A DNA stretch of 64,000 bases, taken from positions 40,136 to 104,135 of the forward strand of contig CANHVK010000002.1 in NCBI GenBank assembly GCA_947464135.1, given 5' to 3'. Within the stretch, counting starts at the first letter, position 1. Every line of letters starts with the position of its first letter. Both the position numbers and the translations under genes were made by a program. Of the stretch, positions 1 through 64,000 are shown one piece after another. Origin of the DNA: Flavobacteriia bacterium (GTDB lineage: Bacteria; Bacteroidota; Bacteroidia; Flavobacteriales_D; Crocinitomicaceae). The notes beneath the pieces are model-generated. The model had not been told where the DNA came from, made no database searches, and saw only the letters and a program-made list of their open reading frames with translations.

Positions 1-557
1 ACCTGGTGTACCCTACTCGTTCTGCAACTCCTAAACAATTGGATTCAACTGTATTTTTCTCTTTATTTAAAAAACGACCAAGAAAAGCAGGTATTGTATG
101 GTTTGTTCACATAGAAATTAAGTCTGACCCTTGGGGAGTAGATTATTCTGTAAATGAGGTTATTGATAAACACTGTTACCACGTTTCTATACAATTAGGT
201 TTCAAAGAAGAGCATCGAATAGAATATATGCTTCGTAAAATTCATTGCAAAATGGTTGAAAGAGGTGAAATAGAAGGGAAAAGTGTTTTTGAATGTGTCA
301 AAGGGCATTTCGAAGAACCTGACTTTAAATTTATTATGTTAAGTTCTCGTGTTGCTACAGACAATAAGTTAACACCTTTCCAAATTATTACCGTTAAAGC
401 TTATCGTTTCATAAAAGCAACAGGATTGAAAGCAGCAGAAGATTTTGGGTTGGATAAAACAAATGTAATGGAAGAATATGTTCCAATCAATGTTACAAAA
501 CAATACGAACAAGAACTTCACGAAGAATTTGAGAATTATTCTGCTACTAATAGTTAA
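1..557 (+). CDS. kup: KUP-family potassium transporter, C-terminal part (5' truncated by window edge)
   Basis: ORF open to window start; VYPTRSATPKQLDSTVFFSLFKKRPRKAGIVWFVHIE resembles the C-terminal region of Bacteroidota Kup proteins. Confidence 0.75.
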   Translation, partial: LVYPTRSATPKQLDSTVFFSLFKKRPRKAGIVWFVHIEIKSDPWGVDYSVNEVIDKHCYHVSIQLGFKEEHRIEYMLRKIHCKMVERGEIEGKSVFECVKGHFEEPDFKFIMLSSRVATDNKLTPFQIITVKAYRFIKATGLKAAEDFGLDKTNVMEEYVPINVTKQYEQELHEEFENYSATNS

Positions 558-563
558 TTTGTT

Positions 564-1649
564 ATGATTAACCAAGATCAACTAAAAGAACTACAACAAC
601 GCATACAAGCGATTTCAACTTATTTGAAAATCGACCAAAAACGTATTGAATTACAAGAAAGTGAATTAAAGTCGCAAGACCCTACTTTTTGGGATAATCC
701 TAAAAAAGCAGAGGCTGATATGAAGCAAATTCGTACGTTGAAATTTTGGATAAATACCTACGAAACATTAGCATCTGCCGCAGATGATTTAGAAGTACTA
801 CTCGACTTCTTCAAAGAAGGAGAAGCTACAGAAAATGAATTAGATACTGCTTATGCAGAACTGAAAACAAATGTTGAAGAATTAGAATTAAAAAACATGC
901 TTTCAGGAGAAGAAGATCAGCTAAGTGCGGTTCTTCAAATCACATCTGGTGCTGGTGGTACAGAAAGTTGTGATTGGGCTTCTATGTTGATGCGTATGTA
1001 CACCATGTGGGCTCAAAAGAATAATTATAAACTAACTCAATTAAACTACCAGGATGGTGATGTTGCTGGGATTAAAACAGTAACCCTAGAAATCGAAGGT
1101 GACTTTGCATTTGGGTATCTAAAAGGAGAAAATGGAGTACATCGTTTGGTTCGTATTTCCCCTTTTGATTCTAATGCTAAACGTCACACATCTTTTGCAT
1201 CTGTTTATGTCTATCCATTAGTAGATGATACTATTGAAATCAATATTAATCCAGCAGATATCTCTTTCGAGACAATGCGTGCAAGTGGTGCTGGTGGACA
1301 AAATGTAAACAAAGTTGAAACAGCTGTTCGTTTACGTCACGCTCCAACTGGAATTATTATAGAAAACTCTGAATCTCGTTCACAATTAGCCAATAAAGAA
1401 AAAGCTATGCAATTGTTACGTTCACAATTATATGAATTAGAATTGCGTGCAAGAATGGAAAAACGGAATGAAATTGAAGCTAATAAGAAAAAAATAGAAT
1501 GGGGTTCACAAATTCGTAATTATGTCATGCATCCTTATAAATTGGTTAAAGATGTCCGAACAGGTTATGAATCAGGGAATGTAGAATCTATTATGGATGG
1601 AGATATAGATGAATTCTTAAAATCTTATTTGATGACTTTTGGGAATTAA
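564..1649 (+). CDS. prfB: Peptide chain release factor 2
   Basis: [16 protein letters not shown] (GGQ) and [18 protein letters not shown] (SPF) motifs; full length in one frame. Confidence 0.97.
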
Positions 1650-1651
1650 CT

Positions 1652-2413
1652 TTACCTCAAACAAAATCCTAATACAGTATCAATAAAAATCTCTGGTTGT
1701 TCAGCATGCACCCAATGACCTGCATCTTGAATTGTTACTAATGATGAATCCGGAAAAACAGCTTCTATTTCTTCCCAATCTTCATCCAATATATAATTGG
1801 AAAGTTCACCACGAATAAACAAAGAAACTGTCCAATTTTCTTCCATTTCTAAGGTCGAAAGGATTTCTGTCATTTCTCGTTCTAATACATCCACGTTCAT
1901 TCTCCAAGCTAACTGGCCTTTTTCTTTCCAGTATAAATTCTTTAATAAGAACTGTCTAACTCCATATGAATCGACAAACGGCAATAAGGATTTTTCTGCT
2001 TCTGAACGTGAAGCAACATTTTCTAAAGGAACTGAACGTATCCCCTTGATGATTTCATTATGATGCATCGGATATTGCTTAATACCAATATCAACGACAA
2101 TCATTTTTTCTAATTTATTAGGAAATTTATGGGCATACCACATAGCAGTTTTACCACCCATGGAATGACCCATTAAAATAAATTTATCAATACCCAAGTG
2201 TTGCATTAAACGATCTAAATCATCGGCCATGATATCATAGGTAAATTCTTCATGCCATGCAGAATGACCATGGTTGCGTTGGTCTACTAAAATTACCCTG
2301 TAATATTCCGAGATACGTTTTGCATGTGTTTGCCAATTATCTGAATTGCCAAACAAGCCGTGTAAAATTACAAATGGAGTTCCCTCACCTAATTCACGAT
2401 AATGAAGCAACAT
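1652..2413 (-). CDS. alpha/beta hydrolase (YbfF-like esterase)
   Basis: HGLFGNSDNW oxyanion region, GHSMGGKTAM nucleophile elbow, C-terminal DAGHWVHAEQPE. Confidence 0.9.
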   Translation of the reverse strand: MLLHYRELGEGTPFVILHGLFGNSDNWQTHAKRISEYYRVILVDQRNHGHSAWHEEFTYDIMADDLDRLMQHLGIDKFILMGHSMGGKTAMWYAHKFPNKLEKMIVVDIGIKQYPMHHNEIIKGIRSVPLENVASRSEAEKSLLPFVDSYGVRQFLLKNLYWKEKGQLAWRMNVDVLEREMTEILSTLEMEENWTVSLFIRGELSNYILDEDWEEIEAVFPDSSLVTIQDAGHWVHAEQPEIFIDTVLGFCLR

Positions 2414-2769
2414 TATAAATTTACTTTAAATTGTTTGTCATTTAATTGACTAATAATTGAAATGATTTTTTCTTTTGAAATAGCTGTACTATCAAATGCT
2501 ATGGTAGCAACATTAACTTTACGCTCATCTTTAAAATCAAAGGAGCATCTATCCACTGCTTTGGTATCTTTTAACGCTTTACGAATGGAACTTCCACACC
2601 CCATTTCGCATACCATACCTTCTATGTTTAGGGTTATTGATTTATTTACATTAACCTTAACAGGTGTTTCTTTTTTAGTAATATTTACAGTTGATTTTGC
2701 TTGGGTCTCCTTTTGATTACAAGAAATAACAAGCATAAAGAAAATAAGTCCGTAAAAAATCTTTTTCAT
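2413..2769 (-). CDS. Putative lipoprotein with heavy-metal-associated (HMA-like) domain
   Basis: Lipobox-like VISCNQ; NIEGMVCEMGCGSSIRKAL...VNVATIAFD resembles an HMA fold with CxxxC. Confidence 0.75.
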   Translation of the reverse strand: MKKIFYGLIFFMLVISCNQKETQAKSTVNITKKETPVKVNVNKSITLNIEGMVCEMGCGSSIRKALKDTKAVDRCSFDFKDERKVNVATIAFDSTAISKEKIISIISQLNDKQFKVNL

Positions 2770-2882
2770 CGTAATTCAATTAATAGATAGAACAAAGGTA
2801 ATGAGTATTCAGAATAGTATATACACTAGACATATCAAAAACAAAAAAAAGATTCAAGTGTTGTATTATTGAATTAAATATG

Positions 2883-2890
2883 TACCTTTG
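2883..2890 (+). promoter_or_regulatory. Candidate Bacteroidota -7 element (TACCTTTG) for bcp
   Basis: Matches TAnnTTTG, about 37 nt upstream of the bcp ATG. Confidence 0.5.
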
Positions 2891-2927
2891 ATTAAATTAT
2901 AATCTTTTTTTGTTTAAAATATCAACA

Positions 2928-3392
2928 ATGACAACACTAAAGAAAAACGATAAAGCGCCTGTTTTTTCAGGAAAAGACCAAGATGGAAACATCATTTCAA
3001 ACGAAACCTTAACTGGAAAAAAGTATGTAATATACTTTTATCCGAAAGATATGACTCCTGGGTGTACAGACCAAGCTTGTAATTTGAGAGATAACTATAC
3101 ACAATTAGGTCAAGAAGGAATTCAGATTATTGGAGTTAGTATGGACAGTGAAAGTTCGCATCAGAAATTTATTGCAAAACATACTTTGCCTTTTCCCTTA
3201 ATTGCAGATACTGATAAAAGTGTAATTAATGCATTTGGAGTGTGGGGTCCAAAAAAGTTTATGGGTAAAGAATACGATGGTATTCACCGTACTACTTTCT
3301 TGGTTAATGAAGAAGGTGTTATAGTAGATGTAATCTCAAAACCTAAAACTAAAGACCACGCAAAAGAAATATTAGCGGGTTTTAATCAATAA
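2928..3392 (+). CDS. bcp: Thioredoxin-dependent thiol peroxidase (BCP family)
   Basis: YFYPKDMTPGCTDQACNLRD motif; ATG at 2928 preferred to TTG at 2910. Confidence 0.93.
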   Translation: MTTLKKNDKAPVFSGKDQDGNIISNETLTGKKYVIYFYPKDMTPGCTDQACNLRDNYTQLGQEGIQIIGVSMDSESSHQKFIAKHTLPFPLIADTDKSVINAFGVWGPKKFMGKEYDGIHRTTFLVNEEGVIVDVISKPKTKDHAKEILAGFNQ

Positions 3393-3400
3393 TTTTTAAA

Positions 3401-3417
3401 ACGTAAAATATTTACGT
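3401..3417. promoter_or_regulatory. Inverted repeat ACGTAAA-ATA-TTTACGT upstream of recA (candidate operator)
   Basis: Perfect 7-bp arms ending 12 nt before the TAACTTTG element at 3429-3436. Confidence 0.5.
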
Positions 3418-3428
3418 ACTACTTACCA

Positions 3429-3436
3429 TAACTTTG
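3429..3436 (+). promoter_or_regulatory. Candidate recA -7 element (TAACTTTG)
   Basis: TAnnTTTG match about 30 nt upstream of the recA ATG. Confidence 0.6.
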
Positions 3437-3466
3437 TATCATCACTAACAACAAAAACTAGAAAAC

Positions 3467-4495
3467 ATGTCAAAAGAAGTTAACATAGAAAAATTAAAAG
3501 CACTTCAACTTACAATGGATAAGTTAGATAAAACTTTCGGAAAAGGAAGTGTTATGAAACTAGGAGATTCAGCTATTGAAGAAGTAGAAGTAATACCAAC
3601 CGGTTCTATCACATTAGATTTAGCATTAGGTGTTAACGGATTCCCTAAAGGACGAATTGTAGAAATCTATGGTCCAGAATCATCAGGTAAAACAACGTTA
3701 GCTATTCACGCGATTGCAGAATGTCAAAAAAATGGCGGAATTGCAGCAATCATTGATGCTGAACATGCTTTCGACCAATTTTATGCTAAAAAACTAGGGG
3801 TTGATATCGATAACTTATTAATTTCTCAACCAGATAATGGAGAGCAAGCATTAGAAATTGCGGATAATCTAATTCGTTCAGGTGCAATTGATTTAATCGT
3901 TATAGATTCAGTAGCAGCATTGACTCCAAAAGCTGAGATTGAAGGGGAAATGGGGGATTCTCAAATGGGTTTACAAGCACGTTTGATGTCTAAAGCACTG
4001 AGAAAATTAACAGGTTCTATCTCTAAAGCTAAATGTTCTTGTATTTTCATCAACCAATTAAGAGATAAAATTGGTGTAATGTTTGGAAATCCTGAAACTA
4101 CTACGGGTGGTAATGCATTAAAGTTTTATGCTTCAGTTAGAATAGATATCCGTAAAGCAACTCAATTGAAAGATGGAGAAGAAGTAATCGGAAACCGTGT
4201 AAAAGTAAAAGTGGTAAAAAACAAAGTTGCGCCTCCTTTCAGAAAAGCGGAATTTGATATTATGTATGGTGAAGGTATTTCTAAAGTTGGTGAAATTATC
4301 GATTTAGGAGTTGACTTAAATATCATCAAGAAAAGTGGTTCATGGTTCTCTTATGGTGAAACAAAATTAGGACAAGGTCGTGATGCGGTTAAAAACCTAA
4401 TTCAAGACAATCCAGAATTAATGGAAGAATTGGAAACTAAAATCAAAAGTGCATTGACAAAAGAAGATGCAAAAGAGATTTTAATGAGTGAATAA
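3467..4495 (+). CDS. recA: Recombinase RecA
   Basis: [66 protein letters not shown]. Confidence 0.99.
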
Positions 4496-4514
4496 AAAAG
4501 AATAAATAAGTATA

Positions 4515-4545
4515 AAAATGCGAGGAAATCCTCGCATTTTTTATT
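4515..4545. terminator. Hairpin terminator between convergent recA and aspartate kinase (likely bidirectional)
   Basis: AAAATGCGAGGA-AA-TCCTCGCATTTTTT stem with T-rich tail. Confidence 0.85.
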
Positions 4546-5815
4546 TGATATTTCTCATCAATATTCGAGCAGTTTGTTTAGATTTTTGCGTCAATATAAT
4601 TTCTTTATCAATAGTAACACGATCAATAGTTGCTTGGTCATAATGTCGAATAGTAACTAATTCAAGACCTTCTTCTATAGTAACAATAAAATCACTCTCT
4701 AATTGACTAAACAAATTTTTAATAACTGAAGGTTTGTTCTCGATAACAAAGTCAAAACTAATCGCTGAATTTTGCATCAAATTAATTTGAACTCCTGAAG
4801 TTGAAAGAATATTAAATAAATGACTTAGGTTTTCTTCTACAATAAATGAAAAATCTTTAGGGGTAATGCCCACTTTAATCTGATTCATTTTAAAAATAAA
4901 CGATGGAACCAAGTGGTCGTAATCAGTTACAGATGAGATAACAGTACCAGAAGCGGAAGGATCAACAAAAGATTTTACATATAAAGGTATATTTTTGTTT
5001 TGTAACGGTTTAATTGTCTTTGGATGAATGACTGTAGCTCCATAATAAGCTAATTCTATAGCTTCTTGAAAGGAAATTTGATTTAATTTGATTGTTTTAT
5101 CAAACCATTTAGGATCAGCATTTAGCATACCAGGAACATCTTTCCAAATAGTAACGCTCTCAGCATCTAAACAGTAAGCAAATATACCTGCAGAGTAATC
5201 AGAACCTTCGCGACCTAAAGTTGTAGCAAAACCTTCTGCAGTAGCACCAATAAAACCTTGAGTAACGATTACATCTGATGTTTTAAATAAAGGTCTAAGG
5301 TTCAAATCTATTAATTCCTGTGTTTTTTTCCAATCAACGAACGCATTTCGATAGTTATTATCCGTACGAATGAACTGTTTCGTATCAATCCATATTGCTG
5401 ATACTGTTCTATCTAAAAGATAGGCTTCTATAATTTTAGTACTAATGACTTCTCCTAAAGATACAATTTGATCATATTCATAATCATATTTTTCAGAAAA
5501 GGGTTTTTTAATCTTTTCAAAAAGAAATTCCTTCATATCGTCTAAAAAAGTAACTAACCCTTCGTGTCTTTCAAGAAATAAATTATCAACTATTTTTAAA
5601 TGATATTTTATAATTTCTTCAACTAAATAGCGATATGACTCATAGTTATTCGTTGATAACGCATCAACAATTTCTTCTAAAGCATTTGTAGTTTTTCCCA
5701 TTGCAGAAACTACAACTAATTTCTTTTTAGTTGGAAACAAAGAAATAATCTGAGCAACATTTTTAACTGCAGAAGCATCTTTTACCGAAGCACCACCAAA
5801 CTTAAAAACTAACAT
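4541..5815 (-). CDS. Aspartate kinase
   Basis: N-terminal MLVFKFGGASVKDASAVKNVA; TTLGREGSDYSAGIFA; ACT-like C-terminus. Confidence 0.93.
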   Translation of the reverse strand: MLVFKFGGASVKDASAVKNVAQIISLFPTKKKLVVVSAMGKTTNALEEIVDALSTNNYESYRYLVEEIIKYHLKIVDNLFLERHEGLVTFLDDMKEFLFEKIKKPFSEKYDYEYDQIVSLGEVISTKIIEAYLLDRTVSAIWIDTKQFIRTDNNYRNAFVDWKKTQELIDLNLRPLFKTSDVIVTQGFIGATAEGFATTLGREGSDYSAGIFAYCLDAESVTIWKDVPGMLNADPKWFDKTIKLNQISFQEAIELAYYGATVIHPKTIKPLQNKNIPLYVKSFVDPSASGTVISSVTDYDHLVPSFIFKMNQIKVGITPKDFSFIVEENLSHLFNILSTSGVQINLMQNSAISFDFVIENKPSVIKNLFSQLESDFIVTIEEGLELVTIRHYDQATIDRVTIDKEIILTQKSKQTARILMRNIK

Positions 5816-5818
5816 AAT

Positions 5819-6340
5819 TTAATTTATTTTTTCGATATCAAAATCACGATTTTGTATAAAAACGAATCTTAAAGACACAAAAAAATCATTTGATGAAATT
5901 AATTTTGAATCTTTAGATAAGAAATTATATCCTGTTTGTAAATGCAATTGAGAAAATTTAAATCCAATAACAGGAGTAAAACCAACTGCATTTAAATAAT
6001 AGTTTGTTCTGTATACAAGGTTTGCACCATAAGTTAAATTAAGCCTACCTTGTTTAAACCAATATCCTAATTCATATCCTAAAACATTATTATACAGATT
6101 ATAATTAAAACCACCATGAAAAGAATGGATATAAGGTTTAATTAACTGAATTTTTTTCCATTGATATTCAAAACCAAACTCTACATTATTGTATTTACCT
6201 CTTTGTAAACCTAAATAAGGACCATATTTAGAAACATCAAATTTATATCTGGGTATTTTATTCCAAAAACTACTTGATTCTTGGCTAACAGACAAAAAAC
6301 TAATAAAAAAAATATATAATAAAACTAACCTAATCTTCAT
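5819..6340 (-). CDS. Predicted secreted/outer-membrane beta-barrel-like protein of unknown function
   Basis: Signal peptide-like N-terminus; alternating aromatic/polar strands (FGFEYQWKKIQLIKPYIHSFHGGFNYNLY). Confidence 0.5.
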   Translation of the reverse strand: MKIRLVLLYIFFISFLSVSQESSSFWNKIPRYKFDVSKYGPYLGLQRGKYNNVEFGFEYQWKKIQLIKPYIHSFHGGFNYNLYNNVLGYELGYWFKQGRLNLTYGANLVYRTNYYLNAVGFTPVIGFKFSQLHLQTGYNFLSKDSKLISSNDFFVSLRFVFIQNRDFDIEKIN

Positions 6341-6959
6341 AAGTAAAATATATTTCTCTTAACCGTACTGAATCATTCGTTTTAATACCCAAACTATCTG
6401 CTAAAAATTTTGCACGACGTACTTCTTTAACAGAATATCTTGATGAGTCAGTATCTAATAAGTTGTGAATAAAAATGTTACTTTCTTTTATTCCAGGAAT
6501 TGTGAGTTTGGAAACCTGCATAACAGGATGATAAAGTAAAGATTCTTCTTTTACTTTTGGAGGAAAAAAACCTATTTTCTCATCATATGACTCGACTAAT
6601 ATTAAAAGTGTACTTAATATATATAAGTATTTTAAAACAGAGAAAAATACACCAGCAAGCTTATTTATTGGTGTTAATTGAGTTACCTTTATTATTTTCT
6701 CAATAGTCTTTCCTAGAAAATAAACCATAGCACCAATGGCTAAAAAGGTTAAAGTAAATGCAATTACAGGAACATATTTTGAAGACATTCCAACACTATT
6801 TCTCAAAAAAGATGCTGTAAAATCTGAAAAATGAATACCTGCATAAATTCCAACAAATAGTGCTAATAATGTAAAAATTTCAATTATTAAGCCATGCTTA
6901 AACCCTTTCCAAGCAGCATAAACTATAGGTACAAGTAAAACAATATCAATAAAATTCAT
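6330..6959 (-). CDS. CvpA family protein
   Basis: MNFIDIVLLVPIVYAAWKGFKHGLIIEIFTLLALFVGIYAGIHFS; multiple TM segments; ATG at 6959 preferred. Confidence 0.85.
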   Translation of the reverse strand: MNFIDIVLLVPIVYAAWKGFKHGLIIEIFTLLALFVGIYAGIHFSDFTASFLRNSVGMSSKYVPVIAFTLTFLAIGAMVYFLGKTIEKIIKVTQLTPINKLAGVFFSVLKYLYILSTLLILVESYDEKIGFFPPKVKEESLLYHPVMQVSKLTIPGIKESNIFIHNLLDTDSSRYSVKEVRRAKFLADSLGIKTNDSVRLREIYFTYED

Positions 6960-7056
6960 CAAAAAAAAATTGAATTCTAAATTAAACCGAAAAAAAATAT
7001 AAATAGAAATCAATAAAATAACTTCTTAACTCAATATTGTGAATTAGAGTATAAAA

Positions 7057-7084
7057 AAAGAGGTTGCCTAATGACAACCTCTTT
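7057..7084 (-). terminator. Terminator hairpin of the peroxiredoxin gene
   Basis: AAAGAGGTTG...CAACCTCTTT stem, T-run on the minus strand. Confidence 0.8.
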
Positions 7085-7104
7085 CCACATTATAAATTAA
7101 CTTT

Positions 7105-7737
7105 TTAGTGTTTAGCTAAATAATCAGCAACACCATCAAAAGATGCTTTCATTCCTTCATCACCTTTTGTCCAGTTTGCAGGACAAACTTCACCATTTTC
7201 TTCGAAGAATTGTAACGCATCAACCATACGTAACGCTTCGTCTACATTTCTACCTAATGGGAAATTGTTAACTAATTGGTGCATTACAATTCCGTTTTTA
7301 TCGATTAAAAACAAACCTCTATAAGCAATCATTGGTCCAGTAGCGATTAGGTTACCGTCTACATCATAATCGTATTCTCCTGCTAAAACTCCGTAAGCTT
7401 CTGAAATAATTTTTGAAGTGTCAGCAATGATTGGGTAAGTAACTCCTTGAATTCCTCCTTTATTTTTTGGAACCTGTAACCATCCCCAGTGAGATTCTTC
7501 TGTATCTGTAGAACAAGCTACCACTTTTGCTCCTCTTGCTTCAAATTCAGCTAATTTTGATTGAAAAGCATGTAATTCAGAAGGACAAACGAATGTAAAA
7601 TCTTTCGGATAGAAAAATAATACAACTGGGTTTTTTCCCACGAATTGATCTAATGAGAAATTCGAAACAACTTCTCCACCATTTATAACAGCTCCTGCAG
7701 AAAAATGAGGCGCTTTTTTACCAACTAATACTCCCAT
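7105..7737 (-). CDS. 2-Cys peroxiredoxin (AhpC/Prx1 type)
   Basis: FFYPKDFTFVCPSELHAFQ, GEVCPANWTKGDEGMK. Confidence 0.96.
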   Translation of the reverse strand: MGVLVGKKAPHFSAGAVINGGEVVSNFSLDQFVGKNPVVLFFYPKDFTFVCPSELHAFQSKLAEFEARGAKVVACSTDTEESHWGWLQVPKNKGGIQGVTYPIIADTSKIISEAYGVLAGEYDYDVDGNLIATGPMIAYRGLFLIDKNGIVMHQLVNNFPLGRNVDEALRMVDALQFFEENGEVCPANWTKGDEGMKASFDGVADYLAKH

Positions 7738-7771
7738 GTTTTAAAATTTAAGTTTTGAATTTTAAGTAATA

Positions 7772-7779
7772 CAAATTTA
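7772..7779 (-). promoter_or_regulatory. Candidate -7 element TAAATTTG for the peroxiredoxin gene
   Basis: TAnnTTTG on the minus strand upstream of the start codon. Confidence 0.4.
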
Positions 7780-7830
7780 AGGATTGATTTGTTTTAAATA
7801 TTAATATTTTATCAAAACTACATAAACTAT

Positions 7831-7838
7831 TATCTTTG
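7831..7838 (+). promoter_or_regulatory. Candidate -7 element TATCTTTG for ppa
   Basis: TAnnTTTG 20 nt upstream of the ppa ATG. Confidence 0.55.
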
Positions 7839-7857
7839 TAACACAATTTAACAAATC

Positions 7858-8550
7858 ATGAAAGAAGAAATCAAAAAAATAGTGGATGCAATGAGTCAAC
7901 GTTTTGTTGCTCACCCATGGCATGGTATAGAAGTTGGTGATAAAGCACCTGCTATTGTTAATGCTTTTATTGAAATCACGCCTGCTGATTCAATTAAGTA
8001 TGAAATTGACAAACCATCTGGGCACATTATGGTTGATAGACCACAAAAATTATCTAATCATATGCCATGTTTATATGGTTTTGTTCCTAAAACTTACTGC
8101 GATACTCAAGTTGCAGCTTTTGCAAATGAAAAAACAGGTAGAAACGATATAGATGGAGATGGAGATCCATTAGATATTTGTGTATTGAGTGAAAGATCAT
8201 TTAATCATACAAACATTCTTTGTGAAGCAAAAGTTGTAGGAGGTTTCCGCATGCTAGATGGCGGAGAAGCTGATGATAAAATTATTGCAGTACTTAAAGG
8301 AGACCAAGCTTATGGTGAATTCAATGATATTTCCGAAATGCCTAAAATGGTAATTGACAGAGTTCGTCATTTCTTCTTAACATACAAAGATTTAGATGGA
8401 GGAGCTAAGAATGTTGAAATTACACATGTATATGGTCGTGAAGAAGCATTTGAAGTTATAAAAAGAGCAACAGCAGACTATGATGCAAAATTTGGCGATG
8501 TTAACGAAAATTTAGTTGAAGCTTTATTAAACGCTGTATCAGTGAAATAA
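7858..8550 (+). CDS. ppa: Inorganic diphosphatase
   Basis: DIDGDGDPLDICVLSER signature; GFVPKTYCD. Confidence 0.96.
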   Translation: MKEEIKKIVDAMSQRFVAHPWHGIEVGDKAPAIVNAFIEITPADSIKYEIDKPSGHIMVDRPQKLSNHMPCLYGFVPKTYCDTQVAAFANEKTGRNDIDGDGDPLDICVLSERSFNHTNILCEAKVVGGFRMLDGGEADDKIIAVLKGDQAYGEFNDISEMPKMVIDRVRHFFLTYKDLDGGAKNVEITHVYGREEAFEVIKRATADYDAKFGDVNENLVEALLNAVSVK

Positions 8551-8564
8551 TTAACTTTTTAGAT

Positions 8565-8605
8565 AAGAAAATAGGTGTTAGAGAATAATACCTATTTTTT
8601 TCTTA
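8565..8605 (+). terminator. Terminator hairpin downstream of ppa
   Basis: AAATAGGT...ACCTATTTTTTT. Confidence 0.75.
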
Positions 8606-8610
8606 TAAAA

Positions 8611-8629
8611 ATTGACTAATTTTGTCAAT
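8611..8629. promoter_or_regulatory. Inverted repeat ATTGAC-N7-GTCAAT overlapping the TAATTTTG -7-like element of the HTH-Fic gene
   Basis: Perfect 6-bp arms, with an additional TTGTCAAC half-site just before the ATG. Confidence 0.55.
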
Positions 8630-8645
8630 ACTTAATTTGTCAACA

Positions 8646-9689
8646 ATGAAAACGAAACTCAAACTATACAGAGAAATAAAAGAATTAAAGACAAAAGATT
8701 TAGCTCAATTAACTAGTATAGATCAAGCATTGATAAGTAAATTTGAAAGTGGAAATAGAATCCCAACGAAGGCCCAGATAGTTAAATTATCGGAAGTACT
8801 AGAGATTCCACTTCACGAAATACTCCCACTTTGGATAAAGGAAAAAGTGTTAGCTGAAGTTCGAGAAGAGCCTTATGCATTAGAAGGATTAATGTTAGCG
8901 CAAGAAGCAGTTGTTCCATATGGTAAAAAACAGTTTTATTCTGAAAGTTTATTAAAAAAATTAAACATAATTGACCAACTTCAAAAAGAACTAAACGCAC
9001 TTCGAAATTATGATAGCTACAGAATAACACAAGCACTAGAATTAGAATATACTTTTGAAAGTAATCGAATTGAAGGGAATACGTTGACACTTCGAGAAAC
9101 AGATTTAATTGTTAACGAAGGGTTGACAGTTTCAGGTAAAAGTATGCGAGAACACTTAGAAGCAGTAAACCACCAAGAAGCTATTGAGTATATCAAACAA
9201 TTGGTTCAAAAAAAAATAAATATAAATGAACGAGAAGTTCTGTCTATTCATAACCTTATTCTACGTGGAATACAACCTGAATATGCAGGTAGATATCGTG
9301 ATATACAAGTGATGATTAAAGGGAGTGAGTACATGCCTCCACAACCCTATTTAGTTAAGGATGAAATGAATCAATATTTTGATTGGTATGAAAAAAATAA
9401 AATCCATTTACACCCTGTCATCCTTGCCGCAGAAATGCATGAAAAATTAGTAACTATACATCCCTTTATTGATGGAAATGGAAGAACTTCAAGATTGATT
9501 ATGAATTTAATTTTATTATCAAAAGGATATGTAATTGCAAATATAAAAGGAGATTATGAAAAAAGGATGGCCTATTACAATGCATTAGAAGAAATACAAA
9601 CAAACCATTCAAAAGATGCATTTCATCACTTTATTGCAGATGTAGAAATAGAATGCCTAAATAGATATTTGACCATTTTAGGAGCCTAA
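8646..9689 (+). CDS. Fic family protein with N-terminal XRE-type HTH
   Basis: HPFIDGNGRTSR Fic motif; SNRIEGN matches the Fic inhibitory helix motif [S/T]xxxE[G/N]; N-terminal LKTKDLAQLTSIDQALISKFESGNRIPTKAQIVKLSEVL is XRE-like. Confidence 0.93.
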   Translation: MKTKLKLYREIKELKTKDLAQLTSIDQALISKFESGNRIPTKAQIVKLSEVLEIPLHEILPLWIKEKVLAEVREEPYALEGLMLAQEAVVPYGKKQFYSESLLKKLNIIDQLQKELNALRNYDSYRITQALELEYTFESNRIEGNTLTLRETDLIVNEGLTVSGKSMREHLEAVNHQEAIEYIKQLVQKKININEREVLSIHNLILRGIQPEYAGRYRDIQVMIKGSEYMPPQPYLVKDEMNQYFDWYEKNKIHLHPVILAAEMHEKLVTIHPFIDGNGRTSRLIMNLILLSKGYVIANIKGDYEKRMAYYNALEEIQTNHSKDAFHHFIADVEIECLNRYLTILGA

Positions 9690-11377
9690 TTAAATTTGAT
9701 TGATTTCGAAGGCTGTATTTTAGTTATTAAATACGAAGGCAGTAACATTGCTAACAAACAAACAATTAAAGTGACTAAATTTAAACCAATAATAACTCCT
9801 GCATTTAATTCAATTGGAACAGCATTCAAATAATAAACCTTAGGATCAAGAGTTAATGGTTTTAAATATTCTTGTATTAAACAAAAACTAATTCCAATTA
9901 AATTACCCCAAAACATCCCTTTTAAAATCAAATAAGATGCTTGGTATAAAAATACTTTACGAATCTGCCAGTCATTAGCACCCATGGCTTTCATCATCCC
10001 AATAAATGACGTTTTAACTAAGATCATTACCAACAGAGCTGACCCCATATTGATAATACCAATCAATAACATAAGTGATAAAATGATATACACATTAAGA
10101 TCTAAGAAACCTAACCATACAAAAATATCAGCTTGATTATCTTTGATACTAGAAACTTTTAAATCAAGCATATTCTTACCTAATAAGACTTTATTTTTGA
10201 TATAATTAACATCTTTTTCTAAACGATCCCAATCATAAACCAAACATTCAAATGCACCAACATAATTCCGATAACTCCCTTTTCCATCTTTTCTGTAAAA
10301 GGAAACTAATTTGTCCGCTACTTGTATTTGAAAATTATATCCATCATTATCAAGATATTTTCGATTAACTGTACCATCTACAAGATCAACACCCGAAATA
10401 GGTTTCAATGCTTTTCTAACCTTTATTTCAATCGAAGCAGTATCTGGTATCGTAGTTTTTTCACCTTTACCATCAATAAACATCCAATAATCTGAAACAA
10501 TCACTTGGAAAGTAGTGTCTTTATTTGGGAAATAAGTAAATCCGGCGAAGTGATCATACCCATTCCCCCAGTTATATCTGTAATTACCATTTCCTCCAAC
10601 AGTCTCAGCTTTAATAACTAAATATCCATTTTGTAAACTATCAGCAACTGTAATTGAAGTTTGTATACCCCAATCATTTAATTGTTGAAGATGTCTTAAA
10701 TCTGAAATTATTAATTGCTTATCTAATTCTTCATAACCTGTTTCGTAAATTCCGACAATTTTGAAATTCTTTCTAATAGGCTTGTGTTTTACAAAAAAAG
10801 TAGTTACTTCTTGTCCTAATTTATAATTTAAATTACGCGCTATCTGAGATGATATTAATATCTCATCAGAAGTGTTCAATGAATTAAAATTAGGAACTCT
10901 ACCTTGAATAAGATTAGACTTAAAAAATGTCCAATCGTAGGTTTTATCAACCCCTTTAACCAATACGCCTTCTATTTCTTGTTGAAAATCTTGTTTATTA
11001 TCACTATTTTTGGATTGTAAAAGTGCGGGTTTATAAGCAACAGGTTGGATTTTCTTAATGTGTTTATCCTTAGATAATAAAGGATAGAAAGATTGGTTTA
11101 TTAATATGGGTTCACTCTCGAAAATTGAATTTTCGCCCGATTTAGTAATCACCGCATGAGCTCCAAAACCAATAACTTTATCTCTAACCTCGGATTGAAA
11201 TCCTCGCACAACAGCTAACGTAATGATGTTTACAATCATTGCCAAAGCTATGCTTATAATTGAGATACGAACTATAGGTTGCGAAACCTTTTTGCCTTTA
11301 GTTTCGTATTTTAAGAGATTGCGTGCTATGAAATGTTCAAAATTCAATATGGTGTTTTTTTCAATGCGAAAGTACAT
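9686..11377 (-). CDS. FtsX/LolC-LolE-like ABC transporter permease
   Basis: NFEHFIARNLLKYE N-terminus, MacB-like periplasmic domain, C-terminal FtsX TM block. Start uncertain (ATG 11377 or TTG 11347). Confidence 0.88.
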   Translation of the reverse strand: MYFRIEKNTILNFEHFIARNLLKYETKGKKVSQPIVRISIISIALAMIVNIITLAVVRGFQSEVRDKVIGFGAHAVITKSGENSIFESEPILINQSFYPLLSKDKHIKKIQPVAYKPALLQSKNSDNKQDFQQEIEGVLVKGVDKTYDWTFFKSNLIQGRVPNFNSLNTSDEILISSQIARNLNYKLGQEVTTFFVKHKPIRKNFKIVGIYETGYEELDKQLIISDLRHLQQLNDWGIQTSITVADSLQNGYLVIKAETVGGNGNYRYNWGNGYDHFAGFTYFPNKDTTFQVIVSDYWMFIDGKGEKTTIPDTASIEIKVRKALKPISGVDLVDGTVNRKYLDNDGYNFQIQVADKLVSFYRKDGKGSYRNYVGAFECLVYDWDRLEKDVNYIKNKVLLGKNMLDLKVSSIKDNQADIFVWLGFLDLNVYIILSLMLLIGIINMGSALLVMILVKTSFIGMMKAMGANDWQIRKVFLYQASYLILKGMFWGNLIGISFCLIQEYLKPLTLDPKVYYLNAVPIELNAGVIIGLNLVTLIVCLLAMLLPSYLITKIQPSKSIKFN

Positions 11378-12605
11378 AAACCTTTCGTTGGTTAAAAATA
11401 TTTACATCATTTTGAGTTTATTGTTTGTAACGTTTTTTTCCATTTCTGTGGAAGCAAATGAAGTAGTACCAAGAGATAGCAATACTTTTCGTTTTTGGGG
11501 AAGAAAAAAACCGTTGCTTTTAGGTATTGCTCGTATGGACTTATACTACGATTCTTTAGTTGGAAAAAGAGTTGCGATTGTAAGTAATCAAACATCAACT
11601 ATTGGAAATACTCACTTAGTAGATACCTTGCTTAGTCTTGGAATTAAAATACAAAAAGTTTTTTCTCCAGAGCATGGATTTAGAGGGAATGCGGATAATG
11701 GAGAAAAAGTTCATAATGAACATGATGTAAAAACTGGTTTAGATGTAATATCCCTTTACGGACACAATAGAAAACCTACTCGTGAGCAATTAGCTGATGT
11801 TGATGTAATTCTTTTTGATATACAGGATGTTGGAGTTCGTTTTTATACATATATTTCAACCCTACATTATGTAATGGAAGCATGTGCTGAATTTAAAGTC
11901 CCACTAATTGTTTTAGACCGACCTAACCCAAATGCACATTACATAGATGGTCCTGTTCGCGATGACCAACATAAATCTTTTATTGGAATGCATCCTGTAC
12001 CAATCGTGTACGGGATGACTATCGGAGAATATGCAAAAATGATTAATCAAGAATCTTGGCTAGGAGATAGCTTATCTTGTAATTTATACGTTGTACCGTG
12101 TAAAAATTATTCGCATGCAACTAAATACGTATTACCTATTCCACCAAGTCCAAATTTACGTTCAGAATTTGCAATTTCATTGTACCCTAGCTTGTGTTTA
12201 TTTGAAGGAACAACAGTAAGTGTAGGAAGAGGAACGGATACTCCATTCGAGGTTTTTGGTCATCCAATGTTTCCTACTTCTGATTTTCAATTTACTCCAA
12301 CATCTGGTTTTGGTTCTAAACGACCTGTAAATGAAAATAAAGTTTGTAATGGATATGATTTAAAATGTTTAGGGATTATTGAAATCAATAAATTAAATAT
12401 TGATTGGATTATTCAAGCTAAAACACTTTTAGGTGATAGTATTATTTTTATTGATCAACCTAGCTTTTTTGATCGACTTGCTGGAACTTCAAGTTTAAGA
12501 CAACAAATTTTAAATAATACTCCTGAAGAAGAAATAAGAAAATCTTGGGAAATAGATTTAGATAGATTTAAAGCTATTCGAAAAAAATACCTTATTTACG
12601 ATTGA
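11364..12605 (+). CDS. DUF1343 family protein (exo-beta-N-acetylmuramidase NamZ-like), secreted
   Basis: GKRVAIVSNQTS, FSPEHGFRGNADNGEKV, LFDIQDVGVRFYTYISTLHYVMEA, EGTTVSVGRGTDTPFEVFG; signal peptide-like N-terminus. Confidence 0.88.
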   Translation: MRKYINLSLVKNIYIILSLLFVTFFSISVEANEVVPRDSNTFRFWGRKKPLLLGIARMDLYYDSLVGKRVAIVSNQTSTIGNTHLVDTLLSLGIKIQKVFSPEHGFRGNADNGEKVHNEHDVKTGLDVISLYGHNRKPTREQLADVDVILFDIQDVGVRFYTYISTLHYVMEACAEFKVPLIVLDRPNPNAHYIDGPVRDDQHKSFIGMHPVPIVYGMTIGEYAKMINQESWLGDSLSCNLYVVPCKNYSHATKYVLPIPPSPNLRSEFAISLYPSLCLFEGTTVSVGRGTDTPFEVFGHPMFPTSDFQFTPTSGFGSKRPVNENKVCNGYDLKCLGIIEINKLNIDWIIQAKTLLGDSIIFIDQPSFFDRLAGTSSLRQQILNNTPEEEIRKSWEIDLDRFKAIRKKYLIYD

Positions 12606-13776
12606 TTTTTTTGGCTTTGTTGAACGCTTGCATAAACAACTGACCCTGAAGCTTATATCCTCTTGGGTTAAAATGTAAGCTATCACTATTTACATATAAA
12701 CGTTTACACCATGCTTCCATCGAATTATCACCACCCATAACCCTATTTAGGTCCCATAAAATCAATGAATTATCTTTTTGAACTTGATTTCTAATTATGG
12801 TATTAATTTCTGTAATACGTTGTGGTCTTCTATTTTGATACTTAGTATCTGGAGCTGTTGTAAATAACAAGGTTGTTTTTGGAACCGTTTTATGTATTTC
12901 ATTAACAAAACTTGTTAATTGTCTTGAAATTCTTGGGACATTTAGAGAATCTATATAAGAATCATTTGTACCCAATGAAATTATCAATAAATCAGGTTTG
13001 ATGACAGATAATTGTTCTTGAAATAAGACCGTATTATTGATAAACTGATCCAATGTGGATCCTGCTACTCCGAATTTATGATACGTTATCCCTTTCGCTT
13101 CATTGGAATTAATACGCAATGCATAAATAATAGGTTTTGATGTATTATCAAATTTGACAACGATATCATCACTCGGTTTATCAAAAGTCAAGGTAGTTAT
13201 TGCGGTATTAGGACTAACTTTTTGTGTGTTAATTTTAGCATTTTCACAGCTCAAAGAAAATGAATCATTGTTTATGTAGTGTAAGAACTCTATTTTAACA
13301 AAAGAATCATCCTTTATTCGTTTTTTAAAATGCAATTCACCTAAAGAATCTTCCAAATAAAAAGCCAATCCAGTAGCTCCTAATGGTATGGATGTCTTTC
13401 CCTGTTTAATACTCGCTCTTTTCCAATTACCTTTTACTTCCAGAGGAAAAACCTTCATGCTTTGTGGGTTAAATAATTGATAAGGGAATTCCCAACCAAC
13501 TTGACCTTTTCCATATTCTTCTGAAAGTTGCTTCTTAATTTCCCCTGAAAACTGACCTATTTCAATATGAGAATCCCCTATATGCATCACGGTAAAGGAA
13601 TTTCTTTTATTTTCTTTTAATAAATCTAATTGATAATAAACATCTTGTAAGGCATAAGAATGCATTAAGGTATCTATTTCATTTTTTTCAGGTATAAATG
13701 TTTCATCTGTGACTTGAGGAGAACAAGCAACCGTGAAAAATGGAATTAATAAAATAAAATATAAACTAAATTTCAT
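12592..13776 (-). CDS. SGNH/GDSL-type hydrolase lipoprotein
   Basis: Lipobox FTVACS; GDSH (block I), LGTND, LHFNPRGY (block V). Confidence 0.85.
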   Translation of the reverse strand: MKFSLYFILLIPFFTVACSPQVTDETFIPEKNEIDTLMHSYALQDVYYQLDLLKENKRNSFTVMHIGDSHIEIGQFSGEIKKQLSEEYGKGQVGWEFPYQLFNPQSMKVFPLEVKGNWKRASIKQGKTSIPLGATGLAFYLEDSLGELHFKKRIKDDSFVKIEFLHYINNDSFSLSCENAKINTQKVSPNTAITTLTFDKPSDDIVVKFDNTSKPIIYALRINSNEAKGITYHKFGVAGSTLDQFINNTVLFQEQLSVIKPDLLIISLGTNDSYIDSLNVPRISRQLTSFVNEIHKTVPKTTLLFTTAPDTKYQNRRPQRITEINTIIRNQVQKDNSLILWDLNRVMGGDNSMEAWCKRLYVNSDSLHFNPRGYKLQGQLFMQAFNKAKKINRK

Positions 13777-13876
13777 CTAAATAAAGAATAAGCACTATTT
13801 TGAACTCGAAAATACAAATTCTATTTAGTAACTTCACATCGATATTTTACAGAATAAACAATAAATCTTCAGATTC

Positions 13877-14812
13877 TTGAAAATTTACACCAACATTGAT
13901 GATTTTCAATTTATCAAAAACCCTGTTTTAACCATCGGTACTTTTGATGGTGTTCATGTAGGACATCAAAAAATAATTAAAAAGATGCAAGAAATTGCAT
14001 CTAAAACGAATGGTGAAACAGTAATTTTCACCTTTTTTCCTCACCCGAGAATGGTTGTAAATCCAACCAATCACGGAATAAAATTAATTCAATCACAAAA
14101 AGAAAAACTTGAAAAACTGGCTTCACTTGGTGTTGACCACGTCATTATTTTTCCATTTACTAAAGCGTTTTCAGAAATTACAGCTTCAGCATTTGTTTCG
14201 AATTTATTAGTTGAAAAATTAAAAATTCACACAATTATCGTTGGATATGATCATCAATTTGGTAAAAATAGGGAAGGAAATCTCAGTTACCTTGAGGATA
14301 AAGGCAAAGAATTTGGATTTAAAGTAATTGAAATAAAAGCACACGAAATTAATGATGTAAATGTAAGTTCTTCAAAAATCAGGCAAGCATTAACCGAAGG
14401 CAATATTGAAATAGCAAATCATTACCTTAATAGTTCATTTGAGATTTGGGGAAAAGTTATTCACGGCAATAAACTAGGTAGAACTATTGGTTTCCCAACA
14501 GCAAATATTGGAGTTGATGACGCTCTTAAAATTGTACCTCGTCGTGGGGTTTACGCTGTAAGTATTAAAATAGAAGATGGGATATCTTTTAAAGGGATGA
14601 TGAATATAGGAATAAGACCAACTGTTAATCAAGAGGTAAAAGAAACTATTGAAATAAATATTTTTGATTTTGAAGAAGATATTTATGATAAATCTGTCCG
14701 GATTTGTTTACACAAACGAATTAGAGATGAACAAAAATTCGACGGCTTAGACTCACTCATTAATCAATTGAAATCTGATGAAAAAACTGTTCGCGCTTAT
14801 TTTAATTTATAG
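13877..14812 (+). CDS. ribF: Bifunctional riboflavin kinase/FAD synthetase
   Basis: TIGTFDGVHVGHQKII, YDHQFGKNREG, GKVIHGNKLGRTIGFPTANI. Start may be an alternative codon (ATG at 13898 or upstream non-ATG). Confidence 0.95.
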   Translation: MKIYTNIDDFQFIKNPVLTIGTFDGVHVGHQKIIKKMQEIASKTNGETVIFTFFPHPRMVVNPTNHGIKLIQSQKEKLEKLASLGVDHVIIFPFTKAFSEITASAFVSNLLVEKLKIHTIIVGYDHQFGKNREGNLSYLEDKGKEFGFKVIEIKAHEINDVNVSSSKIRQALTEGNIEIANHYLNSSFEIWGKVIHGNKLGRTIGFPTANIGVDDALKIVPRRGVYAVSIKIEDGISFKGMMNIGIRPTVNQEVKETIEINIFDFEEDIYDKSVRICLHKRIRDEQKFDGLDSLINQLKSDEKTVRAYFNL

Positions 14813-15359
14813 TCCTCTAGTATTAATCGCTCAAAAAGCGGATTCCATTCGATATTATTCATTAGAAGAAGCGTATAATGTTCATCCAGACAGTGTATTT
14901 GCGATTCGTTTGACGAAAAAAAAATTAACTGCAGTTCCTAAGGAAATTCAATCCTATAAAAATCTTAGACACTTAGACTTAAGTAAAAATAAACTCACCA
15001 TTTTACCTGAATTTGTTGGTACATTAAAAAATTTAATTGACTTAGACCTAGGCAAAAATAAATTTACTTCCTTTCCAACTGAAATTTGTAAGCTAATAAA
15101 TCTCCAAAAATTGGTTTTAAACCAAAATCAATTCACCCATATATCTGAGTGTATTGAAAATCTCGAAAAATTAACCTATTTTGATGTTTGGGACACCCCA
15201 TTGGAAACGTTTCCAAAAGCGTTTATTGAAATGAAAAATCTTAAATTTATAGATATGCGTGGTGTTCTTTATGGCCCAACTTATCAGCAGAAATGGATTC
15301 ACAACCTTCACTGGGTAAAAATTGAATTCGATGCACCTTGTGATTGTATGGAAAAATAA
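14778..15359 (+). CDS. Secreted leucine-rich repeat protein
   Basis: Signal peptide MKKLFALILIYSPLVLIAQ; repeats LRHLDLSKNKLTILPEFVGTLKNLIDLDLGKNKFTSFP. Confidence 0.85.
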   Translation: MKKLFALILIYSPLVLIAQKADSIRYYSLEEAYNVHPDSVFAIRLTKKKLTAVPKEIQSYKNLRHLDLSKNKLTILPEFVGTLKNLIDLDLGKNKFTSFPTEICKLINLQKLVLNQNQFTHISECIENLEKLTYFDVWDTPLETFPKAFIEMKNLKFIDMRGVLYGPTYQQKWIHNLHWVKIEFDAPCDCMEK

Positions 15360-15397
15360 ATTTCAATAAATTCTTAATGATGCTATTGAATAAAAAA

Positions 15398-16390
15398 CTA
15401 AAGTAAAGTAAAATCTTCTGAATGCTCTTGAATATAATTCAGTGTATCCATAATCTCACTTAAATTGAAAGATGTGACAAGCTTCATTCTATATTCTTTA
15501 ATGTGAGCAATTCCTTTAAAATAATTAGAATAATGTCGCTTCATTTCTGCAATTCCAAGTGATTCTCCCTTCCAACGAACACTCATTTCTAAGTGTTGTT
15601 TTGCTGCCTCAACACGATCGAAAACAGTTGGCGGTGAAAGCATCTCTCCTGTTTTCATATAATGTTTTACCTCATTAAAAATCCAGGGATAACCAATACT
15701 TGCTCTTCCAATCATTATTCCATCAACACCAAATTTGTTTCGATATTCTAATGCTTTTTGTGGACTATCGATATCCCCATTTCCAAAAATTGGAATTTTC
15801 ATGCGCGGATTATTCTTGACTTCACCAATCAATGTCCAATCTGCATCTCCTTTGTATAACTGTTGACGTGTTCGTCCATGAATCGAAAGAGCTTCTATAC
15901 CAACATCCTGTAGACGTTCAGCTGTAGAAACAACAAATTTTGTTTTATCATCCCAACCTAATCGGGTTTTTACGGTAACAGGTAAGTTTGTTATTTTAAC
16001 AATTTCATCCGTCATCTTTACCATCTTAGGAATGTCCTGCAACATACCAGCACCTGCTCCCTTACACGTTACCTTTTTTACTGGACAACCAAAATTGATA
16101 TCAATAATATCAGGATTCGTTTTTTCGATGATTTCTGCTGAGCGTTTCATACTTTCGATATCGTAACCAAAAATCTGAATCCCAACAGGTCTTTCGTACT
16201 CGTAAATGTCTAACTTTTTGACACTTTTTGCTGCATCACGAATTAATCCTTCTGATGAAATAAATTCCGTATACATCAAATCAGCACCATGCTTTTTACA
16301 CAGAGCTCTGAAAGGAGGATCACTTACATCTTCCATTGGAGCTAATAACAATGGGAATTCACCCAATTCGATATTCCGAATCTTAACCAT
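15398..16390 (-). CDS. dusB: tRNA-dihydrouridine synthase (DusB type)
   Basis: LAPMEDVSDPPFRALCKKHGADLMYTEF, DINFGCPVKKV, GADWTLIGEVK, NGDI. Confidence 0.94.
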   Translation of the reverse strand: MVKIRNIELGEFPLLLAPMEDVSDPPFRALCKKHGADLMYTEFISSEGLIRDAAKSVKKLDIYEYERPVGIQIFGYDIESMKRSAEIIEKTNPDIIDINFGCPVKKVTCKGAGAGMLQDIPKMVKMTDEIVKITNLPVTVKTRLGWDDKTKFVVSTAERLQDVGIEALSIHGRTRQQLYKGDADWTLIGEVKNNPRMKIPIFGNGDIDSPQKALEYRNKFGVDGIMIGRASIGYPWIFNEVKHYMKTGEMLSPPTVFDRVEAAKQHLEMSVRWKGESLGIAEMKRHYSNYFKGIAHIKEYRMKLVTSFNLSEIMDTLNYIQEHSEDFTLL

Positions 16391-16408
16391 AATGCAAAAA
16401 TAAGGATT

Positions 16409-17290
16409 TTACTCAGATGGTTCAATGTGAATAAGCACATGGCCAAGCGAACGAATTTGACTTCGTAATTTATCTTTCAACTGATGAGAAATCGTATGAC
16501 CTTCCCTAACAGAAATAGTACCATCTACCCTTGCATGCAAATCAACATGGTATTTCATACCTGCTTTTCTTATAAAACACTTTTCAGTATTTATTATTCC
16601 TTCCACCGTTTGTGCTACAGCTCGTATTTCATCAATTAATTCATGATGTGTATGTTCATCCATGATCTCACCCAATGCAGGACGAAAGATTAAAAAACTA
16701 TTATACAGAATAAATCCCGATGCAAATAATGCCGCCCAATCATCCGCCGACTCATACCCTTTTCCTGCAAATAAAGCAATTGAAATACCAATAAAAGCAG
16801 AAACAGAAGTAATAGCATCACTTCTATGGTGCCAAGCATCTGCTTTCAAAGAAGAACTATTTGTCTCCTTACTTTTTTTTAGAACGATGCGATATGAAAT
16901 CTCTTTCCAAATGATAATTACTCCCAAAAAAATTAAAGTCCAGGGTTTAGGTAAATCATGTGGTTCATTTATATTATGAATACTCTCATAAGCAATAAAC
17001 CCGGCAGCTGAAATTAAAAATCCAACCACTAAAAATGTGATTAAGGGCTCTGCTCTTCCATGGCCATAAGGATGATTTTCATCAGCTGGTCGATTTGCAT
17101 ATTTAATTCCGAACAAAACCAAGAACGAAGCAAAAATATCAGTGGTTGATTCTATTGCATCCGCAATTAAGGCATATGAATTTCCAAAAATACCTGCTAA
17201 CCCCTTTAATAACGCCAACAATGTATTACCTACGATGCTAAAATAGGTAGCTTTAATTGCTGTTTGCTCGTTTGTGATATCGGTAGACAT
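16409..17290 (-). CDS. Cation diffusion facilitator family transporter
   Basis: LIADAIESTTDIFASF, ENHPYGHGRAEPL, KADAWHHRSDAITS. Confidence 0.94.
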   Translation of the reverse strand: MSTDITNEQTAIKATYFSIVGNTLLALLKGLAGIFGNSYALIADAIESTTDIFASFLVLFGIKYANRPADENHPYGHGRAEPLITFLVVGFLISAAGFIAYESIHNINEPHDLPKPWTLIFLGVIIIWKEISYRIVLKKSKETNSSSLKADAWHHRSDAITSVSAFIGISIALFAGKGYESADDWAALFASGFILYNSFLIFRPALGEIMDEHTHHELIDEIRAVAQTVEGIINTEKCFIRKAGMKYHVDLHARVDGTISVREGHTISHQLKDKLRSQIRSLGHVLIHIEPSE

Positions 17291-17360
17291 ATAAACAAAA
17301 GTAGTATATGTTGAATTATAAAAACTTAATTTTTAAAAAATAGGGGAATTTTCTTTGTAT

Positions 17361-17756
17361 TTATTTGAATTCAATCCATTTCGGAACAAAAATAATTACT
17401 CCTATGACCACCGCTATAATTGAAGCAACTAACACTGCAGCTGCAGCTACATCTTTAGTCTTTTTTGCCAAAGGATGAAATTCAGGAGATGCCAAATCAG
17501 TTAAAAATTCAATTGCTGTGTTTAACATTTCAGTGATAAAAACCAATGCAATTGTAAGTATGATCCAACACCATTCATTAACACTCAACTTTAAGATATT
17601 TCCCAACCCAATTACAACTACTGTTGCTAACGTATGAATCCAAGCGTTGTGTTGGGTTTTAAAAAATATCTTTATTCCTTGAAAAGCATAAGAAAAGCTT
17701 TTGATTCGAGCTGAAATTGAAAACGAATTTGATTTGTTATTTTGATTTCGCTTCAT
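17361..17756 (-). CDS. Diacylglycerol kinase family protein
   Basis: ARIKSFSYAFQGIKIFFKTQHNAWIH; ALVFITEMLNTAIEFLTDL; three TM helices. Confidence 0.92.
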   Translation of the reverse strand: MKRNQNNKSNSFSISARIKSFSYAFQGIKIFFKTQHNAWIHTLATVVVIGLGNILKLSVNEWCWIILTIALVFITEMLNTAIEFLTDLASPEFHPLAKKTKDVAAAAVLVASIIAVVIGVIIFVPKWIEFK

Positions 17757-17764
17757 AAATAAAT

Positions 17765-18427
17765 CTAATATAGAGTAAACAAATTAGTTACAATTCTACC
17801 CTTCCTATTTTCTAATTCTAGCGATAAAAGTTGTTTAGTAGATAAAACCTGCCAATAAAAAGGCGCTACCAACAAATCTAATCCACTATTTTGTTTCAAA
17901 CGAATACCTTGTCCAGAAATTTTATCTTTATTGGGAATAAAATCTCCAGCTGGCAAATGCTCTGTTATTATAACATATTGAAATTTAATTAATTTTTTTA
18001 ATATGTTACTTACCTCATCGTTAGCTAAATGTTGTAATACCTGACGAACGAGTGCACAATCACCCTTTGGAAGTTCATCTTTAGATATATCTAAACAATC
18101 AAATGAAAGATTATCATGGTAAAACACTTTGTTATTTCTTTCTATCAATGCCGGAACTATATCAACCGCAACATACGATTTCGAATATGGAACAAGTTGT
18201 TTCCCAATATTAAAGTCCCCACAACCTAAATCACAAACAGTAATTGGTTCGTCAAAGGATTGTAAAAAATTAGAAACACAATCAATATATGGCTGAACTA
18301 ATATAGGATCATGCGAACCTTCTCCAGAATAAAAATCCATTTCAATTCCTCCCCACAGATGTTTTTCATAAATCTGTTCCATCACGGCTTTTGTTGGCCA
18401 AGGTTGTTTGGGTTTTATTAAAGACAT
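17765..18427 (-). CDS. Class I SAM-dependent methyltransferase
   Basis: VCDLGCGDFNIGKQL motif I; later DCALVRQVLQHL. Confidence 0.85.
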   Translation of the reverse strand: MSLIKPKQPWPTKAVMEQIYEKHLWGGIEMDFYSGEGSHDPILVQPYIDCVSNFLQSFDEPITVCDLGCGDFNIGKQLVPYSKSYVAVDIVPALIERNNKVFYHDNLSFDCLDISKDELPKGDCALVRQVLQHLANDEVSNILKKLIKFQYVIITEHLPAGDFIPNKDKISGQGIRLKQNSGLDLLVAPFYWQVLSTKQLLSLELENRKGRIVTNLFTLY

Positions 18428-18465
18428 AATCCTAAAAAATATAAATGTACTAATCAGATGTCAAT

Positions 18466-19209
18466 TTATATTTTCAAAAATTCATTCGTACCATTTAAAA
18501 TTCGATTTAATAATATTTGTAGTTCTTCATATACCGGTGGAAAATCATTTGAACCATAGGACTTCTTAATCTTCGTTTCTACCAAACGATGAAATTCCCA
18601 TTGCGTACCATCCATAGTAGGTTGAAAATAATCCTTCTTCCATTTAGAACTCGTAATAAAATGATTCACTGCTTTTTTCACTTTTGGAGGGAGAACATAA
18701 ACATGGGTAGGCAGTTGATTCTCCTGAATTTGCAATGAGTCAAAAAGCGATTCATATTCATTCCAAACTAATATACCATCCAAATAACTTATATTCCGTT
18801 GCGCACTGTTATACCCCCCTTCCTGGAAATAAAAGCCCACACTACGTTTTTTATTATTTTCTTTTAAAAAATCATTTGAACAAATAACTTGTATTTTTTC
18901 GGGAAGCTTATATGGTTTTGATTCTTTTGGATTAAAATCAATCTCTTGACCTTGTAGTAAAAACCATTTATCATCATTATTTTCATAAGTATCTATCAAA
19001 TTATGGTCTAAATAACCTATCCCATCCGAATGGTAACTAATACAACAAGGTATACAAGCCCATTTCGGTGAATGATCAGTCAAACAACATCCACCCAAAA
19101 CAATTTCATCATTGAGTAATTGCTCTCGTAGTGCATCAAAATCAGGTTCGCCATACACCCAACGAACCATAGGTTTTTTACAAAGCAAACATTTTTTGCG
19201 GTTGTTCAT
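18466..19209 (-). CDS. Hypothetical protein with N-terminal zinc-ribbon-like cysteines
   Basis: KCLLCKKP...GGCCLTDHSPKWACIPCCIS. Confidence 0.55.
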   Translation of the reverse strand: MNNRKKCLLCKKPMVRWVYGEPDFDALREQLLNDEIVLGGCCLTDHSPKWACIPCCISYHSDGIGYLDHNLIDTYENNDDKWFLLQGQEIDFNPKESKPYKLPEKIQVICSNDFLKENNKKRSVGFYFQEGGYNSAQRNISYLDGILVWNEYESLFDSLQIQENQLPTHVYVLPPKVKKAVNHFITSSKWKKDYFQPTMDGTQWEFHRLVETKIKKSYGSNDFPPVYEELQILLNRILNGTNEFLKI

Positions 19210-19406
19210 GATAGTTATTTATAAGTTCAAAATTAGTAGAGTACAACGTAATTTATTTATGTTTTGAGCGGCTTTATAAAAAAATTTAAAATTAACATGA
19301 TAACCTTCTGAAATGATTGCATCAAAATTATAGGCTCAGTTACTAATTTTTGGTAAAATAAATGTTCACCAAATAGATTACTTTTGCTTTTAGAAAGTTC
19401 CAAATT

Positions 19407-20438
19407 ATGTTAGACAAAGAAATTGCTTACTCCATTTTAGACCTTGCAGTTGTTTCGAAAGGGAAATCGTTTCGTCAAACCTTTGATGATTCTGTGGCAA
19501 TTGCGAAACTTGCTGAACGTACTGGTTATAAAAGATATTGGCTGGCCGAACACCATAATATGGATGCTATCGGCAGTAGCGCTACTTCTATTTTAATCGG
19601 AAAAATTGCTGAGGAAACACAACACATACGAGTAGGTTCGGGTGGAATCATGTTACCCAATCATTCTCCGCTCATCATTGCCGAACAATTTGGAACATTA
19701 GGTACGCTTTATCCAAATCGAATAGATTTGGGGTTGGGAAGAGCACCTGGAACTGATCAAGCAACAGCAAGTGCCATTCGCTCTGATTTTTATGAAGCAG
19801 CGATGCAATTTCCTGCTGAAGTTCAAAAAATTCAAGACTACTTTTCGTTGGACAATAAACATGAATCGGTTAGAGCAAACGTGGCAGAAGGTGTAGACGT
19901 ACCGCTTTATATACTAGGCTCGAGTACCACAAGTGCTTATTTATCGGCAGAAAAAGGGTTGCCCTATGCTTTTGCAAGTCATTTTGCAAGTGCACAATTA
20001 ATGGAAGCCTTAAACATCTATAAAACACAATTTAAACCTTCTTCAGTTTTAGATAAACCGTATACCATTGCAGGTATTTCGGTTATTATTGCGGATACCG
20101 ATGAAGAAGCTGAATTTCTTTCTACCTCCTACTACGGAAGAGTAATCGGAATTCTAACCGGAGATAGAAATCCTTTAGAACCACCTTTTGAAATAACGGA
20201 CGAATTCCAAAACATCATCAAACACCCTTCAGTGCAACAAATGTCAAAATACGCCTTTATAGGGAGCAAAGAGACTGTTAAAAAGAAAGTGAAAGCCTTT
20301 ATTGAAACTACTGATGTGGATGAATTGATTGTAGCGACACACGTTTTTGATGTGAAAGATCGAATAAAATCAGTGAGTGCGTTTGCGGAAGTGATGAGGG
20401 AGGTGAATGGAGAAATAACTAATCTAATTTACTGTTGA
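19407..20438 (+). CDS. LLM class flavin-dependent oxidoreductase (luciferase-like)
   Basis: YKRYWLAEHHNMDAIGSSATSILIGKIAEETQHIRVGSGGIMLPNHSPLIIAEQFGTL; RIDLGLGRAPGTDQ. Confidence 0.95.
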   Translation: MLDKEIAYSILDLAVVSKGKSFRQTFDDSVAIAKLAERTGYKRYWLAEHHNMDAIGSSATSILIGKIAEETQHIRVGSGGIMLPNHSPLIIAEQFGTLGTLYPNRIDLGLGRAPGTDQATASAIRSDFYEAAMQFPAEVQKIQDYFSLDNKHESVRANVAEGVDVPLYILGSSTTSAYLSAEKGLPYAFASHFASAQLMEALNIYKTQFKPSSVLDKPYTIAGISVIIADTDEEAEFLSTSYYGRVIGILTGDRNPLEPPFEITDEFQNIIKHPSVQQMSKYAFIGSKETVKKKVKAFIETTDVDELIVATHVFDVKDRIKSVSAFAEVMREVNGEITNLIYC

Positions 20439-20450
20439 AAATGAATATCA
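20418..20450 (+). repeat. LLM 3'-end repeat, copy A (end of the intact LLM gene)
   Basis: ACTAATCTAATTTAC identical to copies B and C; following ~20 nt similar but diverged. Confidence 0.75.
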
Positions 20451-21457
20451 TTTTGGGTATAGTTTTTTAATATCTTCCTCGATTTCTTTAAGGCTTTGTT
20501 CAAATTCTATTTTTTTGGTTTTTTCTTTAAACTTTAAAAATTCTGTAGAAGATTTTTCTATAGCCATTTGGTGACTAATTTTACCAGCGTGAGTAAGTAT
20601 CTCTCTACCATTTAATTGTAAAAGAGCATCTAAACGCTCAATCCAATCTTTCATATACATAGGTTTATTTTGCTGTGCCATCGTTTCTGCAAAGGCAAGA
20701 TATTGTTCAACTAACAAACCAAGTAATTTCATTTCGTTTTCGTCTAAATAGTTTTTTGCTATTCCGACATCATTTTTTTGAATGTTGTTTGTTCCGTTTT
20801 TATCATATGACTGCATACCTAAAAGTGGTAATTCAGCATCAACTCTTCTGTAAATTAATTCGGCCACTGTTTGTTCACTAATTGCCCAAAGGAGTTTGTT
20901 TTGTACAATTTTAAAAAAGGTGATTGTTTTTCATCTTTAGGATCGTAGTCGATACTTGTTGTGTAAATGTCTTTAATTTTTTGATAAAAGAATTTTTCTG
21001 AAATGCGTATCTCTCGAATACGTTGTTGTAATTCGTTGAAATAATTCATTGAATTTCCCGTTTTAAAACGTTCGTCGTTTAACGCAAATCCTTTAATGAT
21101 ATATTCTTTTAAACGTTGAGTTGCCCAAATACGAAACTGGGTACCTTGCTTGGATTTTACACGGTAGCCAACAGAGATAATTACATCTAAATTGTAAAAT
21201 TCAATATCTCTTTCCACTTCACGATTTCCTTCAATACGAACTTGTCGGAAATTCCGACGAGTTGAAATTTGCTCCAATTCCTCCTCTTTGTAAATATTAG
21301 AAATATGCTCCGTAATAGTGCTTCTACCCTTTCCAAAGAGCGTAGCCATTTGATCTTGTGTAAGCCAAACCGTTTCGTTTTCTAAATGGACGTCTATTTT
21401 GATGTTACCTTCTTGATTTTGATAAATTAATAAATTTGATTCTTTATGAAAATCCAT
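20448..21457 (-). pseudogene. RhuM family protein gene, split by a 1-nt frameshift
   Basis: ORFs 20855-21457 and 20448-20867 are the N- and C-terminal parts of one RhuM-like protein. Adding one T to the T6 run (20913-20918) restores SPFFKIVQNKLLWAISEQTVAELIYRRVDAELPLLGM. Confidence 0.88.
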
Positions 21458-21479
21458 AGGGGAAGTGTTTTTGTTTATT

Positions 21480-21515
21480 TACTAATCTAATTTACGATTA
21501 AAATTTAAATATTTT
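21480..21515 (+). repeat. LLM 3'-end repeat, copy B
   Basis: TACTAATCTAATTTACGATTAAAATTTAAATATTTT, identical to copy C; encodes TNLIYD* as at the LLM C-terminus. Confidence 0.9.
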
Positions 21516-21549
21516 TGCGAATTCTAGATTTTTAATGTTCCAAGAATAT

Positions 21550-21640
21550 TCTTTTATACAACTATGTGGATGAATTGATTGTGGCGACATATGTATTTGA
21601 TGTGAAGGATCGAATTAAATCGGTGAATGTTTTTACAGAT
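21550..21640 (+). pseudogene. Remnant of the LLM oxidoreductase 3' region
   Basis: Translates YVDELIVATYVFDVKDRIKSVNVFTD versus DVDELIVATHVFDVKDRIKSVSAFAE in the intact gene; about 85% nt identity by eye. Confidence 0.9.
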
Positions 21641-22343
21641 TACAATATCAGCCCCTTATTACGCTCAATTCTTTCTTTGGCTTCCACTAACAACTGATGT
21701 AATTTAGCTTCCATTCTTTTCCCAACTCCAAAACAAAATTTTCTAATTCTTGTAAGATTGTTTTTTCTAAATCATTCTCTAGATAGGTGTTTTTCAAATT
21801 CAAAAAATCTAATACATATGGATCTTTAAATGTATTTATCAAATCCGGGTGGGAGTTTGAAAATTGTATATTCGCTAATTCAGTTCTTTCATAAGCTTTT
21901 CGTTGAATTTGATTACGAAGTTCGCGTTTTCCCCATTTTTGTTCAATACAATTTTGCGCATAATATAGTTTTGCTTCTTTTGATTTTAAAGGAAATAACT
22001 CAATAAAATGAGACCAACTCAATTGTGCCGCCAGTGGTGGCAAAATGTTATAGTCTGAAAATTCTTGTGCAAAACGTATCATTCTTCGTACATTTTTCTC
22101 AGTGAAATTTCGTCCGTATTTCATTTCCAATTGTCGTGAGACGGAACTTAGTATTTGCTTTCCATACTCTGCACGTTCATTTTTTAGCTCTTCTTCTTTA
22201 ATACGTTTTCCTACTTTCCAAAAAAGTAACGTCAAGGTACTATTAGCAACTTTTGCAATTTTTTGTTTGCTATCTTCTATCAAGGAAGAAAGTTCTAATA
22301 CAAGATTGGATGTATTAAAAATGGTTTTTTCTGAATCTAACAT
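21640..22343 (-). pseudogene. DUF1016/YhcG family gene with internal deletion of the PD-(D/E)XK nuclease domain
   Basis: N-terminal DUF1016 domain intact (21687-22343), then LGKEWKLNYISC*. Another frame across the junction reads MEAKLHQLLVEAKERIERNKGLIL*, resembling the family's C-terminal tail. Confidence 0.8.
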
Positions 22344-22359
22344 ATAAATTATGATTAAA

Positions 22360-22395
22360 TACTAATCTAATTTACGATTAAAATTTAAATATTTT
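22360..22395 (+). repeat. LLM 3'-end repeat, copy C
   Basis: 36 nt identical to copy B, upstream of the DUF1016 gene start. Confidence 0.9.
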
Positions 22396-22414
22396 GGGAT
22401 TTTTAAAGAAATAC

Positions 22415-24586
22415 TCAATAAAGAACTTTTATAAAAGTACCAATCACTTTCAAGCTAATTGTTTCATCATCGGTCAAAGTTATTGGTTCAAAATCCAATG
22501 TAGATTTTGGTAATAGTTTAATTTCTAGATGAGACCAAGAATCTTCAGAAATGATTTTTTTACTTGAATATTCTTTAATAGTATAATTTCCACCCATTTC
22601 AATATCAGTATAATCTAACATTTCAACTAGCGTAATCAATCCGTTTCTACTACCTCCATTATATTTTTCAAAAAGACAAATTGAATTATTTGGTATTATT
22701 TTATTCATTGATTCCCCAACAACCCTACAAGCAAAATAATTTTCATTTTTATAGGACTCTCCTTCTTCCAATTCTAAATATTGAATTTGAGTAGATTGTT
22801 GATATTCAGAAAAGCTTCCTGCTGAAATTTTTAAATCATAAAATGGAATTGTAAACTCGTTTGGATCATTTAATATTTTTGGGGTATTAATAATTTCTAA
22901 TGGTTGATTTTTTGGCATAAACTTATGAAAATAAGCTCTTAAATTCGGATTACATACATAAAAAAAAGTGCCTTTTATTCCTCTTAAAGATATTGTTCTA
23001 TAAATATTTAATATATAATTCTTTAAAATTAATTCATCGGTTACTGTATTCTTACCTGCTTTATCTTTATATCTTTCTTTATAAATTACGAATGAATTAG
23101 TGTTAAAATCATAATCAAGTTCTGGTCCAATTATTACACCTGTATAATTCAAATCGTATCCTTGAGTTGTGTGTATGCATCCAACTTCATTGATAGAGTT
23201 TGGAGTATTTACCCAATCAACAGCAACACTATTCCACTTTAGTTTTGTTTCATCTATAATAATGTCAAATGCTTTTTCATCTTTATTAGTTAACCATTCC
23301 CATGCATAACCTGCTACTAATCGAGATAAACCATCTATGGATTCCTTTTTATGAATTTCATCAACCATTTGTTGAATATCATCGAATATAAAACATTCAT
23401 AATCTATATTTTGAATTGGATTCGGTGTAGTGTCGTCTGAAAATAATTCACCAATAAAACTTACATATTCATTACCTCCTCTACATCTAAATTGTGTTTT
23501 TAAGGTTTCTTTTCGAGTAAATGGTTGATTTTCTAATTCAATAAACTTTTCTCTTAATGTATCTGATGGTTTAATCGACTGAAATTGGTCATAAAACAAC
23601 AATGTTTTTTTAGATTGGATAAGCAACCAATCAAGTTCTGAAGCATTTAATTTATCCAAACCAAATAAATTACATATATCATCAAATGGCTTAAAGTAAG
23701 GTCCAAGGTTCACTCTTCTCCTTAATCTATGTCCCTCATCAACAATTACTAAATCAAATTTTTGTTTTGCCAAATCTGATGGTCCAATTACCATTTTTGG
23801 TGATAGTCCTTGAATATTTTTAAAAACTTTAGAAATCGTTTTACGAAACGAAGCCATAGGTATTACTAAAGCCATTTGTAAATCGCCATACTTTTGTTTT
23901 ACCAAATTCAATAATTCAAACAATTCTTCAGCTTCTTCTTCAAAGTCAGAAAAGTTAAATGTTTCAATATCTGTTTTTAAAAGCTTAAACAAAAAAATGG
24001 CAAGAATTGATTTACCTGTTCCTGCTCCACCCTGAATAAGTGATACTTTAGCTGAATCATCAAGTAAACAATTAAGTATCAATTTTAAACTTTTTACTTG
24101 TTCTTTTGATAACGATTTATATGGTGAATACTTAAATAAATCAGAATTGTTTATGTGATCTAGAGAATGTCTAGCAATCCCCATAGACCTCAATTCATCC
24201 CAAATATTTTTAAAAAGTTCCCAATAAAGTTCCTTTTGTTGGTAATACTTATGATTAGCAATTCCTAAATTTCCATTTTGCAATTTATACTGACCATCTG
24301 CAGCTATATATCTAATAAGATTTGACTCTAAATCTAACGTTGCTGACTTATTAAAAAAATCACTTACTATTAGATTTACAGTAGAAAGTTTACTTTTTCG
24401 CTCTGTTTTCGAATGAGTTTTCATTCTGTTCAAAACATCCGTAGTCTCTCCAACATAGGCATCTTTTGATGTATTATCATTCAAAAAATAAACCAAAGGC
24501 CAAGTAAGATAATCTCGATGATTATCAAGAATATTTTTCTCTAATTCATTATTAAAAGCGTAATGAGATATCGAAAAATTTTTCAT
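22415..24586 (-). CDS. GIY-YIG + Schlafen-group/DUF2075-type P-loop NTPase (helicase-like) + S24/LexA-like peptidase domain fusion
   Basis: WPLVYFLND..AYVGETTDVLNRMKTH..LESNLIRYI (GIY-YIG); QGGAGTGKSILAIFLFKLL (Walker A); FDLVIVDEGHRLRRR (Walker B); ISAGSFSE...CRVVGESMNKIIPNNS...NYTIKEY...IKLLPKS (S24-like). Confidence 0.85.
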   Translation of the reverse strand: MKNFSISHYAFNNELEKNILDNHRDYLTWPLVYFLNDNTSKDAYVGETTDVLNRMKTHSKTERKSKLSTVNLIVSDFFNKSATLDLESNLIRYIAADGQYKLQNGNLGIANHKYYQQKELYWELFKNIWDELRSMGIARHSLDHINNSDLFKYSPYKSLSKEQVKSLKLILNCLLDDSAKVSLIQGGAGTGKSILAIFLFKLLKTDIETFNFSDFEEEAEELFELLNLVKQKYGDLQMALVIPMASFRKTISKVFKNIQGLSPKMVIGPSDLAKQKFDLVIVDEGHRLRRRVNLGPYFKPFDDICNLFGLDKLNASELDWLLIQSKKTLLFYDQFQSIKPSDTLREKFIELENQPFTRKETLKTQFRCRGGNEYVSFIGELFSDDTTPNPIQNIDYECFIFDDIQQMVDEIHKKESIDGLSRLVAGYAWEWLTNKDEKAFDIIIDETKLKWNSVAVDWVNTPNSINEVGCIHTTQGYDLNYTGVIIGPELDYDFNTNSFVIYKERYKDKAGKNTVTDELILKNYILNIYRTISLRGIKGTFFYVCNPNLRAYFHKFMPKNQPLEIINTPKILNDPNEFTIPFYDLKISAGSFSEYQQSTQIQYLELEEGESYKNENYFACRVVGESMNKIIPNNSICLFEKYNGGSRNGLITLVEMLDYTDIEMGGNYTIKEYSSKKIISEDSWSHLEIKLLPKSTLDFEPITLTDDETISLKVIGTFIKVLY

Positions 24587-24916
24587 TTACAATTGATTAT
24601 ATTTATCAGACTTCCCTTTTGATTTTTCTACCGGGTATTTTTCTGCGTTTTTTTTGATCTTTTCTAAAACGATATTTTCTATATCTAAATCATATTTTTC
24701 AGCAATTAAAAATGCATATGCAAATACATCCGCTAATTCTTCCTTTACCTTCTCTAAATCTGCATCTTCCGGTTTTTTCCAAAGAAATAATTCCAACAAC
24801 TCATTTGCTTCAATACTTAATGCTATTGATAAATCTTTTGGATTATGAAATTGTTCCCAATCTCTTTCGTTTCTAAATGCAATTAATTCATCCGTTATTT
24901 TTTTAAACCCGCTCAT
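24587..24916 (-). CDS. MazG-like nucleotide pyrophosphohydrolase
   Basis: FRNERDWEQFHNPKDLSIALSIEANELLELFLWK...VKEELADVFAYAFLIAEKYDLD; EExxE and ExxD metal-binding pattern. Confidence 0.92.
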   Translation of the reverse strand: MSGFKKITDELIAFRNERDWEQFHNPKDLSIALSIEANELLELFLWKKPEDADLEKVKEELADVFAYAFLIAEKYDLDIENIVLEKIKKNAEKYPVEKSKGKSDKYNQL

Positions 24917-26886
24917 TTATTATTAGATAGTGACAAAGCAATTTTATACTCTTCATCAAATGGTAATTGTAATTCAGATAACATTTCTGGTAATGCAATA
25001 GCCCAACTTACATAGTAATATGCTAAAATATGATAGCCAGAAAATGTTTTGTTTTTAATTTTTGAAATTCGATAATTATTTTTTTCAGGAGAAAAACCTT
25101 GAGTACCTTGCATTGCAATTTCAAGAGCAATCTCTTTAACCTCATTTTTTGACATTGAATTAAAGTACTCAAGAGCATCGACCATAAACATAGCTACAGC
25201 CATATTTACACCTATTGCTTCTTGATTTTTTAAAAAAGCCTCAATTTCTTTTTCTCTCTCAGGGTCAGGAGTGTTTATCCCATAAGGGTCATTCTCAATA
25301 GATTCTAAAATTGAATTTAAATCAGAATTTTTTAAATTATAACTTGATTCAGAGACTAATTCAAAATATTCGCCCAGTTTCAAGTCTTCAGACCAATTCT
25401 TGATTAATTCATATTCTTCGCCTGGTTGTTTATCTTCACTATATTCTAAATACTCATTATACAACTCATTAGCTTGATTTAATTCACTTTTTGTTGCTTT
25501 ATAAAAACTGATAAAATCTATCCCAAATAAGTCTTTAAATTGCAAAGCACCAATTATATTGTAAATCTTACTTTTAGATAAAATTGATTTTGGTGAAAGC
25601 TCAATTATTTTATCGTTGGTGACTGCTTGTATTCCTTCTTCGATTAAATTCAATAAGGAAATGAATTGAAAAGGTTTTAATTCATTAAAACTTTTGAATA
25701 AAAAATCTTCTATGAATAAATCAATCGGTGCATTGAAAATTTGTCTATTTATACCGTGAAATAACTCAATGGTATATTTTGTAATACTCTCATCGGGAAT
25801 GCCTAATTTCTCTAATTTTTGTAAATCACTTTTGATACTTTTCAAAAATGTATTTTGATGACTCTGATTGGAAATAAAAAGCATATTAGCATCTATTTGT
25901 CTTGCTTTAGTAGCAAAATCTAAATGCACTAATTCATGCATTATTAAATGTTCTACCGCTTTATAACTTGGCTTATATTTTACTAAATGCTTTTCCCGAT
26001 TATAATTTTCAGCAAATTCAAATTTTGCAGCAGTCTGAATTTCATCATCTTTAATTATTTCGATTAATTTATCACACTCAAATTCTAATTTACTTTTGTA
26101 ATTATTAATCAAATTAGAAACATCTGTTGTATCCATGATTTTTTTAGCAACATCAGTTGTGTGATTGAACGCATTACTAAAAAATCCATCTCTAACATTA
26201 CATAACTTTAAAGTGTTTAAACCAAATTCAAAAGATGCAACTAAATCACCTTCCATTTCATAAGTTAGACTTAATGCATAATGCGTATTAGGGTATTTAT
26301 TATCTATTTTTAGTGCTTGATTGAAGTACAACTTAGCTTCTTCAGTTTTCCCTTGTTGCATAAGATTTGCACCAATATTATTTATTGTAATATTGTCGTT
26401 TGGATTAACTGCTAATGCTTGATCATAATATTTCATTGCAGTTGGAATATCTGACTTGAATTTTGAAAAGATATTTCCCATCATTAGCAGTGCCCATCCA
26501 TTTTTTGAATCCCATCTTAGCGAATCAATCAAAGAATTTATAGCTTCATCTTGATTACCTTCTTCAGAATATATTTGTCCCATTATTCTATGGTATTCAG
26601 AATTTGTGGGATTAGCTTTAATTAATGAACTTAGTATAGGTTTTGCTTCTTGGAAGTTACCTTTTTCACATAAAGCTACAGTTTTTCTAAATTCAACTTC
26701 TTGATTAATAATTGAATTAACATCAATTTCAATTGTTACCCAATTATCTTTAATCGTTACGTTAGGTGTAAATGGGCCAGATTTATAATACTCTTTTAAA
26801 GTATTAATTATCAAATCATTACCCCCCCCTGTTAATTCAGGAAAAATTGTAAATAAAAACTCGTCTATTTTATGCGAAATAATCAT
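24913..26886 (-). CDS. TPR-repeat protein with HExxH metallopeptidase-like motif
   Basis: TPR-like repeats (NSEYHRIMGQIYSEEGNQDEAINSLIDSLRWD; NITINNIGANLMQQGKTEEAKLYFNQALKID); EHLIMHELVHLDFATKARQIDAN with HELVH at residues 317-321. Confidence 0.8.
   Translation of the reverse strand: MIISHKIDEFLFTIFPELTGGGNDLIINTLKEYYKSGPFTPNVTIKDNWVTIEIDVNSIINQEVEFRKTVALCEKGNFQEAKPILSSLIKANPTNSEYHRIMGQIYSEEGNQDEAINSLIDSLRWDSKNGWALLMMGNIFSKFKSDIPTAMKYYDQALAVNPNDNITINNIGANLMQQGKTEEAKLYFNQALKIDNKYPNTHYALSLTYEMEGDLVASFEFGLNTLKLCNVRDGFFSNAFNHTTDVAKKIMDTTDVSNLINNYKSKLEFECDKLIEIIKDDEIQTAAKFEFAENYNREKHLVKYKPSYKAVEHLIMHELVHLDFATKARQIDANMLFISNQSHQNTFLKSIKSDLQKLEKLGIPDESITKYTIELFHGINRQIFNAPIDLFIEDFLFKSFNELKPFQFISLLNLIEEGIQAVTNDKIIELSPKSILSKSKIYNIIGALQFKDLFGIDFISFYKATKSELNQANELYNEYLEYSEDKQPGEEYELIKNWSEDLKLGEYFELVSESSYNLKNSDLNSILESIENDPYGINTPDPEREKEIEAFLKNQEAIGVNMAVAMFMVDALEYFNSMSKNEVKEIALEIAMQGTQGFSPEKNNYRISKIKNKTFSGYHILAYYYVSWAIALPEMLSELQLPFDEEYKIALSLSNNK
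26822..26829. repeat. C8/G8 mononucleotide tract within codons ~20-23 of the TPR-HExxH gene
   Basis: Plus-strand ACCCCCCCCT; coding strand ACA GGG GGG GGT. Confidence 0.95.
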
Positions 26887-26935
26887 TTATTGAAATTTAA
26901 TGAAAATGAATTTACCTAAATGGTTGAACATTTAA

Positions 26936-26943
26936 CAAATATA
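26936..26943 (-). promoter_or_regulatory. Candidate -7 element TATATTTG for the three-gene operon
   Basis: TAnnTTTG on the minus strand about 50 nt upstream of the first ATG. Confidence 0.45.
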
Positions 26944-27042
26944 ATAATAAGAAAATGGATAGTTTAAGAAATTAAAAAGAGTGTTATCGCATAGCGCCCT
27001 AATAAACAAGCATTATTACTGCACTTTAAAATAAGAATTATA

Positions 27043-27067
27043 AGCCTTGACTAGCTCAGGGCTTTTT
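27043..27067. terminator. Hairpin between the AbiE module and the TPR/MazG/GIY-YIG operon
   Basis: AGCCTTGA-CTAGC-TCAGGGCTTTTTT stem-loop. Confidence 0.6.
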
Positions 27068-27135
27068 TATTGGCATTAGTAAATCGAATTTAAAGGATTT
27101 CATCGCTGCTTTTTGCAATTGAACCTTATAAAAGG

Positions 27136-28149
27136 TTAAAATTTTTGATTAAAAGTATCTTGGATATTTTGCACTATCTCTATCACTTCAGAAAAAGTAG
27201 GTGCCACTCCAGACATCATTTCTCTCGCCATTTCTTCATAGTCACTTTTTAATTTTAATAATATAGATTCCTCAGGTATAATTGCAATTTGTCCAACGCA
27301 AAGTGTATTATAATCAAAATGTCTAAGTCGAGAATAGGATTTCCGATGTTCAATGATTTCTTTAATAAATGGAATGTCAACGAGTGTGTTTGAATATCCT
27401 TTATAAAGGCGATACAAGTCGTAATAATGTCGAGACATTCGCTTTGTTCTCATTTTGCTCTCATCCTCTCGGTTGTATTCTTCATGAAGTAATAGAATTT
27501 TTTCAATAAACGTTCTATTAGGATGGATGGTAGTAACTAGAAAAGTCTCTTCCTCATAAATAGCATTGGGAAAATAGGAGTTTAAAAGTGTTTGCATTTC
27601 CCTACTTTCATTCGGATCTTTCTGTGAACGTACACTAAATTCTATTTTTACCCTATCTGGTAAATAGGGATTAGGATCAAATAAAGATTTGTAATTCACG
27701 TATATTGTTTGAGGATCTGTGTCTGGCATATCTTTTCGTACTGCTTCTACTTCTATCGAAAAAAACAGTTTTGGAATTTGAAATTTTTCAAACTGATTTA
27801 GCATCTCTTTAGCAATTTCATTGCTCGTAAACAAACAACCTTCTCGTCGCAATTGCTCTACAAAAGTTTTTGACGGCTTATCTTTATAGGATATCCCAAA
27901 AGCCTCGGAATTTAAAGCTACATCTATGTCTTCAGAAAATCGGTCAATAATACCCCAACCCTTACTCAAAGAAGTTCCTCCTTTAAATGCAAAATATGAT
28001 GCATATTTAGAAGTAAACAACATTTTTAATACAAGCGTTACCCACCAATCTTTCTCTATTGCTTTTGGGGTTATTCCTGATTGCAATGAAGCTTGATTCA
28101 ATGAGATTCTACGCGCATTATCATCCAGTTTTTGAATCCATCCAATCAT
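27136..28149 (-). CDS. AbiEii/AbiGii-type nucleotidyltransferase toxin
   Basis: AIEKDWWVTLVLKMLF, FKGGTSLSKGWGIIDRFSEDIDVAL. Confidence 0.93.
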   Translation of the reverse strand: MIGWIQKLDDNARRISLNQASLQSGITPKAIEKDWWVTLVLKMLFTSKYASYFAFKGGTSLSKGWGIIDRFSEDIDVALNSEAFGISYKDKPSKTFVEQLRREGCLFTSNEIAKEMLNQFEKFQIPKLFFSIEVEAVRKDMPDTDPQTIYVNYKSLFDPNPYLPDRVKIEFSVRSQKDPNESREMQTLLNSYFPNAIYEEETFLVTTIHPNRTFIEKILLLHEEYNREDESKMRTKRMSRHYYDLYRLYKGYSNTLVDIPFIKEIIEHRKSYSRLRHFDYNTLCVGQIAIIPEESILLKLKSDYEEMAREMMSGVAPTFSEVIEIVQNIQDTFNQKF

Positions 28150-28757
28150 ACTCTTTGTTTTAAAAAGTTCTTAATGACAAAATCACTTATTCTTGCAGGT
28201 GCTAATTTCAAATCATATTTCAGCTTTTTAGGATCTTCCTTTTTAAGTAAACTGATAATTTTTTCCATCTCAGATTCACTAAGCTGTGATAAATCCAATT
28301 CCTCTAATCCCACAAATAACAAACTTGATATTGAACCTATCATTGCTAATTTTTTGGTTGTAGTAGGCTGGAATACTAGTGCATTTTTTCCAATGACGAT
28401 ATTTTTCTTAGTTCCATTCGTTAAAAAAACCATTTTCATTGGAATTTGCGTTGAGAGTCCAATTTTGTTTAACGCAAACAGACCAGTAGGCATAATTTTA
28501 ACGTGTTCTTTTTTCGCTAATAACACAGCTATTTCTTCTATCGATGGAAGTACATCGCCAAATACCTTATCTTTAATAGGAATCACATAAATACCTTGTC
28601 CCATACGAACTAAGACTTTCTGCTCAACTAATCGCGAAAGTGCTTTCCTAATGGCTGTTGAAGTACCTAAGTCTTTAAAGTCGGAAGGTAAAATTAATTT
28701 ACCTGGTTTCGATCGCTTAACCTTAGATTCAATTTGGTTGTAAATTGACGCTTCCAT
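28146..28757 (-). CDS. AbiEi/DUF6088-like antitoxin/transcriptional regulator
   Basis: Winged-HTH-like N-terminus (LPSDFKDLGTSTAIRKALSRLVEQKVLVRMGQGIYVIP); 4-nt overlap with the AbiEii gene; ATG at 28757 preferred. Confidence 0.88.
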   Translation of the reverse strand: MEASIYNQIESKVKRSKPGKLILPSDFKDLGTSTAIRKALSRLVEQKVLVRMGQGIYVIPIKDKVFGDVLPSIEEIAVLLAKKEHVKIMPTGLFALNKIGLSTQIPMKMVFLTNGTKKNIVIGKNALVFQPTTTKKLAMIGSISSLLFVGLEELDLSQLSESEMEKIISLLKKEDPKKLKYDLKLAPARISDFVIKNFLKQRV

Positions 28758-28771
28758 ATCACGAATATACA

Positions 28772-28812
28772 AATAATTGTGACAAAAAAATATTCATTAT
28801 GTCACAATTATT
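28772..28812. promoter_or_regulatory. Inverted repeat AATAATTGTGACA-N15-TGTCACAATTATT upstream of abiEi-like gene
   Basis: Perfect 13-bp arms at 28772-28784 and 28800-28812. Confidence 0.85.
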
Positions 28813-28815
28813 CGA

Positions 28816-28832
28816 ATTTAAGTGACTTAAAT
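28816..28832. promoter_or_regulatory. Second palindrome ATTTAAGT-G-ACTTAAAT next to the AbiE operator
   Basis: Perfect 8-bp arms. Confidence 0.65.
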
Positions 28833-28883
28833 ATTCTGAATTAGTAAGTGATTTTATTAGATAACCAACCCTACAATATCTAT

Positions 28884-30416
28884 TTACCTTCCAAAAACAT
28901 CTTTGTATATCTCTTCAATCTGAATAATTTCCGTATCAGTTAATACTTGAAACTCTTTTGCTTTCGCGCGATTAGAAAACTGACCATTATTTTGTTCTAA
29001 AAAATTGACTAACAACGAAATCATTCGATCAGGCATTTCTACTACTTGTTCAAGCTGTTTTTTAAACGTATCAAACGCTTGTAAATAATTGATTTCTTCT
29101 GGAATGACACGATCTAATGTATCTTGCACACAATCATATAAAAACTCAGCTTGTTTGGTAGCATCAAAATAACGATAATAGTCAATCGTTTCATTGATAA
29201 CCTCCACATTGTGATCTTCTGTTTCTGTCCAATCAATAAAATCTAAAATAGAGTGAGAATACGTTTCCAACACTTTTCTATAATCATCTATATGATCTAA
29301 AATAGAAGCTGAAATCGGAAAGATGATGCCCTGTTGTGAGAATTTTTGTTTCGCAAGAATATGATGAATCAGGTAACGGTGTAATCGACCATTTCCATCT
29401 TCAAATGGGTGAATAAAAACAAAACCAAAGGCAATCACAGCCGCCGAAAGAACTGCATCATAGTTGTTTTCTAATAAATTATTGGTTGTAAGTAATCCAT
29501 TCATTAACAAATCAATGTCTTGCCATTTAGCAGAAATATGTTCTGGCAAAGGCATTCCCGTTTCTCGATCATGTTCACCAACAAAGCCTCCCTTTTTTCG
29601 AAATCCGAAGGTTACAAAACGGTTTCCTTCTAAAATGATTTGTTGCAGTCGTAGCAATTCTTCTTTATTTAAACTATTTGCACCTGCCTGACCAATCGCT
29701 TTTCCCCATCTAACAGCACGATTCGTCGGTGGCGTTTCTCCCTCGATCGTGAAAGATGCTTTCGAATCTTTTAATAATAAAAAAGCAGAAGCACGTTGCA
29801 AAACACTCTTTAACACGGAATTCAAATACGTACTATTTACCGCTGATAAATTAGATTGAATGTAATTTTCTAACTTTTCCGTTTTAAAAATTAATGGACA
29901 AAAGTCAACCGTCCCAGGTAAATTATTTATGATACGATGACGAGGAGAGCTTACCCCTTTTATAGCATATTGTATCTTTTCATCGATTAAAGGAACAGCA
30001 TCTTTGATTGTTAAATCAGGAAGATTTAATTTTTTGTTCATTAACCATTCATACAAAAACCATATTTTTCGAGAATACTGTCCGGTTGGTTCTATTTGCA
30101 ATAACTTACAAATTTCTTCTTCAGAAATTTTTAGAAACAGAGATTTAAAAAATAATAAATTAACTCCTTCGTATTTTAAAGCAAATACAAGATGTTTATA
30201 CAAAGTATCCTCAAAAATATTTCTAGATGAAAAAACCCTCCAATCTGCATTTGCATAACTTCTTCGTTTATGACTTATTATTGAAGTTTGAGTAGGATGA
30301 GGAATTGTCAGTTTTAAACCGTGTATTAATGCACTATAACCTACAAGAATACCTTCTTCGGGTGCTTTTTTCCCCTGAAAAACAGTAATTTTTAAAAAAT
30401 AACCTTGACTTTCCAT
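28884..30416 (-). CDS. Fic family protein
   Basis: HPFEDGNGRLHRYLIHHIL Fic motif; SFTIEGE inhibitory-motif-like sequence; ATG at 30416 preferred. Confidence 0.92.
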   Translation of the reverse strand: MESQGYFLKITVFQGKKAPEEGILVGYSALIHGLKLTIPHPTQTSIISHKRRSYANADWRVFSSRNIFEDTLYKHLVFALKYEGVNLLFFKSLFLKISEEEICKLLQIEPTGQYSRKIWFLYEWLMNKKLNLPDLTIKDAVPLIDEKIQYAIKGVSSPRHRIINNLPGTVDFCPLIFKTEKLENYIQSNLSAVNSTYLNSVLKSVLQRASAFLLLKDSKASFTIEGETPPTNRAVRWGKAIGQAGANSLNKEELLRLQQIILEGNRFVTFGFRKKGGFVGEHDRETGMPLPEHISAKWQDIDLLMNGLLTTNNLLENNYDAVLSAAVIAFGFVFIHPFEDGNGRLHRYLIHHILAKQKFSQQGIIFPISASILDHIDDYRKVLETYSHSILDFIDWTETEDHNVEVINETIDYYRYFDATKQAEFLYDCVQDTLDRVIPEEINYLQAFDTFKKQLEQVVEMPDRMISLLVNFLEQNNGQFSNRAKAKEFQVLTDTEIIQIEEIYKDVFGR

Positions 30417-30436
30417 ACACCTCAACAAGAATTAAT

Positions 30437-30506
30437 ATGGAAAAATAGGTATTTTAATGGAAAAAAAGGTACTTTTAGTTATTATTTTGGAAAAATAGTT
30501 ACTTCC
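30437..30506. repeat. Three direct repeats GGAAAAAtAGgTAcTTtt upstream of the Fic gene
   Basis: GGAAAAATAGGTATTTT (30439), GGAAAAAAAGGTACTTTT (30459), GGAAAAATAGTTACTTCC (30489). Confidence 0.75.
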
Positions 30507-31881
30507 CGATACAAAACTTACTGAAAATATTACCCAACAGATCATCCGTACTGATATCACCCGTAATGCTACCTAAATGGAACATTGCTTGTCTGATATC
30601 CATAGCAACGAAGTCACCCGTAATTCCCGTTTCTAAACCGTAATTTGCTTTTTCTAAGGCTTCTGCGGTTTTTTGAAGTTCTTCAACGTGGCGTGCGTTT
30701 GATACAATCACATCTTGTTGTAAGTCCACACCGTGTGTAATTTGATCCACCATCCAAGAAGTCAAACCATCTATTCCTTGACCGGTTAAGGCACTGAGAA
30801 ACAAATGCGGTACAAAATCAACCGAAAGATTGGCAACTAAATCTGCTTTGTTTATGATTAATACAATTTTTTTATCCGGATATGCTGCTTGTAATTCGTT
30901 TGCCCAAGCAGTTACTTCGGCAAGTGTATTCGTTGTGGCATCGGCTAACAATAGCACCAATTGCGCTTGTTGAATTTTTTGTTTAGAACGTTCAATACCA
31001 ATAGCTTCTATTTTGTCTGAGTCTGAATCACTCAGACCTTCACGGATTCCAGCCGTATCAATCAAACGGAATAAAATACCATCAATATTTAAGGTTTCCT
31101 CAATTACGTCTCGGGTAGTACCAGCAATATTGCTTACAATAGCGCGTTCTTCGCCTAATAATTGGTTTAGCAAGGTACTTTTTCCTGTATTTGGCGCACC
31201 CACAATCGCCACTGGAACACCGTTTTTCAAGGCATTTCCTAGTTCAAAAGATTTGATTAATTTTTGAATATAAGCCAATACATCTTGAACCAATTGTTTC
31301 AATTCTGTGCGATCGGCAAACTCTACATCTTCTTCTGAAAAATCAAGTTCTAACTCCACCAAACTCGCAAAGTGAATCAACTTTTCACGTAAATCTCTTA
31401 ATTCATTGGAAAAGGATCCACGCATTTGATTCATCGCCATTTGGTGTGCTCGTTTAGACTGCGAAGAAATTAAGTCAGCCACTGCTTCCGCTTGAGATAA
31501 ATCCATCTTCCCATTCATGAAAGCACGCATCGTAAACTCCCCTGGTTCTGCCATACGACAACCATTGGAAGTTAATAATTGTAATACTTGTTGTTGAATA
31601 TACACCGAACCATGACACGCAATCTCAACAGTTTGTTCACCTGTAAAACTCTTCCCTTCGTGCAACACAGTCACTAATACCTCATCGATGATTTCTTCTC
31701 CTTTGCGAATACGTCCAAAATGAGCGGTATGCGTCGTAACATCCACCAACGATTTAGAAAAAATTGACGACACAATTTCAAAAGCTTTATTTCCCGAAAC
31801 ACGGATTACAGCTATCGCTCCCATCCCATTCGCTGTAGAAAGTGCACAAATTGTATCGTTGTTCTTAACTAAGTAGTTCAT
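30499..31881 (-). CDS. mnmE: tRNA modification GTPase MnmE
   Basis: GAPNTGKSTLLNQLLG, AGTTRDVIEE, DTAGIRE, C-terminal FSKFCIGK. Confidence 0.98.
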   Translation of the reverse strand: MNYLVKNNDTICALSTANGMGAIAVIRVSGNKAFEIVSSIFSKSLVDVTTHTAHFGRIRKGEEIIDEVLVTVLHEGKSFTGEQTVEIACHGSVYIQQQVLQLLTSNGCRMAEPGEFTMRAFMNGKMDLSQAEAVADLISSQSKRAHQMAMNQMRGSFSNELRDLREKLIHFASLVELELDFSEEDVEFADRTELKQLVQDVLAYIQKLIKSFELGNALKNGVPVAIVGAPNTGKSTLLNQLLGEERAIVSNIAGTTRDVIEETLNIDGILFRLIDTAGIREGLSDSDSDKIEAIGIERSKQKIQQAQLVLLLADATTNTLAEVTAWANELQAAYPDKKIVLIINKADLVANLSVDFVPHLFLSALTGQGIDGLTSWMVDQITHGVDLQQDVIVSNARHVEELQKTAEALEKANYGLETGITGDFVAMDIRQAMFHLGSITGDISTDDLLGNIFSKFCIGK

Positions 31882-31903
31882 TTTTTAATTTTATGTTTTT
31901 CCC

Positions 31904-31931
31904 TGTCTTCGACTACGCTCAGACGGACGGG
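31904..31931 (+). repeat. Dispersed 28-bp repeat TGTCTTCGACTACGCTCAGACGGACGGG, copy 1
   Basis: Identical to 32423-32450; shortened copy at 31945-31961. Confidence 0.95.
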
Positions 31932-32004
31932 TAATTAATTTTTTACGCTCAGATGGACGGGAAGTTTATTATTCTTGTCTGGCAGAACGAAGCCGTGTAA
32001 GTCA

Positions 32005-32024
32005 GGCTGAGCGAAGTCGAAGCC
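32005..32024 (-). repeat. Inverted related repeat element (GGCTGAGCGAAGTCGAAGCC)
   Basis: CTGAGCGAAGTCGAAG is the inverse form of CTTCGACTACGCTCAG; abuts the truncated hemoglobin stop codon. Confidence 0.85.
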
Positions 32025-32374
32025 TAATTCACCCCTGTTTTATTCTGTATCGTCCAACCAATCAATGTAGCGCGTTGCTTTGCCATTTCTGCTTTTTCTC
32101 CTGTAAACAAAGAATCAACCGTCGAATGAAAAAGCGCTATCCATCGATCAAAATGTGCTTTTTCCAAGGGCATGTGCATGTGTTTATCTGTAACGTTTGT
32201 CGTGTAACCTGGCTCATCCAACAAAACAAAAGACCAAAAATGAATCATCTTTGGCATATGAATATCGAAGTCCAACTGCTTAAAAAATGGTGCCAAACTT
32301 TCATCCTTTAGCACCTTTCCATAAAAAGTATTGACTAAAATTTCAATATCTTGTTTTGTGGTAATGTCTTTCAT
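32024..32374 (-). CDS. Group III truncated hemoglobin
   Basis: MKDITTKQDIEILVNTFYGKVLKDESLAPFF...PKMIHFWSFVLL...H..M..HFDRWIALF. Confidence 0.88.
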   Translation of the reverse strand: MKDITTKQDIEILVNTFYGKVLKDESLAPFFKQLDFDIHMPKMIHFWSFVLLDEPGYTTNVTDKHMHMPLEKAHFDRWIALFHSTVDSLFTGEKAEMAKQRATLIGWTIQNKTGVN

Positions 32375-32422
32375 CGAATTTGATATTGTTAAGACTTATT
32401 GTCAATTGTTTGTCCTCCCCCT

Positions 32423-32450
32423 TGTCTTCGACTACGCTCAGACGGACGGG
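32423..32450 (+). repeat. Dispersed 28-bp repeat, copy 2
   Basis: Identical to 31904-31931. Confidence 0.95.
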
Positions 32451-32465
32451 GTGTGATTTATCTTG

Positions 32466-32996
32466 TCAGAATGAGCTTGTCGAATCCTTAAACCAACTCG
32501 CGTATTTCACGTAATTATCCGCGATGCGTTGTACTTCACCTTTGAATAATTCAGGAGTTAGCGTTTTAACTTTTTTTGCTGGAACACCTGCATATACGCT
32601 CCATGATTCTACGCGTGTACCTTCCAATAAAACAGCTCCAGCTGCAATGATGCAGTTCGATTCTATATGACAATTATCCATCACGATCGATCCCATTCCA
32701 ATCAAGACATTATCTTCAACCGTGCAACCGTGCACCAAGGCATTGTGTCCTACTGAAACGTTATTTCCTAAATTCGTTTTTGTCTTTTCATAGGTAGCGT
32801 GAATTACCGCTCCATCTTGAATGTTTACTTTATTTCCAAATTTGATGGAGTTTACATCCCCACGTACCACCGCAGAAAACCAAACCGAACATTGGTCACC
32901 CATCTCTACATCCCCAACAATCGTTGCATTTTCAGCAAACCAACAATCTTCTCCATATTTCGGAGTAAAACCTCTACATTCTTTGATTAATGCCAT
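32466..32996 (-). CDS. Gamma carbonic anhydrase family (left-handed beta-helix) protein
   Basis: Hexapeptide repeats; SVWFSAVVRGDVNSIKFGNKVNIQDGAVIHATY; SVGHNALVHGCTVEDNVLIGMGSIVMD. Confidence 0.94.
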   Translation of the reverse strand: MALIKECRGFTPKYGEDCWFAENATIVGDVEMGDQCSVWFSAVVRGDVNSIKFGNKVNIQDGAVIHATYEKTKTNLGNNVSVGHNALVHGCTVEDNVLIGMGSIVMDNCHIESNCIIAAGAVLLEGTRVESWSVYAGVPAKKVKTLTPELFKGEVQRIADNYVKYASWFKDSTSSF

Positions 32997-32998
32997 AA

Positions 32999-34003
32999 CT
33001 ATGCGATTGACTCTACTTTTAAAATTCCTTTTTTCACTAATAATTGCGCTATTTGAACCGCGTTTGTTGCAGCTCCTTTGCGAAGATTATCAGCAACAAT
33101 CCAAAGATTTAATGTATTTGGATTAGACTCATCACGACGAATACGACCTACAAAAACATCATCTTTTGCCTCTGCATATTTCGGCATAGGATACGAATTT
33201 GTTGTTGGGTCATCTTTCAACGTTACCCCTGGAGTATCATGTAAAATTTTACGAACTTCCGCTAAATCAAAATCATTTTCAAATTCGATGTTTACCGCTT
33301 CTGAATGTCCACCAACTACAGGAACACGCACCGCAGTAGCCGTTACCTGAATTGCAGGATCCAAAATCTTTTTAGGTTCATTCATCAATTTCATTTCTTC
33401 TTTCGTATATCCGTTATCTAAAAACGTATCACAATGTGGTATACAATTTTTATCTATCGGATAATGGTAAGCCATATCACCAGCAATACCAGCACGCTCA
33501 TTTTCCATTTGTTTTACAGCCTTCACACCAGTACCCGTAATCGACTGATAAGTAGAAACAATAACACGTTTAATTTTGTATTTTTTATGTAAAGGAGCCA
33601 TCACCATCACCATTTGAATAGTGCTACAATTTGGATTAGCAATAATCATATCTTCTGCTGTCAACACATCCCCATTGATTTCTGGAACTACCAACTTTTT
33701 TGTTGGATCCATACGCCAAGCAGAACTATTGTCAATGACATACGTCCCAACTTCTGCAAACTTTGGTGCCCATTCCAACGAAGTGTCTCCACCTGCAGAA
33801 AAAATAGCTACATCAGGTTTCATTGTAACAGCCGTTTCTAAACCAACAACCTTATACAATTGTGATCCAAACGAAATTTCTTGTCCTACCGACTTTTCTG
33901 AAGCCACAGGAATCAACTCTGTTATTGGGAAATTTTGTTCACGCAACACGGTAAGCATCACATTACCAACCATACCTGTTGCACCTACAACTGCTACTCT
34001 CAT
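32999..34003 (-). CDS. asd: Aspartate-semialdehyde dehydrogenase
   Basis: MRVAVVGATGMVGNVML, NPNCSTIQMVM, VVGGHSEAVN; ATG at 34003 preferred. Confidence 0.96.
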   Translation of the reverse strand: MRVAVVGATGMVGNVMLTVLREQNFPITELIPVASEKSVGQEISFGSQLYKVVGLETAVTMKPDVAIFSAGGDTSLEWAPKFAEVGTYVIDNSSAWRMDPTKKLVVPEINGDVLTAEDMIIANPNCSTIQMVMVMAPLHKKYKIKRVIVSTYQSITGTGVKAVKQMENERAGIAGDMAYHYPIDKNCIPHCDTFLDNGYTKEEMKLMNEPKKILDPAIQVTATAVRVPVVGGHSEAVNIEFENDFDLAEVRKILHDTPGVTLKDDPTTNSYPMPKYAEAKDDVFVGRIRRDESNPNTLNLWIVADNLRKGAATNAVQIAQLLVKKGILKVESIA

Positions 34004-34065
34004 TTTATAATTTTTAAATGTGCTAACCAAAATTACTATTTTTGGGCGCACTTAACACAATCTAA

Positions 34066-36615
34066 ATGCGTTCGATTTTAATTTTTATAGGAATATTCTG
34101 TCCTTTATTCATTTTCAGTCAAGTAGAAGAGCAATTTACCGATGGCAATTTTACTTTAAAACCCAATTGGATGGGGACCGATACCAAATTCGAAATAAAC
34201 TCTTCTTTTCAGTTAAAAACAAAAGACATTCAAGAAGATACAGCTTTTTTAAGTGTGAAACACGAACTAACCACTATAGAAGACAAAGAATGGCGTTTTT
34301 GGATTAAACAATCGTTTTCACCTTCAGCAAATAATTTTTCAAGGATTTATCTAACAGCTTCTTCGTATGATTTGAAAACCCAACCCGATGGCTATTTTCT
34401 TCAATTTGGAGAAAGCGGAACAGTAGATGCCATTCGATTATTTAAATCAGAAAACAAGGTAGTTAAAGAATTAGGAAATGGAACACCTGGAGCCATTGCA
34501 ACAAATTTTATCGTTACTGTAAAAGTAGTGCGAGAAAAAGATGGAACGTGGAAACTTTTTACAGACTATAATGGTGGAGATAATTACATACAAGAATTTG
34601 CAGTCAATGAAAACTCTTCGTTAACTGGTTCTTTTTTCGGATTTTTCTGTAAATACACTAAAACGAATGCCTCCAAATTTTACTTTGATAATGTTTACAT
34701 AGGTCCAAAAATTGTAGACAAAATTCCGCCTCAATTAAGCGGAATTACCGTTAAAAACGAAAATCAAATCTTGGTAACTTTTTCTGAAAAAATAGATACA
34801 ACCTTTATTTATAATGTAGATAACTATTTAATTTCGAATAACTCTGTCTTTTCAGTAAAAAGAGATTCAATCAAACAAAATACACTATTACTTACATTAA
34901 ATAACAACTTAATTAATGCGAGTTTATATACATTGAATGTGCTTAAAATTCAAGATTTAAGCGGAAATATAAGTTCAAATTTATCCCAAAGTTTTAACTT
35001 CTTAATTGCCGAAAAACCACTTCCTGGTGATGTAATATTTAATGAAATCATGGCGAATCCTTCTCCCCCAGTTGGGTTAGCAGAATTGGAATACATTGAA
35101 GTTTATAACAATAGTAATAAATATTTTAACCTTGAAAATTGGATAGTAACCGACGGAACAAGCAAAGGGAAAATAGCAAATGGTTGGTTGGCTCCACATA
35201 CCTATCGATTATTATGTAATACCAACAGTTTGGCATTTATGAATCAAGCGTTGGGAGTTACCAGTTTTCCAAGTTTAAACAACAGCGGGGATAAAGTTCA
35301 ATTATTGGATAGTGCTGGTATTTTACTCGATCAAATTGAGTACGATGTAACGTGGTATCACGATGAAAACAAAAGCAAAGGTGGCTGGAGTTTAGAAAGA
35401 ATCAATCCCAATCATCCATGTAGTGATGGAAATAATTGGAAAGCAAGCACACACTTTGACGGCGGAACACCAGGTGAGCAGAATTCCGTTTTTGATCCTG
35501 TAAAAAAGATAGAACCTATTGAAATTTCAATGTTTGATGTCTCAGATAGTGTGAATTTAAAACTTGTTTTTAATCAGCAAGTTAAATCTGATAAAAAAGC
35601 ACTTACCTTTTCCAATAATCTTACTTTAGATACCCTCATCGATTTGCCAACGAGTTGGAACATTAAGTTGAAAACACAGATAGAAGTTTCAAAAGAAAAT
35701 ACCCTAACTATCTCAAAAATTCAAAATTGCTGGGGCGATACATTTTCCATTTCTATTCCTTTTGCGTTATCCGAAATTCCAACAACAGGAGATTTAGTGA
35801 TCAATGAAATTCTTTTCAATCCGTATGCTGATGGTTCCGATTTTGTGGAAATAAAAAACATATCAAACAAATGGATTAATACCAATTCGCTTGCGTTGGG
35901 AAATATAAGCCAAGGTATTTTAACATCTGAAAAAATAACTACAAATCACTATGTAAAACCAGGTGAAATAATCTTTTTTGCATCAGAAAAAGAAAGTATT
36001 ACTGAACATTATCCTTTAACAAATTCAAATCAATTTATAGCGAATAAAATACCTTCTTACAATAATGATTCTGGAACGGTTATATTACTGTATAACAATA
36101 CTCTATTAGACAAGGTTAGTTATCAATATAATTGGCATTTTTCATTGTTGAATGATTTCGATGGGAAATCTCTGGAAAGAATCAATACAAGCAATGCAAG
36201 TCAAGATAAATCCAATTGGCAAACCGCATCTCAAACCGCTGGATTTGCAACACCTGGGAATGAAAATTCACATTCTTTTAAATCGTCGAATCAGCCAAAT
36301 GAATCAACTTTTCTAACCACATCCGTTTTATCCCCTAATAACGATGGTGTCGATGATTTATTGGAGTTAAATTTTAATACATCATTAGATGAAATAACCT
36401 CCACTGTTACTGTTTATCAGCCGAATGGTGAAGTTGTGAAACATTGGTTGAAAAATGAATTTATTGGTAAACAAAATAAAAAACATTGGGACGGAATTGA
36501 TAACAAAGGCCAACGAATCAAAACGGGAATGTATCTACTTGTTGTAGAAAACCTTAATGTAAGTAATGGAATTCAAGAAACAATAAAAATTCCTTTTGCG
36601 GCGACCATAGACTAA
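34066..36615 (+). CDS. Secreted lamin-tail-domain protein with C-terminal gliding/FlgD-like domain
   Basis: GDVIFNEIMANPSPP...LEYIEVYNNSNKYFNLENW and GDLVINEILFNPYADGSDFVEIKN (two LTD-like domains); C-terminal SPNNDGVDDLLEL...WDGIDNKGQRIKTGMYLLVVE. Confidence 0.85.
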   Translation: MRSILIFIGIFCPLFIFSQVEEQFTDGNFTLKPNWMGTDTKFEINSSFQLKTKDIQEDTAFLSVKHELTTIEDKEWRFWIKQSFSPSANNFSRIYLTASSYDLKTQPDGYFLQFGESGTVDAIRLFKSENKVVKELGNGTPGAIATNFIVTVKVVREKDGTWKLFTDYNGGDNYIQEFAVNENSSLTGSFFGFFCKYTKTNASKFYFDNVYIGPKIVDKIPPQLSGITVKNENQILVTFSEKIDTTFIYNVDNYLISNNSVFSVKRDSIKQNTLLLTLNNNLINASLYTLNVLKIQDLSGNISSNLSQSFNFLIAEKPLPGDVIFNEIMANPSPPVGLAELEYIEVYNNSNKYFNLENWIVTDGTSKGKIANGWLAPHTYRLLCNTNSLAFMNQALGVTSFPSLNNSGDKVQLLDSAGILLDQIEYDVTWYHDENKSKGGWSLERINPNHPCSDGNNWKASTHFDGGTPGEQNSVFDPVKKIEPIEISMFDVSDSVNLKLVFNQQVKSDKKALTFSNNLTLDTLIDLPTSWNIKLKTQIEVSKENTLTISKIQNCWGDTFSISIPFALSEIPTTGDLVINEILFNPYADGSDFVEIKNISNKWINTNSLALGNISQGILTSEKITTNHYVKPGEIIFFASEKESITEHYPLTNSNQFIANKIPSYNNDSGTVILLYNNTLLDKVSYQYNWHFSLLNDFDGKSLERINTSNASQDKSNWQTASQTAGFATPGNENSHSFKSSNQPNESTFLTTSVLSPNNDGVDDLLELNFNTSLDEITSTVTVYQPNGEVVKHWLKNEFIGKQNKKHWDGIDNKGQRIKTGMYLLVVENLNVSNGIQETIKIPFAATID

Positions 36616-36649
36616 TTTATTTGTAAGATTTACTTACATTAGTTCCTTT

Positions 36650-37894
36650 ATGGATAATCAACAAGCGCTTTCTTCCGACAAATTTTCTGGATACCAAAAA
36701 TTTGTCATTACTATATTAGCACTCACTCAATTCACGGTAGTATTAGACTTTATGGTGATGTCTCCCCTTGGGGATTTACTCATGAAATCGATGCAACTTA
36801 CTACCAAACAATTTGGTATTGCTGTATTTTCATATGCATTTAGTGCTGGAATTTCTGGTTTTTTAACTGCGGGTTTTGCCGATAGTTTTGACCGAAAAAA
36901 ACTATTGCTTTTCTTTTACATTGGATTTATCGTTGGAACCTTATTTTGTGGTTTAGCAACTAATTTCTATTTGTTAGTTGCTGCTAGGGTTTTTACAGGA
37001 ATTTTTGGCGGAGTTATCGGATCCATTTCGATGGCGATTGTTTCCGATTTATTTCCTATTGAAAAAAGAGGAAGGGTGATGGGATTTTTACAAATGGGGT
37101 TCGGAGCAAGTCAAGTTTTAGGTATTCCAATTAGTTTATACATTGCTAACCACTTTGGATGGCAATCTCCTTTCTTCCTAATTGTAGGTATGGCTTTTGT
37201 TATTTGGTCATTTATAATGCTAAAAATGAAACCAATTACTAAGCATTTAGAAGTAAAAAATAAGGATACAAATGCGTTACAACATTTAGTGCATACCATT
37301 CAAAATCGAAATTATAGAATTGGTTTTTTAACTACAGCGTTGATGTCATTGGGTGGTTTTATGATTATGCCTTGGGGTAGTGTTTATGCTATTAACAACT
37401 TACATGTTACCCAAGAGCAACTTCCACTATTATTTATGATTGCTGGAGTAGCGACGTTGTTAATGATGCCACTCATTGGTAAAATAAGTGATAAGATAAA
37501 TAAATTTACCATTTTTACTTTCGCTTCTGCCTGGATGATTATCGTAGTTGTAATCTATGCAAATTTAGGCGCGACTTCATTTGCGATAGTAGTTATTCTA
37601 AATGTATTGATGATGATGGGCGTAATGGCGAGAATGGTTCCTAGCGTAGCATTAGTTTCTGAATTACCAAAACTTCAAGATAGGGGCGCTTTTATGAGTG
37701 TTAATTCTTCTTTACAACAAATGGCTGGTGGTATTGCCGCAGCGATTGGCGGAATGATTGTCGTTCAAAAAGATGTGAATAGCCCTATAGAACACTATGA
37801 TACATTGGCTTATGTTGTTAGTTTTTTTGTTATTCTATGTGTCATAATGTTATATCGTGTGCAAAGAATTCTTAAGGAAACTAAATCCGTTTAA
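36650..37894 (+). CDS. MFS transporter
   Basis: 12-TM pattern; GFADSFDRKKLLL, IVSDLFPIEKRGRVMGFLQMGFGASQVLG. Confidence 0.92.
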   Translation: MDNQQALSSDKFSGYQKFVITILALTQFTVVLDFMVMSPLGDLLMKSMQLTTKQFGIAVFSYAFSAGISGFLTAGFADSFDRKKLLLFFYIGFIVGTLFCGLATNFYLLVAARVFTGIFGGVIGSISMAIVSDLFPIEKRGRVMGFLQMGFGASQVLGIPISLYIANHFGWQSPFFLIVGMAFVIWSFIMLKMKPITKHLEVKNKDTNALQHLVHTIQNRNYRIGFLTTALMSLGGFMIMPWGSVYAINNLHVTQEQLPLLFMIAGVATLLMMPLIGKISDKINKFTIFTFASAWMIIVVVIYANLGATSFAIVVILNVLMMMGVMARMVPSVALVSELPKLQDRGAFMSVNSSLQQMAGGIAAAIGGMIVVQKDVNSPIEHYDTLAYVVSFFVILCVIMLYRVQRILKETKSV

Positions 37895-37985
37895 TTTTCG
37901 TGAAAATATATCCCAAAAAGTAACTTGAGTTTTGTAATTAACCTGAAAAAAATAACTTTGTATAGAACATTATTTAATTCTTGGT

Positions 37986-38444
37986 ATGACAAATTTATTA
38001 AGTAGAATTTTTCTTTTTGGTATAATCTATTTGACATTGACCTCATTAAAAGAGAGACAAAAAGCAACCATATCAACCCCTATAACCATCAAAAACATAC
38101 GAAACACAAAAGGGAGATTATCCATAGGAGTGTTTAAAGATGCAAAAACATTTGATGTTGAAAAACCTCACAAAATTATTTTAGTTCAGAAGAAAGACCT
38201 AACGGGTGGCACATTAAAAACAACGATTGAATTAGAACCTGGTGTTTACGGACTATCTATTCTTGATGATGAAAATAACGACCATAAAATGGAATACAAT
38301 ATGGTTGGTATGCCTAAAGAAGGATTTGGATTTTCAAATTATTACCACACTGGTTTTACAAAACCGGATTTCAAGCAATTTCTGGTAAATATTAATACAA
38401 AAGAAAAAGATCCTATCGTTTTTCAGATACGTTACATTTTGTAA
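37986..38444 (+). CDS. DUF2141 family protein
   Basis: GRLSIGVFKDAKTF...LEPGVYGLSILDDENNDHKMEYNMVGMPKEGFGFSN. Confidence 0.85.
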   Translation: MTNLLSRIFLFGIIYLTLTSLKERQKATISTPITIKNIRNTKGRLSIGVFKDAKTFDVEKPHKIILVQKKDLTGGTLKTTIELEPGVYGLSILDDENNDHKMEYNMVGMPKEGFGFSNYYHTGFTKPDFKQFLVNINTKEKDPIVFQIRYIL

Positions 38445-39464
38445 CTATAACCAAACCTTCGTTCCTTCCGAGCAATTTTGACAAATATCTACTTGTTTGC
38501 GACCTGTTAAAATCATCTTTCTAAAGCCTTGGTATTTTTCGGATTTCCATAATGTTTGAAATGGAATATTCGTCGCATTCCCTAAAGGATAACTTGCATC
38601 TTTATCAAAACAACAAGGGACCACTTGTCCATCCCAAGTAAAAACACAAGATGACCACATCCGCCAACAATGATTTTGAATGGCATATTTTAAGGCATAG
38701 GTTCCGTTTTTTTGAAGTTTGTAACGAGAATACTTTTCATTCGCAGGCATCAACACGTGACCGTTTTTGTAATCATATAATTGGGCCGTTTTCAATCGAA
38801 CCTCATCAACACCTAATTCTTTGGATAACTCAAAAATAGCGGGGATTTCGTGTTCATTAGGCTTCACTACTAAAAACTGAAAAATCAAATGTGGGGTATG
38901 ACTATTTAACTCCTTTTTTGCCTTTACTAACTCTTTCGTAGCTTCAATTACTTTATCTAATTTACCTGTCACACGATACGATTCATACGTTTCTTGGGTA
39001 ACACCATCAATGGATATTATTAATCGGTCTAGTCCTGATTGAACGATATCCATAGCAACATCAGTAGAAATAAAATGAGCATTCGTAGATGTAGCAACAT
39101 ACAAATTCTGTTTTTTGGCATCTTTTACAAGGTTCAAAAAATCAGGATTTAAAAAGGGTTCCCCTTGAAAATAATAGTTGACATACATTAATTGTCTTCC
39201 TATGCTTTTCAATAACTGCTGATTTGTCTCTATGGCTAATTTTCCCGTTGGTCGAGTAAAGGCTTTCAAACCACTTGGACACTCGGGGCACCCTAAATTG
39301 CACGCTGTTGTGGGTTCAATACTTACCGTAAATGGTTTGCCCCATACAATAGGTCTGCGTATAATTCTAGAAATGATAAAAGAAAAATACAGCCTGAATA
39401 AATTCCATATTCGAAGAAAAGAAAGATATTTCAAGATGGAAAAGGTGTCTTTTATCGCTGACAT
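38445..39464 (-). CDS. Radical SAM/SPASM domain protein
   Basis: EPTTACNLGCPECPSG; SPASM cysteines VPCCFDKDASYPLGN...CQNCSEG. Confidence 0.93.
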   Translation of the reverse strand: MSAIKDTFSILKYLSFLRIWNLFRLYFSFIISRIIRRPIVWGKPFTVSIEPTTACNLGCPECPSGLKAFTRPTGKLAIETNQQLLKSIGRQLMYVNYYFQGEPFLNPDFLNLVKDAKKQNLYVATSTNAHFISTDVAMDIVQSGLDRLIISIDGVTQETYESYRVTGKLDKVIEATKELVKAKKELNSHTPHLIFQFLVVKPNEHEIPAIFELSKELGVDEVRLKTAQLYDYKNGHVLMPANEKYSRYKLQKNGTYALKYAIQNHCWRMWSSCVFTWDGQVVPCCFDKDASYPLGNATNIPFQTLWKSEKYQGFRKMILTGRKQVDICQNCSEGTKVWL

Positions 39465-39477
39465 AAATCGACTGAAA

Positions 39478-40068
39478 TTAATCCAATTGAATAAATCCTA
39501 ATCGTTTCAATTCTTGCCAAAGTTTTGCCGTAGGTAATCCCATTACGTTGAAATAAGATCCATCCATCTTTTCGATTCCGATGTAGCCAATCCACTCTTG
39601 AATACCATAAGAACCCGCTTTGTCGTATGGCTTAAAATGGTCAACGTAAAACGCTATTTCATTCGGAGAAAGCGTTGAAAAAGTAACTAAAGTGGTATCA
39701 GAAAAACTCCATTGATTCGATATGGTTGATAGACTTACTCCTGTAATCACTTTGTGGGTTTTACCAGATAAGGTGCTGAGCATTTTTATCGCTTCTTCAC
39801 GATCAGCTGGTTTCGCTAAAAATTGATTTTCAACAATCACAGCAGTATCAGAACAAATCAGTAATTCATTCTCCGTTAATGTATTTAATAAAACCTGTGC
39901 TTTTTGAGTAGCCAAATATGCAGCAACGTCTTCCAATGGAAAATCTTCAGGATAAGTCTCTTCTGAATCTTGTGTTCGAATCACAAAATCAAGTCCCATT
40001 CCACGTAATAATTCTTGTCTTCTTGGTGATTTTGATCCTAAAATAAGTGTATGTGATAATTGCATCAT
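39478..40068 (-). CDS. maf: Maf-like nucleotide pyrophosphatase
   Basis: LILGSKSPRRQELLRGMGLDF; SDTAVIVEN; KAGSYGIQEW. Confidence 0.94.
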   Translation of the reverse strand: MMQLSHTLILGSKSPRRQELLRGMGLDFVIRTQDSEETYPEDFPLEDVAAYLATQKAQVLLNTLTENELLICSDTAVIVENQFLAKPADREEAIKMLSTLSGKTHKVITGVSLSTISNQWSFSDTTLVTFSTLSPNEIAFYVDHFKPYDKAGSYGIQEWIGYIGIEKMDGSYFNVMGLPTAKLWQELKRLGFIQLD

Positions 40069-40895
40069 TATATTAAAACTACGTGTGTTGAATGTATCTC
40101 TTCCCCTACAAATGCAGATGCTTTTTTATCAAAATCAGTTGATGTTTCAGTCGTTAAGTAATGAACCATACCATTTTTAGAACATTTCGCTTCCAATGCT
40201 TTGTGCTTTTCTAAATATACTTTTAAGGAATTTGCTACAATTTCCCCTTGAGTAACGACTTTTACATGTGCTGGAACAGAATCTTTTACTATCGAAGCGA
40301 CCAAAGGATAATGCGTACAACCTAATAAAAGCGTATCTATTTCAGGATCTTTGGCTAATAAGCGATCGATATCACGTTTGATAAACCATTTCCCACCTTC
40401 CTCTTCATGCAATTGATTTTCGATCAATGGAACCCATATAGGGCAAGATTTTTGAGAAAGTTGCATTTCAGGAAAAAACTTGGCAATTTCCAAACGATAA
40501 GAATCCGATTTAATAGTACCTTCTGTAGCTAAAATTCCAATGTGTTTATTGACTGAAAAATCACCAATTACTTCTGATGTAGGTCTAATTACACCCAGCA
40601 CTCGCTTATGCGAATCAATCGTTGGTAAATCTTTTTGTTGGATGGTTCTTAACGCTTTTGCAGAAGCTGTATTACAAGCTAAAATTACCAATTCACAGCC
40701 TTGTTCAAATAAAAACTGAACGGCTTGTAAAGTGAATTCGTAAACCACATCAAACGAACGTGGACCATAGGGAGCACGTGCATTGTCACCTAAATACAAA
40801 TAGTCATATTCAGGTAACACTTTACGCAAATCATTTAAGATTGTTAATCCTCCATAACCTGAATCAAAAACACCTATAGGACTCTGCTTATTCAT
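40068..40895 (-). CDS. murI: Glutamate racemase
   Basis: GVFDSGYGGLTIL, ILACNTASA, LLLGCTHYPL. Confidence 0.97.
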   Translation of the reverse strand: MNKQSPIGVFDSGYGGLTILNDLRKVLPEYDYLYLGDNARAPYGPRSFDVVYEFTLQAVQFLFEQGCELVILACNTASAKALRTIQQKDLPTIDSHKRVLGVIRPTSEVIGDFSVNKHIGILATEGTIKSDSYRLEIAKFFPEMQLSQKSCPIWVPLIENQLHEEEGGKWFIKRDIDRLLAKDPEIDTLLLGCTHYPLVASIVKDSVPAHVKVVTQGEIVANSLKVYLEKHKALEAKCSKNGMVHYLTTETSTDFDKKASAFVGEEIHSTHVVLI

Positions 40896-40916
40896 TTCTA
40901 AGAATAAAAATAAAAA

Positions 40917-40943
40917 AAGGTAACCGAAAGCCGATTACCTTTA
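40917..40943 (-). terminator. Terminator downstream of the ompH gene
   Basis: Stem AAAGGTAA..CG...ATTACCTTT with minus-strand T-run. Confidence 0.75.
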
Positions 40944-40963
40944 ACAAATTAAATGTTTTTTAA

Positions 40964-41479
40964 TTATTTTTTTGGAGCTTCAACAGCATCTAATCTCAAT
41001 AACTCAACCATTACTTCATTTGTAATATCTTGACCTCCTTTGAAATATAATGTAGTTGTTTCATCAATAACATAATTCACTTTTTTAGCTGTTGCGATGT
41101 GCTCAACTGCTTTTTGAACACGCTTTAAAATAGGTTCATTCATTTCATTCCCCATTTTTTGCATCAACTGTTGTAATTCTTGTTCACGTTGTTGAATCGC
41201 TTGGCTTTTCTTTTGAATTCTTTCCTCTTCATATTGCTTCATTACTGGAGTAAGAGTAGCTTGATCAGCCATATATTTAGAATAGATTTTTTGTAGTTCT
41301 TCCTCCATCTCTTTCAATTCAGCAGCCCCTTTTTGCTCAAATGCTGATAATTGTTTCATCGCTTCTTTACGTGACGGAAGTGTATCTAATAATTTTTGAG
41401 TGTTCACGTGTGCTACTTTTGTTTGAGCAAATGTTGTTAAAGACAACAATAAAGAAAATACTACTACTACTTTTTTCAT
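40964..41479 (-). CDS. OmpH/Skp family periplasmic chaperone
   Basis: Signal peptide; KVAHVNTQKLLDTLPSRKEAMKQLSAFEQKGAAELKEMEEELQK. Confidence 0.9.
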   Translation of the reverse strand: MKKVVVVFSLLLSLTTFAQTKVAHVNTQKLLDTLPSRKEAMKQLSAFEQKGAAELKEMEEELQKIYSKYMADQATLTPVMKQYEEERIQKKSQAIQQREQELQQLMQKMGNEMNEPILKRVQKAVEHIATAKKVNYVIDETTTLYFKGGQDITNEVMVELLRLDAVEAPKK

Positions 41480-41499
41480 TACTTTTTTTTTACGATTTA

Positions 41500-42015
41500 T
41501 TATTTTGTTTTTATTCCTAATTCTTTTATGATTTCATCACTGAGATCAAACTTTTTATCTGCAAAAACCAAATTACTTTGGTTTGCCTTATCAAAGATAA
41601 AAGTATAACTTCTTTTAGAAGCTATTTTTTGCATTGCATCATAAACTTTATCCTGAATAGGTTTAATTAATTCTTGCCTTTTTTGAAAATAATCACCCCC
41701 TACCCCAAATCTACTACGTTGTAATTCTAAAATTTCATTATCTAATTTTCGAATTTCTTCTTGTCTTTTCTCTTTTTCTTCAGATGGGAGTAATACTTCT
41801 TCTTTATTAAATAAGTCCTTTTTTTGACTTAACACTTTATTTCGTTCTTCCACTTCTTTAGTCCATCGATCCGCCATTTTATCCAAACGATCTTTTGCTT
41901 CTTTATATTCAGGCATTTTATCTAAAATGTATTCAGAATTTATAAACCCATATTTTTGAGCGTCTACATATTGGCTTATAAAAACAAGAAAGAATAAAAC
42001 AATTATTTTCATCAT
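41500..42015 (-). CDS. OmpH/Skp family periplasmic chaperone
   Basis: YGFINSEYILDKMPEYKEAKDRLDKMADRW; tandem paralogue of 40964-41479. Confidence 0.9.
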   Translation of the reverse strand: MMKIIVLFFLVFISQYVDAQKYGFINSEYILDKMPEYKEAKDRLDKMADRWTKEVEERNKVLSQKKDLFNKEEVLLPSEEKEKRQEEIRKLDNEILELQRSRFGVGGDYFQKRQELIKPIQDKVYDAMQKIASKRSYTFIFDKANQSNLVFADKKFDLSDEIIKELGIKTK

Positions 42016-42059
42016 AAATTCTAAAGTGCTATCAAATATACGTTTAAAAACTTCAATTA

Positions 42060-44657
42060 CTATAATTCACCTAAATTCATTCCTATGGTAAAGTTTAATT
42101 TACCAAAATATCCTTTTTCTTGAATACTTTGATCTGAACCACCACCAATTCTATATCCTTGTGAATGCGGATCTAAATAATCGAATCCCCATCCATAATC
42201 TAACCCTAACATTCCAAACATCGGTAAGAAAACACGCACACCTACACCAGCCGAACGTTTTACATTAAATGGATTATAAGACTTGATATTTACGAACGTG
42301 TTTCCCGCCTCACCAAATGCAAGCACATAAAAAGTTGCCTGCGGATTTAAAGATATTGGATAACGTAACTCTAACGTATATTTGGTGATGATTGGATCAC
42401 TTGCTGCACTTGATAAACTATTATCATTATAACCTCTCAAAGCGATCATCTCTCTACCTCCTAATTGATTCATACCCGACAATCCATTTCCACCCAATGC
42501 AAATCTTTCAAACGGTGTTAATCCTTTAGTGTTGCTATATGCTCCCATAAAACCAAACCCTATACGCGGCATTAAAATCAATTTTTTATCCGATGTCAAA
42601 GGTAAAAACCAAGATCCGGTAAATTTTAACTTAAAATATTCTAAGTATTTATATTTTTCTTGTTGCGTAGCAGTACTGAAGTCTTTATTTCCATTAAATA
42701 AAAAATAAGGTAAAGAAGTTTTAGTTGTTAAAACCATTTGACTTCCTTCTTTCGGAAAAATAGGGTTATCTATTGAATTTCTCTGTAATACATATTTTAA
42801 ACTGATATCATTCGCATATCCATCACTAAAACTTGGGAAATAACTAGGATAGTTTGTAACATCATAATACTGATAGGCAAGTTCATAATAAGCATTGAAA
42901 AAATCATCAGGAAATTTCTTTCTCCTACCAAATCCTAATCCTGCACCTGAAATTGAAATACCTGAATAATTAGGATTCGATCTCAACAAACCCGTTCCAA
43001 ATTGAGAGTGATTTATCCAAGTTGATAATGAATTTGGTTTTTTACCACCCAACCACGGTTCCGTGAAAGAAAAAGTATAAGATTGAAAAAAAGTACCATT
43101 GGTTTGCGCTCTCAAAGATAACTTTTGTCCATCACCAGATGGAAGCGGTTGCCAAGCTTTTGGATCTAAAATTCTTTGTATAGAAAAATTATTAAATGTT
43201 AATCCCAAAGTTCCTACAATTCTTCCAGCACCATAACCTCCTGATAATTCTATTTGATCTGAAGACTTTTCTTCTACCGTATACTCAATATCTACCGTTC
43301 CATCCTGTGGATTTGGTATGGGATTTATTTGAAAAGCTTCATTATTAAAATATCCTAATTGAGATAATTCACGTTGGGTTCTAATGATATCATTTCTATT
43401 AAATAAATCTCCTGGTTTAGTTCTGATTTCTCTTCGAATTACATGATCATTTGTCTTTAAATTACCCTTAATTACCACTCTTTTAACCCTAGCTTCCTTA
43501 CCTTCAATAATTCGCATTTGGTAATTAATCTCATTATTATCTATATGTGTTTCGATTGGAATAACTTGAAAAAACAAGTATCCCCTATCCATATATAAAG
43601 ATGAAATATCTCTACCATCTGGACTCATAGTCATACGAGATTCCAATAAAGATTTATTATAAATATCTCCTTGTTTTATACCTAAGACAGTATCTAAATA
43701 ACCACTCGAAAATTTAGTATTACCTAACCATTGAATTTTACCAAAACGATACACATTTCCTTCATCAATTGTCAATTTAATTCTCAAATGTTTAGCATCT
43801 TCCAAATAAAATGTATCCCGAACTATACGCGCGTCTCTTAACCCTTTTGAATTAAGTTTTGTAATTATTGATTGTTTGTCTTTTTCATAGGCAGAAATCA
43901 TGAATTTTGAACGACTGAAAATACGCATAATAGATTGTCTCTTCGTATCTTCCATTGCGCGTCTTATTTTTCTTTTGGCAAGATTTTCACTATCAAATTT
44001 AATTACTCCCAAAAATTCAGATTTACTGAAATTATCGAGTTTACCATCAATTTCAATATCTTTTATTTTCACTTTATGTCCCTTCTCAACATAAATAGTG
44101 AACATAGAAGAATTGTTCATCAGCTTATCAGGTTCTTGTTCTATTCTTACCGAAGCAGTATAATACCCTTTTTCCTTATAAAATCCTTTAATCTTATTTT
44201 GTGTATTTAATATTAAAGATTCATTTATCGTTTTACCTGAATAAAGAGAAAGTAATTCTCGTAATTTGTCGATATCTTTTTTAGGTGCTCCTATAAACTT
44301 AAAACGAGATAATTTTGGTCTCGTTGTTAATTTAATTGCAAGGAAAACAACCCCATTGATTTCTTTTTCTACTTGAATATCTATTGCTGAGAATAGACCT
44401 TCTTTCCATAAATTTTGAATAGCTTCTGTTATTTTATTTCCTGGAATTTTAATCTTCATTCCAGGTCTTAAACCAGAAACCATTTTAATTGATTGATGAT
44501 CAAAATTATCAGCACCATCAATACGTATAGGACCTATTTCATATTCTTTGGGACTCAAATAATCGACTTGAAATTCTGTACCTACTGTTGTTGTTTCTAC
44601 TTGCGCTGTTAGGCCAAGAGAAAACAATAAGGTAAGAACCAAAAAAAATTTATTCAT
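42060..44657 (-). CDS. bamA: Outer membrane protein assembly factor BamA
   Basis: POTRA repeats; GEARVKRVVIKGNLKTNDHVIRREIRTKPGDLF; C-terminal barrel. Confidence 0.95.
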   Translation of the reverse strand: MNKFFLVLTLLFSLGLTAQVETTTVGTEFQVDYLSPKEYEIGPIRIDGADNFDHQSIKMVSGLRPGMKIKIPGNKITEAIQNLWKEGLFSAIDIQVEKEINGVVFLAIKLTTRPKLSRFKFIGAPKKDIDKLRELLSLYSGKTINESLILNTQNKIKGFYKEKGYYTASVRIEQEPDKLMNNSSMFTIYVEKGHKVKIKDIEIDGKLDNFSKSEFLGVIKFDSENLAKRKIRRAMEDTKRQSIMRIFSRSKFMISAYEKDKQSIITKLNSKGLRDARIVRDTFYLEDAKHLRIKLTIDEGNVYRFGKIQWLGNTKFSSGYLDTVLGIKQGDIYNKSLLESRMTMSPDGRDISSLYMDRGYLFFQVIPIETHIDNNEINYQMRIIEGKEARVKRVVIKGNLKTNDHVIRREIRTKPGDLFNRNDIIRTQRELSQLGYFNNEAFQINPIPNPQDGTVDIEYTVEEKSSDQIELSGGYGAGRIVGTLGLTFNNFSIQRILDPKAWQPLPSGDGQKLSLRAQTNGTFFQSYTFSFTEPWLGGKKPNSLSTWINHSQFGTGLLRSNPNYSGISISGAGLGFGRRKKFPDDFFNAYYELAYQYYDVTNYPSYFPSFSDGYANDISLKYVLQRNSIDNPIFPKEGSQMVLTTKTSLPYFLFNGNKDFSTATQQEKYKYLEYFKLKFTGSWFLPLTSDKKLILMPRIGFGFMGAYSNTKGLTPFERFALGGNGLSGMNQLGGREMIALRGYNDNSLSSAASDPIITKYTLELRYPISLNPQATFYVLAFGEAGNTFVNIKSYNPFNVKRSAGVGVRVFLPMFGMLGLDYGWGFDYLDPHSQGYRIGGGSDQSIQEKGYFGKLNFTIGMNLGEL

Positions 44658-44659
44658 AC

Positions 44660-45400
44660 TTATTGAAGTTGTTCTGAAGTTTGACCAAAGCGTCTTTCTC
44701 TATTTTGGTATGAAATAACAGCTTTATAAAGATCCTCTTCCTTAAAATCTGGCCATAAAACATCTGTGAAAAACAACTCTGAATATGCAATTTGCCATAA
44801 TAAAAAATTACTAATTCTTTGTTCTCCACTTGTTCGAACTAACAATTCGGGATCTGGGAAACCAGCAGTTGTTAATGAATTACTTACTAATTCATCTGTA
44901 ATATCAGAAGTGCTAATTTTACCTGATTTATATTGTTCTGCAATCGATTTAATTGCTTCTTTCATTTCCCATCTTGAACTATAATTCAAAGCAAGAATTA
45001 AATTGAATTCTGTGTTATGAGCCGTTTTTTCCTTAGCCATCTTCAATTCTTCCTGACAAGAAACTGGTAAACCCTCATCATCTCCAATCGTTAATAAACG
45101 AATCCCTTTTTCATTTAGTTCATCCACTTCATTAGCTATGGTACTTACCAACAAATTCATTAATCCTTCAATTTCTTCTTTTGGTCTGTTCCAGTTTTCA
45201 GTTGAAAATGTATATAATGTTAGATATTTAACCCCCATTTTCTTACAAGCATTAAGTGCTTCGCGTACAGATTCGACACCAACAGAATGGCCAAATAAAC
45301 GTTCTTCACCTTGTTGCTTTGCCCAACGACCATTTCCATCCATTATAATGGCTATGTGTTGTGGGATATTTTGTTTATCGATTTTAGATAAATATTCCAT
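44660..45400 (-). CDS. uppS: Isoprenyl (di-trans,poly-cis-undecaprenyl) transferase
   Basis: HIAIIMDGNGRWAKQQ; LTLYTFSTENWNRP; RTSGEQRISNFLLWQ. Confidence 0.97.
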   Translation of the reverse strand: MEYLSKIDKQNIPQHIAIIMDGNGRWAKQQGEERLFGHSVGVESVREALNACKKMGVKYLTLYTFSTENWNRPKEEIEGLMNLLVSTIANEVDELNEKGIRLLTIGDDEGLPVSCQEELKMAKEKTAHNTEFNLILALNYSSRWEMKEAIKSIAEQYKSGKISTSDITDELVSNSLTTAGFPDPELLVRTSGEQRISNFLLWQIAYSELFFTDVLWPDFKEEDLYKAVISYQNRERRFGQTSEQLQ

Positions 45401-45500
45401 TATAGCTCTGTAAAGTCAAAACGACAAATTTAATAATGTTATTTCATTTAGACTGACTTTGTTGACATACATTAACAAAAAACCCATCGAAATAAATTAA

Positions 45501-45531
45501 AAAAGGGGTTTTCTTAATTGAAAACCCCTTT
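45501..45531 (-). terminator. Terminator downstream of atpC
   Basis: AAAAGGGGTTTTC...GAAAACCCCTT hairpin. Confidence 0.85.
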
Positions 45532-45550
45532 CGTATCTTTTATGGGAAGA

Positions 45551-45838
45551 TTATTCAGCCAATAAAATCAATTTATTATTTGTTAGTTCCACGACACCTC
45601 CTTCAACTTCGATGGTTAAAACTTTGTTTGATCCATCAATTTGAACTCTTTTATTTAACTTTTTGGTATTCTTCAATGGTTGATCTAAATCTACTTTGAT
45701 TGTACCTTTAGTTAACGCAGAGATAATTGGTGCGTGGTTATTCAATACCTGAAACAATCCATCCTTCCCCGGTAATTGTACTGCAACTACCTCGCCAGAA
45801 AATAAATTGCTCTCAGGAGTGATTATTTCTAATTGCAT
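45551..45838 (-). CDS. atpC: F1 ATP synthase epsilon subunit
   Basis: MQLEIITPESNLFSGEVVAVQLPGKDGLFQVLNNHAPIISAL. Confidence 0.95.
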   Translation of the reverse strand: MQLEIITPESNLFSGEVVAVQLPGKDGLFQVLNNHAPIISALTKGTIKVDLDQPLKNTKKLNKRVQIDGSNKVLTIEVEGGVVELTNNKLILLAE

Positions 45839-45849
45839 AGTTTCAAGTA

Positions 45850-47427
<1,578 letters not shown>

Positions 47428-47536
47428 TTATTTCTGAAATTTAGCAGACATTCTAACAAATTATTTGTTTTTCAGTTAATAAAGTGCTCAAAGTAGTTTT
47501 GAACACGGAATTTTTAATTGATGTAATTAACAAAAA

Positions 47537-47559
47537 AAGGGTCACTTTATGCGACCCTT
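47537..47559 (-). terminator. Terminator downstream of the acyl-CoA dehydrogenase gene
   Basis: AAGGGTC...GACCCTT hairpin with minus-strand T-run. Confidence 0.8.
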
Positions 47560-47586
47560 AAAATTCTTATGTAAGAATTATTCTTA

Positions 47587-48792
47587 TTACATTTTAGATA
47601 AATCTGGCATATCTCTTGTGAATGCAGGGATACCAGTTACATCCATACCAGTAATTAACAAGTGGATATCATGTGTACCTTCATAAGTAACAACAGACTC
47701 TAAGTTTGCCATGTGTCTCATCATTGAATATTCTGATGTGATACCCATTCCACCGTGAATTTGACGTGCTTCACGAGCAATGTTCATAGCGATTTCACAG
47801 TTGTTACGTTTTGCCATTGAAATTTGTGCAGAAGTAGCTCTACCTTCATTTCTCAATTGACCTAAACGGAACGTTAATAATTGTGCTTTTGTGATTTCAG
47901 TAATCATTTCAGCCAATTTCTTTTGTTGTAATTGAAAAGCACCAATTGGAACACCAAATTGTGTTCTTTCTTTACAATATCTCAATGCTTGATCGTAGCA
48001 ATCCATAGCTGCACCAAGTGCACCCCATGCAATTCCAAAACGAGCAGAATCTAAACAACTTAATGGAGCACCTAAACCAGTTCTTCCAGGTAAAATATTT
48101 TCTTTTGGAACTTTAACATTTACGAAAATTAACTCTCCAGTTGAAGAAGCTCTCAATGAAAGTTTACCATGCATTTCAGGAGTAGAGAATCCTTCCATTC
48201 CACGCTCAACAACTAATCCGTGAATTCTTCCTGTTTCATCTTTTGCCCACACCACAGCGATATCAGCGAAAGGAGCATTTGAAATCCACATTTTAGCACC
48301 ATTCAAAATAACATGATCACCAGCATCTTTGAAGTTAGTAATCATACCACCAGGATTTGATCCATGATCTGGTTCAGTTAAACCAAAACAACCCATCATT
48401 TCACCCGTAGCTAATTTTGGAAGATATTTCATTTTTTGTTCTTCAGAACCATATTTCCAAATAGGATACATAACCAAAGAACTCTGAACAGAAGCAGTAG
48501 AACGTAGTCCTGAATCACATCTTTCTAATTCTTGCATTATCAAACCATATGAAATTTGATCTAAGCCAGGACCTCCATATTCTTCAGGAATATAAGGGCC
48601 GAAAGCACCAATTTCTCCTAGACCTCTTAAAAGGTGATTAGGAAAAGTCGCTTTTTCATAATGCTCATCGATAATTGGAGATACTTCTTTTTTAACCCAT
48701 GCACGTGCAGCATCACGAACCAACAATTGTTCTTCCGTGTACAAATCATCCATGTTATAATAATCTGGATGCGTATATAAATCTGTAGCCAT
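47587..48792 (-). CDS. Acyl-CoA dehydrogenase (glutaryl-CoA dehydrogenase-like)
   Basis: CFGLTEPDHGSNPGGM; RQIHGGMGITSEYSMMRHMANLESVVTYEGTHDIH. Confidence 0.92.
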   Translation of the reverse strand: MATDLYTHPDYYNMDDLYTEEQLLVRDAARAWVKKEVSPIIDEHYEKATFPNHLLRGLGEIGAFGPYIPEEYGGPGLDQISYGLIMQELERCDSGLRSTASVQSSLVMYPIWKYGSEEQKMKYLPKLATGEMMGCFGLTEPDHGSNPGGMITNFKDAGDHVILNGAKMWISNAPFADIAVVWAKDETGRIHGLVVERGMEGFSTPEMHGKLSLRASSTGELIFVNVKVPKENILPGRTGLGAPLSCLDSARFGIAWGALGAAMDCYDQALRYCKERTQFGVPIGAFQLQQKKLAEMITEITKAQLLTFRLGQLRNEGRATSAQISMAKRNNCEIAMNIAREARQIHGGMGITSEYSMMRHMANLESVVTYEGTHDIHLLITGMDVTGIPAFTRDMPDLSKM

Positions 48793-48911
48793 ATTAAATA
48801 GTTATAAGATGAAACAAAATTAGTATTATTAAAATCATAAACAAAGTAAATTAAAAGGTGTTCACCTAGTGATAAAAACAAAATCGTAATTTTGCGCCTA
48901 AGAAAAATTTA

Positions 48912-49628
48912 ATGAGTATCATTTTCACAGTACAATCTATCATTCAAAACACTGACATTCAAAACTTCAGTCCGAAATTGTTGTGGAGAAATAATACTCC
49001 TTACCAATGGGCCATTATTGATTTATTAATCTCATTGTTCTTATTGACAATTTCAAGAATAAACACACCCCATTTTATACTTTCCCTTTCCAAATCGCTA
49101 TACAAAAACAGAAGTATTGATAAAATTGTGAATGAAGAACTACCGATTGGTAGAGTGGCAAACTTTTGTTTAACCATTAATTTTTTATTAAGTTTTTCAT
49201 TAATTTCTTCCTTCTTTTTAACTGAATATTATCATTTATATGGTTGGATGAATTGGTTATTAGCTCTTTTGATTCCTTGTTATTTACTCATTGCTCCACA
49301 ATTATTTTTGACATTTATTGAATTAATTACTGGAGTAAAACAGTTCTCTAAAGAAATTAAACTAACAAATCGAATCATTTGTGAATTTATAGGTCTATTT
49401 GGCTCTTTGTTCTTACTTCTATGGATTTTCAATCAACATAGTCATTTGTTTATACGTGACCTTACCTATTACTTAATAGTGATTACCTATTTATATAGAA
49501 TATTTAGAGGATTTATTTTTGCTTTTTCCAAGGGGTTACCTTGGTATTACATTATTTTGTATTTTTGCACGTTTGAACTACTCCCTATATACCTAGTATT
49601 TAGCAATATATCAGGAGTATATATATGA
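48912..49628 (+). CDS. DUF4271-like multi-TM membrane protein
   Basis: Multiple hydrophobic helices; located directly upstream of hemD. Confidence 0.7.
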   Translation: MSIIFTVQSIIQNTDIQNFSPKLLWRNNTPYQWAIIDLLISLFLLTISRINTPHFILSLSKSLYKNRSIDKIVNEELPIGRVANFCLTINFLLSFSLISSFFLTEYYHLYGWMNWLLALLIPCYLLIAPQLFLTFIELITGVKQFSKEIKLTNRIICEFIGLFGSLFLLLWIFNQHSHLFIRDLTYYLIVITYLYRIFRGFIFAFSKGLPWYYIILYFCTFELLPIYLVFSNISGVYI

Positions 49629-49657
49629 TTTTGAATTGATAACTAAATTTAAATAGT

Positions 49658-50407
49658 GTGAGCATCAAAACAATTTTAGTTTCACAACCTAAACCAGAAG
49701 GAGAAAAATCTCCTTATTTTGATTTGGCTGATAAATACAAATTGAAAATTGATTTCAGACCATTCATTCGAGTTGAAGGAGTTAATGCGCAAGAATTTAG
49801 AACACAACGCGTAAATTTTGGAGACTTTACAGCAGTTATTTTAACTTCTAAAAACGCTGTTGATCACTACTTTAGAATGGCACAAGAAACTCGTTTCAGT
49901 GTTCCTGACACAATGAAATATTTTTGTATTTCTGAAGCGATAGCATTGTATTTACAAAAATATGTGACTTATAGAAAAAGAAAAATTTTCTTTGGAAAGC
50001 AGACGATTGAAGAATTGGTTGAATCTATGCGTAAACACAAAGGAGAAAAATATCTTTTACCTTGTACCGATATTTTAAGAGATAAAATTCCTGAAACGCT
50101 AGAACAACATAAAATTGACTTTACAAAAGCTATGTTATACAGAACGGTAGCTTCTGATCTAAGTGATTTAGAAAATGTATCGTATGATATGCTCGTGTTT
50201 TTTAGTCCAGGAGGAATTGAGTCCCTGTTTAAAAATTTTCCTGATTTTAAACAAAACAATACCATAATTGCTGCTTTTGGTCCTACTACAGCTAATGCAG
50301 TTATTAAAAACAACCTTCGACTTGATGTTCATGCTCCGCAGCCAAATGCTCCGAGTATGACTGCAGCAATAGAAAATTTTGTTAAAGAATCTTTAAAAAA
50401 GAAATAA
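49658..50407 (+). CDS. hemD: Uroporphyrinogen-III synthase
   Basis: ILVSQPKPEGEKSPYFDLADKYKLKIDFRPFIRVEG; AVILTSKNAVDHYF; FFSPGGIESLFKN; AFGPTTANAV. Starts with GTG. Confidence 0.92.
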   Translation: MSIKTILVSQPKPEGEKSPYFDLADKYKLKIDFRPFIRVEGVNAQEFRTQRVNFGDFTAVILTSKNAVDHYFRMAQETRFSVPDTMKYFCISEAIALYLQKYVTYRKRKIFFGKQTIEELVESMRKHKGEKYLLPCTDILRDKIPETLEQHKIDFTKAMLYRTVASDLSDLENVSYDMLVFFSPGGIESLFKNFPDFKQNNTIIAAFGPTTANAVIKNNLRLDVHAPQPNAPSMTAAIENFVKESLKKK

Positions 50408-50413
50408 TATTGG

Positions 50414-50440
50414 AAAGCGTCATTTTAAAGACGCTTTTCA
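50414..50440 (+). terminator. Terminator downstream of hemD
   Basis: AAAGCGTC...GACGCTTTTCATTTTT hairpin. Confidence 0.75.
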
Positions 50441-50467
50441 TTTTTAACATCAAATTCACTTTTGAAT

Positions 50468-53035
50468 ATGGCAAAGAGCAAAAAAAGATACGAAGAAGTT
50501 CTTCCTACAGAAAAAGTAAAATCATTTACAAGACGTTTCTGGATTATCGCAACTTTCCCTATTACTTTCATTATTTGCATGTTAATTTATCAATCTTTCT
50601 CTGACTTACCATCAATTGAAGATTTAAAAGATCCGCAATTATCAGCATCCGTTGTCTATGCAAGTGATGGTCAATCAGAATTAGGTCGTTATTGGAAAGT
50701 AAATCGATTAGTTGCACATTACGATTCAATTTCTCCATTTATAACTGACGCATTAATTTCAACTGAAGATGAGCGTTTCTATTCTCATTCCGGAATCGAT
50801 GTTAAAGCATTAGCCAGAGCAGTGGTAAATGTTGGGGGCGCAGGGGGTGCTTCTACTATTACGCAACAGTTAGCCAAACAATTGTTTACAATTAAATCAC
50901 GTGAAGAACGTGAAGAAATGTTAGCGAGAGGAGAAGAAGAAAGCAAACCTATGTTTGGTAGTATTGGTCGTAAAGCTAACCGATTAATCGAAAAAGTCAG
51001 AGAAAATATTATTTCAACAAGGATTGAGGAAACTTTTACAAAAGAGGAAATTATTACAATGTACTTGAATCAATTCGATTTCTTGTATAATGCTGTTGGA
51101 ATAACCAATGCATGTAAAATTTACTTCAATAAAACACCTAAAACAGTAACTAAAGACGAAGCAGCAATGCTTGTAGGTATGTGTAAAAATCCAACATTAT
51201 ACAATCCATATACATTTACCCAAAAAAATTATCGTTCCATTCTTGCTGATGATAAAGGAGTACGAACAAATGAGATTTCAAGTGAAGAAATTAAAGAAGC
51301 GAGAGCAAAAGATAGTATGCGTGCTTTAGAACGTAGAAATCAAGTACTTTTTCAATGGCTAAAAAATAGTGAAAGTGAAAATGATGGGTTGCGTTTACAC
51401 ATAACAAGAGAAGAATACGACGTACTTTGTAAAAAACCAATCGTATGCAACTTTCAACAGTTAAGTTTTAAAAAAGGAAGAGCTACTTACTTTAGAGAAG
51501 CTATTCGTAAAGAAGTAGTTGCATTATTAGAAGAAAAAGATGCGAATGGAGATTATGTTATCTATAAAAGAAATCTTGAAGATCCAGAAGACAAAAGCAG
51601 ACCCTACAATATTTATGAAGATGGACTTAAAATCTATACAACCGTAGACTACAGAATGCAGGTATATGCAGAAGAAGCTGTAAAAAGACACCTTAAAACG
51701 AAACTTCAAAGAGCTTTTAATAGAAATAATAGAGGATTACGTAACTATCCATTTTCGAATGATATTAAAACAGAAGAAGTTAAAAATATTATAAATAATG
51801 CAATTCGCAGATCAGATCGTTTTTTCAATGCTTCCAATGCAGGAATGAGCGAAGACGAAATTTTTTCAAAATTCAAAGAAAAAGTGCCAATGCGTGTATT
51901 TACATGGGATGGAGAAGTAGATACAGTTATGTCACCTTTGGACTCTATTAAATATTATAAATCATTTTTACAGGCTGGATTGTTATCTATCGAGCCGGAA
52001 ACAGGTTTCGTTAAAGCATGGGTTGGGGGAACAGATATCGATCACTTTGCTTATGATCACGTGAGACAAGGTAAAAGACAAGTTGGTTCTACCATCAAAC
52101 CGTTTGTCTATGCAACTGCAATGTCAATGGGGGTAATCAAGCCTTGTACTCAAGTTCCAAATGTTCCACATTGTATAAAATTATATCATGATGATGGTTC
52201 ATATTTTAAAACGTGGTGTCCAAGTGGTGGTGGTGAAGGTGGAACAGTATCTGTTAAGAAAGGGCTTGCAATGTCTAAAAACAATGTCGCAGCTTGGATC
52301 ATCAATAAGCTTGGAGCAAATGGTCCAAAAACGGTTGCTCGTATTTTGGAACAAATGGATATTCATTTAGAGAAACGAGATATCAAACCTGCAATGTGTT
52401 TAGGTACAATGGATTTAAGTTTATATCAATTAGTAGCAGCACAAGCAATGTTTGCGAATCATGGATTGTTTAATAAACCAACATCTATTATTCGTATTGA
52501 AGATCGATATGGAAATGAAATTTATACAAACAAATTTGAAACTAAAGAAGTCTTTAATGAAACCTATGCTTATTCCATGCTTGAGTTAATGAAAGAAGTA
52601 TGTCGATCTGGAACAGCTTCAAGCATTCGAAGTGGTCAGGCATGGGCTAATATTCCATATCCTACCGCAGGTAAGACAGGAACTACTCAAAGTAATTCAG
52701 ATGGATGGTTCGTGGGTATTACACCAGATTTAGCAACAGGTGTTTGGGTAGGCGCAGAAGACAGAGGAGTTCGATTCCGTTCAACAGATGAAGGACAAGG
52801 TGCTAGGGTTGCATTACCAATTTATGGATACTTTATGAATAATGTATATAAAGACCCTAAACTTAAAATCTCTAAAGAAGACTTTGAAAAACCTGAAGGA
52901 TTTGATAAGTCTAAAGTAAATTGTAATGATAAATATTACGATGATGGCAGCGAAGATGAAGATGGTGAAGAAGAAGAGACTGAATCAGATCCAAATGCTG
53001 AACCTGCAGAAGTACCTGAAGAATTAAATATTTAG
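50468..53035 (+). CDS. Class A penicillin-binding protein (PBP1a, transglycosylase/transpeptidase)
   Basis: STEDERFYSHSGID; GGASTITQQLAKQLF; RQVGSTIKPFVYATAM; SKNNVAAW; KTGTTQSNSDGWFVG; acidic C-terminal tail. Confidence 0.96.
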   Translation: MAKSKKRYEEVLPTEKVKSFTRRFWIIATFPITFIICMLIYQSFSDLPSIEDLKDPQLSASVVYASDGQSELGRYWKVNRLVAHYDSISPFITDALISTEDERFYSHSGIDVKALARAVVNVGGAGGASTITQQLAKQLFTIKSREEREEMLARGEEESKPMFGSIGRKANRLIEKVRENIISTRIEETFTKEEIITMYLNQFDFLYNAVGITNACKIYFNKTPKTVTKDEAAMLVGMCKNPTLYNPYTFTQKNYRSILADDKGVRTNEISSEEIKEARAKDSMRALERRNQVLFQWLKNSESENDGLRLHITREEYDVLCKKPIVCNFQQLSFKKGRATYFREAIRKEVVALLEEKDANGDYVIYKRNLEDPEDKSRPYNIYEDGLKIYTTVDYRMQVYAEEAVKRHLKTKLQRAFNRNNRGLRNYPFSNDIKTEEVKNIINNAIRRSDRFFNASNAGMSEDEIFSKFKEKVPMRVFTWDGEVDTVMSPLDSIKYYKSFLQAGLLSIEPETGFVKAWVGGTDIDHFAYDHVRQGKRQVGSTIKPFVYATAMSMGVIKPCTQVPNVPHCIKLYHDDGSYFKTWCPSGGGEGGTVSVKKGLAMSKNNVAAWIINKLGANGPKTVARILEQMDIHLEKRDIKPAMCLGTMDLSLYQLVAAQAMFANHGLFNKPTSIIRIEDRYGNEIYTNKFETKEVFNETYAYSMLELMKEVCRSGTASSIRSGQAWANIPYPTAGKTGTTQSNSDGWFVGITPDLATGVWVGAEDRGVRFRSTDEGQGARVALPIYGYFMNNVYKDPKLKISKEDFEKPEGFDKSKVNCNDKYYDDGSEDEDGEEEETESDPNAEPAEVPEELNI

Positions 53036-53053
53036 CACTTAATTTCAATAGAT

Positions 53054-53749
53054 ATGAATAAAGTAGTAAAAGACGTAAATGAAGCTTTACAAGGCATCGA
53101 AGACGGAATGACGTTAATGGTGGGAGGTTTTGGTTTATGTGGAATTCCTGAAAATTCAATAGCGGAACTGGTTCGCAAAGGAACGAAAAATCTAACTTGT
53201 ATTTCAAACAACGCAGGGGTAGATGATTTTGGACTTGGTTTATTATTACAAAATAGACAAGTTAAAAAAATGATTAGTTCTTACGTTGGAGAAAATGATG
53301 AATTTGAACGCCAAATGTTATCTGGTGAATTAGAAGTAGATTTAATCCCTCAAGGCTCCTTGGCTGAAAGATGTCGAGCTGGTGGCGCTGGAATACCTGC
53401 TTTCTTTACTCCTGCTGGATTTGGAACTGAAGTTACTGAAGGAAAAGAAGTACGTATTTTCAATGGAAAACCACATATTTTAGAATCTGCACTAACAGCT
53501 GATTTTGCTATCGTTAAAGCTTGGAAAGGCGACACAGAAGGAAATTTAGTTTTCAAAGCTACAGCTAGAAACTTTAACCCAATGATGGCAATGGCTGGTA
53601 AAATTACTATTGCTGAAGTTGAAGAGTTAGTCCCTGCTGGTGAATTAGATCCAAACTTCATACATACTCCTGGTATTTTTGTACAGCGTATTTTCAAAGG
53701 AAATAATTACGAAAAAAGAATTGAACAAAGAACGGTTAGAACAAAATAA
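53054..53749 (+). CDS. scoA: CoA transferase subunit A (3-oxoacid CoA-transferase)
   Basis: [39 protein letters not shown]. Confidence 0.95.
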
Positions 53750-53816
53750 TTGAACAATTTTCCAATGTGAAAATGCACCAATTTATTAATTAATAAATAT
53801 ACCGTCAATTATACTA

Positions 53817-54167
53817 ATGGAAAAAAATAGACCAAATCTAATTTTAGATAAAACTATAAAGTTTTCCTTAGATATTATTCGTTATTGTGAAATCTTAGAA
53901 AGTGAAAGAAAGTATGTGATTGCAAGACAATTATTAAAATCTGGAACAAGCATTGGAGCAAATACATTTGAAGCACAAAATGCAGAATCAAAAAATGATT
54001 TCATTCACAAATTAAAAATCGCTGCAAAAGAAATTGAAGAAATAAAATACTGGTTGACACTTTGTGAGTTTTCTGAAAGTTACCCATTTGATGATTCACT
54101 CAAGAATCAGATTAATGAAATTGGTTTAATAATTTATAAAATAATATCAAGCTCAAAGAAAAGTTAA
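53817..54167 (+). CDS. Four-helix bundle (S23/IVP-like) protein
   Basis: DKTIKFSLDIIRYCE...VIARQLLKSGTSIGANTFEAQNAESKNDFIHKLKIAAKEIEEIKYWL. Confidence 0.93.
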   Translation: MEKNRPNLILDKTIKFSLDIIRYCEILESERKYVIARQLLKSGTSIGANTFEAQNAESKNDFIHKLKIAAKEIEEIKYWLTLCEFSESYPFDDSLKNQINEIGLIIYKIISSSKKS

Positions 54168-54179
54168 CGAATCTTTGAA

Positions 54180-54211
54180 TTGATACATTAAAAAATTGGT
54201 ACATTAAAAAA
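54180..54211 (+). repeat. Tandem 16-bp repeat TTGATACATTAAAAAA/TTGGTACATTAAAAAA
   Basis: Two adjacent copies with one mismatch between the IVP gene and scoB. Confidence 0.85.
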
Positions 54212-54220
54212 TTTAAAAAA

Positions 54221-54877
54221 ATGGCTTTAGATAAAGTAGGTATTGCAAAACGTATCGCTCAGGAATTGAGAAATGGATGGTACGTAAATTTGGGGATAGG
54301 CATCCCAACATTAGTGGCAAACTATATTCCAGACGGAATTGACGTGGAATTTCAATCTGAGAATGGAATTTTAGGGATGGGTCCTTTTCCCTTTGAAGGT
54401 GAAGAGGATGCTGACTTAATCAACGCAGGAAAACAAACCATTACAGTAAAAAAAGGAGCTGTATTTTTTGATTCAGCTACTTCATTTGCAATGATTCGTG
54501 GACAGCATGTTCAATTAACTGTATTGGGGGCAATGGAAGTTTCTCAAAACGGTGATATCGCAAACTGGAAAATTCCTGGAAAAATGGTGAAGGGAATGGG
54601 AGGTGCAATGGATTTAGTAGCTTCTGCTGAAAACATCATCGTAGCAATGATGCATACAAACAAAGCAGGGGAAACGAAAATTCTTAAAGAATGTACTTTA
54701 CCATTAACCGGTGTTGGTTGCGTTAAAAAAGTAGTAACTGACTTGGCTGTACTTGAAATCAAAGATGGAAAATTCCACTTGATAGAAAGAGCACCTGGTG
54801 TTAGTGTGGAAGAAATTATAGCTAAAACAGAAGGTGACTTAGTTGTCCCAGATAATGTACCTGAAATGGTATTATAA
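54221..54877 (+). CDS. scoB: CoA transferase subunit B
   Basis: [34 protein letters not shown]. Confidence 0.96.
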
Positions 54878-54898
54878 ACTGTTTTAGAAATCTTTATA

Positions 54899-54930
54899 AA
54901 GCCTGAGCATTTTGCTTGGGCTTTTTTTAT
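54899..54930 (+). terminator. Terminator downstream of scoB
   Basis: AAGCCTGAGCATTTTGCTTGGGCTTTTTTT hairpin. Confidence 0.85.
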
Positions 54931-55042
54931 GCGTGAGAATTTTGGACTTGCAGAATTGCGAATCAAATCCTAACTTTGTTAGTTAAGTAGATACATAAAT
55001 TATCTAACTAATTATATTGTATAATTTAACCAAAAAACCAAT

Positions 55043-56203
55043 ATGCCTTTTTATGCAAAATTAGGTTCGTTTCCAGACAAACGTCACGTGACCTTTGAAA
55101 AACCTGAGGGCGGTTATTATTATGAACAGTTATTTGGTACTGAAGGATTTCATGGATTTTCTTCGTTATTATATCACGTTCATAGACCTACTCAAGTAAA
55201 GTCTGTTTCTCAACCTATTGACCTAACTCCCAAAGCTGCTATTGATAAAAATATCTCTTCTCAAATGCTGAAAGGTTTTGAAGTAGCACCGAAAGATGAT
55301 TTTTTAGATAGTAGAACGATCGTTTTATTTAATAACGATTTAAATATTGCATTGGCTTCTCCAAGAAAGTCATTGCGTTCTTATTTCTATAAAAATGCGG
55401 ATGCAGATGAAGTTATTTTCATTCATGAAGGTTCAGGAAAATTAAGAACTCTAGTGGGTAATATTGACTTTGAATATGGGGATTATTTAGTTATTCCTCG
55501 TGGAATGATTTATCAAATTGATTTCAATACAGAGAATAACCGTTTGTTCATTGTCGAATCATTTAGTCCAGTAATTACTCCAAAAAGATATAGAAATAAC
55601 TTCGGTCAATTATTGGAGCATTCTCCGTTTTGTGAACGTGATTTTAAATTACCTACAGAATTAGAAACACATGACGAAAAAGGCGAATTCTTAATCAAAA
55701 TCAAAAAAGAAAATGTGTTGCATGAAGTTGTTTATGCTACGCATCCATTTGATGTTGTTGGATGGGATGGTTTTAACTTCCCGTATGCATTCTCTATTCA
55801 TAATTTTGAACCTATCACAGGAAGAGTGCACCAACCACCACCAGTGCATCAAACATTTGAAGCACACAATTATGTAATCTGCTCTTTTGTTCCACGTTTA
55901 TACGATTATCATCCAAAATCTATTCCAGCTCCGTATAACCATAGTAACATCGATTCTGACGAAGTATTATATTACGTAGATGGTGATTTCATGAGTCGTA
56001 ACCACGTAGAGAAAGGATATATCTCTTTACACCCAGGAGGAATTCCTCACGGACCTCATCCAGGTGCAATGGAAAGAAGTATTGGCCAAAAAGAAACACA
56101 AGAATTAGCAGTGATGGTTGATACTTTTAGACCACTTAAATTGACACAAGCTGCTGTTGAAATAGCTGATCCAAGCTATTTAACTAGTTGGTTAGAAGAT
56201 TAA
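55043..56203 (+). CDS. hmgA: Homogentisate 1,2-dioxygenase
   Basis: Cupin-fold protein; GYISLHPGGIPHGPHPGAMERSIG; directly upstream of hpd. Confidence 0.92.
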   Translation: MPFYAKLGSFPDKRHVTFEKPEGGYYYEQLFGTEGFHGFSSLLYHVHRPTQVKSVSQPIDLTPKAAIDKNISSQMLKGFEVAPKDDFLDSRTIVLFNNDLNIALASPRKSLRSYFYKNADADEVIFIHEGSGKLRTLVGNIDFEYGDYLVIPRGMIYQIDFNTENNRLFIVESFSPVITPKRYRNNFGQLLEHSPFCERDFKLPTELETHDEKGEFLIKIKKENVLHEVVYATHPFDVVGWDGFNFPYAFSIHNFEPITGRVHQPPPVHQTFEAHNYVICSFVPRLYDYHPKSIPAPYNHSNIDSDEVLYYVDGDFMSRNHVEKGYISLHPGGIPHGPHPGAMERSIGQKETQELAVMVDTFRPLKLTQAAVEIADPSYLTSWLED

Positions 56204-56229
56204 TTAATTTAAAAATTAAAAAAAAGATA

Positions 56230-57390
56230 ATGAGCAAAGAAATAAAAAACGTAGAATACGGATTAGAAAAAATTTTTGAAGGAGCACAAGATTTCCTTCC
56301 TTTATTAGGGACTGACTATGTTGAGTTTTATGTTGGTAATGCGAAACAAGCGGCACACTTTTATAAAACAGCTTTCGGTTTCCAATCGTATGCTTATGCA
56401 GGATTAGAAACAGGATTAAAAGACAGAGTTTCTTATGTATTGAAACAAGATAAAATTAGACTTGTTCTTACAACTGCGTTAACAAGTGATTCTCCAATCG
56501 GTGAGCACGTGAAAAAACACGGTGATGGTGTGAAAGTAGTTGCATTATGGGTAGAAGATGCTCGTAGCGCATACGAAGAAACGATCAAAAGAGGTGCTAA
56601 ATCCTTCCAAGAACCAATCGTAGAGAAAGATGAGCATGGTGAAACTGTTCGTGCTGGTATCTATACATACGGTGAGACTGTTCATATGTTTGTAGAGCGT
56701 AAAAACTACAACGGTATCTTTTTACCAGGATTCCAAGCATGGGAATCTGACTACAACCCTACTCCAGTTGGTTTAAAATTCATCGACCACATGGTTGGTA
56801 ACGTTGGTTGGGGAGAAATGGATACTTGGGTAAAATGGTACGAAGATGTTATGGGATTTGTTAATTTCCTTTCTTTCGACGACAAACAAATTCACACTGA
56901 ATATTCAGCGTTGATGTCTAAAGTAATGTCGAATGGAAATGGACGTATTAAATTCCCTATCAACGAACCAGCTGAAGGTAAAAAACGTTCTCAAATTGAA
57001 GAATATTTAGATTTCTACGAAGGACCAGGTGTTCAACACATCGCAGTTGCAACAGATGATATTATCTCTACAGTAGCTCAATTGAGAGCTAGAGGTATTG
57101 AGTTCTTACCACCACCACCACAAGCTTACTACGATGAAATTCCTGCAAGATTAGGTGAGCACATGAACATCATGAAAGAAGATATCAAAGAATTACAAAA
57201 TTTATCTATTCTTGTGGATGCTGATGAAGAAGGATATTTATTACAAATCTTCACGAAACCTGTAGAAGACAGACCAACGTTATTCTTCGAAATCATCCAA
57301 CGTATGGGTGCAAAAGGATTTGGAGCTGGAAACTTTAAAGCTTTATTCGAGTCTATCGAAAGAGAACAAGCATTAAGAGGAACACTTTAG
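56230..57390 (+). CDS. hpd: 4-hydroxyphenylpyruvate dioxygenase
   Basis: DYVEFYVGNAKQAAHFYKTAFGFQ; FIDHMVGNVGWGEMDTWVKWYEDVMGF; GVQHIAVATDDI. Confidence 0.97.
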   Translation: MSKEIKNVEYGLEKIFEGAQDFLPLLGTDYVEFYVGNAKQAAHFYKTAFGFQSYAYAGLETGLKDRVSYVLKQDKIRLVLTTALTSDSPIGEHVKKHGDGVKVVALWVEDARSAYEETIKRGAKSFQEPIVEKDEHGETVRAGIYTYGETVHMFVERKNYNGIFLPGFQAWESDYNPTPVGLKFIDHMVGNVGWGEMDTWVKWYEDVMGFVNFLSFDDKQIHTEYSALMSKVMSNGNGRIKFPINEPAEGKKRSQIEEYLDFYEGPGVQHIAVATDDIISTVAQLRARGIEFLPPPPQAYYDEIPARLGEHMNIMKEDIKELQNLSILVDADEEGYLLQIFTKPVEDRPTLFFEIIQRMGAKGFGAGNFKALFESIEREQALRGTL

Positions 57391-57423
57391 TGAATAATTA
57401 ACGTTTAATAATAAATGATTATT

Positions 57424-57449
57424 AAGGTGGCTTTCGGGCCACCTTTTTT
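57424..57449 (+). terminator. Terminator downstream of hpd
   Basis: AAGGTGGC-TTTCGG-GCCACCTTTTTT hairpin. Confidence 0.9.
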
Positions 57450-57541
57450 GTTTGGTTTAAATTAACATTTACCCTCCCTAATTTTTATAATATTTGTTAA
57501 AGAATAACAGTTTGGTTATAAAAATTTTAACTTTATTTTTT

Positions 57542-58576
57542 ATGAAAAACTACATTTTTTTACTTGTAAACATAACTCTGTTTTTTACATCAAGTTTTTA
57601 CGCTCAAAAGCCTCAACTTTTAGAAGGTAGATACAGTCATTTTTCCTTACATACATCTAATGATACAATCGATTTTGTAGTAGTAGATAGTTTATTACAA
57701 ACTAAAAAACCAGTGCTTTTATTTTGTCAAGGTTCTCTTCCATATCCTTTATTTTTTAAATCAGAAGATTCAAATGAGCCTTTTTTCTTTGGTGGTGGAC
57801 TTTCAAATTTTGATTTAAAAACAATTAAACAAACCTATCATGTGGTGGTAATTTCCATGCCAAAAACCCCATTATATGTTGGTCCTAAAAATTTGGGTGC
57901 GCAACATTGTTATGTACCAGATACCACGAATCCCTTTGTTCTTTCAACGGATTTTTATCAAGCAGACCTGTTAGATAATTATGTAAAAAGGGCAAATTCA
58001 GTAATTAAATTTCTTAGAAAGCAAGATTGGGTTGCAAGGGAGAAATTGGTTACTGCAGGGCATTCCCAAGGATCTCACATAGCCGTTAAATTAGCTCATA
58101 CAAATAAACACGTGACTTGTCTCGGATTGTTTGGTTTTGATCCCTTTGGGAGGTATGAGAAACTGGTTCGTCAAATCCGTAAAGATGCAATGCAGCATAA
58201 AATAAGTTGGAAAGAGGCTGATTCATTGATGCAAGAGCAATACATGTTAGCAGAAGAAGTGATGAATCCTCAAATTCGTAAAGACCATCCTTCCACAAAT
58301 GCTTGGTATTCCTTTGCAAATCCTTCGTTGGATATTTTGATGAAATTAACAATCCCTATTTATATAGCTAATGGTACCCATGATAATTCCGGTGAGTTAT
58401 CGGATTATTTACCACTTTATTTTATACGCGCACGAAAACACAATTTGATTGTAAAGCGTTATTTCGATATGGAGCACAACTTTTTTGAGGTAGATCAAAA
58501 CCAGCAAGTTGATTATACCAAACCACATTGGAAAGAGGTGATGAATGCATTTGTAGAATGGACACGAACTAAGTAA
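57542..58576 (+). CDS. Secreted alpha/beta hydrolase
   Basis: Signal peptide; VTAGHSQGSHIAVKLA nucleophile elbow; NGTHDNS. Confidence 0.8.
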   Translation: MKNYIFLLVNITLFFTSSFYAQKPQLLEGRYSHFSLHTSNDTIDFVVVDSLLQTKKPVLLFCQGSLPYPLFFKSEDSNEPFFFGGGLSNFDLKTIKQTYHVVVISMPKTPLYVGPKNLGAQHCYVPDTTNPFVLSTDFYQADLLDNYVKRANSVIKFLRKQDWVAREKLVTAGHSQGSHIAVKLAHTNKHVTCLGLFGFDPFGRYEKLVRQIRKDAMQHKISWKEADSLMQEQYMLAEEVMNPQIRKDHPSTNAWYSFANPSLDILMKLTIPIYIANGTHDNSGELSDYLPLYFIRARKHNLIVKRYFDMEHNFFEVDQNQQVDYTKPHWKEVMNAFVEWTRTK

Positions 58577-58584
58577 TAATCTAT

Positions 58585-59568
58585 TTAATAAGTAATTTCA
58601 ACGAAAGGCTTGTTATTATTTCGTTGTTTTCTATACTCAATAAAATTTTTCTGTTCACGCAAACGTTGCTCATGCGTACCGAGACCTATTTCAGCACGAC
58701 GTTTGTTTATTTCTTCAACCTCAGTTTTTGAAAATTTTAGATTACAAAACCATTGGGCATATAATTCATTAAATGCATTTGAATCTTCTGAACAATATGA
58801 AGCCCTAAAATCATGGAAGTCACCAAATTGTTTTGCGTGTAAATTCCCTTTTTTAATTTCTTCAATTAAAAAAGTATCATCTAAACTTCTATTTTTACTA
58901 TAGTAGTGTATCAAAATGAGTCGAATCATAAATGAGTTAAAATGTTCTTCTCTAAACTTATGGTGCATGTATTTTTCGTCGATACCAATCAATTTTTCGC
59001 CTGGATAACCATATTGTTTGATAAGTGGTAACAGTTCAATTTCCACAATTTTTTCTAATTCATTGTACCATATTTTTTTAATTATTGGTTTCCATAAAAT
59101 GTTCCACCATTGAATTTCATGTCGATCACGCCAAAGTTGATCTCGATCGTGTAATTCATTGATTTTGTTTCTTAATTCCCAATTCACTGATTTAGTATAG
59201 ATAGTCCGTAAGGAATCATACTTGGAACTAAAAGTTACCCATTGAGGTTTAGCCATCAATAATTTCAGTATTTTTTCAGATTCTATTTGATTCATTTTTA
59301 AACCATGCTTCACTGCTCTTTCGGCAAAATAAAATGCTAAGGTATCGTTGTTTAATACAAGTGCCGTTTGACAAGCTGATACACAATTACCTAAAAATAC
59401 AAAATCATTTTTTTGAAAAAGATCGTAATAGATAGTTGCTGCTTCGGTGTAGTTTGAATCTAAAATTGCAACTTCAGCACGTGTGATGTTCTTTTGAAAG
59501 TCGATGTAGTCTTGAGAAAAAACAAAACTCATCGAAAAGCATAGTATTAGGGTAGCAATGGTTTTCAT
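58585..59568 (-). CDS. Secreted hypothetical protein (TPR-like N-terminus)
   Basis: Signal peptide; paralogous in layout to 59568-60551. Confidence 0.5.
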   Translation of the reverse strand: MKTIATLILCFSMSFVFSQDYIDFQKNITRAEVAILDSNYTEAATIYYDLFQKNDFVFLGNCVSACQTALVLNNDTLAFYFAERAVKHGLKMNQIESEKILKLLMAKPQWVTFSSKYDSLRTIYTKSVNWELRNKINELHDRDQLWRDRHEIQWWNILWKPIIKKIWYNELEKIVEIELLPLIKQYGYPGEKLIGIDEKYMHHKFREEHFNSFMIRLILIHYYSKNRSLDDTFLIEEIKKGNLHAKQFGDFHDFRASYCSEDSNAFNELYAQWFCNLKFSKTEVEEINKRRAEIGLGTHEQRLREQKNFIEYRKQRNNNKPFVEITY

Positions 59569-60551
59569 TATTTAGATTGATTCATTTTTAGCATATATTT
59601 TTTTCTGTATTCACAATATTCTTCAATGGTTATTTTTTTGTAATTCGGATGAATTAAATATAACATTTCTGTAGAGGGTAACAATAAATAAGAACGTAAC
59701 TCTTCCATTTCTAATGTGCTTATTATTGGGTTTATTGGTTGAAAATATCGGATGTTTTCCTGACGATCTACTCCCATAAAAAAGTTGTTCAAATTCGAGT
59801 AGAAATACTTTTGAGTACCACAATAGTAAAAACTTGAATCAATAATCGGATGTAAACTATCTCCCTGTATTTTAAAGAATGTATTCTCACCTGAAGCGCG
59901 TTCAATTAAATAAGCCATGGTTTCTCTGTGTAACCACCCTTTTCGAGTAAATTCCATTAATTCTTTTTGAATGGGGTTTAAATATCTCCAACCATCGTGA
60001 AAAATAAGTACACCTAATAACTGTTGTGCTATAAAACCACTTTTATTTCTGTTAAATCGTTCAGGTTCATGTTTAGCCCAATAAATCAATTTTTGCGCGT
60101 TTAAACTATCACTATTTATACCCTTGAAATTTCTTTTTCTAAATTTCTGATCCTTATATGCCATTCGTAAAATGGGAATTAATCGATTGGTTTTCTTTGT
60201 TTTGTGTTTTAGGTATAATTTATATGTTTTAAAAAATGGGAATGGTACAAACTTATGCGCATCCATATAAAGCATCCAAAAAGAGGAACCCGCTTGAAAT
60301 GCTTTCATGAGTAATGTGTCGTCGACTTTTTTAGTCAAATTGTATTTGTAACAAATTGCATTTTCATAATCTTCGTAAAAGCCATTATACTGATCAAAAC
60401 ATTTCGAATACAATTCTAAAGCATTTATATGATTTCCTGTTGCTTGATAATAATGAATACTATCAATGTATTTGTAGTACAAAGAAAAATCTTGAGCTTT
60501 TGTTTGAAAACTTAGTGTTACAAGAATGTAAATGAAAAGCAACTTATTCAT
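59568..60551 (-). CDS. Secreted hypothetical protein, tandem paralogue of 58585-59568
   Basis: Signal peptide MNKLLFIYILVTLSFQTKAQ; similar N-terminal repeat layout and C-terminal YRK(K/Q) tail. Confidence 0.5.
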   Translation of the reverse strand: MNKLLFIYILVTLSFQTKAQDFSLYYKYIDSIHYYQATGNHINALELYSKCFDQYNGFYEDYENAICYKYNLTKKVDDTLLMKAFQAGSSFWMLYMDAHKFVPFPFFKTYKLYLKHKTKKTNRLIPILRMAYKDQKFRKRNFKGINSDSLNAQKLIYWAKHEPERFNRNKSGFIAQQLLGVLIFHDGWRYLNPIQKELMEFTRKGWLHRETMAYLIERASGENTFFKIQGDSLHPIIDSSFYYCGTQKYFYSNLNNFFMGVDRQENIRYFQPINPIISTLEMEELRSYLLLPSTEMLYLIHPNYKKITIEEYCEYRKKYMLKMNQSK

Positions 60552-60608
60552 TCAAAATTGGATTATTGCTTGTTTGGATTAAATAACCCAAACATTCTGA
60601 TAAATCAT

Positions 60609-62012
60609 CTAATTAGGTCTGTTATTATCAATCTGTTTGATGTATTTTTTCCAACGTTTGTCTTGGTGTAATGATACAAGATTTGGGTTATTTACAAATG
60701 AACGAGAACCTCTAAGTATAAAATATTCAGCAAGTAAACGAAGCTGTTCAAACGCACCTTCTTTATCATTAGCCATGGCAAAAGCCTCTAAAGATTGCAT
60801 ACGTTGTATGTGAGTACCTCTTAAAATACCCAATTTAAATGCTTGGTCATATAATTTTTTTGCACCATTGTAATTTTTTAAATCACTTTCTTTTTTTGCT
60901 TTCGTTGTTAATTCCATAAATTGATACCAAAGTAGTTGGTTTTTAAGATTGTCTTTAGTAGCAGTCTTATCTGATAAAGTACTGTCTTGATCACATAGTT
61001 GAAGTGCTAACTTTAACACTTTACTTGAAGTTTCAAAGTCACCAATTTCCTCATAATAATTATTGAATTTCTGAACATTTTTTACAGTAAGTTTAAAAGA
61101 GGACTTAGTGAAATTTTCGTGATGTTGGAAACAATCTGTTAATTGTTGTTGAATCGATATTGAATCAGCTAATTTAACATTCATTCGTTCTTTTTCTGAG
61201 ATATTCCATTTAGTATTAAACGCTACCAAACCATTTGACAAACAAGGTACAAAGGTTGTCATGTGGTTAGCTTTTTCGATTTTTTTATACGACCAATCAA
61301 AATTTGTAAACTTTCTGTTTTTTACAATCGAATCAAAATGCTGGATACTCTGTGTAAAGCCTTGCTCCATATTTCCTTCAGTTCCAGATTCAACATAAAT
61401 AAATGAGTTATTTTCAGGGTGTTTTTTCAGGAAATTTTTCCCTAGTTTCACCAAATCCTCATCTCCATTCATAACCATATTTGGACTTGCAGCAATCACA
61501 CCATGAAACAAAGGATTTTCTTTAAATAGTGAATAAAGTACGAAGGTTCCGCCCAATGAATGACCAATCCCTAAACGAAATTTTTCAGTGCGGTAATTTT
61601 TTTCAACGAAAGGAAAAACCTCTTGTTCCAAATGGCGCATAAGTCTGTTAGTTGGTTCATACAACGTATCATTTTTCATGTTTTCAGGAGTAAATTCAAA
61701 CCATCTTACTTCTGTATGAACACCTACAATTATCATTGGAATTGTTTCTCCTGTCAATGAATAATAATCATTAATCGAATTCACCATATCAAAATAGGGA
61801 GTAAACTGACCATCAAAAACATACGCTACAATCATTTTACTTGTAGAGTCACTCATGTATTGTTCGGGTAAGTAAACATCAATTTTTCTTTCTTTATCAA
61901 AGATTTTAGATTTAATCGTATGGTGAATGGTTGTTGCTTCCGCACTTTGTTGAGCACTAGTAACTGATGACAACAAAAGGAAACCTATAAATAACGAAAC
62001 TAGTTTTAACAT
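60609..62012 (-). CDS. Secreted esterase (esterase D/Fes-like alpha/beta hydrolase) with TPR-like C-terminus
   Basis: KIFDKERKIDVYLPEQY; GIGHSLGGTFVLYSLF. Confidence 0.85.
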   Translation of the reverse strand: MLKLVSLFIGFLLLSSVTSAQQSAEATTIHHTIKSKIFDKERKIDVYLPEQYMSDSTSKMIVAYVFDGQFTPYFDMVNSINDYYSLTGETIPMIIVGVHTEVRWFEFTPENMKNDTLYEPTNRLMRHLEQEVFPFVEKNYRTEKFRLGIGHSLGGTFVLYSLFKENPLFHGVIAASPNMVMNGDEDLVKLGKNFLKKHPENNSFIYVESGTEGNMEQGFTQSIQHFDSIVKNRKFTNFDWSYKKIEKANHMTTFVPCLSNGLVAFNTKWNISEKERMNVKLADSISIQQQLTDCFQHHENFTKSSFKLTVKNVQKFNNYYEEIGDFETSSKVLKLALQLCDQDSTLSDKTATKDNLKNQLLWYQFMELTTKAKKESDLKNYNGAKKLYDQAFKLGILRGTHIQRMQSLEAFAMANDKEGAFEQLRLLAEYFILRGSRSFVNNPNLVSLHQDKRWKKYIKQIDNNRPN

Positions 62013-62097
62013 AAATATTGAATATTAAATAATTGAAACAAAACTAACGATAATGATTTTCAAAAAATTGTATTTTTGGGACATCATAAAATAAACT

Positions 62098-62943
62098 ATG
62101 AATTCAGGGAAAGATCATTTTATTACCCTTCCAACGAAAGACGACCGGTTAAAACCATTTGTTTCCTATTTTTATTTTCATCATGCTACAGATGAAAACT
62201 TTAACAAATCTTTTACATTTTATCCAAATTACAAACACGCAATCACTGCTTATGCAAATTCTAGATCAATCAAAGCAAGTCAAGATTCACATAAAATAGT
62301 TCCAAATGACTCTGTAAGTGTTTTATACACGATGAATTATAATAAGGCTTATCAGGTGCATCTCAGTGGTGTCTTTTCTAAAATAGGTATTGTTTTTCAT
62401 CCGCTAGGAATCAATCATTTTGTACAAACAGATTTAGATAAAATATACAACCTGGACAACCAATATTCATTTCATTATTTTGGAAATGAATTTAATCAAG
62501 TCTTGAAATCTGTGTTTGAGACGTATTCACATGAACTTAAACAGGAAATACTAGAACAATTTTTAATTTCAAAACTAAAACCTTTTGATCAACCATTACT
62601 TACAAAAGCAATTGATTTAATGTTTGATAACCAATCCAATCTGAAAATTGAAGAAATCGCAAGCATATTAAATACAAATCGTAAACAATTACTCCGTTTA
62701 TTTCAAAAACACGTATGTTGCTCGCCTGAAATTTATCGAAAAATGATTCGTTTTAGAAATGCTTTTAACGAGCTACAGACCGATAAAGAAAGAACTTTAA
62801 CCGACATTTCGCTATTTCATAATTATTACGACCAATCCGATTTTAATCGACAATTTAAGTCAATCACCAAAGAACAACCGAAAAATCTACTCAGAAACAT
62901 CACGCATATTGGTAATGAGGATACATACTGGAAGTTTGACTAA
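62098..62943 (+). CDS. AraC family transcriptional regulator
   Basis: C-terminal AraC HTH: LKIEEIASILNTNRKQLLRLFQKHVCCSPEIYRKMIRFRNAFNEL...DISLFHNYYDQSDFNRQFKSITKEQPKNLLR. Confidence 0.9.
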   Translation: MNSGKDHFITLPTKDDRLKPFVSYFYFHHATDENFNKSFTFYPNYKHAITAYANSRSIKASQDSHKIVPNDSVSVLYTMNYNKAYQVHLSGVFSKIGIVFHPLGINHFVQTDLDKIYNLDNQYSFHYFGNEFNQVLKSVFETYSHELKQEILEQFLISKLKPFDQPLLTKAIDLMFDNQSNLKIEEIASILNTNRKQLLRLFQKHVCCSPEIYRKMIRFRNAFNELQTDKERTLTDISLFHNYYDQSDFNRQFKSITKEQPKNLLRNITHIGNEDTYWKFD

Positions 62944-63054
62944 ATAAATTCCTCCTAATTTTTCTTAAATTCATATAGTAGATTAATATTCAAATGTTTT
63001 CAATATTATAATTTATTACTTTAGCGCTTACTATATGTAATCAAATCATTCTAT

Positions 63055-63981
63055 ATGTATAAATTTCAGCTTGTTATTATATTTTCAATTATAACTGTAT
63101 TTTCTTATTCTCAAAATATTAAGTTCACTACAAAGAAAATTTTCTTAAATCCATCAGATACTTTAAATAATTGTTATACAATTGTATATCCTAAAAGTAT
63201 TCCTTATAAATCATTTTTGATTTTAATACCTGGGTTTGGTCAAACTTCATCAGATGTTTTTTTACAATCTGATTTGCCCACAAAATTTGCTGAAAATGGA
63301 ATTTTAACTATTATTCCAAGTTTAAGTGAGGGAGAACTTTCTTTTGGTTTGGATAGTATCAGTCAAAAATCACTTTCCTTGATTTACAAAGATGTAACTT
63401 CAAAAATTAAATTATTAGATGCAAAGTTTTACATAGGAGGATTTTCGCTCGGTGGAAGTTGTGCTATCAAATTTGCGGAAGAAAGTGAAATAAAACCGAA
63501 TGCAGTTTTTGCTATCGACCCACCTTTAGATTTTGAAAGGGTATTTAATAGCGCTGAAAGAAATATTCGTCAATCAGAAGAAGGAAATATAAACCCAGAA
63601 AGCGTTTTTTTAGTCAAGAAATTAATTCAGTTAAATGGTGGGGCTCCCTATGAAAGAAAACATAGTTATTATCAAATGTCCCCTTATTCGTTTAACGATA
63701 GTACACAGAAAGCGGTCAAAAAATTAGTTAATATCCCAATTAAAATATTTTGTGAACCAGATATTAATTGGTGGTTAAATGAAAGAAATTCAGATTTATA
63801 TACGATGAATGTATTAGATTGTTCAGCTTTTATTAATGAATTAAATAAATTTGGAAATCAAAGCGCTTCACTTGAATTGTCACAAAATAAAGGAGTTAGA
63901 AAACCTTCAAATAGTAAACATCCTCATTCTTGGAGTATTGTAGATAGTAACACTCTAATTAAATGGTTATTAATACATTAA
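63055..63981 (+). CDS. Secreted alpha/beta hydrolase-like protein
   Basis: Signal peptide; FYIGGFSLGGSCAIKFAEE nucleophile elbow. Confidence 0.75.
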   Translation: MYKFQLVIIFSIITVFSYSQNIKFTTKKIFLNPSDTLNNCYTIVYPKSIPYKSFLILIPGFGQTSSDVFLQSDLPTKFAENGILTIIPSLSEGELSFGLDSISQKSLSLIYKDVTSKIKLLDAKFYIGGFSLGGSCAIKFAEESEIKPNAVFAIDPPLDFERVFNSAERNIRQSEEGNINPESVFLVKKLIQLNGGAPYERKHSYYQMSPYSFNDSTQKAVKKLVNIPIKIFCEPDINWWLNERNSDLYTMNVLDCSAFINELNKFGNQSASLELSQNKGVRKPSNSKHPHSWSIVDSNTLIKWLLIH

Positions 63982-64000
63982 TTTAACCTTGAAAATGCAA

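What the first reader, a model, noticed from the sequence alone, without database searches (positions are those of the whole stretch)
22415..22830. LexA/UmuD-like self-cleavage domain fused to the C-terminus of a GIY-YIG/helicase-like protein
The C-terminus reads ISAG-SFSE ... VVGESMNKII ... NYTIKEY ... IKLLPKS. Predicted cleavage Ala589-Gly590, nucleophile Ser626 and general base Lys671. The site-to-Ser spacing of 37 compares with 35 in E. coli LexA (A84/S119) and 36 in UmuD (C24/S60). The Ser-Lys spacing of 45 is longer than the 37 in both. If active, RecA filaments or another trigger would release the nuclease-NTPase part from the S24 domain, making this an effector rather than a repressor under SOS-like control.
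Basis: partly seen in the sequence, partly recalled or inferred. Interest (0 to 1): 0.8.

Follow-up and report, generated by a model that had tools for sequence, protein, structure and literature searches.

The report
Self-cutting switch on defence nucleases
A bacterial DNA-cutting defence protein carries at its tail the same self-cutting switch that DNA-damage regulators such as LexA use, and the switch is also attached to at least three other kinds of restriction-type enzyme, which suggests that these enzymes are turned off (or on) when the cell's own DNA is damaged.

Summary
The 723-aa protein (22415-24586, minus) is GIY-YIG nuclease + Schlafen-group-3 helicase + a C-terminal Peptidase_S24 domain, with A589-G590, S626 and K671 exactly as stated. 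In 94 distinct S24 domains of this clade A, S and K are kept in 94/94 and G in 93/94. Ser-Lys spacing is always 45, through an 8-residue hairpin insertion. The AlphaFold2 domain model matches LexA, lambda CI and UmuD as its 30 best PDB hits. The same S24 domain sits at the C-terminus of other nuclease-helicases: NUDIX + PLD/ResIII/DUF3427 (SauUSI-like type IV), HsdR inside complete type I R-M operons, and a PD-(D/E)XK-like/SLFN-g3 protein. Relatives of the first two without S24 exist, so it is an add-on that was moved between effectors at least twice. The host has RecA and UmuDC. Best reading: a DNA-damage-triggered self-cleavage switch on restriction-type enzymes, more likely an OFF switch (built-in restriction alleviation) than an ON switch. 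Cleavage, RecA dependence and direction are untested. I found no description in the open papers searched.

The parts
22415..24586 (-). GIY-YIG / SLFN-g3 helicase / S24 fusion protein, 723 aa
   Evidence: full-length AF2 model pLDDT 85.7
24314..24496 (-). GIY-YIG nuclease domain (residues 31-91); Y33, Y44, G46, R54, H58, E87 invariant in 71 homologues
   Evidence: Pfam PF01541 24.6 bits > cutoff; invariant columns
22952..24049 (-). Schlafen group 3 helicase domain (residues 180-545), Walker A G186-K192 and D283-E284 invariant
   Evidence: PF09848 E=1.5e-55
22418..22855 (-). C-terminal S24 (LexA/UmuD-like) self-cleavage domain, residues 578-723
   Evidence: PF00717, AF2 + Foldseek, alignments
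22817..22822 (-). predicted scissile bond A589-G590
22709..22711 (-). predicted nucleophile S626 (VVGESMN)
22574..22576 (-). predicted general base K671 (YTIKEY)
24587..24916 (-). MazG-like nucleotide pyrophosphohydrolase (PF12643), abutting the fusion gene; E36, E39, E60, D63 conserved
   Evidence: directly upstream in 71/71 full-length relatives
24913..26886 (-). TPR protein with an invariant HELVH (HExxH) motif, probable zinc metallopeptidase; accessory gene of this subclade only

Best explanation
The C-terminal S24 domain is a cleavage-competent LexA/UmuD-type self-cleavage switch appended to a defence nuclease-helicase that works with a MazG-like pyrophosphohydrolase. In undamaged cells the uncleaved protein is a working, ATP-driven restriction-type effector. 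When DNA damage, including damage caused by the enzyme itself, produces RecA-ssDNA filaments, the filament promotes cleavage at A589-G590. This separates the effector from its S24 domain and most likely switches it off (a built-in form of restriction alleviation), perhaps by exposing a C-terminal Ala-rich end for ClpXP-type proteolysis. Shown: domain, fold, catalytic residues, conservation, operon partner, recurrence on other restriction enzymes. Inferred: that it cleaves (about 0.85), that RecA filaments are the trigger (about 0.65), that the outcome is OFF rather than ON (about 0.5-0.6).
For: A/S/K invariant in 94/94 domains, so selection keeps a working site. Fold is LexA/CI/UmuD. Nuclease and ATPase motifs of the effector and the MazG catalytic acids are also kept. 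The same S24 is fused to SauUSI-like PLD/ResIII/DUF3427 enzymes (PADLOC mREase_IV) and to HsdR in complete HsdM-HsdS-AAA-HNH-HsdR operons, enzymes that are useful only if active when foreign DNA enters. EcoKI HsdR is the known target of restriction alleviation by ClpXP, with its degron not found (PMC4231737; PMC11109961). Relatives without S24 exist in Bacteroidota and Bacillota, so the effector works without it and S24 looks regulatory. The host has RecA (window 3467-4495) and UmuDC. DNA-damage-inducible S24 regulators with conserved cleavage residues are described in Bacteroidetes (PMC8565304).
Against: No cleavage data. The S24-less homologues look like the predicted N-terminal cleavage product, which fits an ON switch equally well. 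The Ala-rich P3-P1 residues are also the cleavage motif of the host's own UmuD (ISA|G), so the degron idea has no independent support. E. coli restriction alleviation is not a function of the LexA regulon (PMC11109961). LexA-like proteins that cleave without RecA exist (IrvR, PMC7101444). No CTAA-N5-TTAG SOS box lies near the operon.
Confidence: 0.43

Rival explanations
1. ON switch: the S24 domain (as a dimer, like LexA/UmuD) holds the nuclease-helicase inactive; phage-induced RecA filaments trigger cleavage and release an active effector (abortive-infection logic).
For: Cleavage at A589 would leave a protein similar in extent to natural S24-less homologues such as L041 (559 aa) and Bacillota proteins. 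UmuD itself is activated by cleavage (PMC8565304).
Against: The same domain is on HsdR within complete type I R-M operons and on SauUSI-like enzymes, which would be of little use if inactive until SOS; no inhibitory contact could be tested.
Confidence: 0.27
2. The S24 domain cleaves, but in response to something other than RecA filaments: a phage protein, the level of a MazG/NUDIX substrate, or an accessory protease such as the TPR-HExxH protein of this subclade.
For: IrvR shows that LexA-like cleavage can leave RecA control (PMC7101444). The TPR protein with invariant HELVH occurs only beside this system in the sample.
Against: The TPR gene is present in only 4 of the closest relatives; the clade as a whole lacks it.
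Confidence: 0.18
3. The domain is kept for dimerisation or protein binding and no longer cleaves in the cell.
For: Ser-Lys spacing is 8 longer than in LexA and UmuD; one relative has Ser for the P1' Gly (L038).
Against: A, Ser and Lys are invariant in 94/94 domains and across four effector classes; the extra residues fall in a low-confidence hairpin loop (659-664 below pLDDT 50). A structural role would not need all three.
Confidence: 0.1

Closest known systems
LexA / lambda CI / UmuD (Peptidase S24 self-cleaving proteins)
   Same: Fold, Ala-Gly site, Ser-Lys dyad, site-Ser spacing 35-39
   Different: N-terminal part is a nuclease-helicase, not a DNA-binding HTH or polymerase-binding arm; Ser-Lys spacing 45 instead of 37; extra conserved stretch after the Lys (Y-x-S-x-K ... 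W-x-H)
SauUSI-type type IV restriction enzymes (PLD-helicase-DUF3427; PADLOC mREase_IV) with upstream NUDIX (PDC-S07)
   Same: Sister system: some carry the same S24 domain at the C-terminus; often next to a SLFN-g3 helicase gene
   Different: Different nuclease, motor and partner; most members (18 of 24 close ones in this order) have no S24
Type I R-M HsdR and ClpXP-dependent restriction alleviation
   Same: Nuclease-motor restriction subunit under proteolytic control; two HsdR-S24 fusions lie in complete type I operons
   Different: Alleviation in E. coli works by ClpXP on HsdR without any S24 domain
Bacillota DUF2075/SLFN-g3 helicases with GIY-YIG ('DNA/RNA helicase domain-containing protein')
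   Same: GIY-YIG + SLFN-g3 helicase, 24-33% identical
   Different: No S24 domain; MazG not seen next to the two examined

Membership tests
Peptidase S24 self-cleaving domain (LexA/CI/UmuD) | LexA-type beta fold | tested here: met
   AF2 model, 30 best PDB hits all LexA/CI/UmuD
Peptidase S24 self-cleaving domain (LexA/CI/UmuD) | Scissile Ala/Cys-Gly bond | tested here: met
   A 94/94, G 93/94
Peptidase S24 self-cleaving domain (LexA/CI/UmuD) | Ser nucleophile and Lys general base | tested here: met
   S and K 94/94, aligned with E. coli LexA and host UmuD
Peptidase S24 self-cleaving domain (LexA/CI/UmuD) | Catalytic dyad placed next to the cleavage loop in 3D | tested here: inconclusive
Peptidase S24 self-cleaving domain (LexA/CI/UmuD) | RecA-filament-stimulated self-cleavage | not testable with these tools
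   needs purified protein
[quoted passage not shown]
   N-terminus is GIY-YIG + SLFN-g3 helicase
UmuD | short N-terminal arm, encoded beside umuC | tested here: not met
   723-aa fusion; a true UmuDC operon is elsewhere in the genome
Schlafen group 3 helicase (PF09848) | profile match above cutoff with intact Walker A/B | tested here: met
   E=1.5e-55; G186-K192 and D283-E284 invariant
GIY-YIG nuclease | profile match and catalytic residues | tested here: met
   24.6 bits > 22.6; Y33/Y44/G46/R54/H58/E87 invariant
Anti-phage defence system | located with defence genes | tested here: met
   AbiEii pair, DUF1016, RhuM nearby in the window; not counted across relatives
Anti-phage defence system | protects against phage | not testable with these tools
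   no assay; no PADLOC model matched the whole protein

The most novel reading that the evidence does not exclude
The S24 domain is a portable DNA-damage sensor-cutter that evolution has attached to at least four unrelated restriction-type nuclease-helicases (GIY-YIG/SLFN-g3, PD-(D/E)XK-like/SLFN-g3, SauUSI-like PLD/DUF3427, HsdR), giving them built-in self-cleavage control of restriction: a new way to avoid autoimmunity.
Probability: 0.42. Interest if true: 0.85.

Novelty: new variant of a known kind. Interest (0 to 1): 0.7.

Why it matters
S24 self-cleavage is known in repressors and in one polymerase subunit. Here it is fused to DNA-cutting effectors, and repeatedly. If active, it links DNA damage directly to the activity of restriction enzymes in one polypeptide, would explain how potent non-specific or newly acquired restriction enzymes are tolerated, and gives a simple experiment (one Ser-to-Ala mutant) for the open question of how restriction is alleviated during damage.

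Tried and rejected
(1) Chance motif: rejected by conservation and fold. (2) Degenerate, inactive S24: rejected as the main reading (94/94 dyads). (3) -AA C-terminal degron as independent proof of an OFF switch: dropped, since host UmuD has the same ISA|G site. (4) SOS-box control of the operon: no CTAA-N5-TTAG nearby, window count not above chance; the GGA-N5-TCC motif was not tested. (5) TPR gene as a core component: only in the closest relatives. (6) Phage or plasmid origin: plasmid searches with S24 found only the Halomonas record; the whole protein found no S24-bearing phage. (7) viral-contig scans failed four times, so carriage on uncultured viruses is unknown. (8) PDB sequence search: nothing for the whole protein, weak LexA hits for the domain profile. 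(9) Ten literature searches gave no description of the fusion; subscription papers and bioRxiv preprints are largely not covered.

Full report
WHAT IS THERE. Pfam finds GIY-YIG (31-91), Schlafen group 3 helicase (180-545, E=1.5e-55) and Peptidase_S24 (581-655, 27.8 bits against a cutoff of 23.3). The gene upstream (24587-24916) is a MazG-like pyrophosphohydrolase and abuts it. Upstream of that is a TPR protein. Nearby lie an AbiEii-type pair, a truncated DUF1016 nuclease and a split RhuM gene, i.e. defence-type neighbours.

IS THE S24 DOMAIN REAL? A first survey of 295 genomes of the same order gave ten further full-length homologues (43-76% identical), all with A589, S626 and K671. A scan of 85,462 genomes gave 80 loci, mainly Chryseobacterium, Flavobacterium, Sphingobacterium, Pedobacter and other Bacteroidota, plus a few MAGs labelled proteobacterial or Neomarinimicrobiota. 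Over 94 distinct domains: A 94, G 93, S 94, K 94 of 94; Ser-Lys spacing 45 in all; site-to-Ser 35-39. The scan patterns enforced the Ser motif but neither the Ala nor the Lys. Across the 18 most diverse domains, including other effector classes, only 20 of 158 positions are invariant and the three catalytic ones are among them. An AlphaFold2 model of the domain (pLDDT 77, pTM 0.72) retrieves LexA, lambda CI and UmuD structures, several in complex with RecA, as its 30 best PDB matches. Aligned with E. coli LexA (sequence typed from my own knowledge) and the host's own UmuD, Ser and Lys fall in register. The longer Ser-Lys spacing is an 8-residue hairpin extension, which coincides with the least confident part of the full-length model (659-664), and a second insertion follows the Lys.

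THE SYSTEM. In 71 of 71 full-length relatives the MazG-like gene is directly upstream; in 6 of 6 full PLD/DUF3427 relatives it is a NUDIX gene instead. The MazG acidic residues, the GIY-YIG residues and the helicase motifs are kept, so every enzymatic part looks functional.

THE SAME DOMAIN ON OTHER RESTRICTION-TYPE ENZYMES. (a) Proteins of about 1120-1160 aa with PLD nuclease + ResIII/helicase + DUF3427, matched end to end by PADLOC's type IV restriction model mREase_IV (775 bits over residues 6-947), carry it after residue 950. DUF3427 is the C-terminal domain proposed to recognise substrate in SauUSI (PMC3874153). (b) HsdR-like proteins (HSDR_N, SWI2/SNF2) carry it in two genomes where the operon reads HsdM-HsdS-AAA_21-(HNH)-HsdR::S24, i.e. 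complete type I R-M systems. (c) A Halomonas plasmid has a SLFN-g3 helicase with a different N-terminus (my reading by eye: PD-(D/E)XK-like, VDFIL...VIVELKQW) and the S24 part in a shifted frame of an unannotated record. S24-less versions exist for the GIY-YIG/SLFN-g3 and DUF3427 kinds. G219 holds both systems without S24. In this order 6 close DUF3427 proteins have S24 and 18 do not (my count). In the S24 tree the DUF3427 type falls in two separate places within the SLFN type, so the module moved between effectors at least twice. The SLFN-g3 and DUF3427 genes lie on the same contig a few kb apart in nine of 295 genomes (my count) and close together in Arenibacter (L126) and in a gut contig without S24 (L158). 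They look like parts of one larger conflict system.

HOW IT PROBABLY WORKS. The host encodes RecA (window 3467-4495) and a UmuDC operon whose UmuD is the only other S24 protein found in this 84%-complete genome. None of 12 related carriers has a LexA above the model cutoff; Bacteroidetes are described to use non-canonical, DNA-damage-inducible S24 repressors with conserved cleavage residues (PMC8565304). RecA-filament-stimulated cleavage at A589-G590 is therefore the natural inference. Direction: restriction enzymes of types I and IV must be active when foreign DNA enters, so a domain that kept them off until SOS would defeat them. A cut that ends or redirects activity during damage would protect the chromosome, as ClpXP does for EcoKI HsdR, whose degron is unknown (PMC4231737, PMC11109961). 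Hence OFF is preferred, modestly. The ON reading keeps real weight, because the predicted product resembles natural S24-less enzymes.

LIMITS. No activity, trigger or direction has been shown. Catalytic geometry was not measured. Viral-contig searches failed. The literature search covers open papers only. Occurrence outside Bacteroidota is known from a few records only.

Noticed in passing
window 24913-26886 (-): TPR protein with an invariant HELVH motif (probable zinc metallopeptidase, no Pfam match outside the TPRs), found only next to this system in the closest relatives; possible extra trigger or component.
   Followed up: partly
window 20448-21457 (-): RhuM-family gene split into two overlapping frames (RhuM profile parts 1-120 and 136-251): broken.
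   Followed up: partly
window 21687-22343 (-): DUF1016/YhcG nuclease gene cut short in its C-terminal nuclease domain.
   Followed up: partly
window 27136-28772 (-): AbiEii toxin-like gene with a DUF6088/AbiEi-like partner, followed by a Fic-like ORF (28884-30428, not scanned) and an mnmE-like ORF (30499-31881, not scanned): looks like a defence island.
   Followed up: partly
L192/L193 with L146/L147: Type I R-M operons with an AAA_21 ATPase inserted between HsdS and HsdR (plus an HNH gene in L146) and S24 on HsdR.
   Followed up: partly
L041, L044, L046, L126, L158: NUDIX-PLD/DUF3427 and MazG-SLFN-g3 modules repeatedly near each other, with or without S24: a composite conflict system.
   Followed up: partly
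L088 7848-8453, L097 3269-4003, L132: Short SLFN-tail/S24 fragments or split genes that keep the S24 part; possibly decaying copies.
   Followed up: no
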